Origin: Solirubrobacteraceae bacterium
GTDB lineage: Bacteria; Actinomycetota; Thermoleophilia; Solirubrobacterales; Solirubrobacteraceae
Reading direction: 5' to 3'
NCBI GenBank assembly: GCA_017882455.1
Contig: JADGPL010000021.1
Span: 1 to 58,680, forward strand
Length of the DNA: 58,680 bases
Every line of letters starts with the position of its first letter. Position 1 is the first letter of the stretch. The notes beneath the pieces are model-generated. The model was not told where the DNA came from. It worked only from the letters and a program-made list of their open reading frames with translations, and made no database searches. Shown in pieces: positions 1 through 58,680 of this stretch. The position numbers and the translations under genes were made by a program.

Positions 1-1
1 G

Positions 2-97
2 GAGTACAACTACCGACGACCACACGGCTCCCTCAGCCACAAGCCGCCCGGCACCCGCCTACGCGAGCTGAACAACCTCCTCGGGTCTTACACCTAG
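2..97 (+). CDS. IS481/IS3-type transposase, C-terminal end (partial)
   Basis: Only the last 31 codons are in the window; the gene begins upstream. The reading frame contains YNYRRPHGSLSHKPPGTRL, the signature C-terminal segment of DDE integrase-core transposases of the IS481/IS3 type (Y-N-x-x-R-P-H-x-x-L-x-x-x-P), and ends at TAG. It lies 55 bp upstream of tRNA-Arg. I cannot tell from this fragment whether the copy is intact, nor distinguish IS481 from related integrase-core families with certainty. The family assignment is by motif only. Confidence 0.7.
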   Translation, partial: EYNYRRPHGSLSHKPPGTRLRELNNLLGSYT

Positions 98-152
98 CCC
101 TAGGCCTCGGCCGGTAGCCTTCCCCGTCCCACCTCACGCCTCTACGGATCGC

Positions 153-224
153 GCCCTCGTAGTCCAATGGATAAGACGACCGCCTCCTAAGCGGTAGATC
201 CAGGTTCGACTCCTGGCGGGGGCA
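153..224 (+). tRNA. tRNA-Arg (anticodon CCT)
   Basis: A complete cloverleaf can be drawn. The acceptor arms GCCCTCG and CGGGGGC pair with one G-U. There is a short D-arm around CAATGGATA, an anticodon stem CCGC/GCGG with loop CTCCTAA giving anticodon CCT (Arg, AGG codon), a T-arm CCAGG-TTCGACT-CCTGG, and discriminator A. The 3' terminal CCA is not encoded. The 3' half, from position 183, is repeated exactly at 10869-10910, so this gene is the attachment site of an integrated element. Confidence 0.95.
183..224 (+). repeat. Left attachment site, 42-bp direct repeat in the tRNA-Arg 3' half
   Basis: Identical over 42 bases to 10869-10910 and diverging at once outside (G versus T on the left, T versus C on the right). 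It spans from the anticodon loop through the discriminator base, the usual crossover region of tRNA-targeting tyrosine integrases. Which end is called attL is by convention only. Confidence 0.92.
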
Positions 225-385
225 TCGGCCTGGAAGCCCTGTATTCAGGCGGTTTTAGGCTCCGCCCGTTGCTCGCCGCTAGCCCTGTCCAAGGCGTCTG
301 AGCCTCGCTGCTGCCCATTGCTGCCCAATCAGCGAGCGTCACGCTTGATTTGCGTGCCTCCTTCGGCGCGTTTTGTCGTACAACG

Positions 386-1318
386 CTACGAGGTGAGACC
401 TAGCCAGAAGCCCGCGACTGGTGGCAGCGCGTTCGGCCGGTTTTGCATGAACTCCATGAGGTCGTCCGGGTTAAGCGCTTCGACGTGTGGGGGCAGCTCT
501 GATGGGTAACGCTGTCGGGCGCTGAACACAATCCATCGCAGCCCGCCGCTGTTTGGAAGCGTGTTGGCGTCAATCCACTCGTCCCCCGTCTTGACTTGGA
601 CTGCGACCGTATGCCCGTCACCGGGATGGCGCAAGATGTACTCGTACGCGATTGTGCTGTCTTTGTATCGAGCGGGGAGAGCTATATAGCCGCGTTCTGC
701 TTGCAGGTATGCCGCGACAAGATCCTGAACGTCGAACGGTCCAAGCAGCGAGTCCAGTATTTCCCAAATGCTCGGGCGCCATAGTGGGATCGGTTCGCCT
801 GCGAGCGTCGCAAACAGGTATTCGGAGTACCGTGCCGCCTCATCGCTGTGGACGCGACAGAACGCTCGTCCGGGTCCCGAGAACGTCCTAACGACCGCAC
901 CCGGCACCCCGGCCTCTGCGCCCGCAACGTCCACGATCTTTGCGGGCCGCACGCTGCATATATCGAGCGTGCGGTTCTGCTCGCTGTCGCGGTACTCCCA
1001 CTCACCGGTGAGGCGCGCGAGGTAATAGATTCCCTTCGGGCTTCTCGTCCACACGAGCGATCCGACGGGCGCATCATGCAGCCAAATGACTGGTCGATGC
1101 GCGGTTTTAGGCCATATTTCCTGTGCGAGCTGGAGATAGTCGGCCCAGTCGCGCGGCGGCCGGAGATCACCCCAGTGGGTGCCCCATCCGGTGCCTAGAA
1201 CCTTGTTGTCCAAGCAATACTGAAACGTCGCTACGCGGTCGCCACCGGGCCGGACATGAAGGCGGTAGAGATCAACAGTTGGGATTTTCGGAGCATAGCT
1301 CCCGCTCGACTGGGACAT
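386..1318 (-). CDS. Hypothetical protein, possible PUA/EVE-like domain plus restriction-endonuclease-like C-terminus
   Basis: 310 aa, first cargo gene inside the island between the att site and the integrase. I do not recognise a named family. The N-terminal half starts YRLHVRPGGD and has a VLGTGWG segment (residues 40-46), then WLHDAPVGSLVW (79-90) and YYLARLTGEWEYRD (98-111). This layout recalls PUA/EVE-like beta-barrel domains that read modified bases. Near the C-terminus, E226 and HPGDGHTVAVQVK (231-243) give a D-x6-Q-x-K pattern like the PD-(D/E)XK core of Mrr-type nucleases. Both domain ideas are inference from motif shape. The neighbouring R-M genes make a defence role plausible. Confidence 0.55.
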   Translation of the reverse strand: MSQSSGSYAPKIPTVDLYRLHVRPGGDRVATFQYCLDNKVLGTGWGTHWGDLRPPRDWADYLQLAQEIWPKTAHRPVIWLHDAPVGSLVWTRSPKGIYYLARLTGEWEYRDSEQNRTLDICSVRPAKIVDVAGAEAGVPGAVVRTFSGPGRAFCRVHSDEAARYSEYLFATLAGEPIPLWRPSIWEILDSLLGPFDVQDLVAAYLQAERGYIALPARYKDSTIAYEYILRHPGDGHTVAVQVKTGDEWIDANTLPNSGGLRWIVFSARQRYPSELPPHVEALNPDDLMEFMQNRPNALPPVAGFWLGLTS

Positions 1319-1367
1319 GCGCCTTGCGGTTCGGCTCTCGCGGGGGCATCAGGGCGAAGCCCGATGT

Positions 1368-2738
1368 TCAAGCGGCTTTGAGGCTCCGACCGTTGCCCGC
1401 CGCAAGCTCTGTCCAGGGTGCTCGCGTCTCGCTGTTGCCCATTGCCGCCCATTCGGTCCCGCCAACGAGCGCTTGCAGGCGCTTCTTGGCGGCAGCGTCG
1501 CGGCGCATCCCGTGGCGATAGACGCGCAGGGTGAAGCCAGGGTCCGTATGCCCGATCTGATCCATGACGCTGCCGGGATCGACTCCGAGCGCGACGAGTG
1601 TCGAGGCGAACGTGTGGCGCAGCTTGTGCGGCGTCAGACCCTCCGGTAGGGGAACCTCCCCCGCCTCGATCAGCTTCTCGTTGGCTGTCGCCACGGCCTT
1701 GTCGAGTACGCGCCGACGTATGTTGCCCTGGATCAGCTCGGACCCGGCCGCAGTCGTGAACACGAACACGCTCGGGCCGGTGCTCGCCGCATGCGCCTTG
1801 TACGCGGCCAGCTCGTCGCGGAGCGCGGGCAGTAGGTCCACCTGTCGCATCCCGGCGTCGGTCTTCGACGCACGCACGGTGAGCCGGCTGCCGGCGAGGT
1901 CAACGTCTCGCCACTGGAGCGCGGTCAACTCGCCGATCCGCAGGCCGGCGAAGACGAGCGTCGAGAGCAGCGCCCGCCGGTAGACGAGCCCGCCCTTCTG
2001 ATCGTGGCCTCCCTTCGCCTTGGCGTGGACGTCGAGTTCGCCCGCAGCATCGAGCAGCGCCTCGATGTGCTCGGCGCGATCGAGCCATACCGGAGCGGCC
2101 TTCTGCGGCTTGAGTCGTCGCCTGCGGCCCTTCGCTGGGTTCGCGCCGATCAGCCCGTACTCGACGGCGACCTCGAGAATCTGCCCGAGACGGGTGATCG
2201 TCTTGTTGATCGACGTTGCTGAGAGGGCTCGGCGTGCCCGCTTGCGCTCGCATCCGTTCTTGTCTGTGTACGTGTGGGTCAGCGGTCTGCCGTTGGCTGC
2301 GGCTGCTTGGATCGCTCGGGCTTCCGCCACCTTGGCCTGGCGGTAGCGATCGACCTCGGCAATCGTGATCTGCGACAGGCGATGGCTCTTGAAGAAGGGC
2401 AGCAGATGGCTTGAGAGCTGCCATCCGTAATCGAGCTGCGTCTTCTCGCGCCACTCTCCCTTTGTGGACTCGAACCACTGTGAGGCGAACTCGTGGAAGG
2501 TCGGGTCCTGGTCGATCTCGGGAGCTGGCTCGGGCGCAGGAGGGCGCCAGATGCCGCGTCGTACGTCGGCGAGGATGTTCTGTAGCTCGGTTTGCGCCTT
2601 CGTTCGTGTCCAGCCTTCGGCGGCTGTCCCGAGTGCCACGTACTCGCGTCGGCCGTAGGCGCGGAAGCGCAGTCCGTAGGTCGGGCTGCGCCTGCGCTCG
2701 TCCACGATCACCTGTCCCGTCGCTAGTGGGGGCATCAC
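1368..2738 (-). CDS. int: Tyrosine recombinase / phage-type integrase
   Basis: 456 aa, the usual size for an actinobacterial tRNA-targeting integrase. The N-terminus (about 15-60) is an AP2-like arm-binding segment, about 78-140 is the SAM-like core-binding domain, and about 215-430 is the catalytic domain. All catalytic residues are present: R267 in AGLRIGEL, K292 in ASKT, H371 and R374 in HKLRHTFAS, H397 in IGHTD and nucleophile Y407 in RVYRHG. It would catalyse insertion and excision between the tRNA-Arg site and the element. Its ATG at 2738 overlaps the end of the upstream gene (stop near 2735) in an ATGA arrangement, so the two are translationally coupled. Confidence 0.95.
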   Translation of the reverse strand: MMPPLATGQVIVDERRRSPTYGLRFRAYGRREYVALGTAAEGWTRTKAQTELQNILADVRRGIWRPPAPEPAPEIDQDPTFHEFASQWFESTKGEWREKTQLDYGWQLSSHLLPFFKSHRLSQITIAEVDRYRQAKVAEARAIQAAAANGRPLTHTYTDKNGCERKRARRALSATSINKTITRLGQILEVAVEYGLIGANPAKGRRRRLKPQKAAPVWLDRAEHIEALLDAAGELDVHAKAKGGHDQKGGLVYRRALLSTLVFAGLRIGELTALQWRDVDLAGSRLTVRASKTDAGMRQVDLLPALRDELAAYKAHAASTGPSVFVFTTAAGSELIQGNIRRRVLDKAVATANEKLIEAGEVPLPEGLTPHKLRHTFASTLVALGVDPGSVMDQIGHTDPGFTLRVYRHGMRRDAAAKKRLQALVGGTEWAAMGNSETRAPWTELAAGNGRSLKAA

Positions 2739-3172
2739 GCATCACCGTCCGTCGTCTCGGCGTCGGCGTGCCTCGCGATCTCGGGAGGCGTGACGCTGGC
2801 GAGGAAACGCTTGCTCGTGTTGGCCTTGGCAGCGGCACGCCTGCGGCCCTCTGGCGTTTCGGTTCTGTCCTGTTCGGCCAGCCATTCCCACAGGTCGATG
2901 TCGGCCTCTAGCGCGTCGATCATCGCCCGGTCCAGCTCGACCTCCACGTCCTGCTGGCGGGCGGGCGCGGCCCAGCCGATCACGTCAAGCGCGTTGCGTG
3001 CGCCGTCGATGCGAGCGAGCACGTCAGCCCACCCCGAGCGCGTGTGCGCGTCCGGCATCGTTCCGGGCGCGTCCTCGCTCGCGTGGGCAAGCTCGGTGTA
3101 GAGCGCTCCGCGCAGCAGCACCACGACATCGGCAGGTATGCGCGTCCTAGCGTTACTCGACCGCGCGGGCAT
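2735..3172 (-). CDS. Hypothetical protein upstream of the integrase
   Basis: 145 aa from the ATG at 3172 (MPARSSNART...). The protein is mostly helical and charged, with DLWEWLAEQDRTETPEGRRR near residues 93-112. I recognise no family or catalytic motif. It is sandwiched by overlap junctions: its ATG shares one base with the TGA of the gene upstream, and its stop overlaps the integrase ATG. It is therefore very likely co-expressed with the integrase and may be part of island maintenance or control. A longer open frame extends upstream but overlaps the neighbouring gene and has arginine-rich shadow composition, so I start at 3172. Confidence 0.7.
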   Translation of the reverse strand: MPARSSNARTRIPADVVVLLRGALYTELAHASEDAPGTMPDAHTRSGWADVLARIDGARNALDVIGWAAPARQQDVEVELDRAMIDALEADIDLWEWLAEQDRTETPEGRRRAAAKANTSKRFLASVTPPEIARHADAETTDGDA

Positions 3173-3834
3173 CAGTGGCGCTCCCCAGCGGCCGTGGTCC
3201 AGTGTCGGATGCCGCGTCGTCCTTGGCGGCGGGAGCGTAGGCGTGCCTGCTCGGCTACGTCGAGCCTTTTCTCGGCTGGCGTGAGGCGGTCGTCTATGTC
3301 GGCGTGCGCGTCGTCGGGCTCGGCCCACTCGCGCAGGCAGTAGACGGCAGAGCCGAGACGCCAGCTCGCGCGTCGTAGCCTTCCGGCCAGCTCGAACCAC
3401 ACGTCTGACCGGGCGGGCGGGTCCGCCTCGATTAGATCGAGAGCCTCGATGAGCGTCTCGCGTAGCGCGACGCCAAGACCGTCGATGCGTGTCTCGGCGA
3501 TCACGTGGGCCTCCCGCCAAGCCGTGTGCTGTGGCGACTCGGGTAGCTCGGGCACGTTGCCCGCGTGGCGGTGGCGTTGCAGGTAGCGCCGGCCGGCAGC
3601 CGTGATCTCCCACGCTTGGGAGCCGTGCAGACGCACATGCAGAATCCGCCCGCCCGCCTCCAGGACATCGAGCCGCACGCGGACGTGGCGCGCGGCAGCG
3701 GAGCGCTGGACGATGTGAAGGTGCTCGAATATCTCCCACACGGGTACGGCGTGTACGTCTCTCGCGCGGTGGCGGTCGGCGCGCTCGATCGCGGCCAATA
3801 CCATCGAGTCGGGTACTGCGGTGGGGGTGGTCAT
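3172..3834 (-). CDS. Winged-helix-like DNA-binding protein
   Basis: 220 aa from the ATG at 3834 (MTTPTAVPDSMVLAAIERA). Residues about 10-90 look like a winged helix: VPWEIFEHLHIVQ, then RHVRVRLDVLEAGGRILHV, then HGSQAWEITAAGRRYL, where the last part resembles the PadR/MarR 'xYxLTxxGrxxL' wing. The C-terminal half is helical and unassigned. A GAGG-type ribosome site precedes the start. It is the first gene of a three-gene operon ending in the integrase, and it is divergent from the XRE gene at 4070. I infer a regulator of the integration module; the wHTH call is from pattern only. Confidence 0.65.
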   Translation of the reverse strand: MTTPTAVPDSMVLAAIERADRHRARDVHAVPVWEIFEHLHIVQRSAAARHVRVRLDVLEAGGRILHVRLHGSQAWEITAAGRRYLQRHRHAGNVPELPESPQHTAWREAHVIAETRIDGLGVALRETLIEALDLIEADPPARSDVWFELAGRLRRASWRLGSAVYCLREWAEPDDAHADIDDRLTPAEKRLDVAEQARLRSRRQGRRGIRHWTTAAGERH

Positions 3835-4060
3835 CGTCGGTTCCTCCTGTGGTTGGAGGCTCCGGGAGAACGGCTCTGGCAAGGCAGCCATGCACCGGGG
3901 ATTGGTAGCGTGGCCGGCGTGCCGGGAGTTTGCGCTCCTGGTGCCAGGCGCCCGGGTGATCCACTCACCGCGGGCGCCACTTGTATGGTCTGTCGAGACT
4001 AACGCACCATAGCCTATCTGTAAAGGTCGCAAGATCGTCCAGCCCACCCACGCCTCCGCC

Positions 4061-4084
4061 GGTGACTACGTGACCCTTGGTCAC
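4061..4084. promoter_or_regulatory. GTGAC/GTCAC inverted-repeat operator over the XRE start codon
   Basis: GTGACC-CTT-GGTCAC (4070-4084) is a perfect inverted repeat that begins at the GTG start codon of the XRE gene. A further GGTGAC half-site lies at 4061-4066. Clustered half-sites across a start codon, in the divergent region of a repressor, suggest autoregulation. The role is inference; the symmetry is directly visible. Confidence 0.5.
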
Positions 4085-4303
4085 GCTCTGCGTGCATTGC
4101 GTGATCGGGCCGGGCTTACGCAGGAGCAGCTCGCACACCGCGTCGAGGTCGGCGCGACATACATCTCGCAGGTCGAGAACGGCCATAGAGGTGTCCGCTG
4201 GCACACGCTCCTGCACTTCCTGCACGCGCTCGACACCGACCTGCACCAGCTCGCCGACGCCATCGTTGAGGTCGAACGGCGGGAGCACGGGTCGAAGCGT
4301 TAG
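4070..4303 (+). CDS. XRE-family helix-turn-helix transcriptional regulator
   Basis: 77 aa, essentially a lone HTH_3 (Cro/C1-type) domain: LGHALRALRDRAGLTQEQLA (3-22) followed by HRVEVGATYISQVENGHRG (23-41), with the typical 'LTQEQLA...YISQVENG' helix-turn-helix. The start is the GTG at 4070, embedded in a 15-bp inverted repeat. It is divergent from the winged-helix/integrase operon with a 235-bp shared control region, as in a lysogeny-type switch, and convergent with the HTH gene at 4309 (5 bp apart). It probably represses the integrase operon and itself; the target is inferred from position. Confidence 0.85.
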   Translation: MTLGHALRALRDRAGLTQEQLAHRVEVGATYISQVENGHRGVRWHTLLHFLHALDTDLHQLADAIVEVERREHGSKR

Positions 4304-4308
4304 CCGGG

Positions 4309-4758
4309 TCATCGCAAGCGCTCCTGGTCGGTCTCGGTGGCGACTCCTGCACCTCGTATGGGCAGCAGTTTCGGACTGCTCCCCAAGCGCTGACGACGCC
4401 GCCGTGACGAACCGCGAGCAGGCACGGGCGTTTGTGGCACCTGTGCCTCTTTGCTTGTAGAACGGGCGAGCAGTTCCCGGGCCGTTTCCACGTCGAACCG
4501 GAGTCTGGGCTTTGAGCCGGCCCCGAGTGGGATGCCGCCGAGTTCGTGGCGGTGGGCGTAGACCCAGGAGCGCTCGATGCCCAGCTCGGCAGCGAGTGTC
4601 GCCGCGTCGACCATGCGGCGGGCGAGGGGCGGGTTGCTCTCGTTTCGGATCAGCTCGACCACGCGTCGCGCGAGCGCCTCAACGAACGCCTCGTCAAGAA
4701 CGCCGCCGGCAGGCGGCGGGGAGCCCGCGAGGGGTTGTGCGCGCGTGCGATGAGTCAT
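4309..4758 (-). CDS. Excisionase-like helix-turn-helix protein
   Basis: 149 aa from the ATG at 4758 (MTHRTRAQPLAG). A proline-rich lead is followed by a helical segment (about 20-45). Then comes the HTH: RRMVDAATLAAELGIERSWV, YAHRHELGGIPLG and PRLRFDVETARELL (about 48-94). This is the MerR/Xis-like layout common in actinobacterial integrative elements, where an HTH is followed by 'aeLG.iplG.gpkpRlRF'. The tail is basic (RRRRQR). In such elements the protein directs excision or binds the att region; here that is inferred from family resemblance and its place in the island. Confidence 0.7.
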   Translation of the reverse strand: MTHRTRAQPLAGSPPPAGGVLDEAFVEALARRVVELIRNESNPPLARRMVDAATLAAELGIERSWVYAHRHELGGIPLGAGSKPRLRFDVETARELLARSTSKEAQVPQTPVPARGSSRRRRQRLGSSPKLLPIRGAGVATETDQERLR

Positions 4759-5033
4759 CAGAGTCCATGACCACGAACCCCTCCAGACGGCCAGCGAGTT
4801 ACCCCGCCCGCTCCCTGCGCAGGCTCGGCACCCGCTCCAGTACCTCCGCTGCGGAGCAAAACGGAGCACCTTCGCTGCCCCGCGACACAGCTCGTCTGGC
4901 CGCGTTCCTGGCTGCGTCACCACCTCGCTCGCTTCGCTCCAAATGCTTGACGGACTAGATGCACTGTCCCGTGCGGGCCCTTAAGTGGGCCCCATTCGTT
5001 GGCCGCTTGGGCGTCCTCGTGGTCTAGAACCAC
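4759..5033. other. Intergenic region between HTH gene and RHH-like gene, with palindrome
   Basis: No convincing gene. GGGCCC-TTAAGT-GGGCCC (4975-4992) is a hairpin-capable inverted repeat, and GTGGT-CTAGA-ACCAC (5019-5033) is a second one directly before a short open frame. Either could be a terminator or an operator for the gene at 5096. No promoter hexamers stand out. Confidence 0.4.
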
Positions 5034-5099
5034 ATGACAACCACCACACCCACCAACACCAACACAGCCTGGCCACGCGATCAGCGAGGCGCGAGATGA
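5034..5099 (+). CDS. Putative 21-aa leader peptide, translationally coupled
   Basis: ATG at 5034 opens a 21-codon frame rich in Thr, Pro and Asn (MTTTTPTNTNTAW...). It stops at TGA 5097-5099, overlapping the ATG at 5096 of the next gene in the classic ATGA form. The pyrimidine-rich codons (ACC, ACA, AAC, CCC) explain the local composition. No good ribosome site is seen, so it may be chance. The exact ATGA junction is the reason to list it. Confidence 0.35.
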   Translation: MTTTTPTNTNTAWPRDQRGAR

Positions 5100-5623
5100 G
5101 CTACCGCTTGAAGATCACGCTCCCGATCGCGCTCGCAGAGCAGCTCAATGAGCTAGCCGCCAGCACCGGCGAGCCAGCCGCCCGACTCGCCGCGCAAATG
5201 GTCCGCAGCGGGCTCGCCGAAACCAGAGCCAGCGAACACGCGCAATCCTCTCGCGCGACGGACACGGTTGCTCTCGACTCGCCCGAGGACCAGGACGCTT
5301 TCCGGGCGTCGTGGCTTGAGCCATGGGGCGGCGACCGTGAATGGCGCATGTGGATGTGGGGCGGCATCGTCGCGCTCCACGGCCGCTACTCCGATGTTCT
5401 CGCGTGGCTCAAGGAGGGCTGGTGGAAACGCCAGACGCACGTCGAGATGCTCTGCGCCCTGGTCGTCTGGAGAGAACAAATCGACAACACCGGACGCGAC
5501 CCACGCGACGAGATCGCCTTCCAACACCACCTCGCCAACTACGGGCAGACCCTTCGCCAAGAAGGCGGCGGCATCACCGAAGCCTGGACACCCAGCGTCG
5601 CCCCCAACGAGTGGATGCGATAA
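5096..5623 (+). CDS. Hypothetical protein with ribbon-helix-helix-like N-terminus
   Basis: 175 aa from the ATG at 5096 (MSYRLKITLPIALAEQL). Residues 2-45 look like a ribbon-helix-helix: a short strand (YRLKITLP) and two helices (ALAEQLNELAASTG, PAARLAAQMVRSGLAE). The rest is rich in Trp and charged residues, with WLEPWGGDREW and WMWGGIVALHGRY, then WLKEGWWKR and EMLCALVVWREQID. I know no function for this part. It may be a DNA-binding island protein. The start was chosen because the frame upstream lacks coding character. Confidence 0.6.
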   Translation: MSYRLKITLPIALAEQLNELAASTGEPAARLAAQMVRSGLAETRASEHAQSSRATDTVALDSPEDQDAFRASWLEPWGGDREWRMWMWGGIVALHGRYSDVLAWLKEGWWKRQTHVEMLCALVVWREQIDNTGRDPRDEIAFQHHLANYGQTLRQEGGGITEAWTPSVAPNEWMR

Positions 5624-5806
5624 GGGGAGCAGCGAGCCAGACATCGAGGGCGCGCGAGACCACGGGCAGCACAAACGTCGAGGGATCTCGCGGCCAGGTG
5701 GCCGCAGCTACGATCACCGGAGGCGTCGGCTACGCCTCCTCGTCAACGCCGGCTTGAACTCCAGCGAGGCTCGCTTCGATGCATCAACTGCGGTAGCGTC
5801 GAGGCT

Positions 5807-6124
5807 ATGACGACAGCCGAGATCCTTGACCGTGCTGGCCGCCTTCTTGCGGACGCCGCGCCGCGCCAATCGAAAGTGATCCTCTTTGGCTCGCACGGCC
5901 GTGGGGATGCTGGCGCGGACAGCGATTTCGACTTCCTTGTGGTCGAGCCTTCGGTGGCGAGCAAGGCAAAGGAGATGGTGCGGCTGCGAGCCGTCCTCGA
6001 CCCGCTGGGTATCGCCGCCGATGTCGTGGTCGTCCCACGCGGCTACATGGAGGAATGGGGCGATGTCCCCGGAACGCTGCTCCACGACGCGCTGACGGAG
6101 GGCCGTGTCCTCGCCGAAACGTGA
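5807..6124 (+). CDS. MNT-type nucleotidyltransferase (antitoxin-like)
   Basis: 105 aa, minimal nucleotidyltransferase. FGSHGRGDAGADSDFDFLVV (26-45) is the G-S-x10-D-x-D signature of Pol-beta-like MNT proteins; a third acidic position may be D72 in ADVVVV. Proteins of this size paired with HEPN partners act as antitoxins, in studied cases by AMPylating the HEPN toxin. The stop lies inside the start of the next gene (20-bp overlap), so the pair is coupled. It is an island gene; 183 bp precede it with no other gene. Confidence 0.85.
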   Translation: MTTAEILDRAGRLLADAAPRQSKVILFGSHGRGDAGADSDFDFLVVEPSVASKAKEMVRLRAVLDPLGIAADVVVVPRGYMEEWGDVPGTLLHDALTEGRVLAET

Positions 6125-6512
6125 TGTACGTGACCTCGCCGCTCGCTTTGCCCTGAAGGCCCGCAGCGACGAGATTACGTTGGAGAAGCTCGTCGACGAT
6201 CACGACGTGCCGGATGACGTCATCGGCTTCCACGCTCAGCAGGCGGTCGAGAAGCTGCTGAAGGCGGCTCTCGCAAACGCTGGGGTTCCTCCTCCGCGCG
6301 TCCACGACCTTGGGCGGTTGGTCGCTCTGCTTGACGAGGCCGGGCTGGCTCCGCCGGAGGCGGCACGGGATGCCCGACGACTCGCTCCCTGGGCGGTCGA
6401 ATTCCGATACGAGGACATCCTCGATGAACGCCTCGACCGCAAGGCCGCGAGCGAGACGGTGGCACAGGTCCGCGCCTGGCTCGATCAGCTGCTCGACCAG
6501 CCAAGCACCTGA
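6105..6512 (+). CDS. HEPN-domain protein, partner of MNT nucleotidyltransferase
   Basis: 135 aa from the GTG at 6105, overlapping the MNT gene. It is a four-helix HEPN protein of the PF05168 type: ARFALKARSDEITLEKL, then IGFHAQQAVEKLLKAALANA (about 40-60), then RVHDLGRLVALLDEAGL, ending with AVEFRYEDILDERLD. The FHAQQAxEKxLKA core is typical. I do not see the R-x4-6-H RNase motif of HepT-type toxins, so ribonuclease activity is not assured. Function as a toxin/antitoxin pair is inferred from the operon; a nucleotide-binding role is an alternative. Confidence 0.8.
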   Translation: MSSPKRDVRDLAARFALKARSDEITLEKLVDDHDVPDDVIGFHAQQAVEKLLKAALANAGVPPPRVHDLGRLVALLDEAGLAPPEAARDARRLAPWAVEFRYEDILDERLDRKAASETVAQVRAWLDQLLDQPST

Positions 6513-6547
6513 GTACTGCCCGATAGCGAGTGCCGCATTGATCGGCG

Positions 6548-6820
6548 CTACCCGTCGTCGTCGGTCTCGACATCTGCCTCTACGCCAGGGTGGTGCTCTT
6601 TGAAGGTGCGAACGATGCGTCTGGCCGCCTCGGTCGCCGCCGCGCCTATCAGTCCGTCCTTGGCTTGCTCCGCGACTTCGATAGTGACGTTGACGACATC
6701 CTGTCCGACTCCGCGCCGCTCCATAGGCAGAGGGAATTCCGCTTGGAGGCCAGCATCAGAAAGCTGACGTGACAGCATGTGCGCGTCACGAATCGACCCT
6801 GAATAGCGGACTCGGATCAT
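6548..6820 (-). CDS. Hypothetical protein, third gene of DUF2188/zinc-ribbon mini-operon
   Basis: 90 aa from the ATG at 6820 (MIRVRYSGSIRDAHML). That ATG overlaps the TGA of the zinc-ribbon gene as ATGA, which fixes the start. The pattern is alpha/beta: IRVRYSG, then DAHMLSRQLSDAGLQAEF, then DVVNVTIEVAEQ, then a helix AAATEAARRIVRTFKEHHPG, then VEADVETDDDG. It resembles the small sensor-like components of actinobacterial conflict systems, but no family assignment is secure. It would be co-translated with the two genes before it. Confidence 0.6.
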   Translation of the reverse strand: MIRVRYSGSIRDAHMLSRQLSDAGLQAEFPLPMERRGVGQDVVNVTIEVAEQAKDGLIGAAATEAARRIVRTFKEHHPGVEADVETDDDG

Positions 6821-6972
6821 GCCACGGCATCCATGCAATCAGGGCAGAAGTGCTTGTGGGGCTCCGTGCCGGAGTCGATGATCCAGCCCTCCGCCATCCC
6901 GCTCTCCTCGGATTCCGTATCGCGTTCGCCGCATTTGTCGCAGACAATCACTGAATCTGGCTCGGTGCGCAT
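6817..6972 (-). CDS. Small zinc-ribbon protein (51 aa)
   Basis: 51 aa, starting MRTEPDSVIVCDKCGERD. Two knuckles, C11-D-K-C14 and C43-P-D-C46, together with H39 and H41 in PHKHF, point to a structural zinc site. The C-terminus is CMDAVA, and the TGA overlaps the ATG of the next gene. The composition is acidic. It lies 18 bp downstream of the DUF2188 gene. No catalytic domain; likely an adaptor or nucleic-acid/protein-binding ribbon. The tight junctions on both sides support it as real despite its size. Confidence 0.7.
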   Translation of the reverse strand: MRTEPDSVIVCDKCGERDTESEESGMAEGWIIDSGTEPHKHFCPDCMDAVA

Positions 6973-6990
6973 CTGGGGCTCCAGCGACGC

Positions 6991-7236
6991 TCAATGACGA
7001 GTGTCGCGCGGCGGATCAGGGTCCGGCCGGTTGATCGTGTTCGAGTTGCGGATCTGGCCGTTAGGTCGATGGATCACGACCTCTCCTCCGCCTTGCCGGT
7101 GCTCAAGGCGCTCGGTGGATGCAGCCTGCGCTTGGCCTTGGGTCCGATAGAGGCCAGCCGCACGCTGCGCCCCCTCCGCTTTGTCGGCCCATTGACCGCC
7201 GGGCCTCTGCGTTATGTGCCTTCGTTGCCCTGACAT
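6991..7236 (-). CDS. DUF2188 family protein
   Basis: 81 aa: HITQRPGGQWADKAEGAQRA (7-26) followed by a helix with AQAASTERLEHRQGG, then EVVIHRPNGQIRNSNTI. This is the DUF2188 pattern: 'hVvpr.dGWavk.eGakRAs..f.Tq.eAi..ar..a...ggelviHg.dGrIr..nty'. Function of DUF2188 is unknown; members are common in accessory DNA. It is the first gene of a three-gene operon, transcribed leftward from the region near 7240-7300. Confidence 0.8.
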   Translation of the reverse strand: MSGQRRHITQRPGGQWADKAEGAQRAAGLYRTQGQAQAASTERLEHRQGGGEVVIHRPNGQIRNSNTINRPDPDPPRDTRH

Positions 7237-7306
7237 GACGACCCCTTTCTGACCGAACGTATGTACGTGACAAACGATACCCGCCGATGCGGCAGACCCC
7301 CTGAGG

Positions 7307-7339
7307 GTTTAGGCAGCAGCCATGTTCTGCTGCCTAAAC
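7307..7339. terminator. 13-bp hairpin left of the R-M operon
   Basis: GTTTAGGCAGCAG (7307-7319), a 7-nt loop, then CTGCTGCCTAAAC (7327-7339): a perfect 13-bp stem. A near-identical hairpin sits at 10730-10762 on the other side of the R-M operon, with one compensatory base-pair change. There is no T-run. It may be a terminator downstream of vsr (366 bp away) or a boundary element of the R-M cassette. Confidence 0.65.
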
Positions 7340-7704
7340 GGCCTTCCCGAGGACGCGCTTGCGGATGTTGTCGCCCTTCCGTAGAGCGCAGGACCGGGAA
7401 CGGCGGCGAGTAAGCGGCCGAGCCGTGGGCCAGTTGCTAGCCGCGCCTCTATGACTCCGGGGGGATTGTTGACCCGCGGGTCGCTGACGCACTCGCTAAC
7501 AGTCGGACCTACCCCGTGGGGGGTCACGCTTGCGGGCGCGCAGCCGCGTCGTCGTCGCCATTTGACGGCCCTTCCCACGGTCGGAGAAATCGTTGACCCC
7601 GGCGGTCGCGCTGATCTCGGCCGCGACCTCGAAGCCCCCCGGGTTGCCCTCGACGCGCCTTCCTAACTACGGGGGGAGGGGGGATGGTTGACCGCGCGGT
7701 CGCG
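7340..7704. repeat. Gene-free region with three GACC...GGTC inverted-repeat sites
   Basis: 365 bp downstream of vsr with no credible gene. It holds three similar sites, each preceded by GTT: GACCCGCGGGTC (7471-7482), GACCCCGGCGGTC (7595-7607) and GACCGCGCGGTC (7690-7701). Sites 1 and 3 also share a GGGGGGAT lead. They are 124 and 95 bp apart and could be protein-binding sites or iteron-like repeats. Confidence 0.45.
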
Positions 7705-8133
7705 TCACGGGTACGCCCGGACTGCGTGCTCGATGCGGTTGGCTGCATCTACTGGGTCTTCGTGCTCCCAGATGCGGATAACCGTCCACCCGGCCTCGCG
7801 CAAGACTCGGTTGTTGCGAGCGTCGCGTTCCTTTGTCCAGGCGAGCTTTTGCTCCCACCACTCGGTGTTGGTCCGAGGGAGTCGTAGGTGCTGCTCGCAC
7901 GCGTGCCAGTGGCACGAGTCGACAAAGCAGGCGACTTTGGCCCGTGTGAAGACGATGTCGGCCTGGCATCGCAGGCCGACCAGCGGTCGGACGCTTGTGC
8001 GGTAGCGCAGTCCGCGGCGGTGTAGTACGCGGCGCACTGCCAGCTCGGGCTTGGTGTCGCGACGCGGCATGCGCTGCATCCGCGCCCGGACCTTCGGCGT
8101 TGTGGGCGGTGCGGGTGGCAGACGCCTCGCCAA
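7705..8133 (-). CDS. vsr: Very short patch repair endonuclease (Vsr)
   Basis: 142 aa, normal Vsr length. Visible hallmarks are MPRRDTKPELAVRRVLHRRG (22-41), QADIVFTRAKVACFVDSCHW (57-76) containing catalytic D59, WHAC, and KERDARNNRVLREAGWTVIR (101-120) followed by IWEHED. Vsr nicks 5' of T in T:G mismatches arising from deamination of 5-methylcytosine, so it protects the sites methylated by the adjacent m5C methyltransferase. It is the last gene of the three-gene R-M operon, 5 bp after the endonuclease stop. Confidence 0.92.
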   Translation of the reverse strand: MARRLPPAPPTTPKVRARMQRMPRRDTKPELAVRRVLHRRGLRYRTSVRPLVGLRCQADIVFTRAKVACFVDSCHWHACEQHLRLPRTNTEWWEQKLAWTKERDARNNRVLREAGWTVIRIWEHEDPVDAANRIEHAVRAYP

Positions 8134-8138
8134 CCGAC

Positions 8139-9257
8139 CTACGTCTGCTCGTCGGGGACGGCGTCGGCGTCGTTGACGACGGTCTGAGGGTCGACATCGC
8201 GTGGGATGACGTATGGGTCATAGCCAGCGAGGTCGAACTGGAGAGTGTCGGGCGACGCCGACAGTCGTAGGTCTGCGAGAACCCGGCCGGCACCGAAGTC
8301 TGGGATGGTGTCCTCGTATCGCTTCAACGGCTCGGCGACGTAGCGGCGCAGGAACTCGGCCTGTGCAGGTCCGGCGGTCGCACCGATGTGCGCGTAGGCG
8401 TCCTGGCCAAGGAACACCTTTCCACCCTCGGCCTCGAAGGCCGCTTTCACCTGGTCGAGCGTGTCGCACGGCGTTGAGTCGAAGACGAGGAGGCGCGGGA
8501 CGTGGTCGCTGTAGGTGCAGTCAGCCGGGAAGACCAACTCCTCATTGAGCCGGCCTTGGCGTGACGCTGCGTCGGTGATGCGGATCTTGACCTCGTACGC
8601 GTACGGTGTCTTGGGGTCGTCGACGACACAGTCGACTTGACGCCGTCCGGCCGATTTGCCGCCGGGTTTGTCCGGCTTGCGCTTGATCGGGCTTGTGCGC
8701 GAGCCGTAGGCCGTGCCGCCGAGGGCGCGCGCGACGATCGCGTCGTACAGGTAGCCGGTCTCTTGGCCTGAGCGGTTGTCGATGTCCATCATCCACTTGC
8801 GCCACACGACAAGCGAGCTGAGCGCGCCCTCGCTGAGCAGTCCGTGCTCCAGCAGAGTACGGGGGCCGACCTGGTCACTGGTGGCGAACGCCTGTGTGCT
8901 CAGGATTCGCCGGTACTTCAGGCGCCGAGCGAACAGACGCACCAAGAGCTCCAAGTAGACCGTGTTGTGCCGGTCGATCCCTTCGATCCACTCAACGGCG
9001 TCCTCGACATCTACACCGGTCGCTTCCCATTCGCCGGGGTCGATCACGTTGAAGAAGTCGGGCACCTCGACTGCCCCATAGCGGCCGGCGACGTCGTACC
9101 CCCTGTCAGTCGCCACGCGCAGCGCGAGGCCAGCGATGACCTGCCAGCTGACCTCGATCTTCAGCGACCCAGTCAACATGCGGCGGGCGTTCTGAAGGTT
9201 ACGTTTGGTCTCCGGGTCCATACTCGGACCCATGTTACGGGGCACTAAGCCCGGCAA
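8139..9257 (-). CDS. ApaLI-like type II restriction endonuclease
   Basis: 372 aa. The PD-(D/E)XK core is clear: RRQVDCVVDD (206-215, D209), then YAYEVKIRITDAASRQGR (219-236, E222 and K224). The following ELVFPADCTYSDHVPRLLVF and the 'TLDQVKAAFEAEGGKVFLGQ' region match my recollection of the ApaLI-like endonuclease family (ApaLI cuts GTGCAC), but the specificity cannot be read from sequence alone. It lies between the m5C methyltransferase (13-bp overlap) and vsr, so it is the restriction partner. The first ATG (9257) may be too far upstream; M9 or M13 are alternatives. Confidence 0.82.
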   Translation of the reverse strand: MPGLVPRNMGPSMDPETKRNLQNARRMLTGSLKIEVSWQVIAGLALRVATDRGYDVAGRYGAVEVPDFFNVIDPGEWEATGVDVEDAVEWIEGIDRHNTVYLELLVRLFARRLKYRRILSTQAFATSDQVGPRTLLEHGLLSEGALSSLVVWRKWMMDIDNRSGQETGYLYDAIVARALGGTAYGSRTSPIKRKPDKPGGKSAGRRQVDCVVDDPKTPYAYEVKIRITDAASRQGRLNEELVFPADCTYSDHVPRLLVFDSTPCDTLDQVKAAFEAEGGKVFLGQDAYAHIGATAGPAQAEFLRRYVAEPLKRYEDTIPDFGAGRVLADLRLSASPDTLQFDLAGYDPYVIPRDVDPQTVVNDADAVPDEQT

Positions 9258-10537
9258 AAAAGACTTTGCGTAAGGAACCGGCTGCGGACTGCCGCAACCA
9301 CTCTGGCAAGCGCGGGACTCATCTGTTGCGCCGGCGTCACGTCGAACTCCAGCAGCTCGCCGGTGCGATGCTCAGAGCGCTCCTCGCCAGCAGACCTCAA
9401 ATGCTCTGCGACAGCTCGGCCGAGCGCCTCGGCGAACCTGGGCGGGATTGCGTTACCCACGAGCGTGGCCTGGTCAGTTGGTTGACCGCGGAATGTGAAG
9501 TCGTCAGGAAACGTCTGGAGACGAGCGGCCTCGCGCAGCGTCAGTCGTCGGTCGATCGTGGGATGAATGAACTCACGCACGGCCGCTGACGTGATCGCCT
9601 TTGAGGGTTCGTCAATCCGCAAACGACGGAGGCCTGCGGGCGCGCCCCCCCGCCGCTCAGTCGGTGTTCCGTCGCGCACGCGCCGGTTGGCGCGTTTGCG
9701 GTAGCTGTCGTGCCAAAGCTCGTGGGGTAGGTCGCGCATAGTCTGGCCGGGCCTGAGTGCCGCTATACGTATCTGCTCAAGGTCGCTGATCTTCGAGGCT
9801 ACATGTCCCTGTGGAGCATCTCGTGTGCCAGCCGCGGGAAGGTCTGCGAGAGCCTCCCCCAGCGTTGGCGTCGGTGGTCGTCCGGCTACGTACCGTGCGC
9901 CCGGCGCGCCCCATGCGCTGTGGCTGGGTTCCGGGAAGGGTGGATCTCCGAGCAAGCTGGCGATGACTATGACACGCTTGCGGTGCTGAGGTACCCCGTA
10001 GTTGGCGAGGTTGACCTTACGCACTCTCACCCGGTACCCGGCATCGAGCAGCGGTTCCAGCAACTCGAACACGAAGCGACCGCCGCCAGCCGTGGCGAAC
10101 CCCTCGACGTTCTCGAAGACGACGACGTCTGGACGCACGGCGGCCGCAAGTCGCGCGTAAACGCCTACCAGACTCCCGCGCGGGTCGTCTTCCTTGCGGC
10201 GCCCGGCCGAGGTAAACGACTGGCACGGAGGCCCACCCGCCATCAGCCGCGGTGTCGCACCGCCGGCAAACTCCAGTACGTCCGCAGCCGACAGCGACGC
10301 GACGTCGACTGACTCACGGTCCTCGCTGAAGTTCGCGTTGAGCGTTTCGACAGCCGGCTGCCAGACGTCGAGGTGCGCGTGGACGTCGAAACCGGCCGCC
10401 TGTAGACCGCACGACAGGCCCCCGGCGCCACAAAACGCATCGACAGCAGGTAGTGCGCCGGCCCTCTCGTCGATGACCGGCAGAGCCCGTCGCGGCACGT
10501 CGGTTGCTTCCGGCGGGGTCTGCTGGGCGGTCGGCAC
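9245..10537 (-). CDS. DNA (cytosine-5-)-methyltransferase
   Basis: 430 aa with the ordered C5-MTase motifs: I, AVDAFCGAGGLSCGLQ (31-46); IV, GGPPCQSF (101-108) with nucleophile C105; VI, FENVEG (141-146); VIII, QHRKRVIVIA (184-193). A variable target-recognition region (about 200-320) is followed by IX, RLTLREAARLQTFPDDF, and X, GNAIPPRFAEALG. It transfers methyl from SAM to C5 of cytosine and protects host DNA from the overlapping endonuclease. It is the first gene of the R-M/Vsr operon. The C-terminal extension after motif X (about 50 aa) is unassigned. Confidence 0.95.
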   Translation of the reverse strand: MPTAQQTPPEATDVPRRALPVIDERAGALPAVDAFCGAGGLSCGLQAAGFDVHAHLDVWQPAVETLNANFSEDRESVDVASLSAADVLEFAGGATPRLMAGGPPCQSFTSAGRRKEDDPRGSLVGVYARLAAAVRPDVVVFENVEGFATAGGGRFVFELLEPLLDAGYRVRVRKVNLANYGVPQHRKRVIVIASLLGDPPFPEPSHSAWGAPGARYVAGRPPTPTLGEALADLPAAGTRDAPQGHVASKISDLEQIRIAALRPGQTMRDLPHELWHDSYRKRANRRVRDGTPTERRGGAPAGLRRLRIDEPSKAITSAAVREFIHPTIDRRLTLREAARLQTFPDDFTFRGQPTDQATLVGNAIPPRFAEALGRAVAEHLRSAGEERSEHRTGELLEFDVTPAQQMSPALARVVAAVRSRFLTQSLFCRA

Positions 10538-10868
10538 GGCCCCACAGTACGAAACGCGCCCGACGACTCACAGCGCCATCTCGCTGTGCCGCGCCCAGCG
10601 GTCAGGGGCCAGGCTGGGGAAACTTGCCGATCGCGAAGGCGCAGGTAGAGGCTCCCGTCCGAGGTCTCGAAAGTCACGCCCACCGGATCAGCTTACGTAC
10701 CGAACGCATTGAGCCGGCTCAGCCCCGCCGTTTGGGCAGCAGCCCCATTCTGCTGCCCAAACCCCACCGGATCGCGCCCAATCCCGCCTGATCCAAGATC
10801 GGGCCAGACCGGCCGGTTTGCCTGTAACCGCCTATAGATCCGGCCTTTCCAACCGCCGTCCGAGTCGT
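10538..10868. other. Region between methyltransferase and right att site
   Basis: About 330 bp upstream of the R-M operon. It holds the 10730-10762 hairpin and presumably the operon promoter, but no clear hexamers are seen. A short open frame on the minus strand from 10683 (start GVTFETSDGSLYLRLRD) soon runs into the methyltransferase in another frame. I do not accept it as a gene, though it could be a decayed remnant. Confidence 0.4.
10730..10762. terminator. 13-bp hairpin right of the R-M operon
   Basis: GTTTGGGCAGCAG (10730-10742), loop CCCCATT, then CTGCTGCCCAAAC (10750-10762). It is the twin of the hairpin at 7307-7339: both have 13-bp stems and 7-nt loops, and the single difference in each arm (A-T versus G-C) keeps pairing. 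It lies about 190 bp upstream of the methyltransferase start, so it is not that gene's terminator. Confidence 0.65.
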
Positions 10869-10910
10869 CCTCCTAAGCGGTAGATCCAGGTTCGACTCCT
10901 GGCGGGGGCA
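10869..10910 (+). repeat. Right attachment site, 42-bp partial tRNA-Arg copy
   Basis: Exact copy of 183-224: the 3' half of tRNA-Arg(CCT) without D-arm or 5' acceptor strand, so not a functional tRNA. It marks the right end of the island. Confidence 0.92.
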
Positions 10911-10932
10911 CTCATGCCAGCTGAGTACGCGG

Positions 10933-11172
10933 TCAGGCGCTTGCAGTAAGCGTCTTCGCGGTGATGACGCGCTCGCGCCCGTCTGCGGAGACGAGCACAA
11001 CGGCGTAGCCCTCATCGAATGCCCGGGTGATCTCCTGGCCGGCGCGAGGTGAGTCGGCGTCGATGAACGCGGCGTGCTCGGGATAGGGCGACTTGCCCTC
11101 GATCGCCAGATCGATAGCTCGATCCATGGCCTTCGCGGTGAGCGACTCGGAGGGATTCACGTTGTGCGCCAT
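10933..11172 (-). CDS. Hypothetical protein (79 aa)
   Basis: Short acidic alpha/beta protein: NPSESLTAKAMDRAIDLAIE, HAAFIDADSPRAGQEITRAF, DEGYAVVLVSADGRERVITA. It has a ribosome-site-like GGAGATGA upstream. It is the first gene outside the right attachment site, so probably chromosomal. No family recognised; the regular amphipathic pattern and good codon bias support coding. Confidence 0.6.
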   Translation of the reverse strand: MAHNVNPSESLTAKAMDRAIDLAIEGKSPYPEHAAFIDADSPRAGQEITRAFDEGYAVVLVSADGRERVITAKTLTASA

Positions 11173-11312
11173 CCGGCGATCATCTCCTTGTGCGCGGCCT
11201 CTCAGCGCGATGCCTGTGCGGCAGGCCGACCGACCGGCTCATGGTTGCCGTGAAGCACGTCGGGATCTAGGTCGTACCTCGAGCGGTCGAAGCCGGCGCC
11301 CGCCTACACCAG

Positions 11313-11348
11313 CCACCGAGGGCCGCTGCATGCAGCGGCCCTCGGTGG
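11313..11348. terminator. Perfect 36-nt palindrome, terminator hairpin
   Basis: CCACCGAGGGCCGCTGCA followed by its exact reverse complement. It folds to a long GC-rich stem with a CATG loop and lies 12 bp downstream of the stop of the membrane-protein gene at 11360 (minus strand). There is no U-tract, as is usual for actinobacterial terminators. It resembles the three palindromes at 29352-29424, which are also centred on CATG. Confidence 0.75.
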
Positions 11349-11359
11349 TGGGATGACCG

Positions 11360-12010
11360 TCAGACGCTCGCCGGCGTCCGCGCCGAGGGTGTGCTCCCGC
11401 GGTCCCGCGGTGTGAGGAACGTGAGGGCGTTCTCGCGATTGCGCAACGCTCCTCCGATCGAGAGGATCGCGAATCCGAAGCCGCTCAGCAGCAGAGCTAC
11501 GCCCACCACGATCCCGAACACCGAGATCTGCTCGGCCATGTAGCTGGTGTTGAGCGCTGTCGAGAGCGCCGTCTCCTGGACCCAGACTTCGCGCGCAGAA
11601 TTGGCGACCGGCTTGCCCTTGGCGTCCTTGAGCGCCTGGGCTTCTTCGTTGGTGCCGTTGCCGTTGGCCGTCGCATAGCGCGGCATCTGCGAGTAGAGCT
11701 GACCGCCCGTGGCCTCGAGCGCATGGATTTTCATGTACTGGGCGAAGCACCTCGCGGTCGAGCCGTTGTTGACGGTCTTGTTCGCCGCCGTACAGCTCGG
11801 AATGGTGATCTTCGAGGTGTCGAGCCCCGCCTTGGCCGCCTCGGCCTTGATCGCCGCCGGTGTCATGTCGGGTGTGCCCACGATCTTCTGTTCGACGAGG
11901 TTGTCCCGGACCGTGCTGCGGCCGTTTACCCCGATCGCGATCGCAGCGACACCGAATGCGATCAACACGACCGCCGCAACCATCCCGCCGATCTCAAATG
12001 CTTTCCTCAT
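11360..12010 (-). CDS. Two-TM membrane protein of unknown function
   Basis: 216 aa from the ATG at 12010 (MRKAFEIGGMVAAVVLIAFG). There is one N-terminal TM (about 8-28) and one TM near 163-187 (SVFGIVVGVALLLSGFGFAI). Between them is an extracytoplasmic domain of about 130 residues with two cysteines (PSCTAANKTV, TARCFAQYMK) that could form a disulfide. The cytoplasmic tail is short. I know no function. It is divergent from the DHA2 exporter gene at 12225 (214-bp shared region) and ends in a strong palindromic terminator. Confidence 0.7.
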   Translation of the reverse strand: MRKAFEIGGMVAAVVLIAFGVAAIAIGVNGRSTVRDNLVEQKIVGTPDMTPAAIKAEAAKAGLDTSKITIPSCTAANKTVNNGSTARCFAQYMKIHALEATGGQLYSQMPRYATANGNGTNEEAQALKDAKGKPVANSAREVWVQETALSTALNTSYMAEQISVFGIVVGVALLLSGFGFAILSIGGALRNRENALTFLTPRDRGSTPSARTPASV

Positions 12011-12224
12011 CGCTGTGCCTCCGGTCATGAGTGTTTTCTTACTTTCACCCTTAGCCTGCCTCGGCTTGGAGGTTGGGTCATCGGTAGAGAGGCGAGCGAT
12101 CCCTGCGTAGAAACCCGAACCGCGGAGGGAGGCCTGTCGGCGAGCCGGGGCGCGAACGCTCAGGCGGGCGGCGCCTGGAGCCCGCATCGGGTTCGGGACT
12201 TCGACCAGTGGGCACACTGAGTAG

Positions 12225-13709
12225 ATGGCCCCGTCGCCGCCGGCTTCTGCAGAGAGCTCCGAGCTCACCCGTGCTCGACGCCGCCTGGTCCTCGCGATCT
12301 GCTGCATGAGCCTGCTGATCGTGGGGCTGGACAACACGATCGTGAACGTGGCCCTGCCGTCGATCGGGCGAGAGCTGCACACCACCGTCACGGGGCTGCA
12401 GTGGACCGTCGACGCATACACGCTGGTCCTCGCCAGCCTGCTGATGCTGTCCGGGTCGATGGCCGACCGCCTGGGCCGCCGGCGCGTCTTCGAGACCGGG
12501 CTCGTGCTGTTCGCGCTCGCCTCGCTGCTGTGCAGCGTCGCCCCGAGCCTCGAGTGGCTGATCGCCTTCCGCATGCTGCAGGGGGTCGGTGGGTCGATGC
12601 TCAACCCTGTCGCCATGTCGATCATCCGCAACGTCTTCACCGACGCGCGAGAGCGCGCCCGGGCGATCGGCATGTGGGGCGCCACGGTCGGCATCAGCCT
12701 CGCCCTGGGGCCGGTGGTCGGCGGTGCGCTCGTGCAGTCCGTCGGCTGGCGCTCGATCTTCTGGATCAACGTGCCCGTCGGGATCCTCGCGCTGGTGCTG
12801 GCCATGCGCTTCGTCCCCGAGTCGCGCGCTCCCCGACCTCGCCGCCTGGATCCTGTGGGCCAGGCGTTTGTGATCGTCCTGCTCGCCTCGCTCACCTACG
12901 CGATCATCGAGGGACCCTCGGCAGGCTGGACCTCGGGGCAGACCCTCGGCCTGTTCGCGCTTGCCGCCGCGACGCTCGCAGCGCTCTTCGCATACGAGCG
13001 GCGACGCATCGAACCGCTCCTCGATATGCGCTTCTTCCGCAGTGTTCCCTTCTCCAGTGCGAGCGCGATCGCCGTCCTCGCCTTCTCCGCGCTGGGGGCG
13101 TTCCTGTTCCTCAACACCCTCTACCTGCAGGAGGTCCGCGGCCTCTCCGCCCTGAGCGCCGGCCTCTACACGCTGCCGATCGCCGCCATGACGCTGATCT
13201 TCGCGCCGTTCTCCGGAAACCTCGTCGGCCGCCGCGGTCCGCGCGCCGGCCTGATCACCGGCGGGCTGGGGATCATGCTCGGCGGCGCCCTGATGACGGG
13301 CGTCACCACCAGCACCTCGCTCGCGTCCCTGCTGCCCGCCTACTTCGTCTTCGGGATCGGCTTCGGCATGGTCAACCCGCCGATCACCAACACCGCCGTG
13401 CTCGGCATGCCCCCGGCCCAGGCCGGGGTCGCGGCCGCCGTGGCCTCGACCTCCAGGCAGGTGGGCCAGACGCTCGGTGTGGCCGTTGCCGGGGCGCTCG
13501 CCGTGGCCGGCGCCGGCTCGGTCGGGCCTGGCTTCCTGCAGGGCAGCCACAGCGGTTGGTGGCTCGTGGCCGCCTGTGGCCTGGCCACCGTGCTGCTCGG
13601 GCTTGCCAGCACCACGCCTCGGGCGAACGCCAGCGCCAGGCGCGTCACCGAGGACCTCGAGGGGCCGCTCGTCGGACAGGCGCCCGAAGCGGAGCCGATC
13701 CGCGCTTGA
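12225..13709 (+). CDS. DHA2-family MFS drug:H+ antiporter (EmrB/QacA type)
   Basis: 494 aa with about 14 predicted TM helices, the DHA2 (14-TMS) layout. The first helix carries the family motif LDNTIVNVALPSIGREL (about 33-49) and helix 2-3 the MFS motif A, MADRLGRRRVFETGL (about 78-92). Further helices run to about 465. It exports hydrophobic or cationic toxic compounds by proton exchange; substrate unknown. The cytoplasmic tail is TEDLEGPLVGQAPEAEPIRA. A lipoprotein gene follows 77 bp later on the same strand. Confidence 0.9.
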   Translation: MAPSPPASAESSELTRARRRLVLAICCMSLLIVGLDNTIVNVALPSIGRELHTTVTGLQWTVDAYTLVLASLLMLSGSMADRLGRRRVFETGLVLFALASLLCSVAPSLEWLIAFRMLQGVGGSMLNPVAMSIIRNVFTDARERARAIGMWGATVGISLALGPVVGGALVQSVGWRSIFWINVPVGILALVLAMRFVPESRAPRPRRLDPVGQAFVIVLLASLTYAIIEGPSAGWTSGQTLGLFALAAATLAALFAYERRRIEPLLDMRFFRSVPFSSASAIAVLAFSALGAFLFLNTLYLQEVRGLSALSAGLYTLPIAAMTLIFAPFSGNLVGRRGPRAGLITGGLGIMLGGALMTGVTTSTSLASLLPAYFVFGIGFGMVNPPITNTAVLGMPPAQAGVAAAVASTSRQVGQTLGVAVAGALAVAGAGSVGPGFLQGSHSGWWLVAACGLATVLLGLASTTPRANASARRVTEDLEGPLVGQAPEAEPIRA

Positions 13710-13786
13710 CGGTAGCCTTGGCCGACCTGACGCTCCGCCCGGTCCCCACGGGCCACCGGCGGACGTCCTCAAACCAAGGGGAACAG

Positions 13787-14218
13787 ATGACCCGAAGCCG
13801 ACTCTCGTGGCTCCTCGGCCTGCTCGCGTGCGGCGCGCTCATCGCCGGATGCGGCAGCAGCTCGACCACGACCAGCCAGAGCAGCTCGACCACGGCCACC
13901 ACCACCTCGGCGCCGGCCGCCACCTCCTCGACCGCGGCCACCACCTCCACCTCTGGCGGCACCTCCTCCACTGCCGGCAAGAGCGCCGCCTCCATACGGC
14001 AGGAGATCGTGCAGTGCAAACAGGAGATCGCTGCGCAGAGCTCGCTTCCGGCCAAAGCCAAAGCGAAACTGGAAGCCGTCTGCGCCAAGGCCGCCAAAGG
14101 CGACACTGCCGCGGTCAAGCAGGCTGCCCGAGAAATCTGCGAAGAAGTGATCAACGGCTCGGCCGTGCCCGCCGGCCCGACGCGAGAAAAAGCGCTCTCC
14201 GCCTGCAAGGGCAAATAG
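13787..14218 (+). CDS. Small lipoprotein with Ser/Thr-rich linker
   Basis: 143 aa from the ATG at 13787, with AAGGGGAACAG ribosome site. The lipoprotein signal ends LIAGCGSSS (C22 lipidated), followed by a Ser/Thr/Ala-rich linker (about 24-66). A small C-terminal domain has four cysteines (QCKQEIA, AVCAKA, EICEEV, SACKGK). The evenly spaced cysteines suggest a disulfide-stabilised helical bundle on the outer face of the membrane. No known family; it is downstream of the exporter, but a functional link is not shown. Confidence 0.75.
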   Translation: MTRSRLSWLLGLLACGALIAGCGSSSTTTSQSSSTTATTTSAPAATSSTAATTSTSGGTSSTAGKSAASIRQEIVQCKQEIAAQSSLPAKAKAKLEAVCAKAAKGDTAAVKQAAREICEEVINGSAVPAGPTREKALSACKGK

Positions 14219-14297
14219 CGGCTGGTCGGGGCTGTCCGCGTCTCACGCGAGTTGCGGCTTGAGCGCGGAGATACGGGCTGGTAGCTTGATCGCAGCA

Positions 14298-14849
14298 ATG
14301 ATGCCTCTGCGTAGTCGGCCGGGAGCCGGCCTCTTGCGACTCGCCGTGCTGTGCCTCGTGGCTGTCGCCTTCGCCGGCGTGCTGGCCGGCTGTGGCTCGA
14401 GCTCCGGCGGTGGCGGCGGCGGTGGCGAAGGCGGAGGCTCTGGCGCGAACGCCAAAGCGTCCTCCAGCGTGGCCAAGGCGGGCGCCCCCGAAGAAGCGGC
14501 CGAAGCCGCCACCAAGAAGCACCAGGCCGAAGCCGCCAAGCGCGAAGCGGCCGAAGAAGCCGAAGTCAAGAAACGCGTGGCGGCGGCCGCAAAGGAAGCC
14601 GAAGCCGCGGCGCCGAAGTCCAAGAAGGGCAAGAAGGGAAAGAAGGGCTCGAGCAGGTCCAAGAAGGGCTCCGGCTCCGGTGGCAAGGGCTCAGGAGGAG
14701 CAAAGAGCCCCTCGAAGTCCAAGAAGCACAGCAAGAGCAAGGCGGGCTCACAGAGCAAGGCGGCCGAAGAAGCGGCGCGCAAGCAGTTCGCAAAGGAAGA
14801 AGCGGCCGAAGCCAAGACCTACAAGAAGCTCGAAGGCCAGGGCAAGTAG
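14298..14849 (+). CDS. Lysine/alanine-rich lipoprotein with histone-like tail
   Basis: About 183 aa from the ATG at 14298 (MMPLRSRPGAG). The lipobox is VLAGCGSS, followed by a glycine run and then a region rich in Ala, Glu and Lys (coiled-coil-like, AEAAKREAAEEAEVKKRVAA). A strongly basic stretch of Lys, Ser and Gly follows (KSKKGKKGKKGSSRSKKGSG). The basic part resembles the tails of histone-H1-like proteins but would be displayed outside the membrane; binding of teichoic-type polymers or extracellular DNA is conceivable but unproven. Glu codons are almost all GAA, unlike the GAG-rich neighbours. Confidence 0.65.
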   Translation: MMPLRSRPGAGLLRLAVLCLVAVAFAGVLAGCGSSSGGGGGGGEGGGSGANAKASSSVAKAGAPEEAAEAATKKHQAEAAKREAAEEAEVKKRVAAAAKEAEAAAPKSKKGKKGKKGSSRSKKGSGSGGKGSGGAKSPSKSKKHSKSKAGSQSKAAEEAARKQFAKEEAAEAKTYKKLEGQGK

Positions 14850-14864
14850 CCGCTCGAGGTGCTT

Positions 14865-15533
<669 letters not shown>

Positions 15534-15579
15534 TGCTGCGCGCCAGCCTAACCGGTGAGCCCACCCACCCGGCGTGCGC

Positions 15580-16572
15580 TTACGCCTTGCGCAGCAGCTC
15601 GGCAGCGTGCTCGGGCGCGACGATGTTCAGGTTGACGTCCGTGGAGAGCTCGAGGCCGGCCAGGTGGGTCAGGCGCGGCAGCACGTCGATCCGCCAGCAG
15701 AAGTCCTCCGCCCCGAGCGGCGCCGTGCGCACCCACAGGTTCAGGGGCGGACTGGATCCCAGGTGACGCGCCAGGCGGCACAGGCCATCGTGCAGAAGCG
15801 CCGCGCCCGTGGGGCCGTCGTCATGGAAACGGGCACGGGGAGAGCGCGGCGCCAGCATCAGCTGGAAGGGCAGGCGCGAGGCATACGGTGCCAACAGCAC
15901 GGCCTCCTCGTCGATCGCCACGATGCGCTCGCGCCGGCGCACCTCCTCGGCCACCAGGTCGCCGAGCAGGCTCTGCCCCATCGTGCGGGTCGTGTAGGCG
16001 CTCGCGCGCTCGCGCTCCCGTGCCACGGCGGCCGGGACGAAGTCCAGCGCATACAGCTGGGCGTGGGTGTGCGGCAGCGACGCGCCCGCCTCGCGCCGCT
16101 CGTTGACGATCAGTTGCAGGTAGGCACTGCCCTCGTGGGCGCGCATCCGCTCTCGCCAGACCTCGACCGCCGCAACCACCTGCTCGACCGGAAGCTCGGC
16201 CAGCGAGAGCACGGACTGCGGGCCGTTGATGATCACCTCGTGAGCGCCCGTGGCCGGCATCGAGCTGAAGAGCTCGGGACGCGCCTCGCCCGGCGATGAC
16301 TCCTCGTCCCGCGGCGCGGCGGGGCTGAGAGCCGGGTAGAGGTTGGGCACCACCCGCACGCTCCAGCCGGGTGAGTCGGGGAGCGTGCCCGCATTCCGCA
16401 CCGCGTGCAGCTCGGGCGGCGTGCGGTCCTCGTGGCCCTCGGCGAACGGGTCCCTCTCGGGGTCGATCGCCTCGGGCGCAGCGCATGTCGGCTCTCCGCC
16501 CGGGCGGCGCGAGCGCTCGCCCGCGACGATCGTCCTGTGCCCGCTCAGTGGGTCGATTCGCAGCTCGGGCAT
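15580..16572 (-). CDS. galT: Galactose-1-phosphate uridylyltransferase
   Basis: 330 aa, of the HIT superfamily. It converts UDP-glucose and galactose-1-phosphate to glucose-1-phosphate and UDP-galactose in the Leloir pathway. Visible: N-terminal RIDPLSGHRTIVAGERSRRP (5-24), VRVVPNLYPAL (72-82), GAHEVIINGP (109-118), and the catalytic HIT-like motif SLPHTHAQLYA (165-175), with H168/H170 as the nucleophile region. The C-terminus has NLWVRTAP and FCWRIDVLPRLTHLAGLELS. The start is the ATG at 16572, 2 bp after the stop of the tlpA-like gene; co-transcribed. Confidence 0.9.
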   Translation of the reverse strand: MPELRIDPLSGHRTIVAGERSRRPGGEPTCAAPEAIDPERDPFAEGHEDRTPPELHAVRNAGTLPDSPGWSVRVVPNLYPALSPAAPRDEESSPGEARPELFSSMPATGAHEVIINGPQSVLSLAELPVEQVVAAVEVWRERMRAHEGSAYLQLIVNERREAGASLPHTHAQLYALDFVPAAVARERERASAYTTRTMGQSLLGDLVAEEVRRRERIVAIDEEAVLLAPYASRLPFQLMLAPRSPRARFHDDGPTGAALLHDGLCRLARHLGSSPPLNLWVRTAPLGAEDFCWRIDVLPRLTHLAGLELSTDVNLNIVAPEHAAELLRKA

Positions 16573-16574
16573 GC

Positions 16575-17165
16575 TCAGGCGTCGAGCGCGTAGCGCCGGA
16601 TGTCCTGTTCGAGCTTGGCCACGCTCAGATACGGGCCCTGGTGGATGAACTGAGAGCCACCGCGGTTGTAGAACACCGTCACCGGCGTGAACGTAGAGTC
16701 GGTTATCGCGAGCCCTGCCTGGCCGCTGTGGTCGTAGTAGCTCGGGTAGCTCACTGGGAAGGAGCGCAGGAAGGCCAGCGGGCCGGCTCGGCTCGTATCT
16801 CCCGAGTCGATGCCGATGAACGCCACCTGACGGCCCTGCGAGACGGAAACGTGCTGGAAGACCCCGAACTCGGCTCTGCACGGTTCGCACCACGAGGCCC
16901 ACTTGTTCACCACGATCGGGCGCCCGCGGAGCGAGGCCAGCCGAGCACGCAGGGCGGGCAGACCGCCCGCGAGGAGCTCGCCCGCCTGCCCGTGCAGGGC
17001 GGCGAGCGGCGCCGGGGAGCCGGCCAGGCGCAAGCGCATCTCGGCCGCGGTCAGCCGCGGGGGCGCGCTGGAGGTCGAGGAGCCGGCGAGCTGGAGCAGG
17101 CCCACGACGAGCAGCGCCAGCAGAGCAAGCGCGCCGAGGGCGATGGGTAGCCGCCTGAGGGTCAT
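16575..17165 (-). CDS. TlpA/ResA-like membrane-anchored thioredoxin
   Basis: 196 aa. N-terminal membrane anchor (about 8-27, ALGALALLALLVVGLLQLAG), then a thioredoxin fold on the outer side. The active site is NKWASWCEPCRAEF (87-100, CxxC), followed by VAFIGIDSGD and FTPVTVFYNRGG with the cis-Pro (TP). Such proteins reduce disulfides or keep cytochrome c CxxCH motifs reduced; the genome has a ccm operon nearby (26099-28465), but this gene is in a separate unit with galT. Starts at ATG 17165. Confidence 0.85.
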   Translation of the reverse strand: MTLRRLPIALGALALLALLVVGLLQLAGSSTSSAPPRLTAAEMRLRLAGSPAPLAALHGQAGELLAGGLPALRARLASLRGRPIVVNKWASWCEPCRAEFGVFQHVSVSQGRQVAFIGIDSGDTSRAGPLAFLRSFPVSYPSYYDHSGQAGLAITDSTFTPVTVFYNRGGSQFIHQGPYLSVAKLEQDIRRYALDA

Positions 17166-17349
17166 CGCCGCTAAGGGTGGCAGATGACGTTCACTTCAAA
17201 CGCGCCTCCGCGTGCTATATCCTCAAGGGCACGTCAGAGCCGGGGCTCTCCGAGCTTCCGGCTAACCGGCGCCATTCGGGCGCCAACCCTTTTCGAGCCG
17301 CGCCGAAACCACTTCGACAGCGGCTCAGTCTCGAAGTCCAGAGCCTCCA

Positions 17350-20088
17350 TTGGCCGAGTCCACCTCAGTGGCCCTCGCGGCCGCGCCCATTCCGAGTTCC
17401 GCCGATATCGCTCGCGCGGAGAAGTTCGTGCGCGAGCGCTTCCTGCACGAGGGCGAGGACGCGGCCGTGGCGCTGGCGTCGGGGACGCCGCGCAGGCGCG
17501 CGCTCGACCAAGCGCTCGCCGAGCTCGAGGCCGACCCCAAGGCCAAGCACCCCTCCACGGCCTGGCGGCGTGAGTTCTCGCTGCTGCTCGGGCTGGAGCG
17601 GCTGCTCTCCGAGGAGGAGCCCACCCTCGTCGATGGGACGGTCCTCTCCGCACACCAGGTGGACGCGCTCTCGGGCACGCTCACGGCGCTGCTGGCGGAG
17701 GCTCAGCGCACCGGCAACGGCAACGGTCGTGGGGCGCCCTCGGCCTCTCCCGAGCTGCTCGCGTCGGCCGACATTCTCGGCCCCGAGGACGTCGAGTCCG
17801 ACGGCGACGGCGATACCGTGCAGACGCGCGAGCGCGAGCCGGAAGCCGCCGAGGAGGATGAGGAGGACGTCGAGGACGAGGAGGACGAGGAGGACGACGA
17901 GGAGGACGACGACCTCGGTCCCGTCCAGCGCGCCGCCCCCGACGAGGACGAGGACGAGGACGACGAGCTCGAGGAGGAGCTGGAGGATCAGGACGAGCCC
18001 GAGGACGAGCCCGAGCTCCAGACGGAATCCGACGAGGAGCCGCGCGACTGGGTGGACGAGGACGAGGACGAGGAGGAAGCCCTCGCGGAGCAGCCCGAGG
18101 ACCCCAACGCCGCCAAGCGCTTCTGGTTCGAGCACGCCACGGGCGCCGGCAAGACGGTGGCGGCCCTGGGCTTTGTCGAGGCCTCCCAGACGGGCGGGGT
18201 GCTGATCCTCACCCACCGGCGCAACCTCGTCGACCAGTTCCATGGGGAGCTGCGCGACCGCGGCTACTCCAAGCGCATCAGCCGGCCGCTGCTGATGGGC
18301 GAGGACTCGGTCAAGGGACCGGTGACCGTGGAGACCTATCAGTGGTTCGTGCGCAACGCGGGCAAGATCTCGAGCGCCTACACGATCGTGATCTGCGACG
18401 AGGCCCACACGGCCCTGGGCGAGAAGACGAGCGGGGCGATCCGCAACTGGACCGGTCCGATCTTCATCGGCATGACGGCCACGGGCGCCCTGATCGCTCG
18501 CCACGTCACCGATCTCTTCCCCACCCAGACCTCTCGCTTCGATCTCGCCCAGGCGGCCCGCCGCGGCGTGATCTCACCGCTTCGCTGCGTACGCATCTCG
18601 CCCGGCGTGGGCGTGCGCACGATCGCCAAGGTGCCGCTCAGGCGCGGCGAGGTGGACACCGAGTTCGACCAGGACGAGCTCGCCAAACTGCTCGACCAGC
18701 AGCCATTCAACATGGCCGTGGCGAACCTCTACAAGACCCGCTTCAACGGCGTTCCAGGTGTCGTCTACGCCGCCGGGGTGCGCCACGCCTACAACCTCGC
18801 CGAAGCGTTCCGCGCGGAGAACATCAAGGCTGAAGGCGTCTCCGGCGAGACTCCCAAGCGCGAGCTCGTCGAGATCCTCGCGCGCTACGAGCGTGGCGAC
18901 ATCGACGTGCTGATCAACGCCCAGCTGCTGGCCGAGGGTTGGAACAGCCCGCGGGCCACCGTCTGCGTGCACCTCGCGCCGACCGCCTCCAAGCGCATCT
19001 ACCAGCAGCGCGTGGGACGCGTCACGCGTCGCCATCCCGGCAAGGAGGCCGGCCTGGTCGTCGACTTCGTGCACCCCGCCACCAAGCACGACGACCCCGT
19101 GGTCACGCTGCACTCGCTGCTCGATCGCGACGTATATCGCGGCGGCGCGATCGTGGTCGGCCCGGTGCGCCGCGGGCGTGGGCGGCGGATGCGTGTGGAG
19201 CGCCGCGTGCTGCCCGTCTGCGCCGAGGAGGAGCGGCGCTTCGCCGTCTTCGAGCGCGAGCTGTGGCGGATCGCGGTCGAGCACCTCGACTACGGCGAGC
19301 AGCACCTGTGGGCTGCCCTCGCCGGCGCCCGCGTGGCGCCCAACGGCTGGCGCAGGGCGCGGGCGATGCTTCACTTCGACAAGACGGGCGAGCTCAAGAG
19401 CCGCTTCCTGATCACGGCGGTCAAGCGCAACAAGAACCCGCAGCTGCGCCTGCGCGCGCTGGCCGACATCGCCGCGCTGCGCGACCCCGACTCCTTCGAC
19501 GAGGCGATCGACATCATCGGCGGCTGGCCGCGCGAAGAGCGCAAGGAGGCCACCAAGATCATGCTGCGCGCGCTCGTCGAGCGCCGCATCGGGCGCCGTG
19601 ATCAGGCCAACGCCTGGATCTGGCGCCTGGCCGAGTACACGCGCGACGTGCACGAGGAGTACGCCGTCCAGCGCTGGCCCGAGACCAAGCGCCTGCTGGG
19701 CCTGCTCGTCAACTCGGCCGGCGGCGCGCACGCACGCAATGCCCGCCGCCTGATCCACGCCGCGCGCAAGCAGGACCGGCGCCTCGCCGCAGCGCTGCTG
19801 GCGGCCGCGCTCGCGCACACGCCCGAGGCCGAGGAGGCGCTGCGCGGAGCACGCACGCGGATGGCGCGCAAGCCTCCCGCGCTGGCCCGCGAGCTCCTGC
19901 GCAACTTCCCCAAACGCCGCGCCCGCAACGCGCGGCGCCGGCGCAAGGGCGCAAAGGCCCCCGCCAACGGCGGGGCCCCCACGGGCGCTCAGATGGCGTC
20001 GCTCGAGGGAGGCCAGGGCGCCCAGACCCAGGACGAGCTGCGCCAGGACGTGCGCGACGGGCTCGCGCGCGACGCCACGCTCAGCTGA
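17350..20088 (+). CDS. DEAD/DEAH-box helicase with long acidic linker
   Basis: About 912 aa from TTG 17350 (a GTG at 17368 is an alternative). An N-terminal alpha-helical domain (about 20-125) is followed by an extremely acidic stretch (about 155-255, mostly Asp/Glu), then an SF2 helicase core. Visible helicase motifs are FEHATGAGKTVAALGF (Walker A, about 260-275), LTHRRNLVDQFH, VICDEAHTALGEK (DEAH, motif II), IGMTATGAL (motif III) and, at the other end, YQQRVGRVTRRHPGK (motif VI). The last third (about 620-850) is helical and repeat-like. It probably remodels DNA or RNA using ATP; no specific family name is safe. Its end overlaps the convergent birA stop by 8 bp. Confidence 0.8.
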   Translation: MAESTSVALAAAPIPSSADIARAEKFVRERFLHEGEDAAVALASGTPRRRALDQALAELEADPKAKHPSTAWRREFSLLLGLERLLSEEEPTLVDGTVLSAHQVDALSGTLTALLAEAQRTGNGNGRGAPSASPELLASADILGPEDVESDGDGDTVQTREREPEAAEEDEEDVEDEEDEEDDEEDDDLGPVQRAAPDEDEDEDDELEEELEDQDEPEDEPELQTESDEEPRDWVDEDEDEEEALAEQPEDPNAAKRFWFEHATGAGKTVAALGFVEASQTGGVLILTHRRNLVDQFHGELRDRGYSKRISRPLLMGEDSVKGPVTVETYQWFVRNAGKISSAYTIVICDEAHTALGEKTSGAIRNWTGPIFIGMTATGALIARHVTDLFPTQTSRFDLAQAARRGVISPLRCVRISPGVGVRTIAKVPLRRGEVDTEFDQDELAKLLDQQPFNMAVANLYKTRFNGVPGVVYAAGVRHAYNLAEAFRAENIKAEGVSGETPKRELVEILARYERGDIDVLINAQLLAEGWNSPRATVCVHLAPTASKRIYQQRVGRVTRRHPGKEAGLVVDFVHPATKHDDPVVTLHSLLDRDVYRGGAIVVGPVRRGRGRRMRVERRVLPVCAEEERRFAVFERELWRIAVEHLDYGEQHLWAALAGARVAPNGWRRARAMLHFDKTGELKSRFLITAVKRNKNPQLRLRALADIAALRDPDSFDEAIDIIGGWPREERKEATKIMLRALVERRIGRRDQANAWIWRLAEYTRDVHEEYAVQRWPETKRLLGLLVNSAGGAHARNARRLIHAARKQDRRLAAALLAAALAHTPEAEEALRGARTRMARKPPALARELLRNFPKRRARNARRRRKGAKAPANGGAPTGAQMASLEGGQGAQTQDELRQDVRDGLARDATLS

Positions 20089-20848
20089 TTCGCTCCAGGT
20101 GCACCTCGCCGGAGCCGATCGCGGTATGGCCGCCCTGCGCCAGCGCCACCACCAGCCGCCCCTCGCCGTCGATCCCCTGCGCGCGCCCCCTGCCGCCGCT
20201 CCAGGCGACCTCGCGTCCCTTCAGCGCGTCGCGCTCCCGCCACGCCTCGAGCGTCTCCGCGGGCTCCTGTGCTAGACGATGCCCCAGCGCTTGCAGCAGT
20301 CGCGTGAGCGTCGGCTCGATCTCGCTCGGCGCGGCACCCATCGTGGCGGCCGGCAGGCCTTGGCCTGAATAGGTGCCATCCGCGTTCGCGCGCAGCTCGG
20401 CGGGGAGATCCTCCAGGCGCACGGCCACGTTGAGGCCGATCCCGAGCACGGCCCAGCCCTCCTGCGGTCGCCCCTCGATCAGGATGCCGGCCAGCTTGGC
20501 CAGCGGTGCGGCAGCGCCGCCTGCGAGCCCGACCACGATGTCGTTCGGCCACTTGATGGATGCACGCTCGTCAGCGACCTCGCACACCGCCACGGCTGCC
20601 ATCAGCGGCAGCAGCCGCGGCGGCGAGCGCAGCAGCAGCGACATCAGCAGCGAGCTGTCCGGGGGAGCCGACCAGCGCCGGCCCTGGCGCCCGCGCCCGG
20701 CGCTCTGCTCGGAGGCCGTGACCAGCGTGCCGTGTGGCGCGCCCGCGCGGGCGAGCTCGCGGGCGCGCTCGTTGGTCGAGTCGGTGCTGCGCAGGTGCAC
20801 GCGTGGGAACCCCAGTCGCGCGCCTGCATCCGCGGCGGCGATGCTCAC
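20081..20848 (-). CDS. birA: Biotin-[acetyl-CoA-carboxylase] ligase
   Basis: 255 aa from the GTG at 20848, whose GTGA overlaps the stop of the SAM-hydrolase gene. It activates biotin as biotinyl-AMP and attaches it to BCCP of carboxylases. Motifs: STDSTNERARELA (21-33), SAGRGRQGRRW (49-59, the GRGRxGxxW biotinyl-AMP loop), SIKWPNDIVV (97-106, KWPND) and LAGILIEG (119-126). There is no N-terminal HTH, so it is a monofunctional class I ligase. Last gene of the long minus-strand operon. Confidence 0.92.
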   Translation of the reverse strand: MSIAAADAGARLGFPRVHLRSTDSTNERARELARAGAPHGTLVTASEQSAGRGRQGRRWSAPPDSSLLMSLLLRSPPRLLPLMAAVAVCEVADERASIKWPNDIVVGLAGGAAAPLAKLAGILIEGRPQEGWAVLGIGLNVAVRLEDLPAELRANADGTYSGQGLPAATMGAAPSEIEPTLTRLLQALGHRLAQEPAETLEAWRERDALKGREVAWSGGRGRAQGIDGEGRLVVALAQGGHTAIGSGEVHLERIS

Positions 20849-21672
20849 GCGCGCTCCAGGACGAGCTCCGCGTCGCGCTCCACACCCAGCAGCTCCGCTG
20901 CCGAGCCCAGGTTGACCGCCAGCGCCGCCGCTCCCTGGGCGTCCGCGTAGAGCAGCAGCGCGCCGGGCTCCACCGCGGCGAACGTGCGCCCCAGGCGCGC
21001 TGTGTGCGCGAGCTCCCCGTGGCGCACCGTGACGGTGTCGCCGGGAGCGCCACCGAGGGCGGCCAGCTGCTCCGGCGAGGCGTCGAGGACCACGTTGCCG
21101 AAGCCGTCGCCGTGCATAGCGTGGGCCGTCAACCGCCCTCCGCTGAAGCTGGCCGTGGGCAGCTCCAGGCGGTGGAGCTCCGCCACATCCAGCGGCTCGC
21201 CGAGCTCCCGCAACGCCGCCCCCGCCGCCAGCGCGGCGGCGACCGGTGCAAAGATGTCGCGGCCGTGGAAGGTACTCGACACCGGCTCGAGGCGCACCGG
21301 CGAGCGGCCCACGTCGACCACCTCGCTCACCCCCGCAAAGCGCTCGGCCGCGAGCATCAGCAGCCCGTTGTCCGGGCCCACCAGCAGGCGATCCTCGACG
21401 GCGGTGCGCATCGCCACCGCGCGGCGCGCCGAGCCCACGCCGGGATCGACGACCGCCAGGTGCACCCCGGCCGGCACGAACGGCAGTGCGCCGCGCAGCG
21501 CAAACGCGCCCGCGCGGACGTCCTGGGGCGCGATCGAGTGCGTGAGATCGATCACACGCGCCCGCGGGCAGCGCGAGGCGATCACCCCATGGCATACCCC
21601 GACGAACTCGTCGAGGAGCCCGTAGTCGGAGAGAAAGCTGACGATCGGCGCCGTGGGGCCGCCATGCCCCAT
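20845..21672 (-). CDS. S-adenosyl-L-methionine hydrolase (SAM hydroxide adenosyltransferase family)
   Basis: 275 aa if started at ATG 21672 (MGHGGPTAPIVSFLSDYG), just after the TAG of the cobA-hemD gene; an ATG at 21699 would overlap that gene. Family motifs: VSFLSDYGLLDEFVGVCHGV, VIDLTHSIAPQDVRAGAF, LAVVDPGVGSARR, VGPDNGLL and STFHGRDIFAP. Members hydrolyse SAM to adenosine and methionine. Its place after a SAM-dependent methyltransferase gene (cobA) may be meaningful, but functional coupling is inference. Confidence 0.85.
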   Translation of the reverse strand: MGHGGPTAPIVSFLSDYGLLDEFVGVCHGVIASRCPRARVIDLTHSIAPQDVRAGAFALRGALPFVPAGVHLAVVDPGVGSARRAVAMRTAVEDRLLVGPDNGLLMLAAERFAGVSEVVDVGRSPVRLEPVSSTFHGRDIFAPVAAALAAGAALRELGEPLDVAELHRLELPTASFSGGRLTAHAMHGDGFGNVVLDASPEQLAALGGAPGDTVTVRHGELAHTARLGRTFAAVEPGALLLYADAQGAAALAVNLGSAAELLGVERDAELVLERA

Positions 21673-21676
21673 CGCG

Positions 21677-23182
21677 CTAGTCGCCTCGCGCGAGGGCATC
21701 TGTGAGCAGCGCCTCGACCACGCCGTCCACGTCGTGGCGCTCGGCCTCCACGTGCGGGGCGATTCCGTGCTCGATCAGCGTCTCGGTGGTGACAGGTCCG
21801 ATTGACACGATGCGCGTTCCCGGCGAGAGCCCGGCCTCGCCGCCGCAGGCCTGCAGGAAGAAGCGCACCGTGGAGGATGAGGTGAAGGTGATGTAGTCCG
21901 CCTGGCGTGCCGATACGAGGGCCGCTGCGTCGAGCGGCTCGGCGACCGTCTCATACAGGGCGAGCACGTCAACCTCGGCGCCGCGTGCGCTCAGCGCGTC
22001 GGGCAGCACGTCGCGCGCCTCGCGTGCGCGGGCCACGAGCGCGTGCCGAACCGGGATCTCGGCCAGCGCCTCCACCAGCGACTCCGCGACGAAGCGCTCG
22101 GGGACCACGTCGGCGCTGATCCCGTGGGCGGCGAGCGCCCTGGCTGTCCCCGGCCCGATTGCCGCCACCGTCGCCGCGGCCAGGGCGCGCGCGTCGCGAC
22201 CCGTGGCCGCGAGCTGCTCGAACAGCGCCTCCACGCCGTTGGGGCTGGTCAGGCAGATGAGGTCATAGGGGGAGAGGTCGAGCTCGGTGACGGGGAGCTG
22301 GCGGATGCGGATCACGGGAGCCTGGACCACGCCCGCTCCGAGCTTCTCCAGACGGCGTGCCAGCGTGCTCGTCTGTGTGCGGGCGCGCGTGACCGCCACC
22401 GTGCGTCCGGCCAGCGGGCGCGGGCCGAGCCACGCCAGCTCGTCCGCCAGCGCGACGACCGGGCCGACCACGGTTATGGACGGCGCGCGCACCTCCTCTC
22501 GCCGGGCGATCTCGGCGATCGTCTCGAGTGTGCCCGTGACCGTGCGCTGGCTGGGGAGCGTACCCGCTTCAACGAGTGCCACCGGCTCCTTGGCCGGGCG
22601 CCCGGCGGCGATCAGGGCGGCGGCGATCTGGGGCAGGCGGCGCACGCCCATGTAGAGCACGAGCGTCCCCGGGAAGGCCGCCAGGGCGCTCCAGTCCACC
22701 CCCGCGTCATCTTCACGGGCGCAGCCGGCGGCGTCCTCGCGGCTGTGTCCGGTGACGAGCGCGACTGCGCCGGCGAGCCCGCGGTGTGTCACCGGGATGC
22801 CCGCATATGCGCTCGCGCCGACGCCCGCGGTCACGCCGGGCACGACCTCGAAGGGAATGCCCGCGGCGCGCAGCGCCAGCGCCTCCTCGCCCCCACGCCC
22901 GAACACGAACGGGTCTCCTCCCTTCAGGCGCACCACGGTCCTGCCCGCCCGCGCGTGGGCCAGGAGATCCCGTTCGGTTCGCTCCTGGGGCACCGACGGC
23001 CCCCCGCCCTCCTTGCCCACATAGATCAGCTCGGCATCCTCGCGCGCCCCTTCGAGCGCGCTGCTCGGGATCAGCCGGTCGTAGAGGATCACGTCCGCGA
23101 GCGCGATCAGCTCGAGCGCGCGCGCTGTCAGCAGCCCGGGGTCGCCGGGCCCGGCGCCGACCAGGTAGACGATGCCCTTCAT
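21677..23182 (-). CDS. cobA-hemD: Fused uroporphyrinogen-III methyltransferase / uroporphyrinogen-III synthase
   Basis: 501 aa from ATG 23182, overlapping the vapC stop (ATGA). The N-terminal SUMT domain (1-245) makes precorrin-2 from uroporphyrinogen III: LVGAGPGDPGLLTARALELI (7-26), VRLKGGDPFVFGRGGEEALA and VPGVTAGVGASAYAGIPVTH. The C-terminal HemD domain (255-500) cyclises hydroxymethylbilane: VAVTRARTQTSTLARRLEKL, LICLTSPNGVEALFEQLA, TFTSSSTVRFFL, VSIGPVTTETLIEHG. One polypeptide thus makes the uro'gen III ring and diverts it to sirohaem; HemC acts just before. Confidence 0.95.
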   Translation of the reverse strand: MKGIVYLVGAGPGDPGLLTARALELIALADVILYDRLIPSSALEGAREDAELIYVGKEGGGPSVPQERTERDLLAHARAGRTVVRLKGGDPFVFGRGGEEALALRAAGIPFEVVPGVTAGVGASAYAGIPVTHRGLAGAVALVTGHSREDAAGCAREDDAGVDWSALAAFPGTLVLYMGVRRLPQIAAALIAAGRPAKEPVALVEAGTLPSQRTVTGTLETIAEIARREEVRAPSITVVGPVVALADELAWLGPRPLAGRTVAVTRARTQTSTLARRLEKLGAGVVQAPVIRIRQLPVTELDLSPYDLICLTSPNGVEALFEQLAATGRDARALAAATVAAIGPGTARALAAHGISADVVPERFVAESLVEALAEIPVRHALVARAREARDVLPDALSARGAEVDVLALYETVAEPLDAAALVSARQADYITFTSSSTVRFFLQACGGEAGLSPGTRIVSIGPVTTETLIEHGIAPHVEAERHDVDGVVEALLTDALARGD

Positions 23183-23571
23183 CTGCCGACTGGCCAATGG
23201 TCGACGTCGAGCTCGGGCATCGGGAAATGCTTGGGATTGCCCGTTGCCAGGCGAGCGCCGACGCTCACCGCTGCCGCCGCGATCAGGCAGTCCGCCTGGC
23301 TCAGCGTGATTCCCCTGCGGGCATAGTCTCGCCGCCAACTTCCCGCGCGCTCTCCCTCCGCCCGGCCGAGCGGCGCAAGTTGAAGCCCGCTGAGGAAGCG
23401 CATGATCACCGCCTCCTTCCCACCGGCGGCACCGCGCATCACCTCCTCGACGTTGACAGCGCATACCCATGGCACGTGCACGGCCTTGCGCAACTCGCGC
23501 ACGCGCGCAGCGGCGGTGCGGCCCCGCAGCGCATCGATCAGCACGGTCGTGTCGAGCAGCAGCGGCGACAA
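23179..23571 (-). CDS. vapC: PIN-domain toxin (VapC-like)
   Basis: 130 aa from the TTG at 23571, which follows immediately after the vapB TAG. Acidic PIN residues are visible: LLLDTTVLIDALRG (D7, D13), EEVMRG (E42 region), and SQADCLIAAAA (D94 region) with TGNPKHFPM near the end. PIN toxins cleave RNA. The stop overlaps the ATG of cobA-hemD, so toxin translation is coupled to a haem-biosynthesis gene, which is unusual. The gene pair interrupts an otherwise continuous tetrapyrrole operon. Confidence 0.85.
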   Translation of the reverse strand: MSPLLLDTTVLIDALRGRTAAARVRELRKAVHVPWVCAVNVEEVMRGAAGGKEAVIMRFLSGLQLAPLGRAEGERAGSWRRDYARRGITLSQADCLIAAAAVSVGARLATGNPKHFPMPELDVDHWPVGR

Positions 23572-23817
23572 CTAGCCGACGCGAGCTGGGTCGCCATAGC
23601 GTTGCGTAGTGACCCAGCCGGCAGGATCGCGATCCCAGTCCTGCTCATTCCCCGCCAGCGCGCCCAAGCCGGCTTCGATGTCCTCCCAACGACGCTCATC
23701 CTCGAGCGCGCGACGTACCGTCTCGCTGATGAACATGCTGCGGCGCCGCCTGCCCACGCGCTGGTCGAGCTGCTCTACGAGGTCATCGTCAAGGCTTATG
23801 TGCAATCGCATGGCCAC
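23572..23817 (-). CDS. vapB: Ribbon-helix-helix antitoxin (VapB-like)
   Basis: 81 aa: MAMRLHISLDDDLVEQLDQR (strand plus first helix), then RSMFISETVRRALEDERRWE (second helix), the RHH fold of CopG/VapB antitoxins. The C-terminal half (EAGLGALAGNEQDWDRDPAG) is the acidic, probably toxin-binding tail. It lies 18 bp after hemC and directly before vapC, with no gap. Confidence 0.85.
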   Translation of the reverse strand: MAMRLHISLDDDLVEQLDQRVGRRRRSMFISETVRRALEDERRWEDIEAGLGALAGNEQDWDRDPAGWVTTQRYGDPARVG

Positions 23818-23835
23818 ACACTAACACACAGCATC

Positions 23836-32526: not shown

Positions 32527-33504
32527 ATGAGCATCGGCGGAGCCGAGGTGCTGCCGTCGGGGGGCGGGGGGCTCGAATTCCTGGACATGGGCGGCGACAT
32601 AGCCGCGCAGTCGCCGCTGCAGCTGTTCTGGCGGAGATTTCGCCAGGACCGGGTGGCACTCGCCTCGGGGGGCTTCATCATCTTCCTGATCGTCCTCGCG
32701 ATCGCGGCGCCCCTGGTCGTCAAAGGGCTCGGCCTGCCGAGCCCTTATACGGAGAACCCGAACCTCACCGACTCGTTCGGGAGCCCGCTGGGCCCGACCG
32801 CCGCGCACCCGTTCGGCGTGGACCAGCTCGGCGAGGACGTGATGTCCCGTGTCATCTACGGCACCCGGGTCTCGCTCGAGGTGGGCATCCTCGGCACGGG
32901 GATCGCCGCGGTCATCGGCGTGGTCCTCGGCCTGATCGCGGGCTTCTACCGCGGGTGGGTCGACACGCTGCTCTCCCGCTTCACTGACGTGGTCCTCTCG
33001 ATCCCGATCCTGGTCCTCGGCCTCGGCATCGGCGCTGCGTGCGCGGTCAGGGGCTGTTTGAAAGGCTCCATCCAACCCGGGCTCGGCGAGATCCTCTTCA
33101 TCATCGCGCTGGCGAACTGGACCTACATGTATCGGATCGTCCGAGGGCTCGTGCTGTCCCTGCGCGAGCGCGAGTTCGTCGATGCCTCACGCGCCCTCGG
33201 CGCATCGGACGCGCGCATCATGTTCCGCGAGATCCTGCCGAACCTGGTGGCGCCGATCATCGTGTACTCCTCGCTGCTGATCCCGTCGAACATCCTGCTC
33301 GAGGCGGCGCTGTCGTTCCTCGGCGTGGGGGTGCGCCCGCCGACGGCCAGCTGGGGCCAGATGATCGCCTCGGCCACCCCCATCTTCAACACCGCCTGGT
33401 GGTACATGGCTTTCCCGGGCATCGCGCTGCTGTTGACCGTGCTGGCGTTCAACCTGCTCGGCGACGGCTTGCAGGATGCCCTGAATCCAAGGACCACCCG
33501 GTGA
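32527..33504 (+). CDS. Peptide/nickel-type ABC transporter permease (OppC/DppC-like)
   Basis: 325 aa. N-terminal cytoplasmic lead, first TM at about 47-67, a periplasmic segment with HPFGVDQLGEDVMSRVIYGT (typical DppC/OppC), then five further TM helices. The coupling loop is EREFVDASRALGASDARIMF followed by REILPNLVAPIIV, the EAA motif. First gene of an operon oppC-oppA-oppB-oppD-oppF-M20. The order, with the permeases separated by the binding protein, is unusual but complete. Confidence 0.9.
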   Translation: MSIGGAEVLPSGGGGLEFLDMGGDIAAQSPLQLFWRRFRQDRVALASGGFIIFLIVLAIAAPLVVKGLGLPSPYTENPNLTDSFGSPLGPTAAHPFGVDQLGEDVMSRVIYGTRVSLEVGILGTGIAAVIGVVLGLIAGFYRGWVDTLLSRFTDVVLSIPILVLGLGIGAACAVRGCLKGSIQPGLGEILFIIALANWTYMYRIVRGLVLSLREREFVDASRALGASDARIMFREILPNLVAPIIVYSSLLIPSNILLEAALSFLGVGVRPPTASWGQMIASATPIFNTAWWYMAFPGIALLLTVLAFNLLGDGLQDALNPRTTR

Positions 33505-33538
33505 GCCGGCCGGTCCAAGAACAGCAAGAGGAGGCCCC

Positions 33539-35323
33539 ATGACGAGGTCGATGAGGACGGTTGCCCTGGTGGCGCTCGCGGGTGTGTTCGCGCTCGCGCT
33601 GGCCGCCTGCGGCTCGAGCAGCTCGAGCTCGAGCAGCTCTGGAAGCGCTCCAAGCGGGGTGCTGACGCCCGCGACCGAGGCGCAGAGCGGCGGCAAGAGG
33701 GGCGGCACGCTCAATGTGCTCAACCACGAGGACTTCGAACACATCGACCCGGGGCAGTCCTACTTCTCGATCGACTACGAGGCCGACACTGTGACCTCTC
33801 GTCCGCTGTACTCCTACAAGCCCGACAACTTCAAAGAACCGGTGCCAGACATGGCCTCGGGGGTGCCGCAGATCTCGGCTGACAAGAAGACGATCACGAT
33901 CCCGATCCGCCATGGCGTGCATTTCAGCCCGCCGGTGAACCGCGAAGTGACATCGGCCGATATCGCCTATGCGCTCGATCGCGGCGCCAACCCGAACGTC
34001 GGGAACCCCTACTTCGGCGCGTACTTCAACTCGATCGTGGGCGCAAAGACAGCCACCGGCGGTCCAATCGCCGGCATCACCACGCCGAACAAGTACACGA
34101 TCGTCTTCCATCTCACAGAACCGAAGGCCGCCACCGTCATCGGCGCGCTGGTGCTGCCGCTGAGCGCTCCCGTTCCCGAGGAATACGCCAAGAAGCTCGA
34201 TGCCAAGAAGCCGAGCGAATACGGCAACTACCAGGTGGCGACGGGTCCCTACATGTGGAAGGCCGACAGCTCCGGGAAGATCCTCGGCGTCGGCTACCAG
34301 CCCGGCAAGTCGGCGACGCTCGTGCGCAACCCCAACTGGAACGCGAGCACGGACTACCGTCCCGCCTACCTCGACCAGATCAACATCAGCATCGGCGGTG
34401 ACACCAACGTGATCGGCCGCCAGGTGCTGGAAGGCTCCAACATGGTGCAGAACGACACGCCCGCCCAGGCGATCGTCAAGCTCGCCTACGAAAAGTTCCG
34501 CTCGCAGCTGGAGATCTCATCGGGCGCCGGCGACCACTACGTGGCGCTCAACAACAAAAACGGTCCGTTCAAGAACGTGGACCTGCGCAAGGCCTACTGG
34601 GCCGTCCTCGACCGCAAGGCCATGGACAAGGCGCGCGGCGGGGAACTGGTCAGCGACGTGATGACCCACTTCATCTATCCGGAAATCCCCGGCTTCGAAC
34701 AGGCGGGCGGCCCGGCCGGCCCCAAGCTCGACTTCAACGAACACCCCGAAGGTGACATGGCGGTGGCCGAAAAGTACATGAAGCTCGCCGGCTACCCGAG
34801 CGGGAAATACACCGGGTCGGCAACCGTCCAGGTGGTGGGCTCGACGGGCAGCCCGGCCTCCGAAGACGCCCAGATCGCCAACCAGGCACTGACGAGCCTC
34901 GGCTTCAAGACGAAGCTCAACCTGGTCGACCAGTCGGTGATGTACTCGAAGTACTGCGGGGTGGTCTCCGAAAAGATCGACGTCTGTCCGAACGTGGGCT
35001 GGCTCGCCGACTTCGGTGACCCTGAAGCAGTGCTGAGCGTTCCCTTCAACGGGGAATACATCGTCAACAACGGGACCAACTCCAACTGGGGCCTGGTCGA
35101 CGTGAAGAAGATCAACAAGGCGATGAAAGCCGCCGAACTGGTCGTCGGCAAACAGGCCCGCGCGGAAGCGTGGGCGAAGATCGACACGGAACTGGTCGAA
35201 GAAGCAGTGGCCGCGCCGTATGACTGGTCCAAGCAGCCCAACATCGAGTCGAAGAACGTCGCAGGTGTCGGCGACGTCGCGAACGAGGGTTCCTGGGACT
35301 ACAGCTTCACCTCGCTGAAGTAG
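33539..35323 (+). CDS. Peptide-binding lipoprotein, SBP family 5
   Basis: 594 aa, ABC importer receptor. The lipobox is LALAACGSSS (C24), then a Ser-rich spacer, then the SBP_bac_5 domain: RGGTLNVLNHEDFEHIDPGQ, SADIAYALDRGANP, VATGPYMWK, VRNPNW and, near the C-terminus, VNNGTNSNWGLVDVKKINKA. It binds oligopeptides or another small ligand outside the cell and delivers it to the OppB/OppC channel. Glu codons are mainly GAA in much of the gene, differing from the flanking permeases. A duplicated hairpin follows the stop. Confidence 0.9.
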   Translation: MTRSMRTVALVALAGVFALALAACGSSSSSSSSSGSAPSGVLTPATEAQSGGKRGGTLNVLNHEDFEHIDPGQSYFSIDYEADTVTSRPLYSYKPDNFKEPVPDMASGVPQISADKKTITIPIRHGVHFSPPVNREVTSADIAYALDRGANPNVGNPYFGAYFNSIVGAKTATGGPIAGITTPNKYTIVFHLTEPKAATVIGALVLPLSAPVPEEYAKKLDAKKPSEYGNYQVATGPYMWKADSSGKILGVGYQPGKSATLVRNPNWNASTDYRPAYLDQINISIGGDTNVIGRQVLEGSNMVQNDTPAQAIVKLAYEKFRSQLEISSGAGDHYVALNNKNGPFKNVDLRKAYWAVLDRKAMDKARGGELVSDVMTHFIYPEIPGFEQAGGPAGPKLDFNEHPEGDMAVAEKYMKLAGYPSGKYTGSATVQVVGSTGSPASEDAQIANQALTSLGFKTKLNLVDQSVMYSKYCGVVSEKIDVCPNVGWLADFGDPEAVLSVPFNGEYIVNNGTNSNWGLVDVKKINKAMKAAELVVGKQARAEAWAKIDTELVEEAVAAPYDWSKQPNIESKNVAGVGDVANEGSWDYSFTSLK

Positions 35324-35343
35324 GCGAGGCGAGCAGGAGCAGC

Positions 35344-35402
35344 GGGGTGGGTCCGCTCGCAGGGCGAGCAGGCCCACCCCACAGGGCGAGCAGGCCCACC
35401 CC
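35344..35402. terminator. Hairpin with duplicated 3' arm after the binding-protein gene
   Basis: The 5' arm GGGGTGGG (35344-35351) plus GCTCGC (35355-35360) pairs with GCGAGC plus CCCACCCC of 35364-35380. The 21-nt unit containing the 3' arm (35360-35380) is repeated exactly at 35382-35402. The hairpin may attenuate transcription so the binding protein is made in excess over the permease genes downstream. Confidence 0.6.
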
Positions 35403-35482
35403 GTATCCGCATTTGCCATCAGGCCCCGCTCAGATGACGCATCCCACCGAAAAAACATGACGCAGCCGACCGCCACCTAGAC

Positions 35483-36445
35483 ATGGCCCGCTACATCATT
35501 CGCAGGCTCCTCTGGGGCGTGGGACTGCTGATCATCGTCTCGGCCGCCACGTTCGTGATGTTCCGTGTCTTCCCCACGGCAGATCCCGCGAAGCTGCGCG
35601 CCGGGCGCCTGCAGGACCACAGGGTGATCGCGGCGATCCGTCACGACCTGGGGTTGGACAAGCCGATCCTCACCCAGTTCTGGATCTACATGAAGGGAAT
35701 CTTTCTCCACTTCGACCTCGGCTACAGCTACTACAGCACCGCGCCCGTCAAGACGCTGATCCTCAATCGCCTCTCGGCGACCGTGTCGCTCGTCCTCGGC
35801 GGCGCGGTCGTTTGGCTCGGCTCGGGTCTGGCGGTGGGGATCATCTCCGCGCGCAAACCGCGCTCGCGCCTGGATCGCTTCTCGATGGGCGGGGCGCTGG
35901 TGCTCGTCTCGGCACCGGAATACTGGCTGGGCCTGCTCGCCCTGTTCGCGTTCGCCTCGGACATCGGCAAGGTGAAGATCTTTCCCGGCTCGGGCAGCTA
36001 TGTGGGGTTGACGAGCGACCCCGTGAAATGGTTCACCTCGCTGATCCTGCCGTGGCTCGTCGTCGCCGCCAGCAATGCCGCTGTCTACGCGCGCCTCATG
36101 CGCAGCAGCCTGATCGAGACGATGAGCGAGGACTACATCCGTACGGCGCGTGCCAAGGGACTGTCCGAGCGGCGTGTGGTGCTGCGCCACGGGGCGCGCG
36201 GGGCGATCAACCCGATTCTCACGATCCTCGGGCTCGACATCGGCGTCCTGCTCGGGAGCGCGATCCTGGTCGAAACCGTGTTCGACATCCCGGGGATCGG
36301 GCGGCTCAACTACGACGCGATCACACACTCGGACTTCCCGATCGTGCAGGGAACCGTCCTGATCGCGGCGCTGTTCATCGTCGTGGCCAACATCGTCGTG
36401 GACATCGCCTACGCCTATCTCGACCCCCGGGTCCGCTACTCATGA
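35483..36445 (+). CDS. Peptide/nickel-type ABC transporter permease (OppB/DppB-like)
   Basis: 320 aa. The start is MARYIIRRLLWGVGLLIIVS, the typical DppB N-terminus with its first TM. Six TM helices; the EAA loop is MSEDYIRTARAKGLSERRVV followed by LRHGARGAINPILTI. The C-terminal end has FDIPGIGRLNYDAITHSDFP and DPRVRYS, hallmarks of the family. It forms the channel with OppC. About 160 bp separate it from the binding-protein gene, enough for the hairpin described above. Confidence 0.9.
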   Translation: MARYIIRRLLWGVGLLIIVSAATFVMFRVFPTADPAKLRAGRLQDHRVIAAIRHDLGLDKPILTQFWIYMKGIFLHFDLGYSYYSTAPVKTLILNRLSATVSLVLGGAVVWLGSGLAVGIISARKPRSRLDRFSMGGALVLVSAPEYWLGLLALFAFASDIGKVKIFPGSGSYVGLTSDPVKWFTSLILPWLVVAASNAAVYARLMRSSLIETMSEDYIRTARAKGLSERRVVLRHGARGAINPILTILGLDIGVLLGSAILVETVFDIPGIGRLNYDAITHSDFPIVQGTVLIAALFIVVANIVVDIAYAYLDPRVRYS

Positions 36446-36563
36446 GCCCGCTTCGCCTCGACGCCCCTGGCTGTGTCCTCGGTCGCTCGCGTGCAACGCA
36501 CGCCACGCTCCCTGCGTCCTTGCCAGGGACGACGATGCGGGCGCCGGAACGGGCCGGTGACCT

Positions 36564-37634
36564 GTGAGCACGGCCGAGCCGCTGCTGCGCGTGGAGGACC
36601 TGCACGTCGAGTTCCACACCGAAGATGGGGTGGTGCACGCGGTCGACGGGATCGACTATGAGGTGCACAGAGGTGCCACGCTCGGGATCGTGGGCGAGTC
36701 GGGCTCGGGCAAGTCGGTGGCCGCGCTCACCACGCTCGGGCTCACGCGCAACCAGGGCGCGAGCATCTCCGGGCGGATCTTCTTCGAAGGCCGCGACCTG
36801 GCGGCGCTCTCCGACGACGAGCTGCGTTCGATCAGGGGCAAAGACATCGCGATGGTCTTCCAGGACCCGCTGTCCTCGCTGCACCCGTTCTTCAAGGTGG
36901 GAGCACAGCTGATCGAGGCTGTGAGAACGCATCAGGACGTCTCCAAGGCCAAGGCGCGCGAGCGGGCGATCGAACTGCTGAGCCTCGTGGGCATCCCCGA
37001 TCCGTCCAGACGGGTGGACGAGTTCCCGCACGAGTACTCCGGCGGGATGCGCCAGCGCGCGATGATCGCGATGGCGCTGGCCAACGAGCCCAAGCTGCTG
37101 ATCGCGGACGAGCCCACGACGGCGCTCGACGTGACCGTGCAGGCGCAGATCCTGGCGCTGCTGGAACGCCTGCAGCAGGAGCTCGGGATGGCGATCGTGA
37201 TCATCACCCACGACCTCGGCGTCGTGGCCGAGCTGGCAGATGACATCGCGGTCATGTACGCGGGACGGATCGTGGAGAGGACCTCGGCCGAGCTGCTGTT
37301 CTCCAAGCCCGAGCATCCCTACACGTGGGGCCTGTTGAAGTCGCTGCCGAGGCTCGAGGGCTCGCGCGATGAGGCCCTGGTGCCGATCTCGGGCTCCCCC
37401 CCGAGCCTCATCAACCGCCCGTCCGGCTGTCACTTCCACCCCCGCTGTCCCTACTCCCAGCCCGATCACGCGCGGATCGACCCCAAGCTCGAGCCCGTCG
37501 CGGACGGGCCTCCTCACCAGGTGGCCTGCCTGCTCGAGAGCGCGGTGCGCAGGCGGCTGTGGGCGCAGCTGCAGGCCGGGCGCACGCCCGAGGAGGCGCT
37601 CGCGAGCGTCACGGCGGACGGTGCGAAGCCGTGA
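36564..37634 (+). CDS. Peptide ABC transporter ATP-binding protein (OppD/DppD-like)
   Basis: 356 aa from GTG 36564. Walker [21 protein letters not shown] (about 40-59), Q-loop [15 protein letters not shown], signature [15 protein letters not shown], Walker [16 protein letters not shown]-loop [10 protein letters not shown]. The C-terminal oligopeptide-transport extension has the Fe-S/zinc-like cysteines [19 protein letters not shown]. It energises uptake. Its TGA overlaps the GTG of oppF. Confidence 0.92.
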
Positions 37635-38647
37635 GCCCGCTCGTCGAAGTCCGCGACCTCGTCAAGCACTTCCCGATCACCAAGGGGATCGTCTTCCAGA
37701 GACGTGTCGGCGCCGTGCAGGCCGTGGACGGCGTGAGCTTCGACATCGAGCCGGGCGAGACGCTCGGCATAGTCGGCGAGACGGGCTGCGGCAAGAGCAC
37801 GACCGCGCGGCTGATCATGCGCCTGCTCGAGCCCACCTCCGGGCGGGTCAGCTTCGAAGGCGAGGACATCACGCACCTGAAGGGCTCCCGCCTGAAGGCG
37901 GTCAGGCGGGAGATGCAGATGATCTTCCAGGACCCCTACTCCTCGCTGAACCCGCGCAAGACGATCGGCTCGATCATCGGCGAGCCGTTCGCGATCCACG
38001 GCCTCGAGAAGGGCGAGGGCGAGCGCAAACGGGCCGTGCAGGAGCTGATGGAGACAGTCGGGCTGAACCCCGAGCACTACAACCGCTACCCCCACGAGTT
38101 CTCCGGCGGGCAGCGCCAGCGCATCGGAGTGGCGCGCGCCCTGGCTCTGAAGCCCAAGCTGCTGATCGCCGACGAGCCCGTATCGGCGCTCGACGTCTCG
38201 ATCCAGGCGCAGGTGCTGAACCTGCTGCGCGACCTGCAGCGCGAGTTCGGCCTGACGGTCGTGTTCATCGCCCACGATCTCTCGGTCGTGCGCCACATGT
38301 GCGACCGCGTGGCCGTCATGTACCTCGGCAAGATCGTGGAGATCGGGCCGGGGGATGCGCTCTACGGCTTCCCCCGCCACCCCTATACGGGCGCGCTGCT
38401 CTCGGCCGTGCCCGTGGCCGACCCCTCCCATCACGGGCAGGCGCGCCGGCTGCTCAGCGGGGACGTGCCCAGCCCGGCCAACCCTCCGAGCGCCTGTCGC
38501 TTCCACACCCGCTGCCCGAAGGCGCAGGAGCTGTGCTCCACGCGGGAGCCGCTGCTGGAGGAGATGGACTCGGGCACCCGCGCCGCCTGCCACTTCCCGC
38601 TGACGCGCGAGGAGGTCGGGGAGATCGGCGTACGATCTGCCGGATGA
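37631..38647 (+). CDS. Peptide ABC transporter ATP-binding protein (OppF/DppF-like)
   Basis: 338 aa from GTG 37631, overlapping the previous stop (GTGA). It starts [20 protein letters not shown]; Walker [22 protein letters not shown]-loop [15 protein letters not shown], signature [15 protein letters not shown], Walker [18 protein letters not shown]-loop [16 protein letters not shown]. The C-terminal cysteine motif [20 protein letters not shown] is typical of DppF. The stop overlaps the M20 peptidase ATG. With OppD it forms the heterodimeric motor. Confidence 0.92.
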
Positions 38648-39987
38648 GCGCCCGGACTCCAGAGATCGGCGAGCTCGGGGCGGAGGCCGAGGAGCTGCTG
38701 GCGGGCCTGATCCGCTTCAACACGGTCAACCCCCCCGGCAACGAGCGCCCGGCGCAGCAGTACCTGGCCGACCATCTGGCGCGAGCGGGGTTCGAGTGCG
38801 AGCTGCTGGGCGCCGAGGAGGGGCGCCCGAACCTCATCGCAAGGCTGCGGGCCGAGGACGGGAGAGACGGGCCGACCCTCTGCTACCTCGGTCACGTGGA
38901 CACCGTCCTGGCGGACCCGGCCGACTGGACGCACGACCCATGGTCCGGGGACGTGGTGGACGGCTTTTTGTGGGGCCGCGGGTCGCTCGACATGAAGTCC
39001 CAGGTGGCGGCCGAGATCGCGGCCGCTGCGTCGCTGGCGCGCTCGGGCTGGCGCCCGGCGCGGGGCGAGCTGCTGATCGTGGCTGTCGTGGACGAGGAGA
39101 CCGGGGGCTCGCTGGGCGCGCAGTGGATCACCGAGACCCACCCCGAGAAGGTTCGCTGCGACCTGCTCGTCAACGAGGGCGGGGGCGCGGTGTTCGAGTA
39201 CGGCGGGCGGCGCTGCTACGGCGTGTGCTGCGCCGAGAAGGGCGTCTTCCGCTTCACGGTCACCACGGACGGCGTGGCCGGGCACGCCTCGATGCCGAGC
39301 ATGGGCGAGAACGCGCTGTTGAAGATGGGCCCGGTGCTCGAGCGCCTGGCGGCGCGCCAGCCCTCCCACCTGCCCACCGAGGAGCCGCTCGCATTCCTGC
39401 GGGGAATCGGCGAGGACCCCGAGGATCTCGACGGCTCGCTCGAGCGCCTGCGCGACGCGGACCCGCGGCTTGCGACCATGTTCGAGCCGATGTTCGGCGT
39501 CACGTTCACGCCCACGCGGATCAGGGCGTCGGAGAAGATCAACGTGATCCCCAACCGCGCCGAGCTCAAAGTCGACTGCCGGGTGCCCCCCGGGCTGGGC
39601 GAGGAGGAGGTGCGGCGAGGCATCGCCGAGGTGCTCGGCCCGGAAAGCACGGACACCCACCCACCCTGGCGCATCGACTTCACCGAGCGCGTGGTGGGCA
39701 ACCGCTCGCCGGTGCGCTCGGAGCTGATGGACACGATCTCCGCCTGGATCGCCGAGCAGGACCCGGGGGCGGAGGTCGTGCCGGTGGTGCTCCCCGGCTT
39801 CACCGACTCCCGCCACTTCCGCCTGGCCTTTCCCGAGTGCGTGGCCTACGGCTTCTTCCCCCACCGCCACCAGACGCTGCTGCAGACCGCTCCTCTCATC
39901 CACGGCGCAGACGAGCGGATCGACGTGCGCGACCTGGCCTTCGCGACCGAGCTCTTTCGCGATCTGGCCGTGCGCGTCCTGGGCTAA
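38644..39987 (+). CDS. M20-family metallopeptidase (ArgE/DapE/carboxypeptidase type)
   Basis: 447 aa from ATG 38644, overlapping the oppF stop (ATGA). Zinc ligands and catalytic residues are visible: [12 protein letters not shown] (H and D), [20 protein letters not shown] (metal-bridging D), [14 protein letters not shown] (catalytic Glu plus metal Glu), and the last ligand in [12 protein letters not shown] dimerisation/lid domain lies in the middle, [20 protein letters not shown]. It hydrolyses amide bonds of peptides or acylated amino acids; placed last in a peptide importer operon, it likely processes the imported substrate. Confidence 0.9.
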
Positions 39988-39999
39988 AAATGTCAGCCC

Positions 40000-40028
40000 T
40001 CGACATATCGGGGTAGAACCCGCATAAT
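40000..40028 (+). promoter_or_regulatory. Candidate sigma-70 promoter for the ftsH-like gene
   Basis: TCGACA (40000-40005), 17-bp spacer, CATAAT (40023-40028). One base each from TTGACA and TATAAT, with ideal spacing. The transcription start would be about 35 bp before the TTG start at 40071; a GGGAGGATGG ribosome site follows. Confidence 0.6.
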
Positions 40029-40070
40029 CGCTTTGACGATGCCAAGGATGGTGCAAGGGAGGATGGACAG

Positions 40071-41849
40071 TTGAGCACGACGGCCACGCCACGGCCGAGC
40101 TCGCCGGGCGGGGCGAGCGGCTCTGCGGGCGCGCCCACCGCGGCACCGCATCACGCCGCCGTCCACACGGCCGCGGCACACACGGCCGCAGTACACACGG
40201 CCGCGCATGCGGCGGTCAAACACGCGGTGCTGACGCACGCGGCTGTGCACTCGGCGGTCCCGGTGGCCGCCGCTCCGCAGGTCTCCTTCGCCCAGGAAGT
40301 CCAGAACTTCGCCTACAACTGGGAGCCGGTCATCGCGGTCCTGTTCTTCGTGGTGATCATCTTCGTGATGTGGCGGATGCTGAAGGTGATGCCGCGGATC
40401 AAGCCGCAGCGGATCAAGCCGGCATCGGACCAGGCGGTCACGTTCGCGGACATCGCGGGGGTGGACGAGGCCAAGGCCGAGCTGCAGGAGATCGTGGAGT
40501 TCCTGCGCGACCCCAGGGAGTTCCAGAAGCTTGGCGCGAAAGTGCCCAAGGGGATCCTCCTGCACGGCCCGCCGGGCACGGGCAAGACGCTGCTGGCCAA
40601 GGCGGTGGCCAAGGAGTCGGGCGCCCAGTTCTTCGCCCAGTCGGCGGCCTCCTTCGTGGAGATGTTCGCGGGCCTCGGCGCGGCGCGCATCCGCCGCCTG
40701 TTCGCGGTGGCGCGCAAGCACGAACCGGCGATCATCTTCATCGACGAGCTCGACGCGGTGGGGGGGCGCCGCGGCATGGACATCTCGGGCGAGAAGGACC
40801 AGACGCTCAACCAGCTGCTGGTGGAGATGGACGGCTTTGACTCGAGCGGGAGGGTGGTCGTGATCGCGGCCTCGAACCTGCTGGAGAAGCTCGACCCGGC
40901 GCTGCTGCGCCCCGGGCGCTTCGACCGCCAGGTCTTCGTGGTGCCCCCGGACGTGAAAGGCCGTCTCGGGGTGCTGCAGGTGCACACGCGGGACAAGCCC
41001 CTCGAGGACGTCGATCTGGGCCTGGTGGCCCAGCAGACCAGTGGCCTGACGGGGGCCGACCTCGCCAACATCTGCAACGAGGCGGCGATCTTCGCGACCA
41101 GGCGCGGCGCGAAGGCGATCTCGATCAAGGACTTCGACTCGGCGATCGAGCGGGTGATCGCGGGCGTGCAGTCCAAGCGCGTGCTCAACAGCCATGAGAA
41201 GCGCGTGGTCGCCTACCACGAGGCAGGGCACGCGCTCTGCGGCGAGCTGCTGCCGTCGGTGGACCGTGTGCACAGGATCTCGATCGTGCCGCGCGGGCGG
41301 GCGCTCGGCTACACGCTGAACCTGCCGGCGGAGGACCGCTACCTGAAGACCCGCGAGGAGCTCTTGGACTACATGACCGTGCTGCTCGGCGGACGCGTGG
41401 CCGAGCAGGTCGTCTTCGGCGCGATCACGACGGGTGCCTCCGATGATCTCAAGCGCGTGGCCGACATCGCCCATTCGATGGTCCACGACTTCGCGATGGT
41501 CACCTCCGGGGTGGGGCGCTCGCCTGACGGCGACGTGCGGCTGTCGGAGATCACCCTGCGCATCCGGGACGAGGAGCGCCAGGACCTGATCGACGAGTCG
41601 CGCCGTGCCGCCCAGAAGCTGATCGTGGCGCACCGCGACCAGCTGGAGGCGCTCGCCCGGGAGCTGCTGGAGAACGAGGTGCTGGACCGCGACGCGATCG
41701 ACAAGATCATGGAGGGCGTGCCGCGCATGGAGCGCGCCCCCGGGGTGGGCCTGCGCGTGGTGGCGGCGAGCCCCCGGGAGCCCCTGCCGGGCCCGGCGCC
41801 GATCCCCCTGCCGGACGCTCCCCCCGAGGGCGGGGCGCGACGGCTATAG
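40071..41849 (+). CDS. ftsH: FtsH-like AAA+ zinc metalloprotease with His/Ala-rich N-terminus
   Basis: 592 aa from TTG 40071. Residues 27-60 are an Ala-rich stretch with nine His (AVHTAAAHTAAVHTAAHAAV type) instead of the usual first TM and periplasmic domain. One TM follows (about 86-103, EPVIAVLFFVVIIFVMWRM). The AAA domain is normal: Walker A LLHGPPGTGKTLLAKAV (164-180), Walker B IIFIDELDAVGGRRG, arginine finger region LRPGRFDRQVFV. The protease has zinc motif YHEAGHALCGE (382-392) and TGASDDLKR. The pore segment is MFAGLGAAR rather than MFVGVGASR. It degrades membrane or short-lived soluble proteins; this is likely a paralogue rather than the housekeeping copy. Confidence 0.85.
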   Translation: MSTTATPRPSSPGGASGSAGAPTAAPHHAAVHTAAAHTAAVHTAAHAAVKHAVLTHAAVHSAVPVAAAPQVSFAQEVQNFAYNWEPVIAVLFFVVIIFVMWRMLKVMPRIKPQRIKPASDQAVTFADIAGVDEAKAELQEIVEFLRDPREFQKLGAKVPKGILLHGPPGTGKTLLAKAVAKESGAQFFAQSAASFVEMFAGLGAARIRRLFAVARKHEPAIIFIDELDAVGGRRGMDISGEKDQTLNQLLVEMDGFDSSGRVVVIAASNLLEKLDPALLRPGRFDRQVFVVPPDVKGRLGVLQVHTRDKPLEDVDLGLVAQQTSGLTGADLANICNEAAIFATRRGAKAISIKDFDSAIERVIAGVQSKRVLNSHEKRVVAYHEAGHALCGELLPSVDRVHRISIVPRGRALGYTLNLPAEDRYLKTREELLDYMTVLLGGRVAEQVVFGAITTGASDDLKRVADIAHSMVHDFAMVTSGVGRSPDGDVRLSEITLRIRDEERQDLIDESRRAAQKLIVAHRDQLEALARELLENEVLDRDAIDKIMEGVPRMERAPGVGLRVVAASPREPLPGPAPIPLPDAPPEGGARRL

Positions 41850-41859
41850 ACTTCGGCTG

Positions 41860-42279
41860 GTGTTCAGCCGAATCGATCACATCGGAGTGGCCGTCGAGGA
41901 GATCGAGCCCGCGCTCGAGCTCTACCGGGACAGCTTCCAGCTGACCGTCGCCCACCGTGAGGTCGTGCGGGAGCAGGGCGTTGAGGCGGTGCTGCTGGAC
42001 GTGGGTGAGAGCCACGTCGAGCTGCTGGCTCCGCTCGGTCCGGACACCCCCGTTGGCAGGTTCCTGGCCAAGCAGGGCCCGGGCCTGCACCACGTGGCCT
42101 ACCAGGTGAGCGACATCGAGGCCACGCTGCAAACGCTCAAGGATGCGGGCCTCGCGCTGATCGACCAGCAGCCGCGCACCGGCATCCGCGGCTCGCGGGT
42201 CGCCTTCATGCACCCCCGCGCCACCGTGGGCGTGCTCACCGAGATCGTGGAGCCGGCGGCAGGGACGGGTGGCCACTGA
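41860..42279 (+). CDS. mce: Methylmalonyl-CoA epimerase
   Basis: 139 aa from GTG 41860 (MFSRIDHIGVAVEEIEPALE). VOC/glyoxalase fold with two beta-alpha-beta units. Metal ligands: H8 in DHIGVAV, ESHVELLAPL, GLHHVAYQVSDI and VLTEIVEP (Glu). It interconverts R and S methylmalonyl-CoA in propionyl-CoA metabolism. It is encoded 10 bp after the ftsH-like gene and overlaps the next small gene by TGATG. Confidence 0.88.
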   Translation: MFSRIDHIGVAVEEIEPALELYRDSFQLTVAHREVVREQGVEAVLLDVGESHVELLAPLGPDTPVGRFLAKQGPGLHHVAYQVSDIEATLQTLKDAGLALIDQQPRTGIRGSRVAFMHPRATVGVLTEIVEPAAGTGGH

Positions 42280-42494
42280 TGCCCGAGGCCACACGGCGCG
42301 TGACGGTCGGCTTCCAGGGTGGCCAGGTGCTCGCGCTGCGTCTCACCGACGAGCAGCTCAAATCGCTCAACAAGACGCTCGGCACGGTCGGCTGGCACGA
42401 GATCGACAGCGAGGACGGTCCCGTCCGCATCGACCTCGGCCAGGTCGTCTACGTGAGCGCCGAGTCGGACGAGGCGCGCGTAGGCTTCGGTTAG
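42279..42494 (+). CDS. Small conserved-looking protein (71 aa)
   Basis: ATG at 42279 shares a base with the mce stop. Sequence: RRVTVGFQGGQVLALRLTDE, LKSLNKTLGTVGWHEIDSED, GPVRIDLGQVVYVSAESDEA. Predominantly beta. No family recognised; likely co-translated with the epimerase. The stop codon lies within a hairpin (42491-42515). Confidence 0.7.
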   Translation: MPEATRRVTVGFQGGQVLALRLTDEQLKSLNKTLGTVGWHEIDSEDGPVRIDLGQVVYVSAESDEARVGFG

Positions 42495-42515
42495 GACGCC
42501 CGCTGGGCGTCCTAA
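42491..42515. terminator. 11-bp hairpin overlapping the stop codon
   Basis: TTAGGACGCCC (42491-42501), loop GCT, GGGCGTCCTAA (42505-42515): a perfect stem that contains the TAG of the 42279 gene in its 5' arm. Probable terminator, or an mRNA 3'-end stabiliser, before the PAP2 gene. Confidence 0.7.
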
Positions 42516-42519
42516 CGGC

Positions 42520-43104
42520 ATGTCCCGAAACGAACCCAACCTCGATGAGCGGCTGCTGCGACTGGCTCGCACCGCGGGGCACACCCCGGCGCGCGAGCGG
42601 GCGGTGGCGCGGTTCTCGAAGCTGGGGGAGCACGGTGGGGTGTGGCTCGCGATCGGGATGGCGGGACAGACGCTCGATCGGCCTCGCCGGACAGGCTGGC
42701 GGCGGGCGATGGGCAGCGTGGCGGGGGCCTACGTGTTGAACACGGCGATCAAGCCGATCGTGGGGAGGCGACGCCCGAGCATGGCGGATCTCCCGGCGCT
42801 CACGGGCACCCCGACGGGGCTGAGCTTTCCGAGCGCCCACGCCTCGACGTCGTTCGCGGGCGCGCTTGCGTACTCGCGCCTGGGCCTGCCCGCGGGACCG
42901 CTGTACGCGCTGGCGGTGGGCCTGGCGCTGTCGCGGCTGTACCTGGGCGTTCACCACCCCTCTGACATCCTCGCCGGGGCGCTGCTCGGCACCGTGGTGG
43001 CGGCGGGCCTTTCCGGCGGCCCAGCCGCCGGGGGCTCACCCCCAGACGGGGCACTCGCGCGCGCGCGCGCACGCACGCGAGTCACCCCGGAGACGGAGTC
43101 GTGA
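42520..43104 (+). CDS. PAP2-family phosphatase
   Basis: 194 aa membrane protein with the three PAP2 signature motifs: KPIVGRRRPS (about 86-95), SFPSAHAST (about 107-115) with catalytic His, and SRLYLGVHHPSDILAG (about 137-152). Substrates are lipid phosphates such as phosphatidate or undecaprenyl-PP. The C-terminus is low complexity with a hairpin-rich stretch (GPAAGGSPP). The stop overlaps the ychF GTG. Confidence 0.88.
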   Translation: MSRNEPNLDERLLRLARTAGHTPARERAVARFSKLGEHGGVWLAIGMAGQTLDRPRRTGWRRAMGSVAGAYVLNTAIKPIVGRRRPSMADLPALTGTPTGLSFPSAHASTSFAGALAYSRLGLPAGPLYALAVGLALSRLYLGVHHPSDILAGALLGTVVAAGLSGGPAAGGSPPDGALARARARTRVTPETES

Positions 43105-44186
43105 GCACCCGCATCGGCATCGTGGGGATGCCCAACGCGGGCAAGTCCTCGCTGTTCAACGCCCTCACGAAAGCGGGGGCGGAGGCGGCCAACTACCCGT
43201 TCACGACGATCGAGCCGAACGTGGCGGTGGTCCCGGTGATCGACGAGCGCATGGAGGAGGTGGCCAAGACGCTCGGCTCCTCGGAGATCGTGTGGGACAC
43301 GGTGGACTTCCACGACATCGCGGGCCTCGTGGCGGGAGCACACCAGGGGGAGGGCCTCGGCAACAAGTTCCTGGCGAACATCCGCGAGACCCACGCGATC
43401 GTGCACGTGGTGCGGGCGCACACCGACGAAAACGTGATCCACCCAGAGGGCCGGGTGGACCCGCTGGCGGACATCGAGACGATCGAGACGGAGCTCGTGA
43501 TGGCGGACCTCGAGGCGGCTGAGCGTCGTCTGGAGAAAGTCGGCAAACAGGCGCGGGGGGGCGATCGCGTCGCGATCGCGGAGGAGAGGTGGCTGGGCGA
43601 GGTTGTCGCGGCCCTGCAGGCGGGCCGTCCGGCGCGCACGGTGCCGGTGCCCGAGGAGGCGCCGAACGCGGCCCGGGATCTGGGCTCGCTGACGAGCAAG
43701 CCGGTGCTGTTCGTGGCCAATGTCGATGAGGGCTCGGAGGAGGTCCCGGCGGCGGTCGCCGCGCACGCGGCCGCCCAGGGAGCGCGCGCGGTGGCGGTCT
43801 CCTCGCGGATCGAGTCGGAGCTGGCGGAGCTCGAGGACGAGGACGCGGCGGCCATGCGTGAGGAGCTCGGCGTCAGCGAGTCCGGTCTCCAGCGCGTCGT
43901 GCGTGAGGCGTTTGCGCTGCTGGAGCTGATCTCGTTCTTCACGGCGGGCGAAGCCACGATCGCGCAGTCCTGGCATCTGCACCGCGGCCTCACGGCCTGG
44001 CATGCGGCGGGACAGATCCACTCGGACATCCAGAAGGGCTTCGTGCGCGCCGAGGTGATCGGCTGGCGCGAGCTCGTGGACGCGGGGGGCTATGCGGGGG
44101 CGCGCGAGCGCGGCACGCTGCGCCTGGAGGGCCGCGACTACGTGATGGCGGACGGGGACGTGATCACGGTGAAGTTCACGCCGTAA
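43101..44186 (+). CDS. ychF: Redox-regulated ATPase YchF (OLA1-like, translation-associated)
   Basis: 361 aa from GTG 43101. Obg-family P-loop protein: GIVGMPNAGKSSLFNALTKA (6-25), the switch NYPFTTIEPNVAVVPV, DTVDFHDIAGLVAGAHQGEG (Walker B/G3) and FVANVDEG, where N-x-x-E replaces NKxD, the mark of ATP preference. A coiled-coil region with leucine repeats precedes the C-terminal TGS domain (MADGDVITVKF end). It binds ribosomes and acts in stress responses. A hairpin at 44236-44261 follows. Confidence 0.94.
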   Translation: MSTRIGIVGMPNAGKSSLFNALTKAGAEAANYPFTTIEPNVAVVPVIDERMEEVAKTLGSSEIVWDTVDFHDIAGLVAGAHQGEGLGNKFLANIRETHAIVHVVRAHTDENVIHPEGRVDPLADIETIETELVMADLEAAERRLEKVGKQARGGDRVAIAEERWLGEVVAALQAGRPARTVPVPEEAPNAARDLGSLTSKPVLFVANVDEGSEEVPAAVAAHAAAQGARAVAVSSRIESELAELEDEDAAAMREELGVSESGLQRVVREAFALLELISFFTAGEATIAQSWHLHRGLTAWHAAGQIHSDIQKGFVRAEVIGWRELVDAGGYAGARERGTLRLEGRDYVMADGDVITVKFTP

Positions 44187-44235
44187 TGCCCACTCCGTCA
44201 TGAGACGAGCGCCGCGAAGCTCGGGGATGGCGAGC

Positions 44236-44261
44236 GCGCGGCGCATGTTCGCGCGCCGCGC
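44236..44261. terminator. GC hairpin after ychF
   Basis: GCGCGGCGC (44236-44244), 8-nt loop, GCGCCGCGC (44253-44261). It lies 50 bp after the ychF stop. Probable terminator; it precedes a decayed amine-oxidase gene. Confidence 0.55.
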
Positions 44262-44296
44262 GGAGTCCGCGCGGAGCGGCATCCCGGGCGCTGAGG

Positions 44297-45141
44297 AGGC
44301 CGTCGAACCCGCGGATCGCGATCGTGGGCGCGGGCCTGGCGGGCCTTCGCTGCGCTCACGAGCTGTGGACGGGCAACCCGCGCAAGCCGATCGGCGCGAC
44401 GGTCTACGACGCCAACCCGTCGCGCCCGGGCGGGCGCTGCTGGACGCTGCGCGGCTTCTTCGCGGGAGGCCTCGAGACCGAGCACGGAGGCGCATTCATC
44501 AACTCCAACCAGATGTCAATCAGGCGTCTCGCGGCCCGGCTCGGCCTGCAGGAGGAGCTCGTCAACGGCGGCGATCTGCCGAGCGGGGAAGAGGTCTATT
44601 GGATAGCGGGCTCGCGCTACACGTATGCGCAAGCCGATGGGGACTGGGGTCTTGTCGGCTACCGCTCCTTTCACCGGTCGCGGGCGGCCCGGACGCCAGT
44701 CCTGCCCTGTTCCTCGGCTTTCCGGGAGGCCACGTCGGCAGGAGCACGCTGACTGGCGAAGCCCACGGCGCTGCGCCGCCCGCAGACGTGCGATGGCTGC
44801 TGGCGCAGATCGAGCTCCTCTACCCCGGCACCGAAGCGGCGTACACGGGTCGTGCCTACGAGGACCATTGGGCACTGGATCCGTGGGTGCTCGGCGCCTA
44901 CTCCTACTGCCGGGTGGGCCAGGCGTCCAGCTACGGCGCGCCGGCGGCGGCGAGCGAGGGCGCGATCCACTTCGCCGGAGAGCACACCTCCACGGCCAAC
45001 CAGGGCTTCCTCGACGGAGCGGTGCAGAGCGGCGAGCGGGCCGCCAGGGAGATCCTCAGGAGCCGGCGCGCTGGCCGAGCTGCTGCAGGCGCCCTGCCAA
45101 CCGGCGCATCCCCAGCTCGCGCGCGGCCTCGGCGCCCGTGA
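44297..45141 (+). pseudogene. Flavin amine oxidase, degenerate (frameshift and internal deletion)
   Basis: The N-terminal portion (44297-44700) reads in one frame and has the FAD loop RIAIVGAGLAGLRCAHEL, then NPSRPGGRCWTLRGFF, ETEHGGAFINSNQMSIRRLA and GLQEELVN. After about 44690 the homology continues only in another frame: GFPGGHVGRSTLTGEA, LYPGTEAAYTGRAYEDHWAL, DPWVLGAYSYCRVGQ, and FAGEHTSTANQGFLDGAVQS, the FAD-binding C-terminus. The two halves sum to about 280 residues against a usual 430-480, so the substrate domain is missing as well. The gene cannot make a normal enzyme. It overlaps the convergent exonuclease gene. Confidence 0.8.
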
Positions 45142-45952
45142 GGAAGTCGGTGGCGTGATCGCCGGGGGCCTCGACCTCGAGCTGCTGCAGCGTGGCGATC
45201 TGCTTGAAGGCCCGCAGCAGCTGCTCGTTCTCGAGCAGCGCGGAGACGACGCGCGGGCGCAGGCCGCCGCCGTCCTCACCGTGGGCGGCAGCGAGCAGCG
45301 CCTCGAGTGAGCCGTGGCTCCGCAACAGCTCGGCGGCTGTCTTGGCGCCGATCCCCGGGGCGCCGGGGAGGCCGTCTGAGGGGTCGCCGCGCAGGGCGAT
45401 GAAGTCGGGCACGAGCGCGGGCTCTACGCCGTAGCGCTCGCGCACCTGCTCGGGGCCGATCTCCACGTGCTCGGCGCCGCCCCTACCCAATTCGAGCACG
45501 GCCACGCGCTCGTCGACCGCGCCGTAGAGATCGCGGTCGGCGGTCAGCAGCAGCGCCCGCCCGCCGCGCTCGGACTCGGCACGGGCGAACGAGTACATGA
45601 GGTCGTCGGCCTCGAGATCCTCGCTGGTGGGCACCTCCCAGCCGAGGGCTTCGAGCAGCCGGGGCGCCTTGCGCCACTGCTCGGCCAGCTCGGGCGGCAT
45701 CGGGTCGCGGTGGGCGTGGTAGGGCTGATAGAGAGCCACGCGGTAGTCGGCCTGCTCGGCGCCCATGCACGCGAGGACCGCCCGCGGCACCCCCGCGGCG
45801 GGTGGGGACTCGAACAGGGAGAGGATCGTGTTGACGGTGCCGAGCAGCGCGTTGACGGGCCGCCCCGACTCGTCGGCGATCGATTTGGGCAGGGCGAAGT
45901 ACGAGCGATAGAGCAGCCAGGGAACGTCTGCGATCAGGAGCGGGGCGGACAC
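45056..45952 (-). CDS. 5'-3' exonuclease (Pol I N-terminal / flap-endonuclease-like)
   Basis: 298 aa from GTG 45952 (VSAPLLIADVPWLLYRSYFA). Stand-alone FEN-type nuclease: LIADVPWLLYRSYFALPKSI, VNALLGTVNTILSLFE, EDLEADDLMYSFARAESERG (acidic metal site), LLLTADRDLYGAVDERV (acidic), and the helix-hairpin-helix DFIALRGDPSDGLPGAPGIG followed by AKTAAELLRSHGS. It removes 5' flaps or primers. A longer upstream frame has non-coding character. The 3' end overlaps the amine-oxidase pseudogene. Confidence 0.9.
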   Translation of the reverse strand: MSAPLLIADVPWLLYRSYFALPKSIADESGRPVNALLGTVNTILSLFESPPAAGVPRAVLACMGAEQADYRVALYQPYHAHRDPMPPELAEQWRKAPRLLEALGWEVPTSEDLEADDLMYSFARAESERGGRALLLTADRDLYGAVDERVAVLELGRGGAEHVEIGPEQVRERYGVEPALVPDFIALRGDPSDGLPGAPGIGAKTAAELLRSHGSLEALLAAAHGEDGGGLRPRVVSALLENEQLLRAFKQIATLQQLEVEAPGDHATDFLTGAEAARELGMRRLAGRLQQLGQRAGS

Positions 45953-46019
45953 CGCCTCAGCGTATGGGCTGCGGCGCGCGCGATAGCCGCTCAGGCGCCC
46001 GGCGCCGGCGGGCGCCGGC

Positions 46020-46439
46020 TCAGCCCTCGAGCATCCAGCAGTTTTCGGTCCACACGAAGTGGTTCGAGCCATTCAACAGCGGCGTTCCCAGAGCGAGCGA
46101 GGCGACGTTGCCGTGGACCAGGACGACGGCAGAGGCGATCGCGCGCTGCTGGGCGCGCAGGCGCGCGCGGCCGCCGCGTTCGTGCAGGATCTTTGCGAGC
46201 CTCACGTCCAACCGCTGCGCGCAGGTGCGTCCGCGATGCGCGGCGCGCAGCGGAGCGTTGAGGATCCCGCAGGCGCCTTCGCCGTTGCCGGCGAGCTCGT
46301 CGGTCACGAAGTTGGTGGCCGCGCGCCGCACCCAGGCGATCTGTTCGCGGGTGCCGACCGAGTGCGCCGCGGGCGCGCTCGCCGGGAGCAGGAGCACGGC
46401 AAGGCAGACGGAGATGAGGATCGGTCGACGAAGTCCCAT
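46020..46439 (-). CDS. Secreted protein of unknown function
   Basis: 139 aa from ATG 46439 (MGLRRPILISVCLAVLLLPA). Clear signal peptide with cleavage after ASAPAA. The mature part has three Cys (GACGIL, GRTCAQR and ENCWML). Residues such as QIAWVRRAATNFVTDELAGN recall small helix-rich NTF2/DUF4878-like secreted domains, but this is weak. Divergent in orientation from nothing close; 67 bp before the exonuclease start region. Confidence 0.65.
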   Translation of the reverse strand: MGLRRPILISVCLAVLLLPASAPAAHSVGTREQIAWVRRAATNFVTDELAGNGEGACGILNAPLRAAHRGRTCAQRLDVRLAKILHERGGRARLRAQQRAIASAVVLVHGNVASLALGTPLLNGSNHFVWTENCWMLEG

Positions 46440-46534
46440 GGGAGCTCTCGAGGCGGCGAGGACACCATTGAACCGTCTCGATGGAGCTTGCCGCTGAATC
46501 ACGGACGCATATCGTAGGTGGGGGGACGGATCGA

Positions 46535-47623
46535 CTAACCGGCCGCGGCGCCGCCGGTGGTGGACGTATTCGCTGCGGCGGCGGGCGCCTGGGCGCCGCC
46601 CTGGGGCCCCGGCGCGGGCGCGGGCGCGGGAGCGGGAGGGCTTGCCGGTGGGCTCGCGGGTGGGCTCGCGACGGGGGCCTTGCCGCTGTGGTCGGGCTCG
46701 CGCCTGATGGTCGCGCCGCTCTTGACGCTGAAGTAGGCCCAGGTGCTGCTCAGCCCGAACGCTTCGGCCAGCTGTGGGCCGGTGACCGGCGTGGTGCCGC
46801 GGGAGCCGAGGATCTTCGCGGAGACGATCCGCGGCGAGACGCCGCGGGCGAGGACCTCGATGCCGCGGAAGGAGCCCTTCACGAGGCCGCCGAGCCGCGA
46901 CGCGGCCGCGGGGAAGCTCATGCTGAGCTTCCAGCTGGAGGCCTTGCCTTCATAGGGGTCGGCGACCCCGCGCAGCCACGGCTCGGGCTGGGAGCCGAGG
47001 AACGAGTTCTCGATGTTCTCGGTCATGCCACCGGAGCTGGCGAAGAAGTAGGTGGCGGCGGGCCGCCCGTCGTAGAGGACGATCTGGCCCGCGGTGTCGT
47101 TGACGGCGGCGTTGGTGGCTGCGGTTTCGGCGGCGACGCCCTCGTAGACCTGCGAGCGGGTGTCGGAGTAGACGTCGAACCTGGAGCCGCCGGCGTGGGA
47201 GGTGAGGGAGTAGCTGCGACTGGCGATCGCCTGCGCCTCGAGCGCCGGCAGCGGCCAGCTCGAGGGCATCTCGGCGGAGACGACGCCGCGGACGTAGCGT
47301 TCGAGCGGGACCTTGACGACCCTGGAGCCCTCGAGCACCCGGATCACGGCCTTGGCGGGCGCCTGCCCGATCGTGGTGCCGGTGTAGTAGTGGGCGAGGA
47401 TCGCCTGGTAGCTCGCCCCGTGGATGGCGAGGCCGTACGCCCCGTCCTGGCTCATGCCCACCCCGTGGCCATCGCCGGCGCCTTCGATCACGAGCGTGGA
47501 GGCACCCGCGGGGCCGGCGCACAACGCCATCCCGGCAAGCGCTGCAGCGGTCGCCGCGACACCCCGGCGAAAGGCGCCCCGGCGGGCGCGGAGGCGGTGA
47601 TAGGTTGAGGCCGTGAGCGGCAT
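46535..47623 (-). CDS. SpoIID/LytB-domain secreted protein
   Basis: About 362 aa from ATG 47623 (MPLTASTYHRLRARRGAF); the frame opens at 47683. Signal peptide to about residue 42 (ALCAGPAGA). SpoIID-type domain: GDGHGVGMSQDGAYGLAIHG, VPLERYVRGVVSAEMPSSWP (catalytic-region Glu), LEAQAIASRSYSLTSH, YDGRPAATYFFASSGGMTEN and GVADPYEGKASSWKLS. The proline/alanine-rich tail (ASPPASPPASPPAPAPAP) suggests a cell-wall-spanning linker. Related SpoIID is a peptidoglycan lytic transglycosylase; this organism need not sporulate. Confidence 0.85.
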   Translation of the reverse strand: MPLTASTYHRLRARRGAFRRGVAATAAALAGMALCAGPAGASTLVIEGAGDGHGVGMSQDGAYGLAIHGASYQAILAHYYTGTTIGQAPAKAVIRVLEGSRVVKVPLERYVRGVVSAEMPSSWPLPALEAQAIASRSYSLTSHAGGSRFDVYSDTRSQVYEGVAAETAATNAAVNDTAGQIVLYDGRPAATYFFASSGGMTENIENSFLGSQPEPWLRGVADPYEGKASSWKLSMSFPAAASRLGGLVKGSFRGIEVLARGVSPRIVSAKILGSRGTTPVTGPQLAEAFGLSSTWAYFSVKSGATIRREPDHSGKAPVASPPASPPASPPAPAPAPAPGPQGGAQAPAAAANTSTTGGAAAG

Positions 47624-47728
47624 CCGTGCCAACATCAACACGTCCAGCATGCCACGGTCGCGCTCGAGGACGGAAGCTCCCATACGTTCTCGGTCGGTTG
47701 CCTGGCGGTGGGCCGTGAGGGCTGCAGG

Positions 47729-49195
47729 ATGACTGGCGCGCAGCAGGAACGCGCGGTGCTCGAGCAGGTGCCGAAGCTGCTCTACGTGGACGGTGGGTGG
47801 CGCGCGGCGAGCGGCGGGGAGACGCTGGCGGTGGAGGACCCGGCCACGACGGAGTCGCTGGTGGAGGTGGCCGACGGGCAGCTCGAGGACGCGATGGCGG
47901 CCCTCGACGCGGCGGCGTCGAAACAGCGCGAGTGGGCGATCAGCGCCCCGCGCGAGCGCGGCGAGATCCTGCGCCGCGCCTACGAGGCGATCGTCGCGCG
48001 GACGGACGAGCTCGCGCTGCTGATGACCCTCGAGATGGGCAAGGCGCTGGCGGAGTCGCGCGCCGAGATCTCCTACGCGGCCGAGTTCTTCCGCTGGTTC
48101 TCAGAGGAGGCGGTGCGCATCCAGGGGCGCTACATGGTCAACACCACCGGCAAGGGCCGCATCCTCACGATGCGCCAGCCGGTCGGGCCGTGCGTGTTCG
48201 TGACCCCCTGGAACTTCCCGACGGCGATGGGCACCCGCAAGATCGCCCCGGCGATCGCGGCCGGTTGCACGATGGTCGTGAAGCCGGCCCAGCAGACGCC
48301 GCTTTCGATGCTGGCGCTCGCCAGGATCCTCGAGGAGGCGGGGCTGCCGGGGGGTGTGCTCAACGTGATCACGGCCAAGCGATCGGGCGCTGTGATCGAA
48401 CCGCTGCTCAAGGATCCGCGCACGCGCAAGCTCTCGTTCACCGGCTCTACCGAGGTGGGGCGCAGGCTGATCGAACAGTCGGCCGAGCAGGTTCTGCGCG
48501 TGTCGATGGAGCTCGGGGGCAACGCGCCGTTCCTGGTCTTCGAGGACGCCGATCTCGACGCGGCGGTCGAGGGCGCGCTGCTGGCCAAGATGCGAAACGT
48601 CGGCGAGGCCTGCACGGCCGCGAACCGCTTCCACGTGCACGAGTCGCTCGCCGAGGAGTTCGCGCGGCGGATGGCCGAGCGCATGGGGGCGATGAAGGTC
48701 GGTCGCGGCACCGAGCCGGACGTGGAGGTGGGGCCTCTGATCGACAGCGTCCAGCTCGCCAAGGTGAGCGAGCTCGTGGACGACGCCGTGGAGCGTGGCT
48801 CACAGGTGCTCGTGGGCGGCGGACGGGCTGAGGGCAACGGCTACTTCTACGAGCCGACGGTGCTGGCTGGGGTCCCCGACGATGCGCGGCTGCTCGGGGA
48901 GGAGATCTTCGGCCCGGTGGCCCCGGTGGCGAGCTTCTCCTCGGAGGACGAGGCGATCGAGGCGGCCAACCGCACCGAGTTCGGCCTGGTCGCCTACGTG
49001 TACACCCGCGACCTCGAACGCGCGTTCCGCGTGTGCGAGGGCATCGAGACGGGCATGGTCGGTCTCAACCAGGGCGTGGTCTCGAACCCCGCCGCTCCGT
49101 TCGGCGGTGTCAAGCAGTCGGGCTTCGGCCGCGAGGGCGGCTTCGAGGGGATCAACGAGTACCTGGAGACCAAGTACGTGGCGCTGGGGGTTTGA
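47729..49195 (+). CDS. gabD: NAD(P)-dependent succinate-semialdehyde dehydrogenase
   Basis: 488 aa from ATG 47729 (a GTG at 47708 is possible). Typical SSADH: LYVDGGWRAASGGETLAVED, EMGKALAESRAEISYAAEFF (family-specific), PWNFPTAMGTRKIAPAIAAG, VVKPAQQTPLSMLALA, FTGSTEVGRRLIEQSAEQ, MELGGNAPFLVFEDAD, active-site MRNVGEACTAANRFHVHESL with Cys in GEACT, and EIFGPVAPV. It oxidises succinate semialdehyde to succinate. Unlike the homologue at 29433, the nucleophile is intact. A methyltransferase gene overlaps its stop. Confidence 0.9.
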   Translation: MTGAQQERAVLEQVPKLLYVDGGWRAASGGETLAVEDPATTESLVEVADGQLEDAMAALDAAASKQREWAISAPRERGEILRRAYEAIVARTDELALLMTLEMGKALAESRAEISYAAEFFRWFSEEAVRIQGRYMVNTTGKGRILTMRQPVGPCVFVTPWNFPTAMGTRKIAPAIAAGCTMVVKPAQQTPLSMLALARILEEAGLPGGVLNVITAKRSGAVIEPLLKDPRTRKLSFTGSTEVGRRLIEQSAEQVLRVSMELGGNAPFLVFEDADLDAAVEGALLAKMRNVGEACTAANRFHVHESLAEEFARRMAERMGAMKVGRGTEPDVEVGPLIDSVQLAKVSELVDDAVERGSQVLVGGGRAEGNGYFYEPTVLAGVPDDARLLGEEIFGPVAPVASFSSEDEAIEAANRTEFGLVAYVYTRDLERAFRVCEGIETGMVGLNQGVVSNPAAPFGGVKQSGFGREGGFEGINEYLETKYVALGV

Positions 49196-49782
49196 GGGCC
49201 GAGCTGCGCCTGCTGCTCTCGCTGCGCGTGCTGCCACCGCGCGTCGCCGGCTTCTACGTGCGCGCTCGCCGTCGTGCGTCGCGGGATGGCGACCGCTTCA
49301 GCCTCGACTCGGCCGCACGCCCCCAGGAGCTGGCGGAGCTGCTGGCGCTCGCGGCGGGCCGCCGGGCGGTCGTGGAGCTCGGCACGGGCACAGCCTGGAG
49401 CACGATTGCTCTCGCGCTCGCGGACCCCGCCCGCCGGGTCATCTCCTACGACCCGGAGCTCCGCCCGGAGCGTGAGGCGTATCTGGATCTGGCGGGCGCG
49501 GCGGTTCGCGAGCGGATCGAGCTGCGCGGCGAGCCGGACACGGCGGGTCCGCACGCGGGCGACCCGCCGGTGGAGCTCCTGTTCATCGACTCGCTGCACG
49601 AGCGCGAGCCCGCGGCGGCGGCCTTCCGTGCGTGGCAGGGCGCGCTCGCGGCGGGCGCGGTGGTGGTCTTCCACGACTACGGCCATCCGGCCTACCCGGG
49701 GGTGGCCCAGGCGGTGTCCGACCTGGGGTTGGACGGGCGCCGCAGCGGCGGGCAGTTCGTCTGGCGGGCCCCCGCGCGCTAG
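49192..49782 (+). CDS. Class I SAM-dependent methyltransferase
   Basis: 196 aa from the TTG at 49192 that overlaps the TGA of gabD (TTGA). Rossmann-fold motifs: RRAVVELGTGTAWSTIALAL (motif I), VISYDPELRPEREAYLDL (motif II with acidic end), VELLFIDSLHE (motif III-IV) and VVVFHDYGHPAYPGV. This pattern (ELGTGxAWST, FIDSLH, HDYGHP) is like Methyltransf_24 / catechol-O-MT-type proteins. The substrate is unknown. Confidence 0.8.
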   Translation: MRAELRLLLSLRVLPPRVAGFYVRARRRASRDGDRFSLDSAARPQELAELLALAAGRRAVVELGTGTAWSTIALALADPARRVISYDPELRPEREAYLDLAGAAVRERIELRGEPDTAGPHAGDPPVELLFIDSLHEREPAAAAFRAWQGALAAGAVVVFHDYGHPAYPGVAQAVSDLGLDGRRSGGQFVWRAPAR

Positions 49783-49820
49783 AGCACTGGAGAGACCATG
49801 ACCCGCGAGCCGACAGGCGC

Positions 49821-49849
49821 GTGCCCCCGGCCAGGCGGTCCGGGGGCAC
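49821..49849. terminator. Bidirectional terminator hairpin
   Basis: GTGCCCCCGG (49821-49830), 9-nt loop, CCGGGGGCAC (49840-49849). Lies between two convergent genes: methyltransferase (plus, ends 49782) and cupredoxin (minus, ends 49871), so it can serve both. Confidence 0.75.
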
Positions 49850-49870
49850 GGCCCTGCAGGATCTGGGGTC

Positions 49871-50446
49871 TCAGGTGGCGGTGATGTAGCCGGCCATGTA
49901 GCCCGCGTGCTGCATCGCCCAGCCGTTGGCCACGTCGTCACAGGGGATCACGCAGAACCAGGAGAAGCGTCCCTTTTCCTTGACGACGATCTGGTAGGTG
50001 TGCAGCCCGGGCTTGACGACGATGTTCACGCCGAGCACCGGTGAGGTGATGCTGTGTTCGCCTTCGTCGGTGTTGTCGATCTTGAGGTCGAGCGTTTGCC
50101 CCACCTTCACCGCGAATTCGGTCTTGGTGTACGCGTCGTGCTTGATTTTGTCGGGGCCGAGCTTCGAGCCGGGAATGATCTGGAGGCTGATGACCTCTGG
50201 TGGCAGCGCGGCTGCGGTCTTCGAGCTGGCACCCGTACCGGTGGCAGCGGTGGCGATCCCCGAGGTGACCGTGACCGTGTTGTGTTCGCTGCTCTGGTTG
50301 AGCGCGATGATCGACATCAGCAGGGCCGCGAAGATCCCGAGGCCCGCGAACACCTCGATGACTGTCTTACCGGTCTTGACGACCGTGTCGTCGAACTCTG
50401 CCTGATCTCGAACCTCAGTCTCTTTGTCTGGTACCTCGACGTGCAT
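49871..50446 (-). CDS. Membrane-anchored cupredoxin with CuA-like motif
   Basis: 191 aa from ATG 50446 (MHVEVPDKETEVRDQAEF). The N-terminal cytoplasmic acid segment is followed by one TM (about 32-52, TVIEVFAGLGIFAALLMSII) and an external beta-rich cupredoxin domain (about 85-191). Copper-type ligands: His in EGEHSITSPV, then FCVIPCDDVANGWAMQHAGY followed by M: C-x3-C-x11-H-x3-M. In cytochrome oxidase subunit II the spacing is C-x3-C-x3-H-x2-M, so this loop is longer. It may carry electrons or bind copper. Divergent from the UspA gene. Confidence 0.75.
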   Translation of the reverse strand: MHVEVPDKETEVRDQAEFDDTVVKTGKTVIEVFAGLGIFAALLMSIIALNQSSEHNTVTVTSGIATAATGTGASSKTAAALPPEVISLQIIPGSKLGPDKIKHDAYTKTEFAVKVGQTLDLKIDNTDEGEHSITSPVLGVNIVVKPGLHTYQIVVKEKGRFSWFCVIPCDDVANGWAMQHAGYMAGYITAT

Positions 50447-50645
50447 CTCATCACCCGCCTTCTTGTTGCTGCTTCGCCTGTATGTACACGCCACAGCCAA
50501 CACCGTCGCCGGACCTGCGCCATCCGCGCCCGCCCGCCGGTCGGCTGCGGGTTTACACGCAGTCGCACTAGGCAGGTAGAAACCCGCAATCCCCACGTGG
50601 TGGCACGCGGATGGCCGCTCGCGCGCAGGGCGCTTGAGTGTTCCC

Positions 50646-51137
50646 ATGACCGATCGGGCCGACCCTCCAGCGGGGGCACTGCTGTGCTTCGACGGCTCGA
50701 GCGACGCCGCCCACGCGATCACCGTGGCCGGCGCGCTGCTCGGCTCGCGTGTGGCCACCGTCGTGACGGTATGGGAGCCGGTCGCCGTGTGGGCGCCCTA
50801 CGATCCGGCGGCGCTGATGAGCGCCGGCGTCTCGCGCTTGGCCTCCGAGGATCTGGGCTTGGACGAGATCGCCGAAGACATCGCACGGGAGACCCTCGCG
50901 CGGGGCGTGCGCCTGGCGGGCGAGGTGGGCTTTCAGGCGAGCGGGAAGCTCGCGAGCGGCAAGGCGTGGCGTGCGATCTGCGAGGCGGCGAAGGAGATCG
51001 ATGCGAGCTCGATCGTGGTGGGCGCGCGTGGGCTCTCGCGCGTGCAGTCGGCTCTGCTCGGCAGCGTCTCGGGCGCTGTGGTGAACCACGCCGGACGTCC
51101 CGTGCTCGTCGTCCCGGTCGCCGGCGATCCCTCCTGA
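50646..51137 (+). CDS. Universal stress protein (UspA family)
   Basis: 163 aa from ATG 50646 (MTDRADPPAGALLCFDGSSD). USP fold: ALLCFDGSSDAAHAITVAGA at the start, IVVGARGLSRVQSALLGSVS near residue 125 (the G-x2-G-x9-G-S ATP-binding motif appears as GARGLSRVQSALLGSVS), then HAGRPVLVVP. ATP-binding type. Transcribed away from the cupredoxin gene with a 199-bp shared region. Confidence 0.87.
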   Translation: MTDRADPPAGALLCFDGSSDAAHAITVAGALLGSRVATVVTVWEPVAVWAPYDPAALMSAGVSRLASEDLGLDEIAEDIARETLARGVRLAGEVGFQASGKLASGKAWRAICEAAKEIDASSIVVGARGLSRVQSALLGSVSGAVVNHAGRPVLVVPVAGDPS

Positions 51138-51177
51138 CCCGGGGCCGGCACGGTCGCGACGGGGCAGCCTTGGCGAT

Positions 51178-51327
51178 GTGGCGGGCCAGGAGCACAACGG
51201 CAGGGCGGCGACGTTGGGCACAAGTCGCGATGCTCGTCTGAAGGCTTCGCTGCTGACGCTGAGCGTGCTCGGCAAGGGCTTCTTCGCGGAGCTCCTGCGT
51301 CCGCTGGCCGGGCGCAGGCGCCGATAG
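51178..51327 (+). CDS. Possible small protein (49 aa)
   Basis: GTG at 51178 opens a 49-codon frame ending in LLRPLAGRRRR and containing a hydrophobic helix (ASLLTLSVLGKGFFAELLRP). It sits 40 bp after uspA on the same strand. No family known and no strong ribosome site; listed because codon third-position composition is consistent with coding. Confidence 0.3.
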   Translation: MAGQEHNGRAATLGTSRDARLKASLLTLSVLGKGFFAELLRPLAGRRRR

Positions 51328-51400
51328 CAGGCGGCGAGCGGCTACGGCCGTGTGAGCGATCTTGCAGGGGCGACCGGGCGCATGGGTACAGTCAACGACC

Positions 51401-52105
51401 ATGTCCCGCCCATCTCCCCACCGCGGGGTGGCCCTTCTCTCCCTCGCTCTGATCGCGCTGCTCGCCGGCTGCGGCTCGTCCTCGCCGTCGGGCAACGGCG
51501 TGGCGTCGAAGACGCCCACGCAGATCGTGGCCGCCGCGAAAGCGGCGGCGGCCGGGGCGGCCACCGTGCACGTGGCGGGCACGATCGTCGACGAAGGCAA
51601 GCCGATCTCGCTGAACATGGAACTGGAGGCGGGCAAGGGCGGCAAGGGGACGATCGCCCTCGAAGGACTCAGCATCCGGCTCGTCCAGATCAATGGGACC
51701 GTTTACATCAATGGAAGCGATGCCTTCTATCGCCACGTCGCCGGCCCAGCGGCCGCGCAACTGCTGCGGGGCAAATGGCTGAAGGCGCCCGCCAGCGGCG
51801 GCAACTTCTCCTCGCTCGCATCGCTGACCGACTTGAGCAAGCTGATCGACACCACCCTGGCGGCGCACGGAGCGCTGACGGGGGCGGGCACCAGGACGGT
51901 GAACGGACAGAAGGCCGTGGGCGTGACCGACAAGGCCAAGGGCGGGACTCTGTACGTTGCCAGCACCGGCGCCGCCTATCCGCTCGAGATCGCCAAAAGC
52001 GGCCCCAGCGGCGGCTCGATCGTGTTCGACCGCTGGAACAAGCCGGTCACGTTGGTCGCCCCGGCCGGCGCGATCAACATCAATCAACTGCAAAGCGGTC
52101 ACTGA
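51401..52105 (+). CDS. Lipoprotein, LppX/LprG-like fold suspected
   Basis: 234 aa from ATG 51401 (MSRPSPHRGVALLSLALIAL). The lipobox is ALLAGCGSSS (C27). The mature part is beta-rich: AAATVHVAGTIVDEGKPISL, GGKGTIALEGLSIRLVQING, TVYINGSDAFYRHVAG, LRGKWLKAPASGG, and later GTRTVNGQKAVGVTDK, TLYVASTGAAYPLEI and GSIVFDRWNKPVTL. This sequence of strands matches LppX_LprAFG-type lipoproteins that carry lipids across the cell wall. The assignment is by pattern; a lipid role is inference. Confidence 0.72.
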   Translation: MSRPSPHRGVALLSLALIALLAGCGSSSPSGNGVASKTPTQIVAAAKAAAAGAATVHVAGTIVDEGKPISLNMELEAGKGGKGTIALEGLSIRLVQINGTVYINGSDAFYRHVAGPAAAQLLRGKWLKAPASGGNFSSLASLTDLSKLIDTTLAAHGALTGAGTRTVNGQKAVGVTDKAKGGTLYVASTGAAYPLEIAKSGPSGGSIVFDRWNKPVTLVAPAGAININQLQSGH

Positions 52106-52218
52106 GCCAAGCCGGCTGCTCGGCCATTTGTCCATGCGCGCTGAGACCGCGTCAAGCCAGCACCCGCAAGCGTCGAACCCCATGTTGAATCGCGACGCGA
52201 ACCTGGGACCGGACAAGG

Positions 52219-53916
52219 ATGCGAGAGTTCTCAGTGAATGGTGCAATCCAAGCAAGCCTGCTACAGAACCCTGCCGAGCGTGGGGGTGCACGTCGTCCCG
52301 TCGGCAGCGAGAAGCTCGGGCACGAGCGGACCACTGGAATCGGGGCCTACGTGCGTAGACTGGGTGACGTGGGCACAGGGCACCACAGGCGGTCGTCCAC
52401 GGGTGGCCGGCCCCCACAGGGGGGCTCGAAGCGCAGTCACTCGCCGCTGAGTCTGCTGTGGTGGGCACTGCTGTGTGTCACTGCTGCCGTAGGTGCCATC
52501 ATCGCCGGCGCATCGGTGCTCGTGGTGGCCTGTGGGCTGGTGCTCGCCTGCGCCGCGGCGGGGCTCGGCTGGCGCGTCGGCGAGAACGGACGGGTGGCGC
52601 TCGAGGGTGAGATCGAGAGCAGGACCTCGGATCTCAAACGCGCGCTCTCCGAGCTCGAGATCGCCCAGGCCGAGACCGTCCAGCGCCTTTCGATGGCGGT
52701 CGAGTTCCGCGACGAGGACACCGGGGCGCACATCGAGCGCATCGGGCGCTTCTCGGTGCTGCTGGCCGAACACATCGGCATGGAACCGGAGTTCTGCGAG
52801 CGCCTGAAGCACGCCGCACCCCTTCACGACGTGGGCAAGGTGGCGATCCCCGATGCGATCCTGCTGAAGCCGGGCCCGCTCACGCCGGAGGAGCGCGCGA
52901 TCGTCGAGACGCACGCCGAGGAGGGCCACAGGCTCGTGCGCGGCTCCTCCTCCTCGATCCTCGACATGGCGGCCACGATCGCGCTGAGCCATCAGGAGAA
53001 GTGGGACGGCAGCGGCTATCCGCGTGGCCTGAAGGGCGAGACGATTCCGATCGAGGGCAGGATCGTGGCCGTGGCCGACGTGTTCGACGCGCTCACCAGC
53101 GACCGCGTGTACCGCAAGGCCTTCTCGGTGGACGAGGCTGTGCAGATGATGCGCGAACAGCGCGGGCGCCACTTCGACCCGGTGCTCCTGGACGCGTTCA
53201 TGGAAGTGCTGGGACGCTCCGGTCCCGATGCGCGCGAGCAGCTGCGCTCTGACCCGGCGGCACTCGTGGAGAGCACCCTGGAGACCTTCGCCAACGCCCT
53301 GGAACGCGGCGACGCCGAGATGGCCGAGGGCGCGATCGCGACCGCGATCGAGGACGGCATCACGCCGACCATCCTGCACGCTGAGGTCATCGGCCCGACG
53401 CTCAGGCGCATAGACGTGCTCTCGGAGGCGGGGCAGTTGGACGCCGATCGTGAGCACCGCGCCAACACGATCACCCGACGCGTGCTCGCCACGCTCTACC
53501 GCTACATGACGAGCGGCACCGAGCCCACTCGCCAGCGTGTCCTGCTCGCGGGCGTGGAGGGCGATCAGCACACCCTTGGCCTGCAGATGGTCCACGACCA
53601 GCTGGCGGCGGCCGGCTTCCAGACGGTCTTCGACACGGACCTCTCGGCAGAGCGGCTGCTGGCGATGGTCGAGAGCCAATCTCCCGACCTGATCGTGATC
53701 GGCGCCACGGTGGCGCGCGAGGCCGAGCCGGTGGAGATCGCGTTGCGCGAGCTGCGCGCCAGCCACCCCCACATCCCGGTCGTGCTCAGCGGGCCGGCGG
53801 TCGGCGGGAGCCTGCCGCGGGAGCGCGAAGGCACGAGGGTGCTCGAGCGCATCGACCAATCGGTCGAGGCTGTCGAGGATCTGCTGGCGCCCGCCGCCTC
53901 GGGCGCATCGGTATAG
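52219..53916 (+). CDS. Membrane HD-GYP phosphodiesterase fused to a cobalamin-binding domain
   Basis: 565 aa if started at ATG 52219; GTG 52351 is an alternative because the first 44 residues look non-coding. Two TM helices (about 78-118) and a short coil lead into an HD-GYP domain (about 155-340): HDVGKVAIPDAILLKPGPL (HD at 203-204), SHQEKWDGSGYPRGLKG (GYP at 266-268) and VADVFDALTSDRVYRKAF. The C-terminus (about 345-545) is a helical cap plus B12-binding Rossmann domain with GDQHTLG (D449-x-H451-x2-G454). The cap has EH (412-413) but Ser402 where light-sensing CarH-type caps have Trp. It probably degrades c-di-GMP under control of a corrinoid. Confidence 0.85.
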   Translation: MREFSVNGAIQASLLQNPAERGGARRPVGSEKLGHERTTGIGAYVRRLGDVGTGHHRRSSTGGRPPQGGSKRSHSPLSLLWWALLCVTAAVGAIIAGASVLVVACGLVLACAAAGLGWRVGENGRVALEGEIESRTSDLKRALSELEIAQAETVQRLSMAVEFRDEDTGAHIERIGRFSVLLAEHIGMEPEFCERLKHAAPLHDVGKVAIPDAILLKPGPLTPEERAIVETHAEEGHRLVRGSSSSILDMAATIALSHQEKWDGSGYPRGLKGETIPIEGRIVAVADVFDALTSDRVYRKAFSVDEAVQMMREQRGRHFDPVLLDAFMEVLGRSGPDAREQLRSDPAALVESTLETFANALERGDAEMAEGAIATAIEDGITPTILHAEVIGPTLRRIDVLSEAGQLDADREHRANTITRRVLATLYRYMTSGTEPTRQRVLLAGVEGDQHTLGLQMVHDQLAAAGFQTVFDTDLSAERLLAMVESQSPDLIVIGATVAREAEPVEIALRELRASHPHIPVVLSGPAVGGSLPREREGTRVLERIDQSVEAVEDLLAPAASGASV

Positions 53917-53926
53917 ATTTAGCCGC

Positions 53927-54856
53927 ATGGCATCCAGCGCGATCGTGACCGGCGGCGCCGGCTTCATCGGCTCACACGTGGTCGACGCCCTGCTCTCGGA
54001 CGGCGACTCGGTGACCGTCGTCGACGACCTCTCCGCAGGCGATCCTGCGCGCGTGGCCAAGCAGGCCGACCTGCGCGTGCTCGACATCGTCGACCTGCCC
54101 GCGCTGAAGGCCCTCGTCGCCGAGATCCAGCCGCGGGCCATCTTCCACCTGGCGGCCCAGGCGAGCGTAGTGGCCTCGGTGGAGGATCCGGGACGCGACT
54201 GCGAAGTCAACGTCAGGGGCACGCTCAACGTGGTGGAGGCCGCGGGCGAATGCGGTGCCTCGGTCGTGTTCACGTCGACCGGCGGCGCGCTCTACGGCGA
54301 TGAGGCCCAGATGCCCACCCCAGAGGACCGGATCCCGGCGCCGCTGTCTCCCTACGGCGCATCGAAGTGGGCGGCTGAGGCGTACGTCAAGACGTGGTCG
54401 CTGTCCTCTGGCATCCCGCATGCGGTGTGCAGGCTGGGCAACGTGTACGGTCCGCGCCAGAGCCCCCACGGCGAGGCGGGGGTGGTGGCGATCTTCACCC
54501 ACCACCTGTACACGGACAAGGCGCCCAAGCTCTACGGGCACGGCAAGCCCACGCGCGACTACGTGTACGTGGGCGACGTGGTCAACGCGCTGCTCTCGGC
54601 GTCTGGACGCTCGGGCACGTACAACATCGCCACCCAGGTGGAGACGGACGTGGCCACCGTGTGGAGCGAGCTGAGCAAGGCGGCTGGCAAGCAGATTGAG
54701 CCCGAGCTGGCCGACCTGCGCCCGGGCGAGCTCGAGCACAGCTGCCTGGACGCGAGCCTCGCCGAGCGCGAGCTGGGGTGGCGCGCGGAGGTTCCGATCG
54801 GCGAGGGCCTGCGCCGGACCTACGAGGCGCTCGTGGCCGAATTCGAGAGTAAGTAG
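53927..54856 (+). CDS. NAD-dependent epimerase/dehydratase (UDP-glucose 4-epimerase-like)
   Basis: 309 aa, extended SDR. NAD loop SAIVTGGAGFIGSHVVDALL (3-22), VVDDLSAGDPARV, IFHLAAQASVVASVEDP, VFTSTGGALYGDE (Ser/Thr of the triad), SPYGASKWAAEAYV (Y-x3-K) and GNVYGPRQSPHGEAGVVAIF. It epimerises or modifies a nucleotide sugar; galE activity is plausible, as galT is elsewhere in the window, but specificity is unknown. ATG 53927 is 10 bp after the HD-GYP gene. Confidence 0.88.
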   Translation: MASSAIVTGGAGFIGSHVVDALLSDGDSVTVVDDLSAGDPARVAKQADLRVLDIVDLPALKALVAEIQPRAIFHLAAQASVVASVEDPGRDCEVNVRGTLNVVEAAGECGASVVFTSTGGALYGDEAQMPTPEDRIPAPLSPYGASKWAAEAYVKTWSLSSGIPHAVCRLGNVYGPRQSPHGEAGVVAIFTHHLYTDKAPKLYGHGKPTRDYVYVGDVVNALLSASGRSGTYNIATQVETDVATVWSELSKAAGKQIEPELADLRPGELEHSCLDASLAERELGWRAEVPIGEGLRRTYEALVAEFESK

Positions 54857-54967
54857 GCCCGCCCGCCGCCATCGGCGGTCTGCAGCAGACAGCGCAAGCG
54901 CATCGGACAGGCGTGCAATTAGCGCGGCAGGGCTCCCGGGACGGCGCCGGTCGGTCGAGGGATTCCC

Positions 54968-55975
54968 ATGAGCCTCTCTCGCTCCCGCGGGATCCTGCCT
55001 CCCGTCCTGGCCGTGTTGGCGCTCTGCGGCTCGGCCTCGTCGGCGCTCGCGATCGCGGGCGCGCCCGGGGGCGTGCAGGCGCCCTCCGCGTCCGCGGCTG
55101 GAGGCAGCGAGTACGGCGTGGTCACGCGCGTCGCGCCGACGTCGCATCCCGTGCTCAGTGCTCTCACCGCGCCGTCCAGCGCGCTCGCCGGGCCACCCCC
55201 GAAGGTGATGCTTCGGCTCGACGAGAAGGGCGTGGGCACGGTCTATCTGCAGGTGAAAATCATCAGCCTCGCCACCCACCACTCCGTGGTGGTGGCCACC
55301 ATGGGCTGGTCGCACACGGCCCGCACGCTCGCCGCAGCCTGGCCTGCCGGCGCACAGCTCTCGCCCGGAAGCTATGAGATAACGGTGAGCGCGCACGATC
55401 ACCGCGGCGCCACCCTGCTGCGCCTGGCCCACAGCTCGGGCCAAGCCACGCTGACCGTAAAGGCGCCGCCGGCTCCGAGTGCGCCGGTTTCGCCGGCCCC
55501 GCTCGCGACGAGCGAACCGGGTGTTCCCACGCCCGCCCAGACCGTGGCTGACGGAGCCGCCTTCCCCGTGGCCGGAGCCCACAGCTTCGGCGGTCCCGAA
55601 AACCGCTTCGGGGCGGCCCGCGAAGGGCATGTCCACCAGGGCCAGGACGTGCTCACGGCCGAAGGCACGCCCGTGCTGGCCCCGATGGCTGGGACGATCG
55701 AATCCACCAGCTACCAGCCTGGCGGTGCCGGCTACTACGCCGTGGAGCACACGAGCGTAGGTCTGGACTTCATGTTCGCGCACTGCGAGGCCAACTCGTT
55801 CGCGGCGGGCGCCGGGCAGGCCGTAACGGCGGGGCAGGCGCTCTGCAAGGCGGGCCAGACGGGCGACGCCACGGCCCCGCACCTCCACTTCGAGATGTGG
55901 GTGGGAGACTGGCAGGCCAGCGGTGGTCACCCGATCGACCCGCTGCCCTACCTCGAAGCTTGGGAACACGGCTAA
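54968..55975 (+). CDS. Secreted M23-family metallopeptidase
   Basis: 335 aa. Signal peptide of about 29 residues (ALCGSASSALAIAG). The middle region (about 75-165) is an Ig-like beta domain. The C-terminal LytM/M23 domain (about 200-330) has zinc ligands HVHQGQDVL (H-x3-D) and APHLHFEMWVG (H-L-H). It cleaves peptidoglycan cross-links or acts as an amidase activator. The first H of the H-x3-D motif is in place, so it is probably active. Confidence 0.88.
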   Translation: MSLSRSRGILPPVLAVLALCGSASSALAIAGAPGGVQAPSASAAGGSEYGVVTRVAPTSHPVLSALTAPSSALAGPPPKVMLRLDEKGVGTVYLQVKIISLATHHSVVVATMGWSHTARTLAAAWPAGAQLSPGSYEITVSAHDHRGATLLRLAHSSGQATLTVKAPPAPSAPVSPAPLATSEPGVPTPAQTVADGAAFPVAGAHSFGGPENRFGAAREGHVHQGQDVLTAEGTPVLAPMAGTIESTSYQPGGAGYYAVEHTSVGLDFMFAHCEANSFAAGAGQAVTAGQALCKAGQTGDATAPHLHFEMWVGDWQASGGHPIDPLPYLEAWEHG

Positions 55976-56039
55976 TCGGGCCACAGCCCGCCGGCGGGTC
56001 TCCCGGCGGGCCCGGAGAGCAGGTAGGATCGACCGTTGC

Positions 56040-56112
56040 GGCGAGATAGCTCAGTTGGTAGAGCACACGACTGAAAATCGTGGTGTCCCCGGTTCGAGTC
56101 CGGGTCTCGCCA
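56040..56112 (+). tRNA. tRNA-Phe (anticodon GAA)
   Basis: Cloverleaf: acceptor GGCGAGA / TCTCGCC, D-arm GCTC-AGTTGGTA-GAGC, anticodon stem CACGA / TCGTG with loop CTGAAAA (GAA), T-arm CCCGG-TTCGAGT-CCGGG, discriminator A. Complete except for CCA. The DNA just after it is lower in GC than the rest and ends in IS and intron sequence, so it may be another integration site, but no repeat of its 3' end is in the window. Confidence 0.95.
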
Positions 56113-56771
56113 TCGGAAAGGCGCTGCAAATGGGAGTGTTTTTCGGAAAGCGGCCGCTATCCAAACGGGTTCGTTTGGGCCGACGGGCGTCTGTCGTAGG
56201 CCCATTGCTCGGCCCAAACCCTTGTCAATAGTGCCTGTTTGAGCCGATCGGTGCGTCTCCAGAAGCCTTACGAACAGCTTGTTACGGCGACAAATGGCTT
56301 ATCCATGCGGTATTGACAAGAAGAACCGGACTTTACGGCGAGCCTCGAATCGAAGACAACAAACGCAGGAATCGTGATGTCCTCAGTTCGATTTCAAGCA
56401 CTCTCGTCTGGGGTCAACGTGCGCAAGCCGCATCTAGGTTGTGGCATCCTGGTTGCCGCAGTCAGCGGTAGTCGCGAGGCTCACGGGCTGGCGCTACCAC
56501 GATGTCGAGAAGAACGCGACGGAGCGCCCGAGGATAGGACTTACTGTATGTCGTGTCCACGGGCTAGCTCCCGCGCCCGTTAGTGGCGTGCGGCCGAGTC
56601 TTGGTCGCGTATGACCTGCGCGTCAGGAGAATAATGGCTCTCGCGCGGTTTGTGGGTATCACGCTCTGTGAGTCGCTCGAACGCTGGGTCGTCTCGCTCG
56701 GGGAGCGTCTGTCGCGCCTCGGATGCGGAGCCCCGGACGTCGGCTTGCTGTCGACGATGCTGTTTCGGGGG
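56113..56771. other. Lower-GC gene-poor region after tRNA-Phe
   Basis: About 660 bp with no recognisable gene. It contains hairpin arms at 56161-56219 (separate entry) and a stretch 56225-56350 with much higher AT than elsewhere. Two short open frames (56374-56583 and 56583-57044, plus) lack coding character. The composition suggests acquired or decayed DNA. Confidence 0.5.
56161..56219 (+). terminator. Alternative hairpins downstream of tRNA-Phe
   Basis: Arm A CCAAACG (56161-56167), arm B CGTTTGGGCCGA (56172-56183), arm C TCGGCCCAAAC (56209-56219). A can pair with the start of B (7 bp, GGTT loop), or B with C (11 bp). The two folds are mutually exclusive. Simplest role: terminator of the tRNA-Phe transcript; an attenuator-like switch is also possible. 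Confidence 0.5.
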
Positions 56772-57032
56772 CTAAAGCGCTTTGACCTCCGAACCGTCGC
56801 GCAGCTTGAGCACGGCCGCGAGAGCACTGGCGGCGCTGACAACCCCCGCGCTATCCCCCAGCGCTGCGCATATGACGAGCGCGATCGCGCACGCGACCAC
56901 GGCCACCAAGTCCAGTACCGCTCTGTCCAGCGCCACGCTTCGGCGGCCAGCGTAGCTCGCCTTGCGTCGATCTGCCCCAGCCTTTCTCTTGCATTCATTG
57001 TTGGCTTTCACAAGCATTACCCAACGGCGCAC
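56772..57032 (-). CDS. Small membrane protein, possible conflict-system component
   Basis: 86 aa from ATG 57032, or 80 aa from an ATG six codons later. The basic N-terminus (NNECKRKAGADRRK) is followed by one TM region (about 42-70, LVAVVACAIALVICAALGDS) and ends LAAVLKLRDGSEVKAL. The TM plus 'L+LRDGSEV' ending recalls small membrane 'effector-associated constant component' proteins of actinobacterial conflict systems. This is weak resemblance only. The gene is isolated between tRNA-Phe and the IS3 element. Confidence 0.4.
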   Translation of the reverse strand: MRRWVMLVKANNECKRKAGADRRKASYAGRRSVALDRAVLDLVAVVACAIALVICAALGDSAGVVSAASALAAVLKLRDGSEVKAL

Positions 57033-57158
57033 CCGAATAACTAAGTGTCGGTCGCCCAGGGTAAACTCGCGCCGGATTGGCCCGACCCCTTAGATTCGGT
57101 CCGGCTCGTGTGAGAGTCCTTCTGCTCATGGAGAATGGGCGAGAGGAGGATCGATCAC

Positions 57159-57437
57159 GTGAAGCGCAGACGACACACGCCGGAGCAGATCGTCAGGAAG
57201 CTCAGGGAGGCGGACCGGATGTTGGCCGAGGGCACGGAGACGCCCGAGGTCTGCAAGGCGCTGGAAGTGTCCGAGGCGACCTATCACCGCTGGCGTGCGC
57301 AATACGGCGGGATGAAGGCCGACGACGTGAAGCGGCTGAAGGAACTCGAGCGGGAGAACGGCCAGTTGAAGCGCCTGGTCGCGGACAAGGAGCTGGAAAA
57401 CCTGGCTCTCAAGGAGCTGGCGAAGGGAAACTTCTGA
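57159..57437 (+). CDS. IS3-family transposase OrfA
   Basis: 92 aa from GTG 57159 with a good GAGGAGG ribosome site (an in-frame ATG lies at 57135). HTH_Tnp_1-type: RRRHTPEQIVRKLREADRML, VCKALEVSEATYHRWRAQYG (HTH), then a leucine-zipper-like helix LKELERENGQLKRLVADKEL. It binds the IS ends. OrfB continues in the -1 frame. Confidence 0.9.
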   Translation: MKRRRHTPEQIVRKLREADRMLAEGTETPEVCKALEVSEATYHRWRAQYGGMKADDVKRLKELERENGQLKRLVADKELENLALKELAKGNF

Positions 57438-58290
57438 GCCCGTCGCGCCGTCGCCGTGCAGTCCTGGCGTTGCAGGACCGTCTCGGCATCTCGGAGCGGC
57501 GGGCGTGCCAGTTCGCCGGCCAGCACCGCAGCACGCAGCGCCGCGAGGCGGTCGTTGCCGAGGACGATGCGGCGCTGCGGGCACGGTTGCGTAAGCTCTC
57601 GCGGGCTCGCCCCAGGTGGGGTTATCGCCGGGCGCATGCCGAGCTGCTCGGCGAGGGCTGGCAGATCAACCGCAAGCGGGTGCAGCGCATCTGGCGCGAG
57701 GAGGGCCTCAGGGTCCCTCAGCGCCGGCGAAAGCGCCAGCGGCTCGGGGACTCCACGGTCCCTGCGGCTCGGCTGCGCGCGGAGCGCCCCGATCATGTGT
57801 GGGCGTTTGACTTCCAGTTCGACCAGACCGCCGACGGGCACATCCTGAAGCTGCTGCACGTCGTCGATGAGTTCACCCGCGAGGCGTTGGAGATCAAGTG
57901 CGCGCGGAGCATCGACGCGGACGCGACCGTCGCTGTCCTTGAACGCCTGGCCCGGGCACGTGGCTGCTCGCCCGAGTTCGTGCGCTGCGACAACGGGCCC
58001 GAGATGACCGCGAACGCGTTGAAGGACTGGTGCCGCTTCTCCGGAGTCGGCGCGAGCTACATCGATCCCGGCAGCCCCTGGCAGAACCCCTACGTCGAGT
58101 CGTTCGGCAGCCGGGTTCGCGACGAGCTGCTCGCCGTCGAGCAGTTCTCCTGCCTCGCCGAGGCCAAGGTACTCATCGAGGACTGGCGCGAGGACTACAA
58201 CCACCACCGGCCGCACTCCGCGCTCGGGATGAAACCGCCCGCCCGGTTCGCCCGTGCCTGGAGGGTCGAACAAGAGCCGCTCGCCGCCTG
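57434..58290 (+). CDS. IS3-family transposase OrfB (DDE integrase core)
   Basis: The frame is -1 relative to OrfA and has no obvious own start, consistent with -1 programmed frameshifting before the OrfA stop. HTH_21 (LSRARPRWGYRRAHAELLGE) is followed by the rve core: VWAFDFQFDQTADGHILKLL (first D), FVRCDNGPEMTANALKDWCR (second D), and SPWQNPYVESFGSRVRDELL (catalytic E), then DYNHHRPHSALGMKPPARFA. The frame stays open to 58510, but the group II intron boundary at about 58290 marks the end of IS-derived sequence, so the true C-terminus is uncertain. Confidence 0.85.
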
Positions 58291-58328
58291 TCGGGTAGCC
58301 GGGGCGGTTGCCCGCCCCGGCTCCCACA

Positions 58329-58359
58329 GAACCGTGCTTGTGCTGTTCACACACGGCTC
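58329..58359 (-). ncRNA. Group II intron domain V
   Basis: GAGCCGTG pairs with CACGGTTC (with one G-U), then a 2-nt AG bulge, then TGTG-AACAG-CACA. This is the conserved catalytic hairpin of group II introns, including the AGC catalytic triad in the 5' strand (G-A-G-C-C). About 31 nt, versus 34 in typical examples. Confidence 0.8.
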
Positions 58360-58409
58360 CTCGGGGCGGCGGGTTATGAACCCCGCCGCCGGCCGTTATC
58401 GACCTCGAT

Positions 58410-58680
58410 CTATCCCCACTCCAGCGCTAGCTGCTCGCGGGCGGGGGCGACGATCTCCTGGTGGAAGCGGTGGTGCAGCTCCACGAGCGAGTCGAGTCCG
58501 CGGTCGGTGAAAAACCGGGTCCGCAGACCGTTGTCGACTTGTGGAATGTGGCTCAGCGCCCACAGGGATCTGCGTCCCGCGTAGACGCCGTGCCATGCTG
58601 CCCGCGGGTTAGCGCCGAGGGCGATGAGGTTGCGAACGATCGTCGGACGGCGCTTCCAGTGGTGCAGCAGGATCGCACGC
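58410..58680 (-). CDS. Group II intron reverse transcriptase/maturase, C-terminal part (partial)
   Basis: About 89 codons at the C-terminus; the rest is outside the window. The sequence LLHHWKRRPTIVRNLIALGA, then NPRAAWHGVYAGRRSLWALS and later LRTRFFTDRGLDSLVELHHR, matches the end of the maturase (domain X/DNA-binding) region of group II intron RTs ('qWKr.rtr.r.L..lGv....a...a.s.kg.WrlS.....h.alt...f...GL.sL'). Required for splicing and mobility. It ends at a TAG 51 bp before domain V. Confidence 0.8.
   Translation of the reverse strand, partial: RAILLHHWKRRPTIVRNLIALGANPRAAWHGVYAGRRSLWALSHIPQVDNGLRTRFFTDRGLDSLVELHHRFHQEIVAPAREQLALEWG

Follow-up and report, generated by a model that had tools for sequence, protein, structure and literature searches.

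The three small genes at 6548-7236 of the window (the entire 58,680-nucleotide stretch of contig JADGPL010000021.1 from a Solirubrobacteraceae bacterium) appear, from their arrangement, to constitute a real operon on a mobile genomic island: they code for a DUF2188 protein, a 51-aa CxxC/CxxC protein and a 90-aa protein. We consider the chances about evenly balanced that this unit is an SOS-controlled accessory operon, with a likely LexA-type switch in its promoter and the DUF2188 protein as its conserved core.

All three frames lie on the minus strand, where the transcription order is DUF2188, 51-aa protein, 90-aa protein. The first two genes are separated by 18 nt (6973-6990), and the second and third share an ATGA overlap at 6820-6817: the tight unit inside an island described by the first-pass annotation was recovered with every frame as it had been placed. 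A 42-bp repeat derived from the 3' part of a tRNA-Arg gene at both ends, together with a tyrosine integrase gene, indicates that the unit sits in an integrated element of 10.7 kb. The features of the element are as follows:

153-224: tRNA-Arg(CCT) gene
183-224, no strand assigned: att-like 42-bp exact repeat, 3' part of the tRNA-Arg(CCT) gene, left end of the element
1368-2738, minus strand: tyrosine integrase of the element (PF00589, E 1.4e-18; PF14659, E 1.4e-9)
5807-6512, plus strand: nucleotidyltransferase (105 aa) and HEPN (135 aa) genes, overlapping by a few bases
6548-6820, minus strand: gene 3, 90-aa orphan protein, with a truncated, frameshifted relative on contig C13 of the same genome and a single-sequence AF2 model
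6817-6972, minus strand: gene 2, 51-aa CxxC...CxxC protein, with a homologue in genome G244, a coding pattern of codon-position differences and GGAG about 7 nt 5' of the ATG
6991-7236, minus strand: gene 1, DUF2188 protein of 81 aa (PF09954; PADLOC PDC-S16), with a second copy on C13
7254-7267, no strand assigned: LexA-type box CGAACGTATGTACG, 17 nt 5' of the DUF2188 ATG
7274-7279, minus strand: -10-like TATCGT, placed by eye, adjoining the box on its upstream side, inside a 31-bp block
7705-8133: Vsr-like nickase
8139-9257, minus strand: frame of 372 aa that overlaps the C5 methylase gene, with no match in Pfam or among PDB sequences
9245-10537: C5 DNA methylase
10869-10910, no strand assigned: att-like 42-bp repeat, exact copy of 183-224, right end of the element

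The nucleotidyltransferase and HEPN genes are likely an MNT/HEPN pair, placed tail-to-tail with the DUF2188 operon. In the 372-aa frame a VDCVVDD...YEVKIR stretch resembles, by eye, the core of PD-(D/E)XK nucleases, and its sequence suggests that this is probably the restriction enzyme partner. At the tRNA side of the element, a 71-bp stretch within 183-342 shares 82% identity with the 3' terminus of the integrase gene (1368-1451) and may be left over from a previous integration event.

The first gene is a clear member of the DUF2188 family. Its product scores 62 bits with PF09954, for which the cut-off is 22 (E 6e-17; positions 2-61 of the 62 in the profile), matches the PADLOC profile PDC-S16 (E 1.7e-15 and 3.5e-14; positions 1-74 of 75) and has the W, R, GGGE and DP-x-PP-x-D residues that are conserved in the family. 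PDC-S16 is likewise matched by all 48 of the 48 aligned DUF2188 members scanned; the profile is a candidate phage-defence label, and a literature search for its name found no paper. The distribution of the family is patchy and widespread: matches at E <= 0.001 were found in 35 of 298 genomes of the class and 52 of 396 of the phylum, and matches at E <= 1e-8 in 20 of the 357 genomes sharing a class with an alphaproteobacterial genome and in 27 of the 364 from a class on the Actinomycetes side, while the 80 named loci kept out of 127 come from many phyla. The structural model of the DUF2188 protein (pLDDT 82.8) has a strands-helix-strands arrangement, for which Foldseek returned no match at E <= 0.001. 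AcrIF5 (best VIA Z 5.8) and YegP (Z 5.2) were set aside as structural relatives, with Z-scores under the level for calling kinship, as were tau peptides from a phmmer search of the PDB, which were low-complexity matches of about 20 residues. DUF2188 is listed as occurring in genomic islands 'for DNA damage repair', in a passage that itself presents no evidence for this (PMC10642018). This was the sole paper returned by a literature search for DUF2188 with 'SOS response', and a search combining DUF2188 with LexA found none.

The second gene codes for a protein with two cysteine pairs, C11-x2-C14 and C43-x2-C46. These are 28 residues apart, as in small Cys4 zinc-ribbon-like proteins, although the protein falls below the cut-off of every Pfam family (best Zn_ribbon_8, 15.5 bits against 34.4). 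Neither it nor the 90-aa protein has a family above cut-off in Pfam, NCBIfam or PADLOC, and PHROGs gave both only matches of E 0.026 or worse. Among 249 genomes of the class, 27 had a match to the 51-aa protein at E <= 0.1; besides the own genome the clear match was that in G244, of the same genus (E 5.9e-14; 56% identity), and G135 has a likely homologue (E 4.8e-4). The differences from the G244 homologue fall 18/12/29 on the three codon positions, and 14 of the 50 aligned codons differ synonymously. The frame is real because of this homologue and the codon-position pattern of the differences: the first-pass annotation was right to suspect a genuine gene short enough to be missed, and it is possibly one that automatic callers overlook. 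In G244 the gene stands alone, the flanking genes on both sides being unrelated to DUF2188.

The evidence for the third frame consists of the beginning of a broken copy on C13, where 24 of 31 residues are identical over the first 31 codons, and a single-sequence AF2 model with a ferredoxin-like topology (mean pLDDT 80.7). The model had no Foldseek match at E <= 0.001, and its best VIA Z of 8.6 came with many tied matches; the predicted fold is a common arrangement and gives no reading of function. No relatives were found by tblastn in plasmids and phages, or in the viral_contigs and genome_contigs collections. Of 299 class genomes searched, eight had matches at E <= 0.01: besides the own genome these were seven others (E 2e-4 to 9e-3), which we take to be chance matches, six lying inside frames of at least 296 aa and the seventh in a frame interrupted by a stop. 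The EACC1 family was considered for this protein, and Pfam gave no match to it.

The own genome holds a second DUF2188 copy on C13 (L004, 7110-8088), directly after a tRNA-Val gene. It is 80% identical in DNA to the window copy, with coding differences of 12/6/30 at codon positions 1/2/3, and 24 nt beyond it a frameshifted and truncated 90-aa gene begins. There is no 51-aa gene at C13, where 12 nt stand in place of 158 nt of the window, and either a gain in the window or a loss on C13 is possible. Upstream, the 31-bp block with the -10-like element and the LexA-type box (7254-7284) is identical at 30 of 31 positions between the two copies, while the bases on either side have diverged; the box is present at both. 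A 70-aa frame resembling HARE-HTH (24.6 bits against a cut-off of 25.9) lies ahead of the C13 copy.

In the loci searched, the trio itself is a local assemblage and not a conserved system. When both small proteins were searched with phmmer against 230 fetched loci (897 kb, comprising DUF2188 loci and their surroundings), the 90-aa protein was found only at C13, and the 51-aa protein only in the G244 and G135 loci, which had been fetched for that homologue and are away from DUF2188. None of the other-genome DUF2188 loci among the 230 has an adjoining homologue of either; unlike the window unit, the family elsewhere usually occurs without the two small partner genes. A small CxxC..CxxC frame tightly 3' of DUF2188 was seen in one of the 205 loci with enough downstream sequence (L202); this Chloroflexi locus has a zinc-ribbon-like frame of 49 aa, 36 nt past DUF2188 and of a different type from the 51-aa protein. 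The suggestion of the first-pass annotation that a conserved gene order might define a new accessory system did not hold, the partners being absent beside DUF2188 in the other genomes searched. It had named two observations that would speak against its proposal: one, a lack of co-occurrence in other genomes, is what we find in the loci searched; the other, a lack of conservation of the 51-aa frame, is contradicted by G244.

What links the unit to the SOS response is its promoter. The box CGAACGTATGTACG differs at one position from CGAACN4GTTCG and fits CGAACN4GNNCG fully, the latter being the core of tCGAAC-N4-GNNCGa, the LexA consensus given for Streptomyces (S. venezuelae) (PMC9380542). It departs from the perfect core GAAC-N4-GTTC in one half-site, reading GAACGTATGTAC with GTAC in place of GTTC. 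No clear -35 was seen at this promoter. The host has a LexA of its own (PF01726, E 1e-23), with a CGAACACATGTTCG box before the lexA gene, and a CGAACATATGTTCG box before an ImuB-like frame (IMS family, PF00817, E 6e-11), at which the distance from box start to ATG is 15 nt. The window box resembles those of actinobacterial SOS genes under LexA control (lexA, imuB and others) in its spacing, in its place directly before a start codon and in the presence of a host LexA with like boxes, and differs from them by the half-site departing from GTTC; we regard it as a putative operator. A single one-mismatch box is weak evidence, because 11 of them occur across the window against 3.0 expected. Two more perfect CGAACATATGTTCG boxes in the own genome (C6:2926, L063; C8:35478, L065) stand directly before frames of 122 and 117 aa; these have no Pfam match and are candidate SOS genes by virtue of the boxes.

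Upstream regions of DUF2188 genes in other genomes have an excess of perfect LexA boxes. Among 67 class and phylum loci (weak or partial matches not all being included), GAACN4GTTC occurs within 200 bp upstream in four (L034, L039, L117, L129), against 0.07 expected from flanks and 0.16 from shuffles, and none of 300 shuffles reached four. The 80 named loci, with phyla taken from record titles, have this palindrome once (Chloroflexi) and GTTCN7GTTC three times (Phenylobacterium, Rhizobiaceae and a Pseudomonadota MAG, the last, L211, being kept under 'other') against 0.31 expected; the lexA genes in the genomes of these three loci (L211, L218, L258) themselves carry GAACN7GAAC boxes, the same direct repeat. 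The gammaproteobacterial box CTGTN8ACAG was found before none of the 80. Fresh sets taken alone gave new matches in only one of 19 alphaproteobacterial loci (0.07 expected) and one of 28 on the Actinomycetes side (0.2 expected). In combination, one or other of the two boxes precedes DUF2188 at 10 of 192 distinct loci against 1.38 expected, which gives a Poisson P of 2e-6 for loci that are not fully independent. For these counts the window and the C13 copy were left out, L288, which repeats L258, was excluded, and identical upstream stretches were merged, reducing 194 loci to 192 in the combined count and to 193 in the spacer control.

This spacer control is, in our judgement of the sequence comparisons, the clearest of the outside tests. 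With n running from 0 to 12, five of the 106 actinobacterial upstream regions have GAACNnGTTC at n=4 and no more than two have it at each remaining spacing; GTTCNnGTTC was present in three of 27 alphaproteobacterial regions at n=7, in two at n=0 and at no other spacing. The palindrome with spacer 4 and the direct repeat with spacer 7 are the LexA motifs described for Actinobacteria and Alphaproteobacteria, respectively (PMC3323433, PMC9578287). A perfect box of either type is absent before 182 of the 192 DUF2188 genes, and at all 15 viral and all four plasmid DUF2188 loci. The relaxed consensus, to which the window box conforms, occurs at six sites against 3.0 expected before DUF2188 genes of 95 actinobacterial loci, an enrichment that is not significant. 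The gene cg0841 of Corynebacterium glutamicum, a possible DUF2188 gene of that species, is given no weight as support. For cg0841 a LexA site and induction by ciprofloxacin are reported (PMC2823685, PMC5055667).

We propose that the three genes form a single short operon, carried as cargo of the 10.7-kb tRNA-Arg-integrated element and placed under the SOS switch of the host. LexA bound to the box, which overlaps the presumed transcription start, would hold the operon off. Activation of RecA would follow DNA damage or an attack on DNA, for instance by phage replication or restriction, and the resulting cleavage of LexA would release the DUF2188 protein, the 51-aa zinc-ribbon-like protein and the 90-aa protein jointly. 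Of these, DUF2188 would be the conserved working part, with the other two as lineage-specific accessories. From the apparent regulation, the candidate defence label and the company of genes, we infer that the products may have DNA or invading DNA as their target during damage.

The element would also be compatible with a defence cargo operon that is unregulated or regulated in another way, wherein DUF2188 is a candidate anti-phage gene of a defence set with the HEPN/MNT pair, Vsr, the methyltransferase and the putative endonuclease, and the box is a coincidence. The match of the window protein, and of all 48 members scanned, to PDC-S16 agrees with this, as do the nucleotidyltransferase, HEPN, Vsr and C5 methylase neighbours beside the integrase and att repeats; yet PDC-S16 is a candidate label for whose name the literature search turned up no test, and the conserved -10/box block and the spacer-specific excess of boxes are left unexplained, so that we grant this account a serious though minor share of probability. 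If the genes were instead a passive set of small orphans, brought together by chance in a decaying element and without joint function, then the restriction of the 90-aa protein to its own genome in the collections searched, the loss of the 51-aa gene and breakage of the 90-aa gene at C13, and the solitary 51-aa homologue in G244 would all be natural. This is unlikely in the face of the tight spacing and overlap of the genes, the third-position excess of differences in DUF2188 and the 51-aa frame, and the promoter block preserved between the copies. Overlapping small genes in a mobile element adjoining a HEPN/MNT pair could further bring to mind a toxin-antitoxin-like or regulator set, with the zinc-ribbon protein controlling the other two, which we find very improbable: neither the 51-aa nor the 90-aa protein has a toxin or antitoxin match in Pfam, NCBIfam, PHROG or PADLOC, and the pairing is not conserved elsewhere in the loci searched.

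Beyond the window, the SOS-controlled operon that we favour suggests, as a tentative extension, that DUF2188 has been repeatedly recruited to the SOS response in unrelated phyla by way of a local LexA box, as a small DNA-damage or anti-invader protein that is here accompanied by two lineage-specific, co-expressed partners. The trio itself is an example of how mobile elements build small operons by adding local orphans to a conserved core. If DUF2188 is under SOS control in several phyla, then a family tagged 'unknown' or 'defence candidate' would gain DNA damage as the condition in which to search for its function, and this would offer a cheap and direct test.
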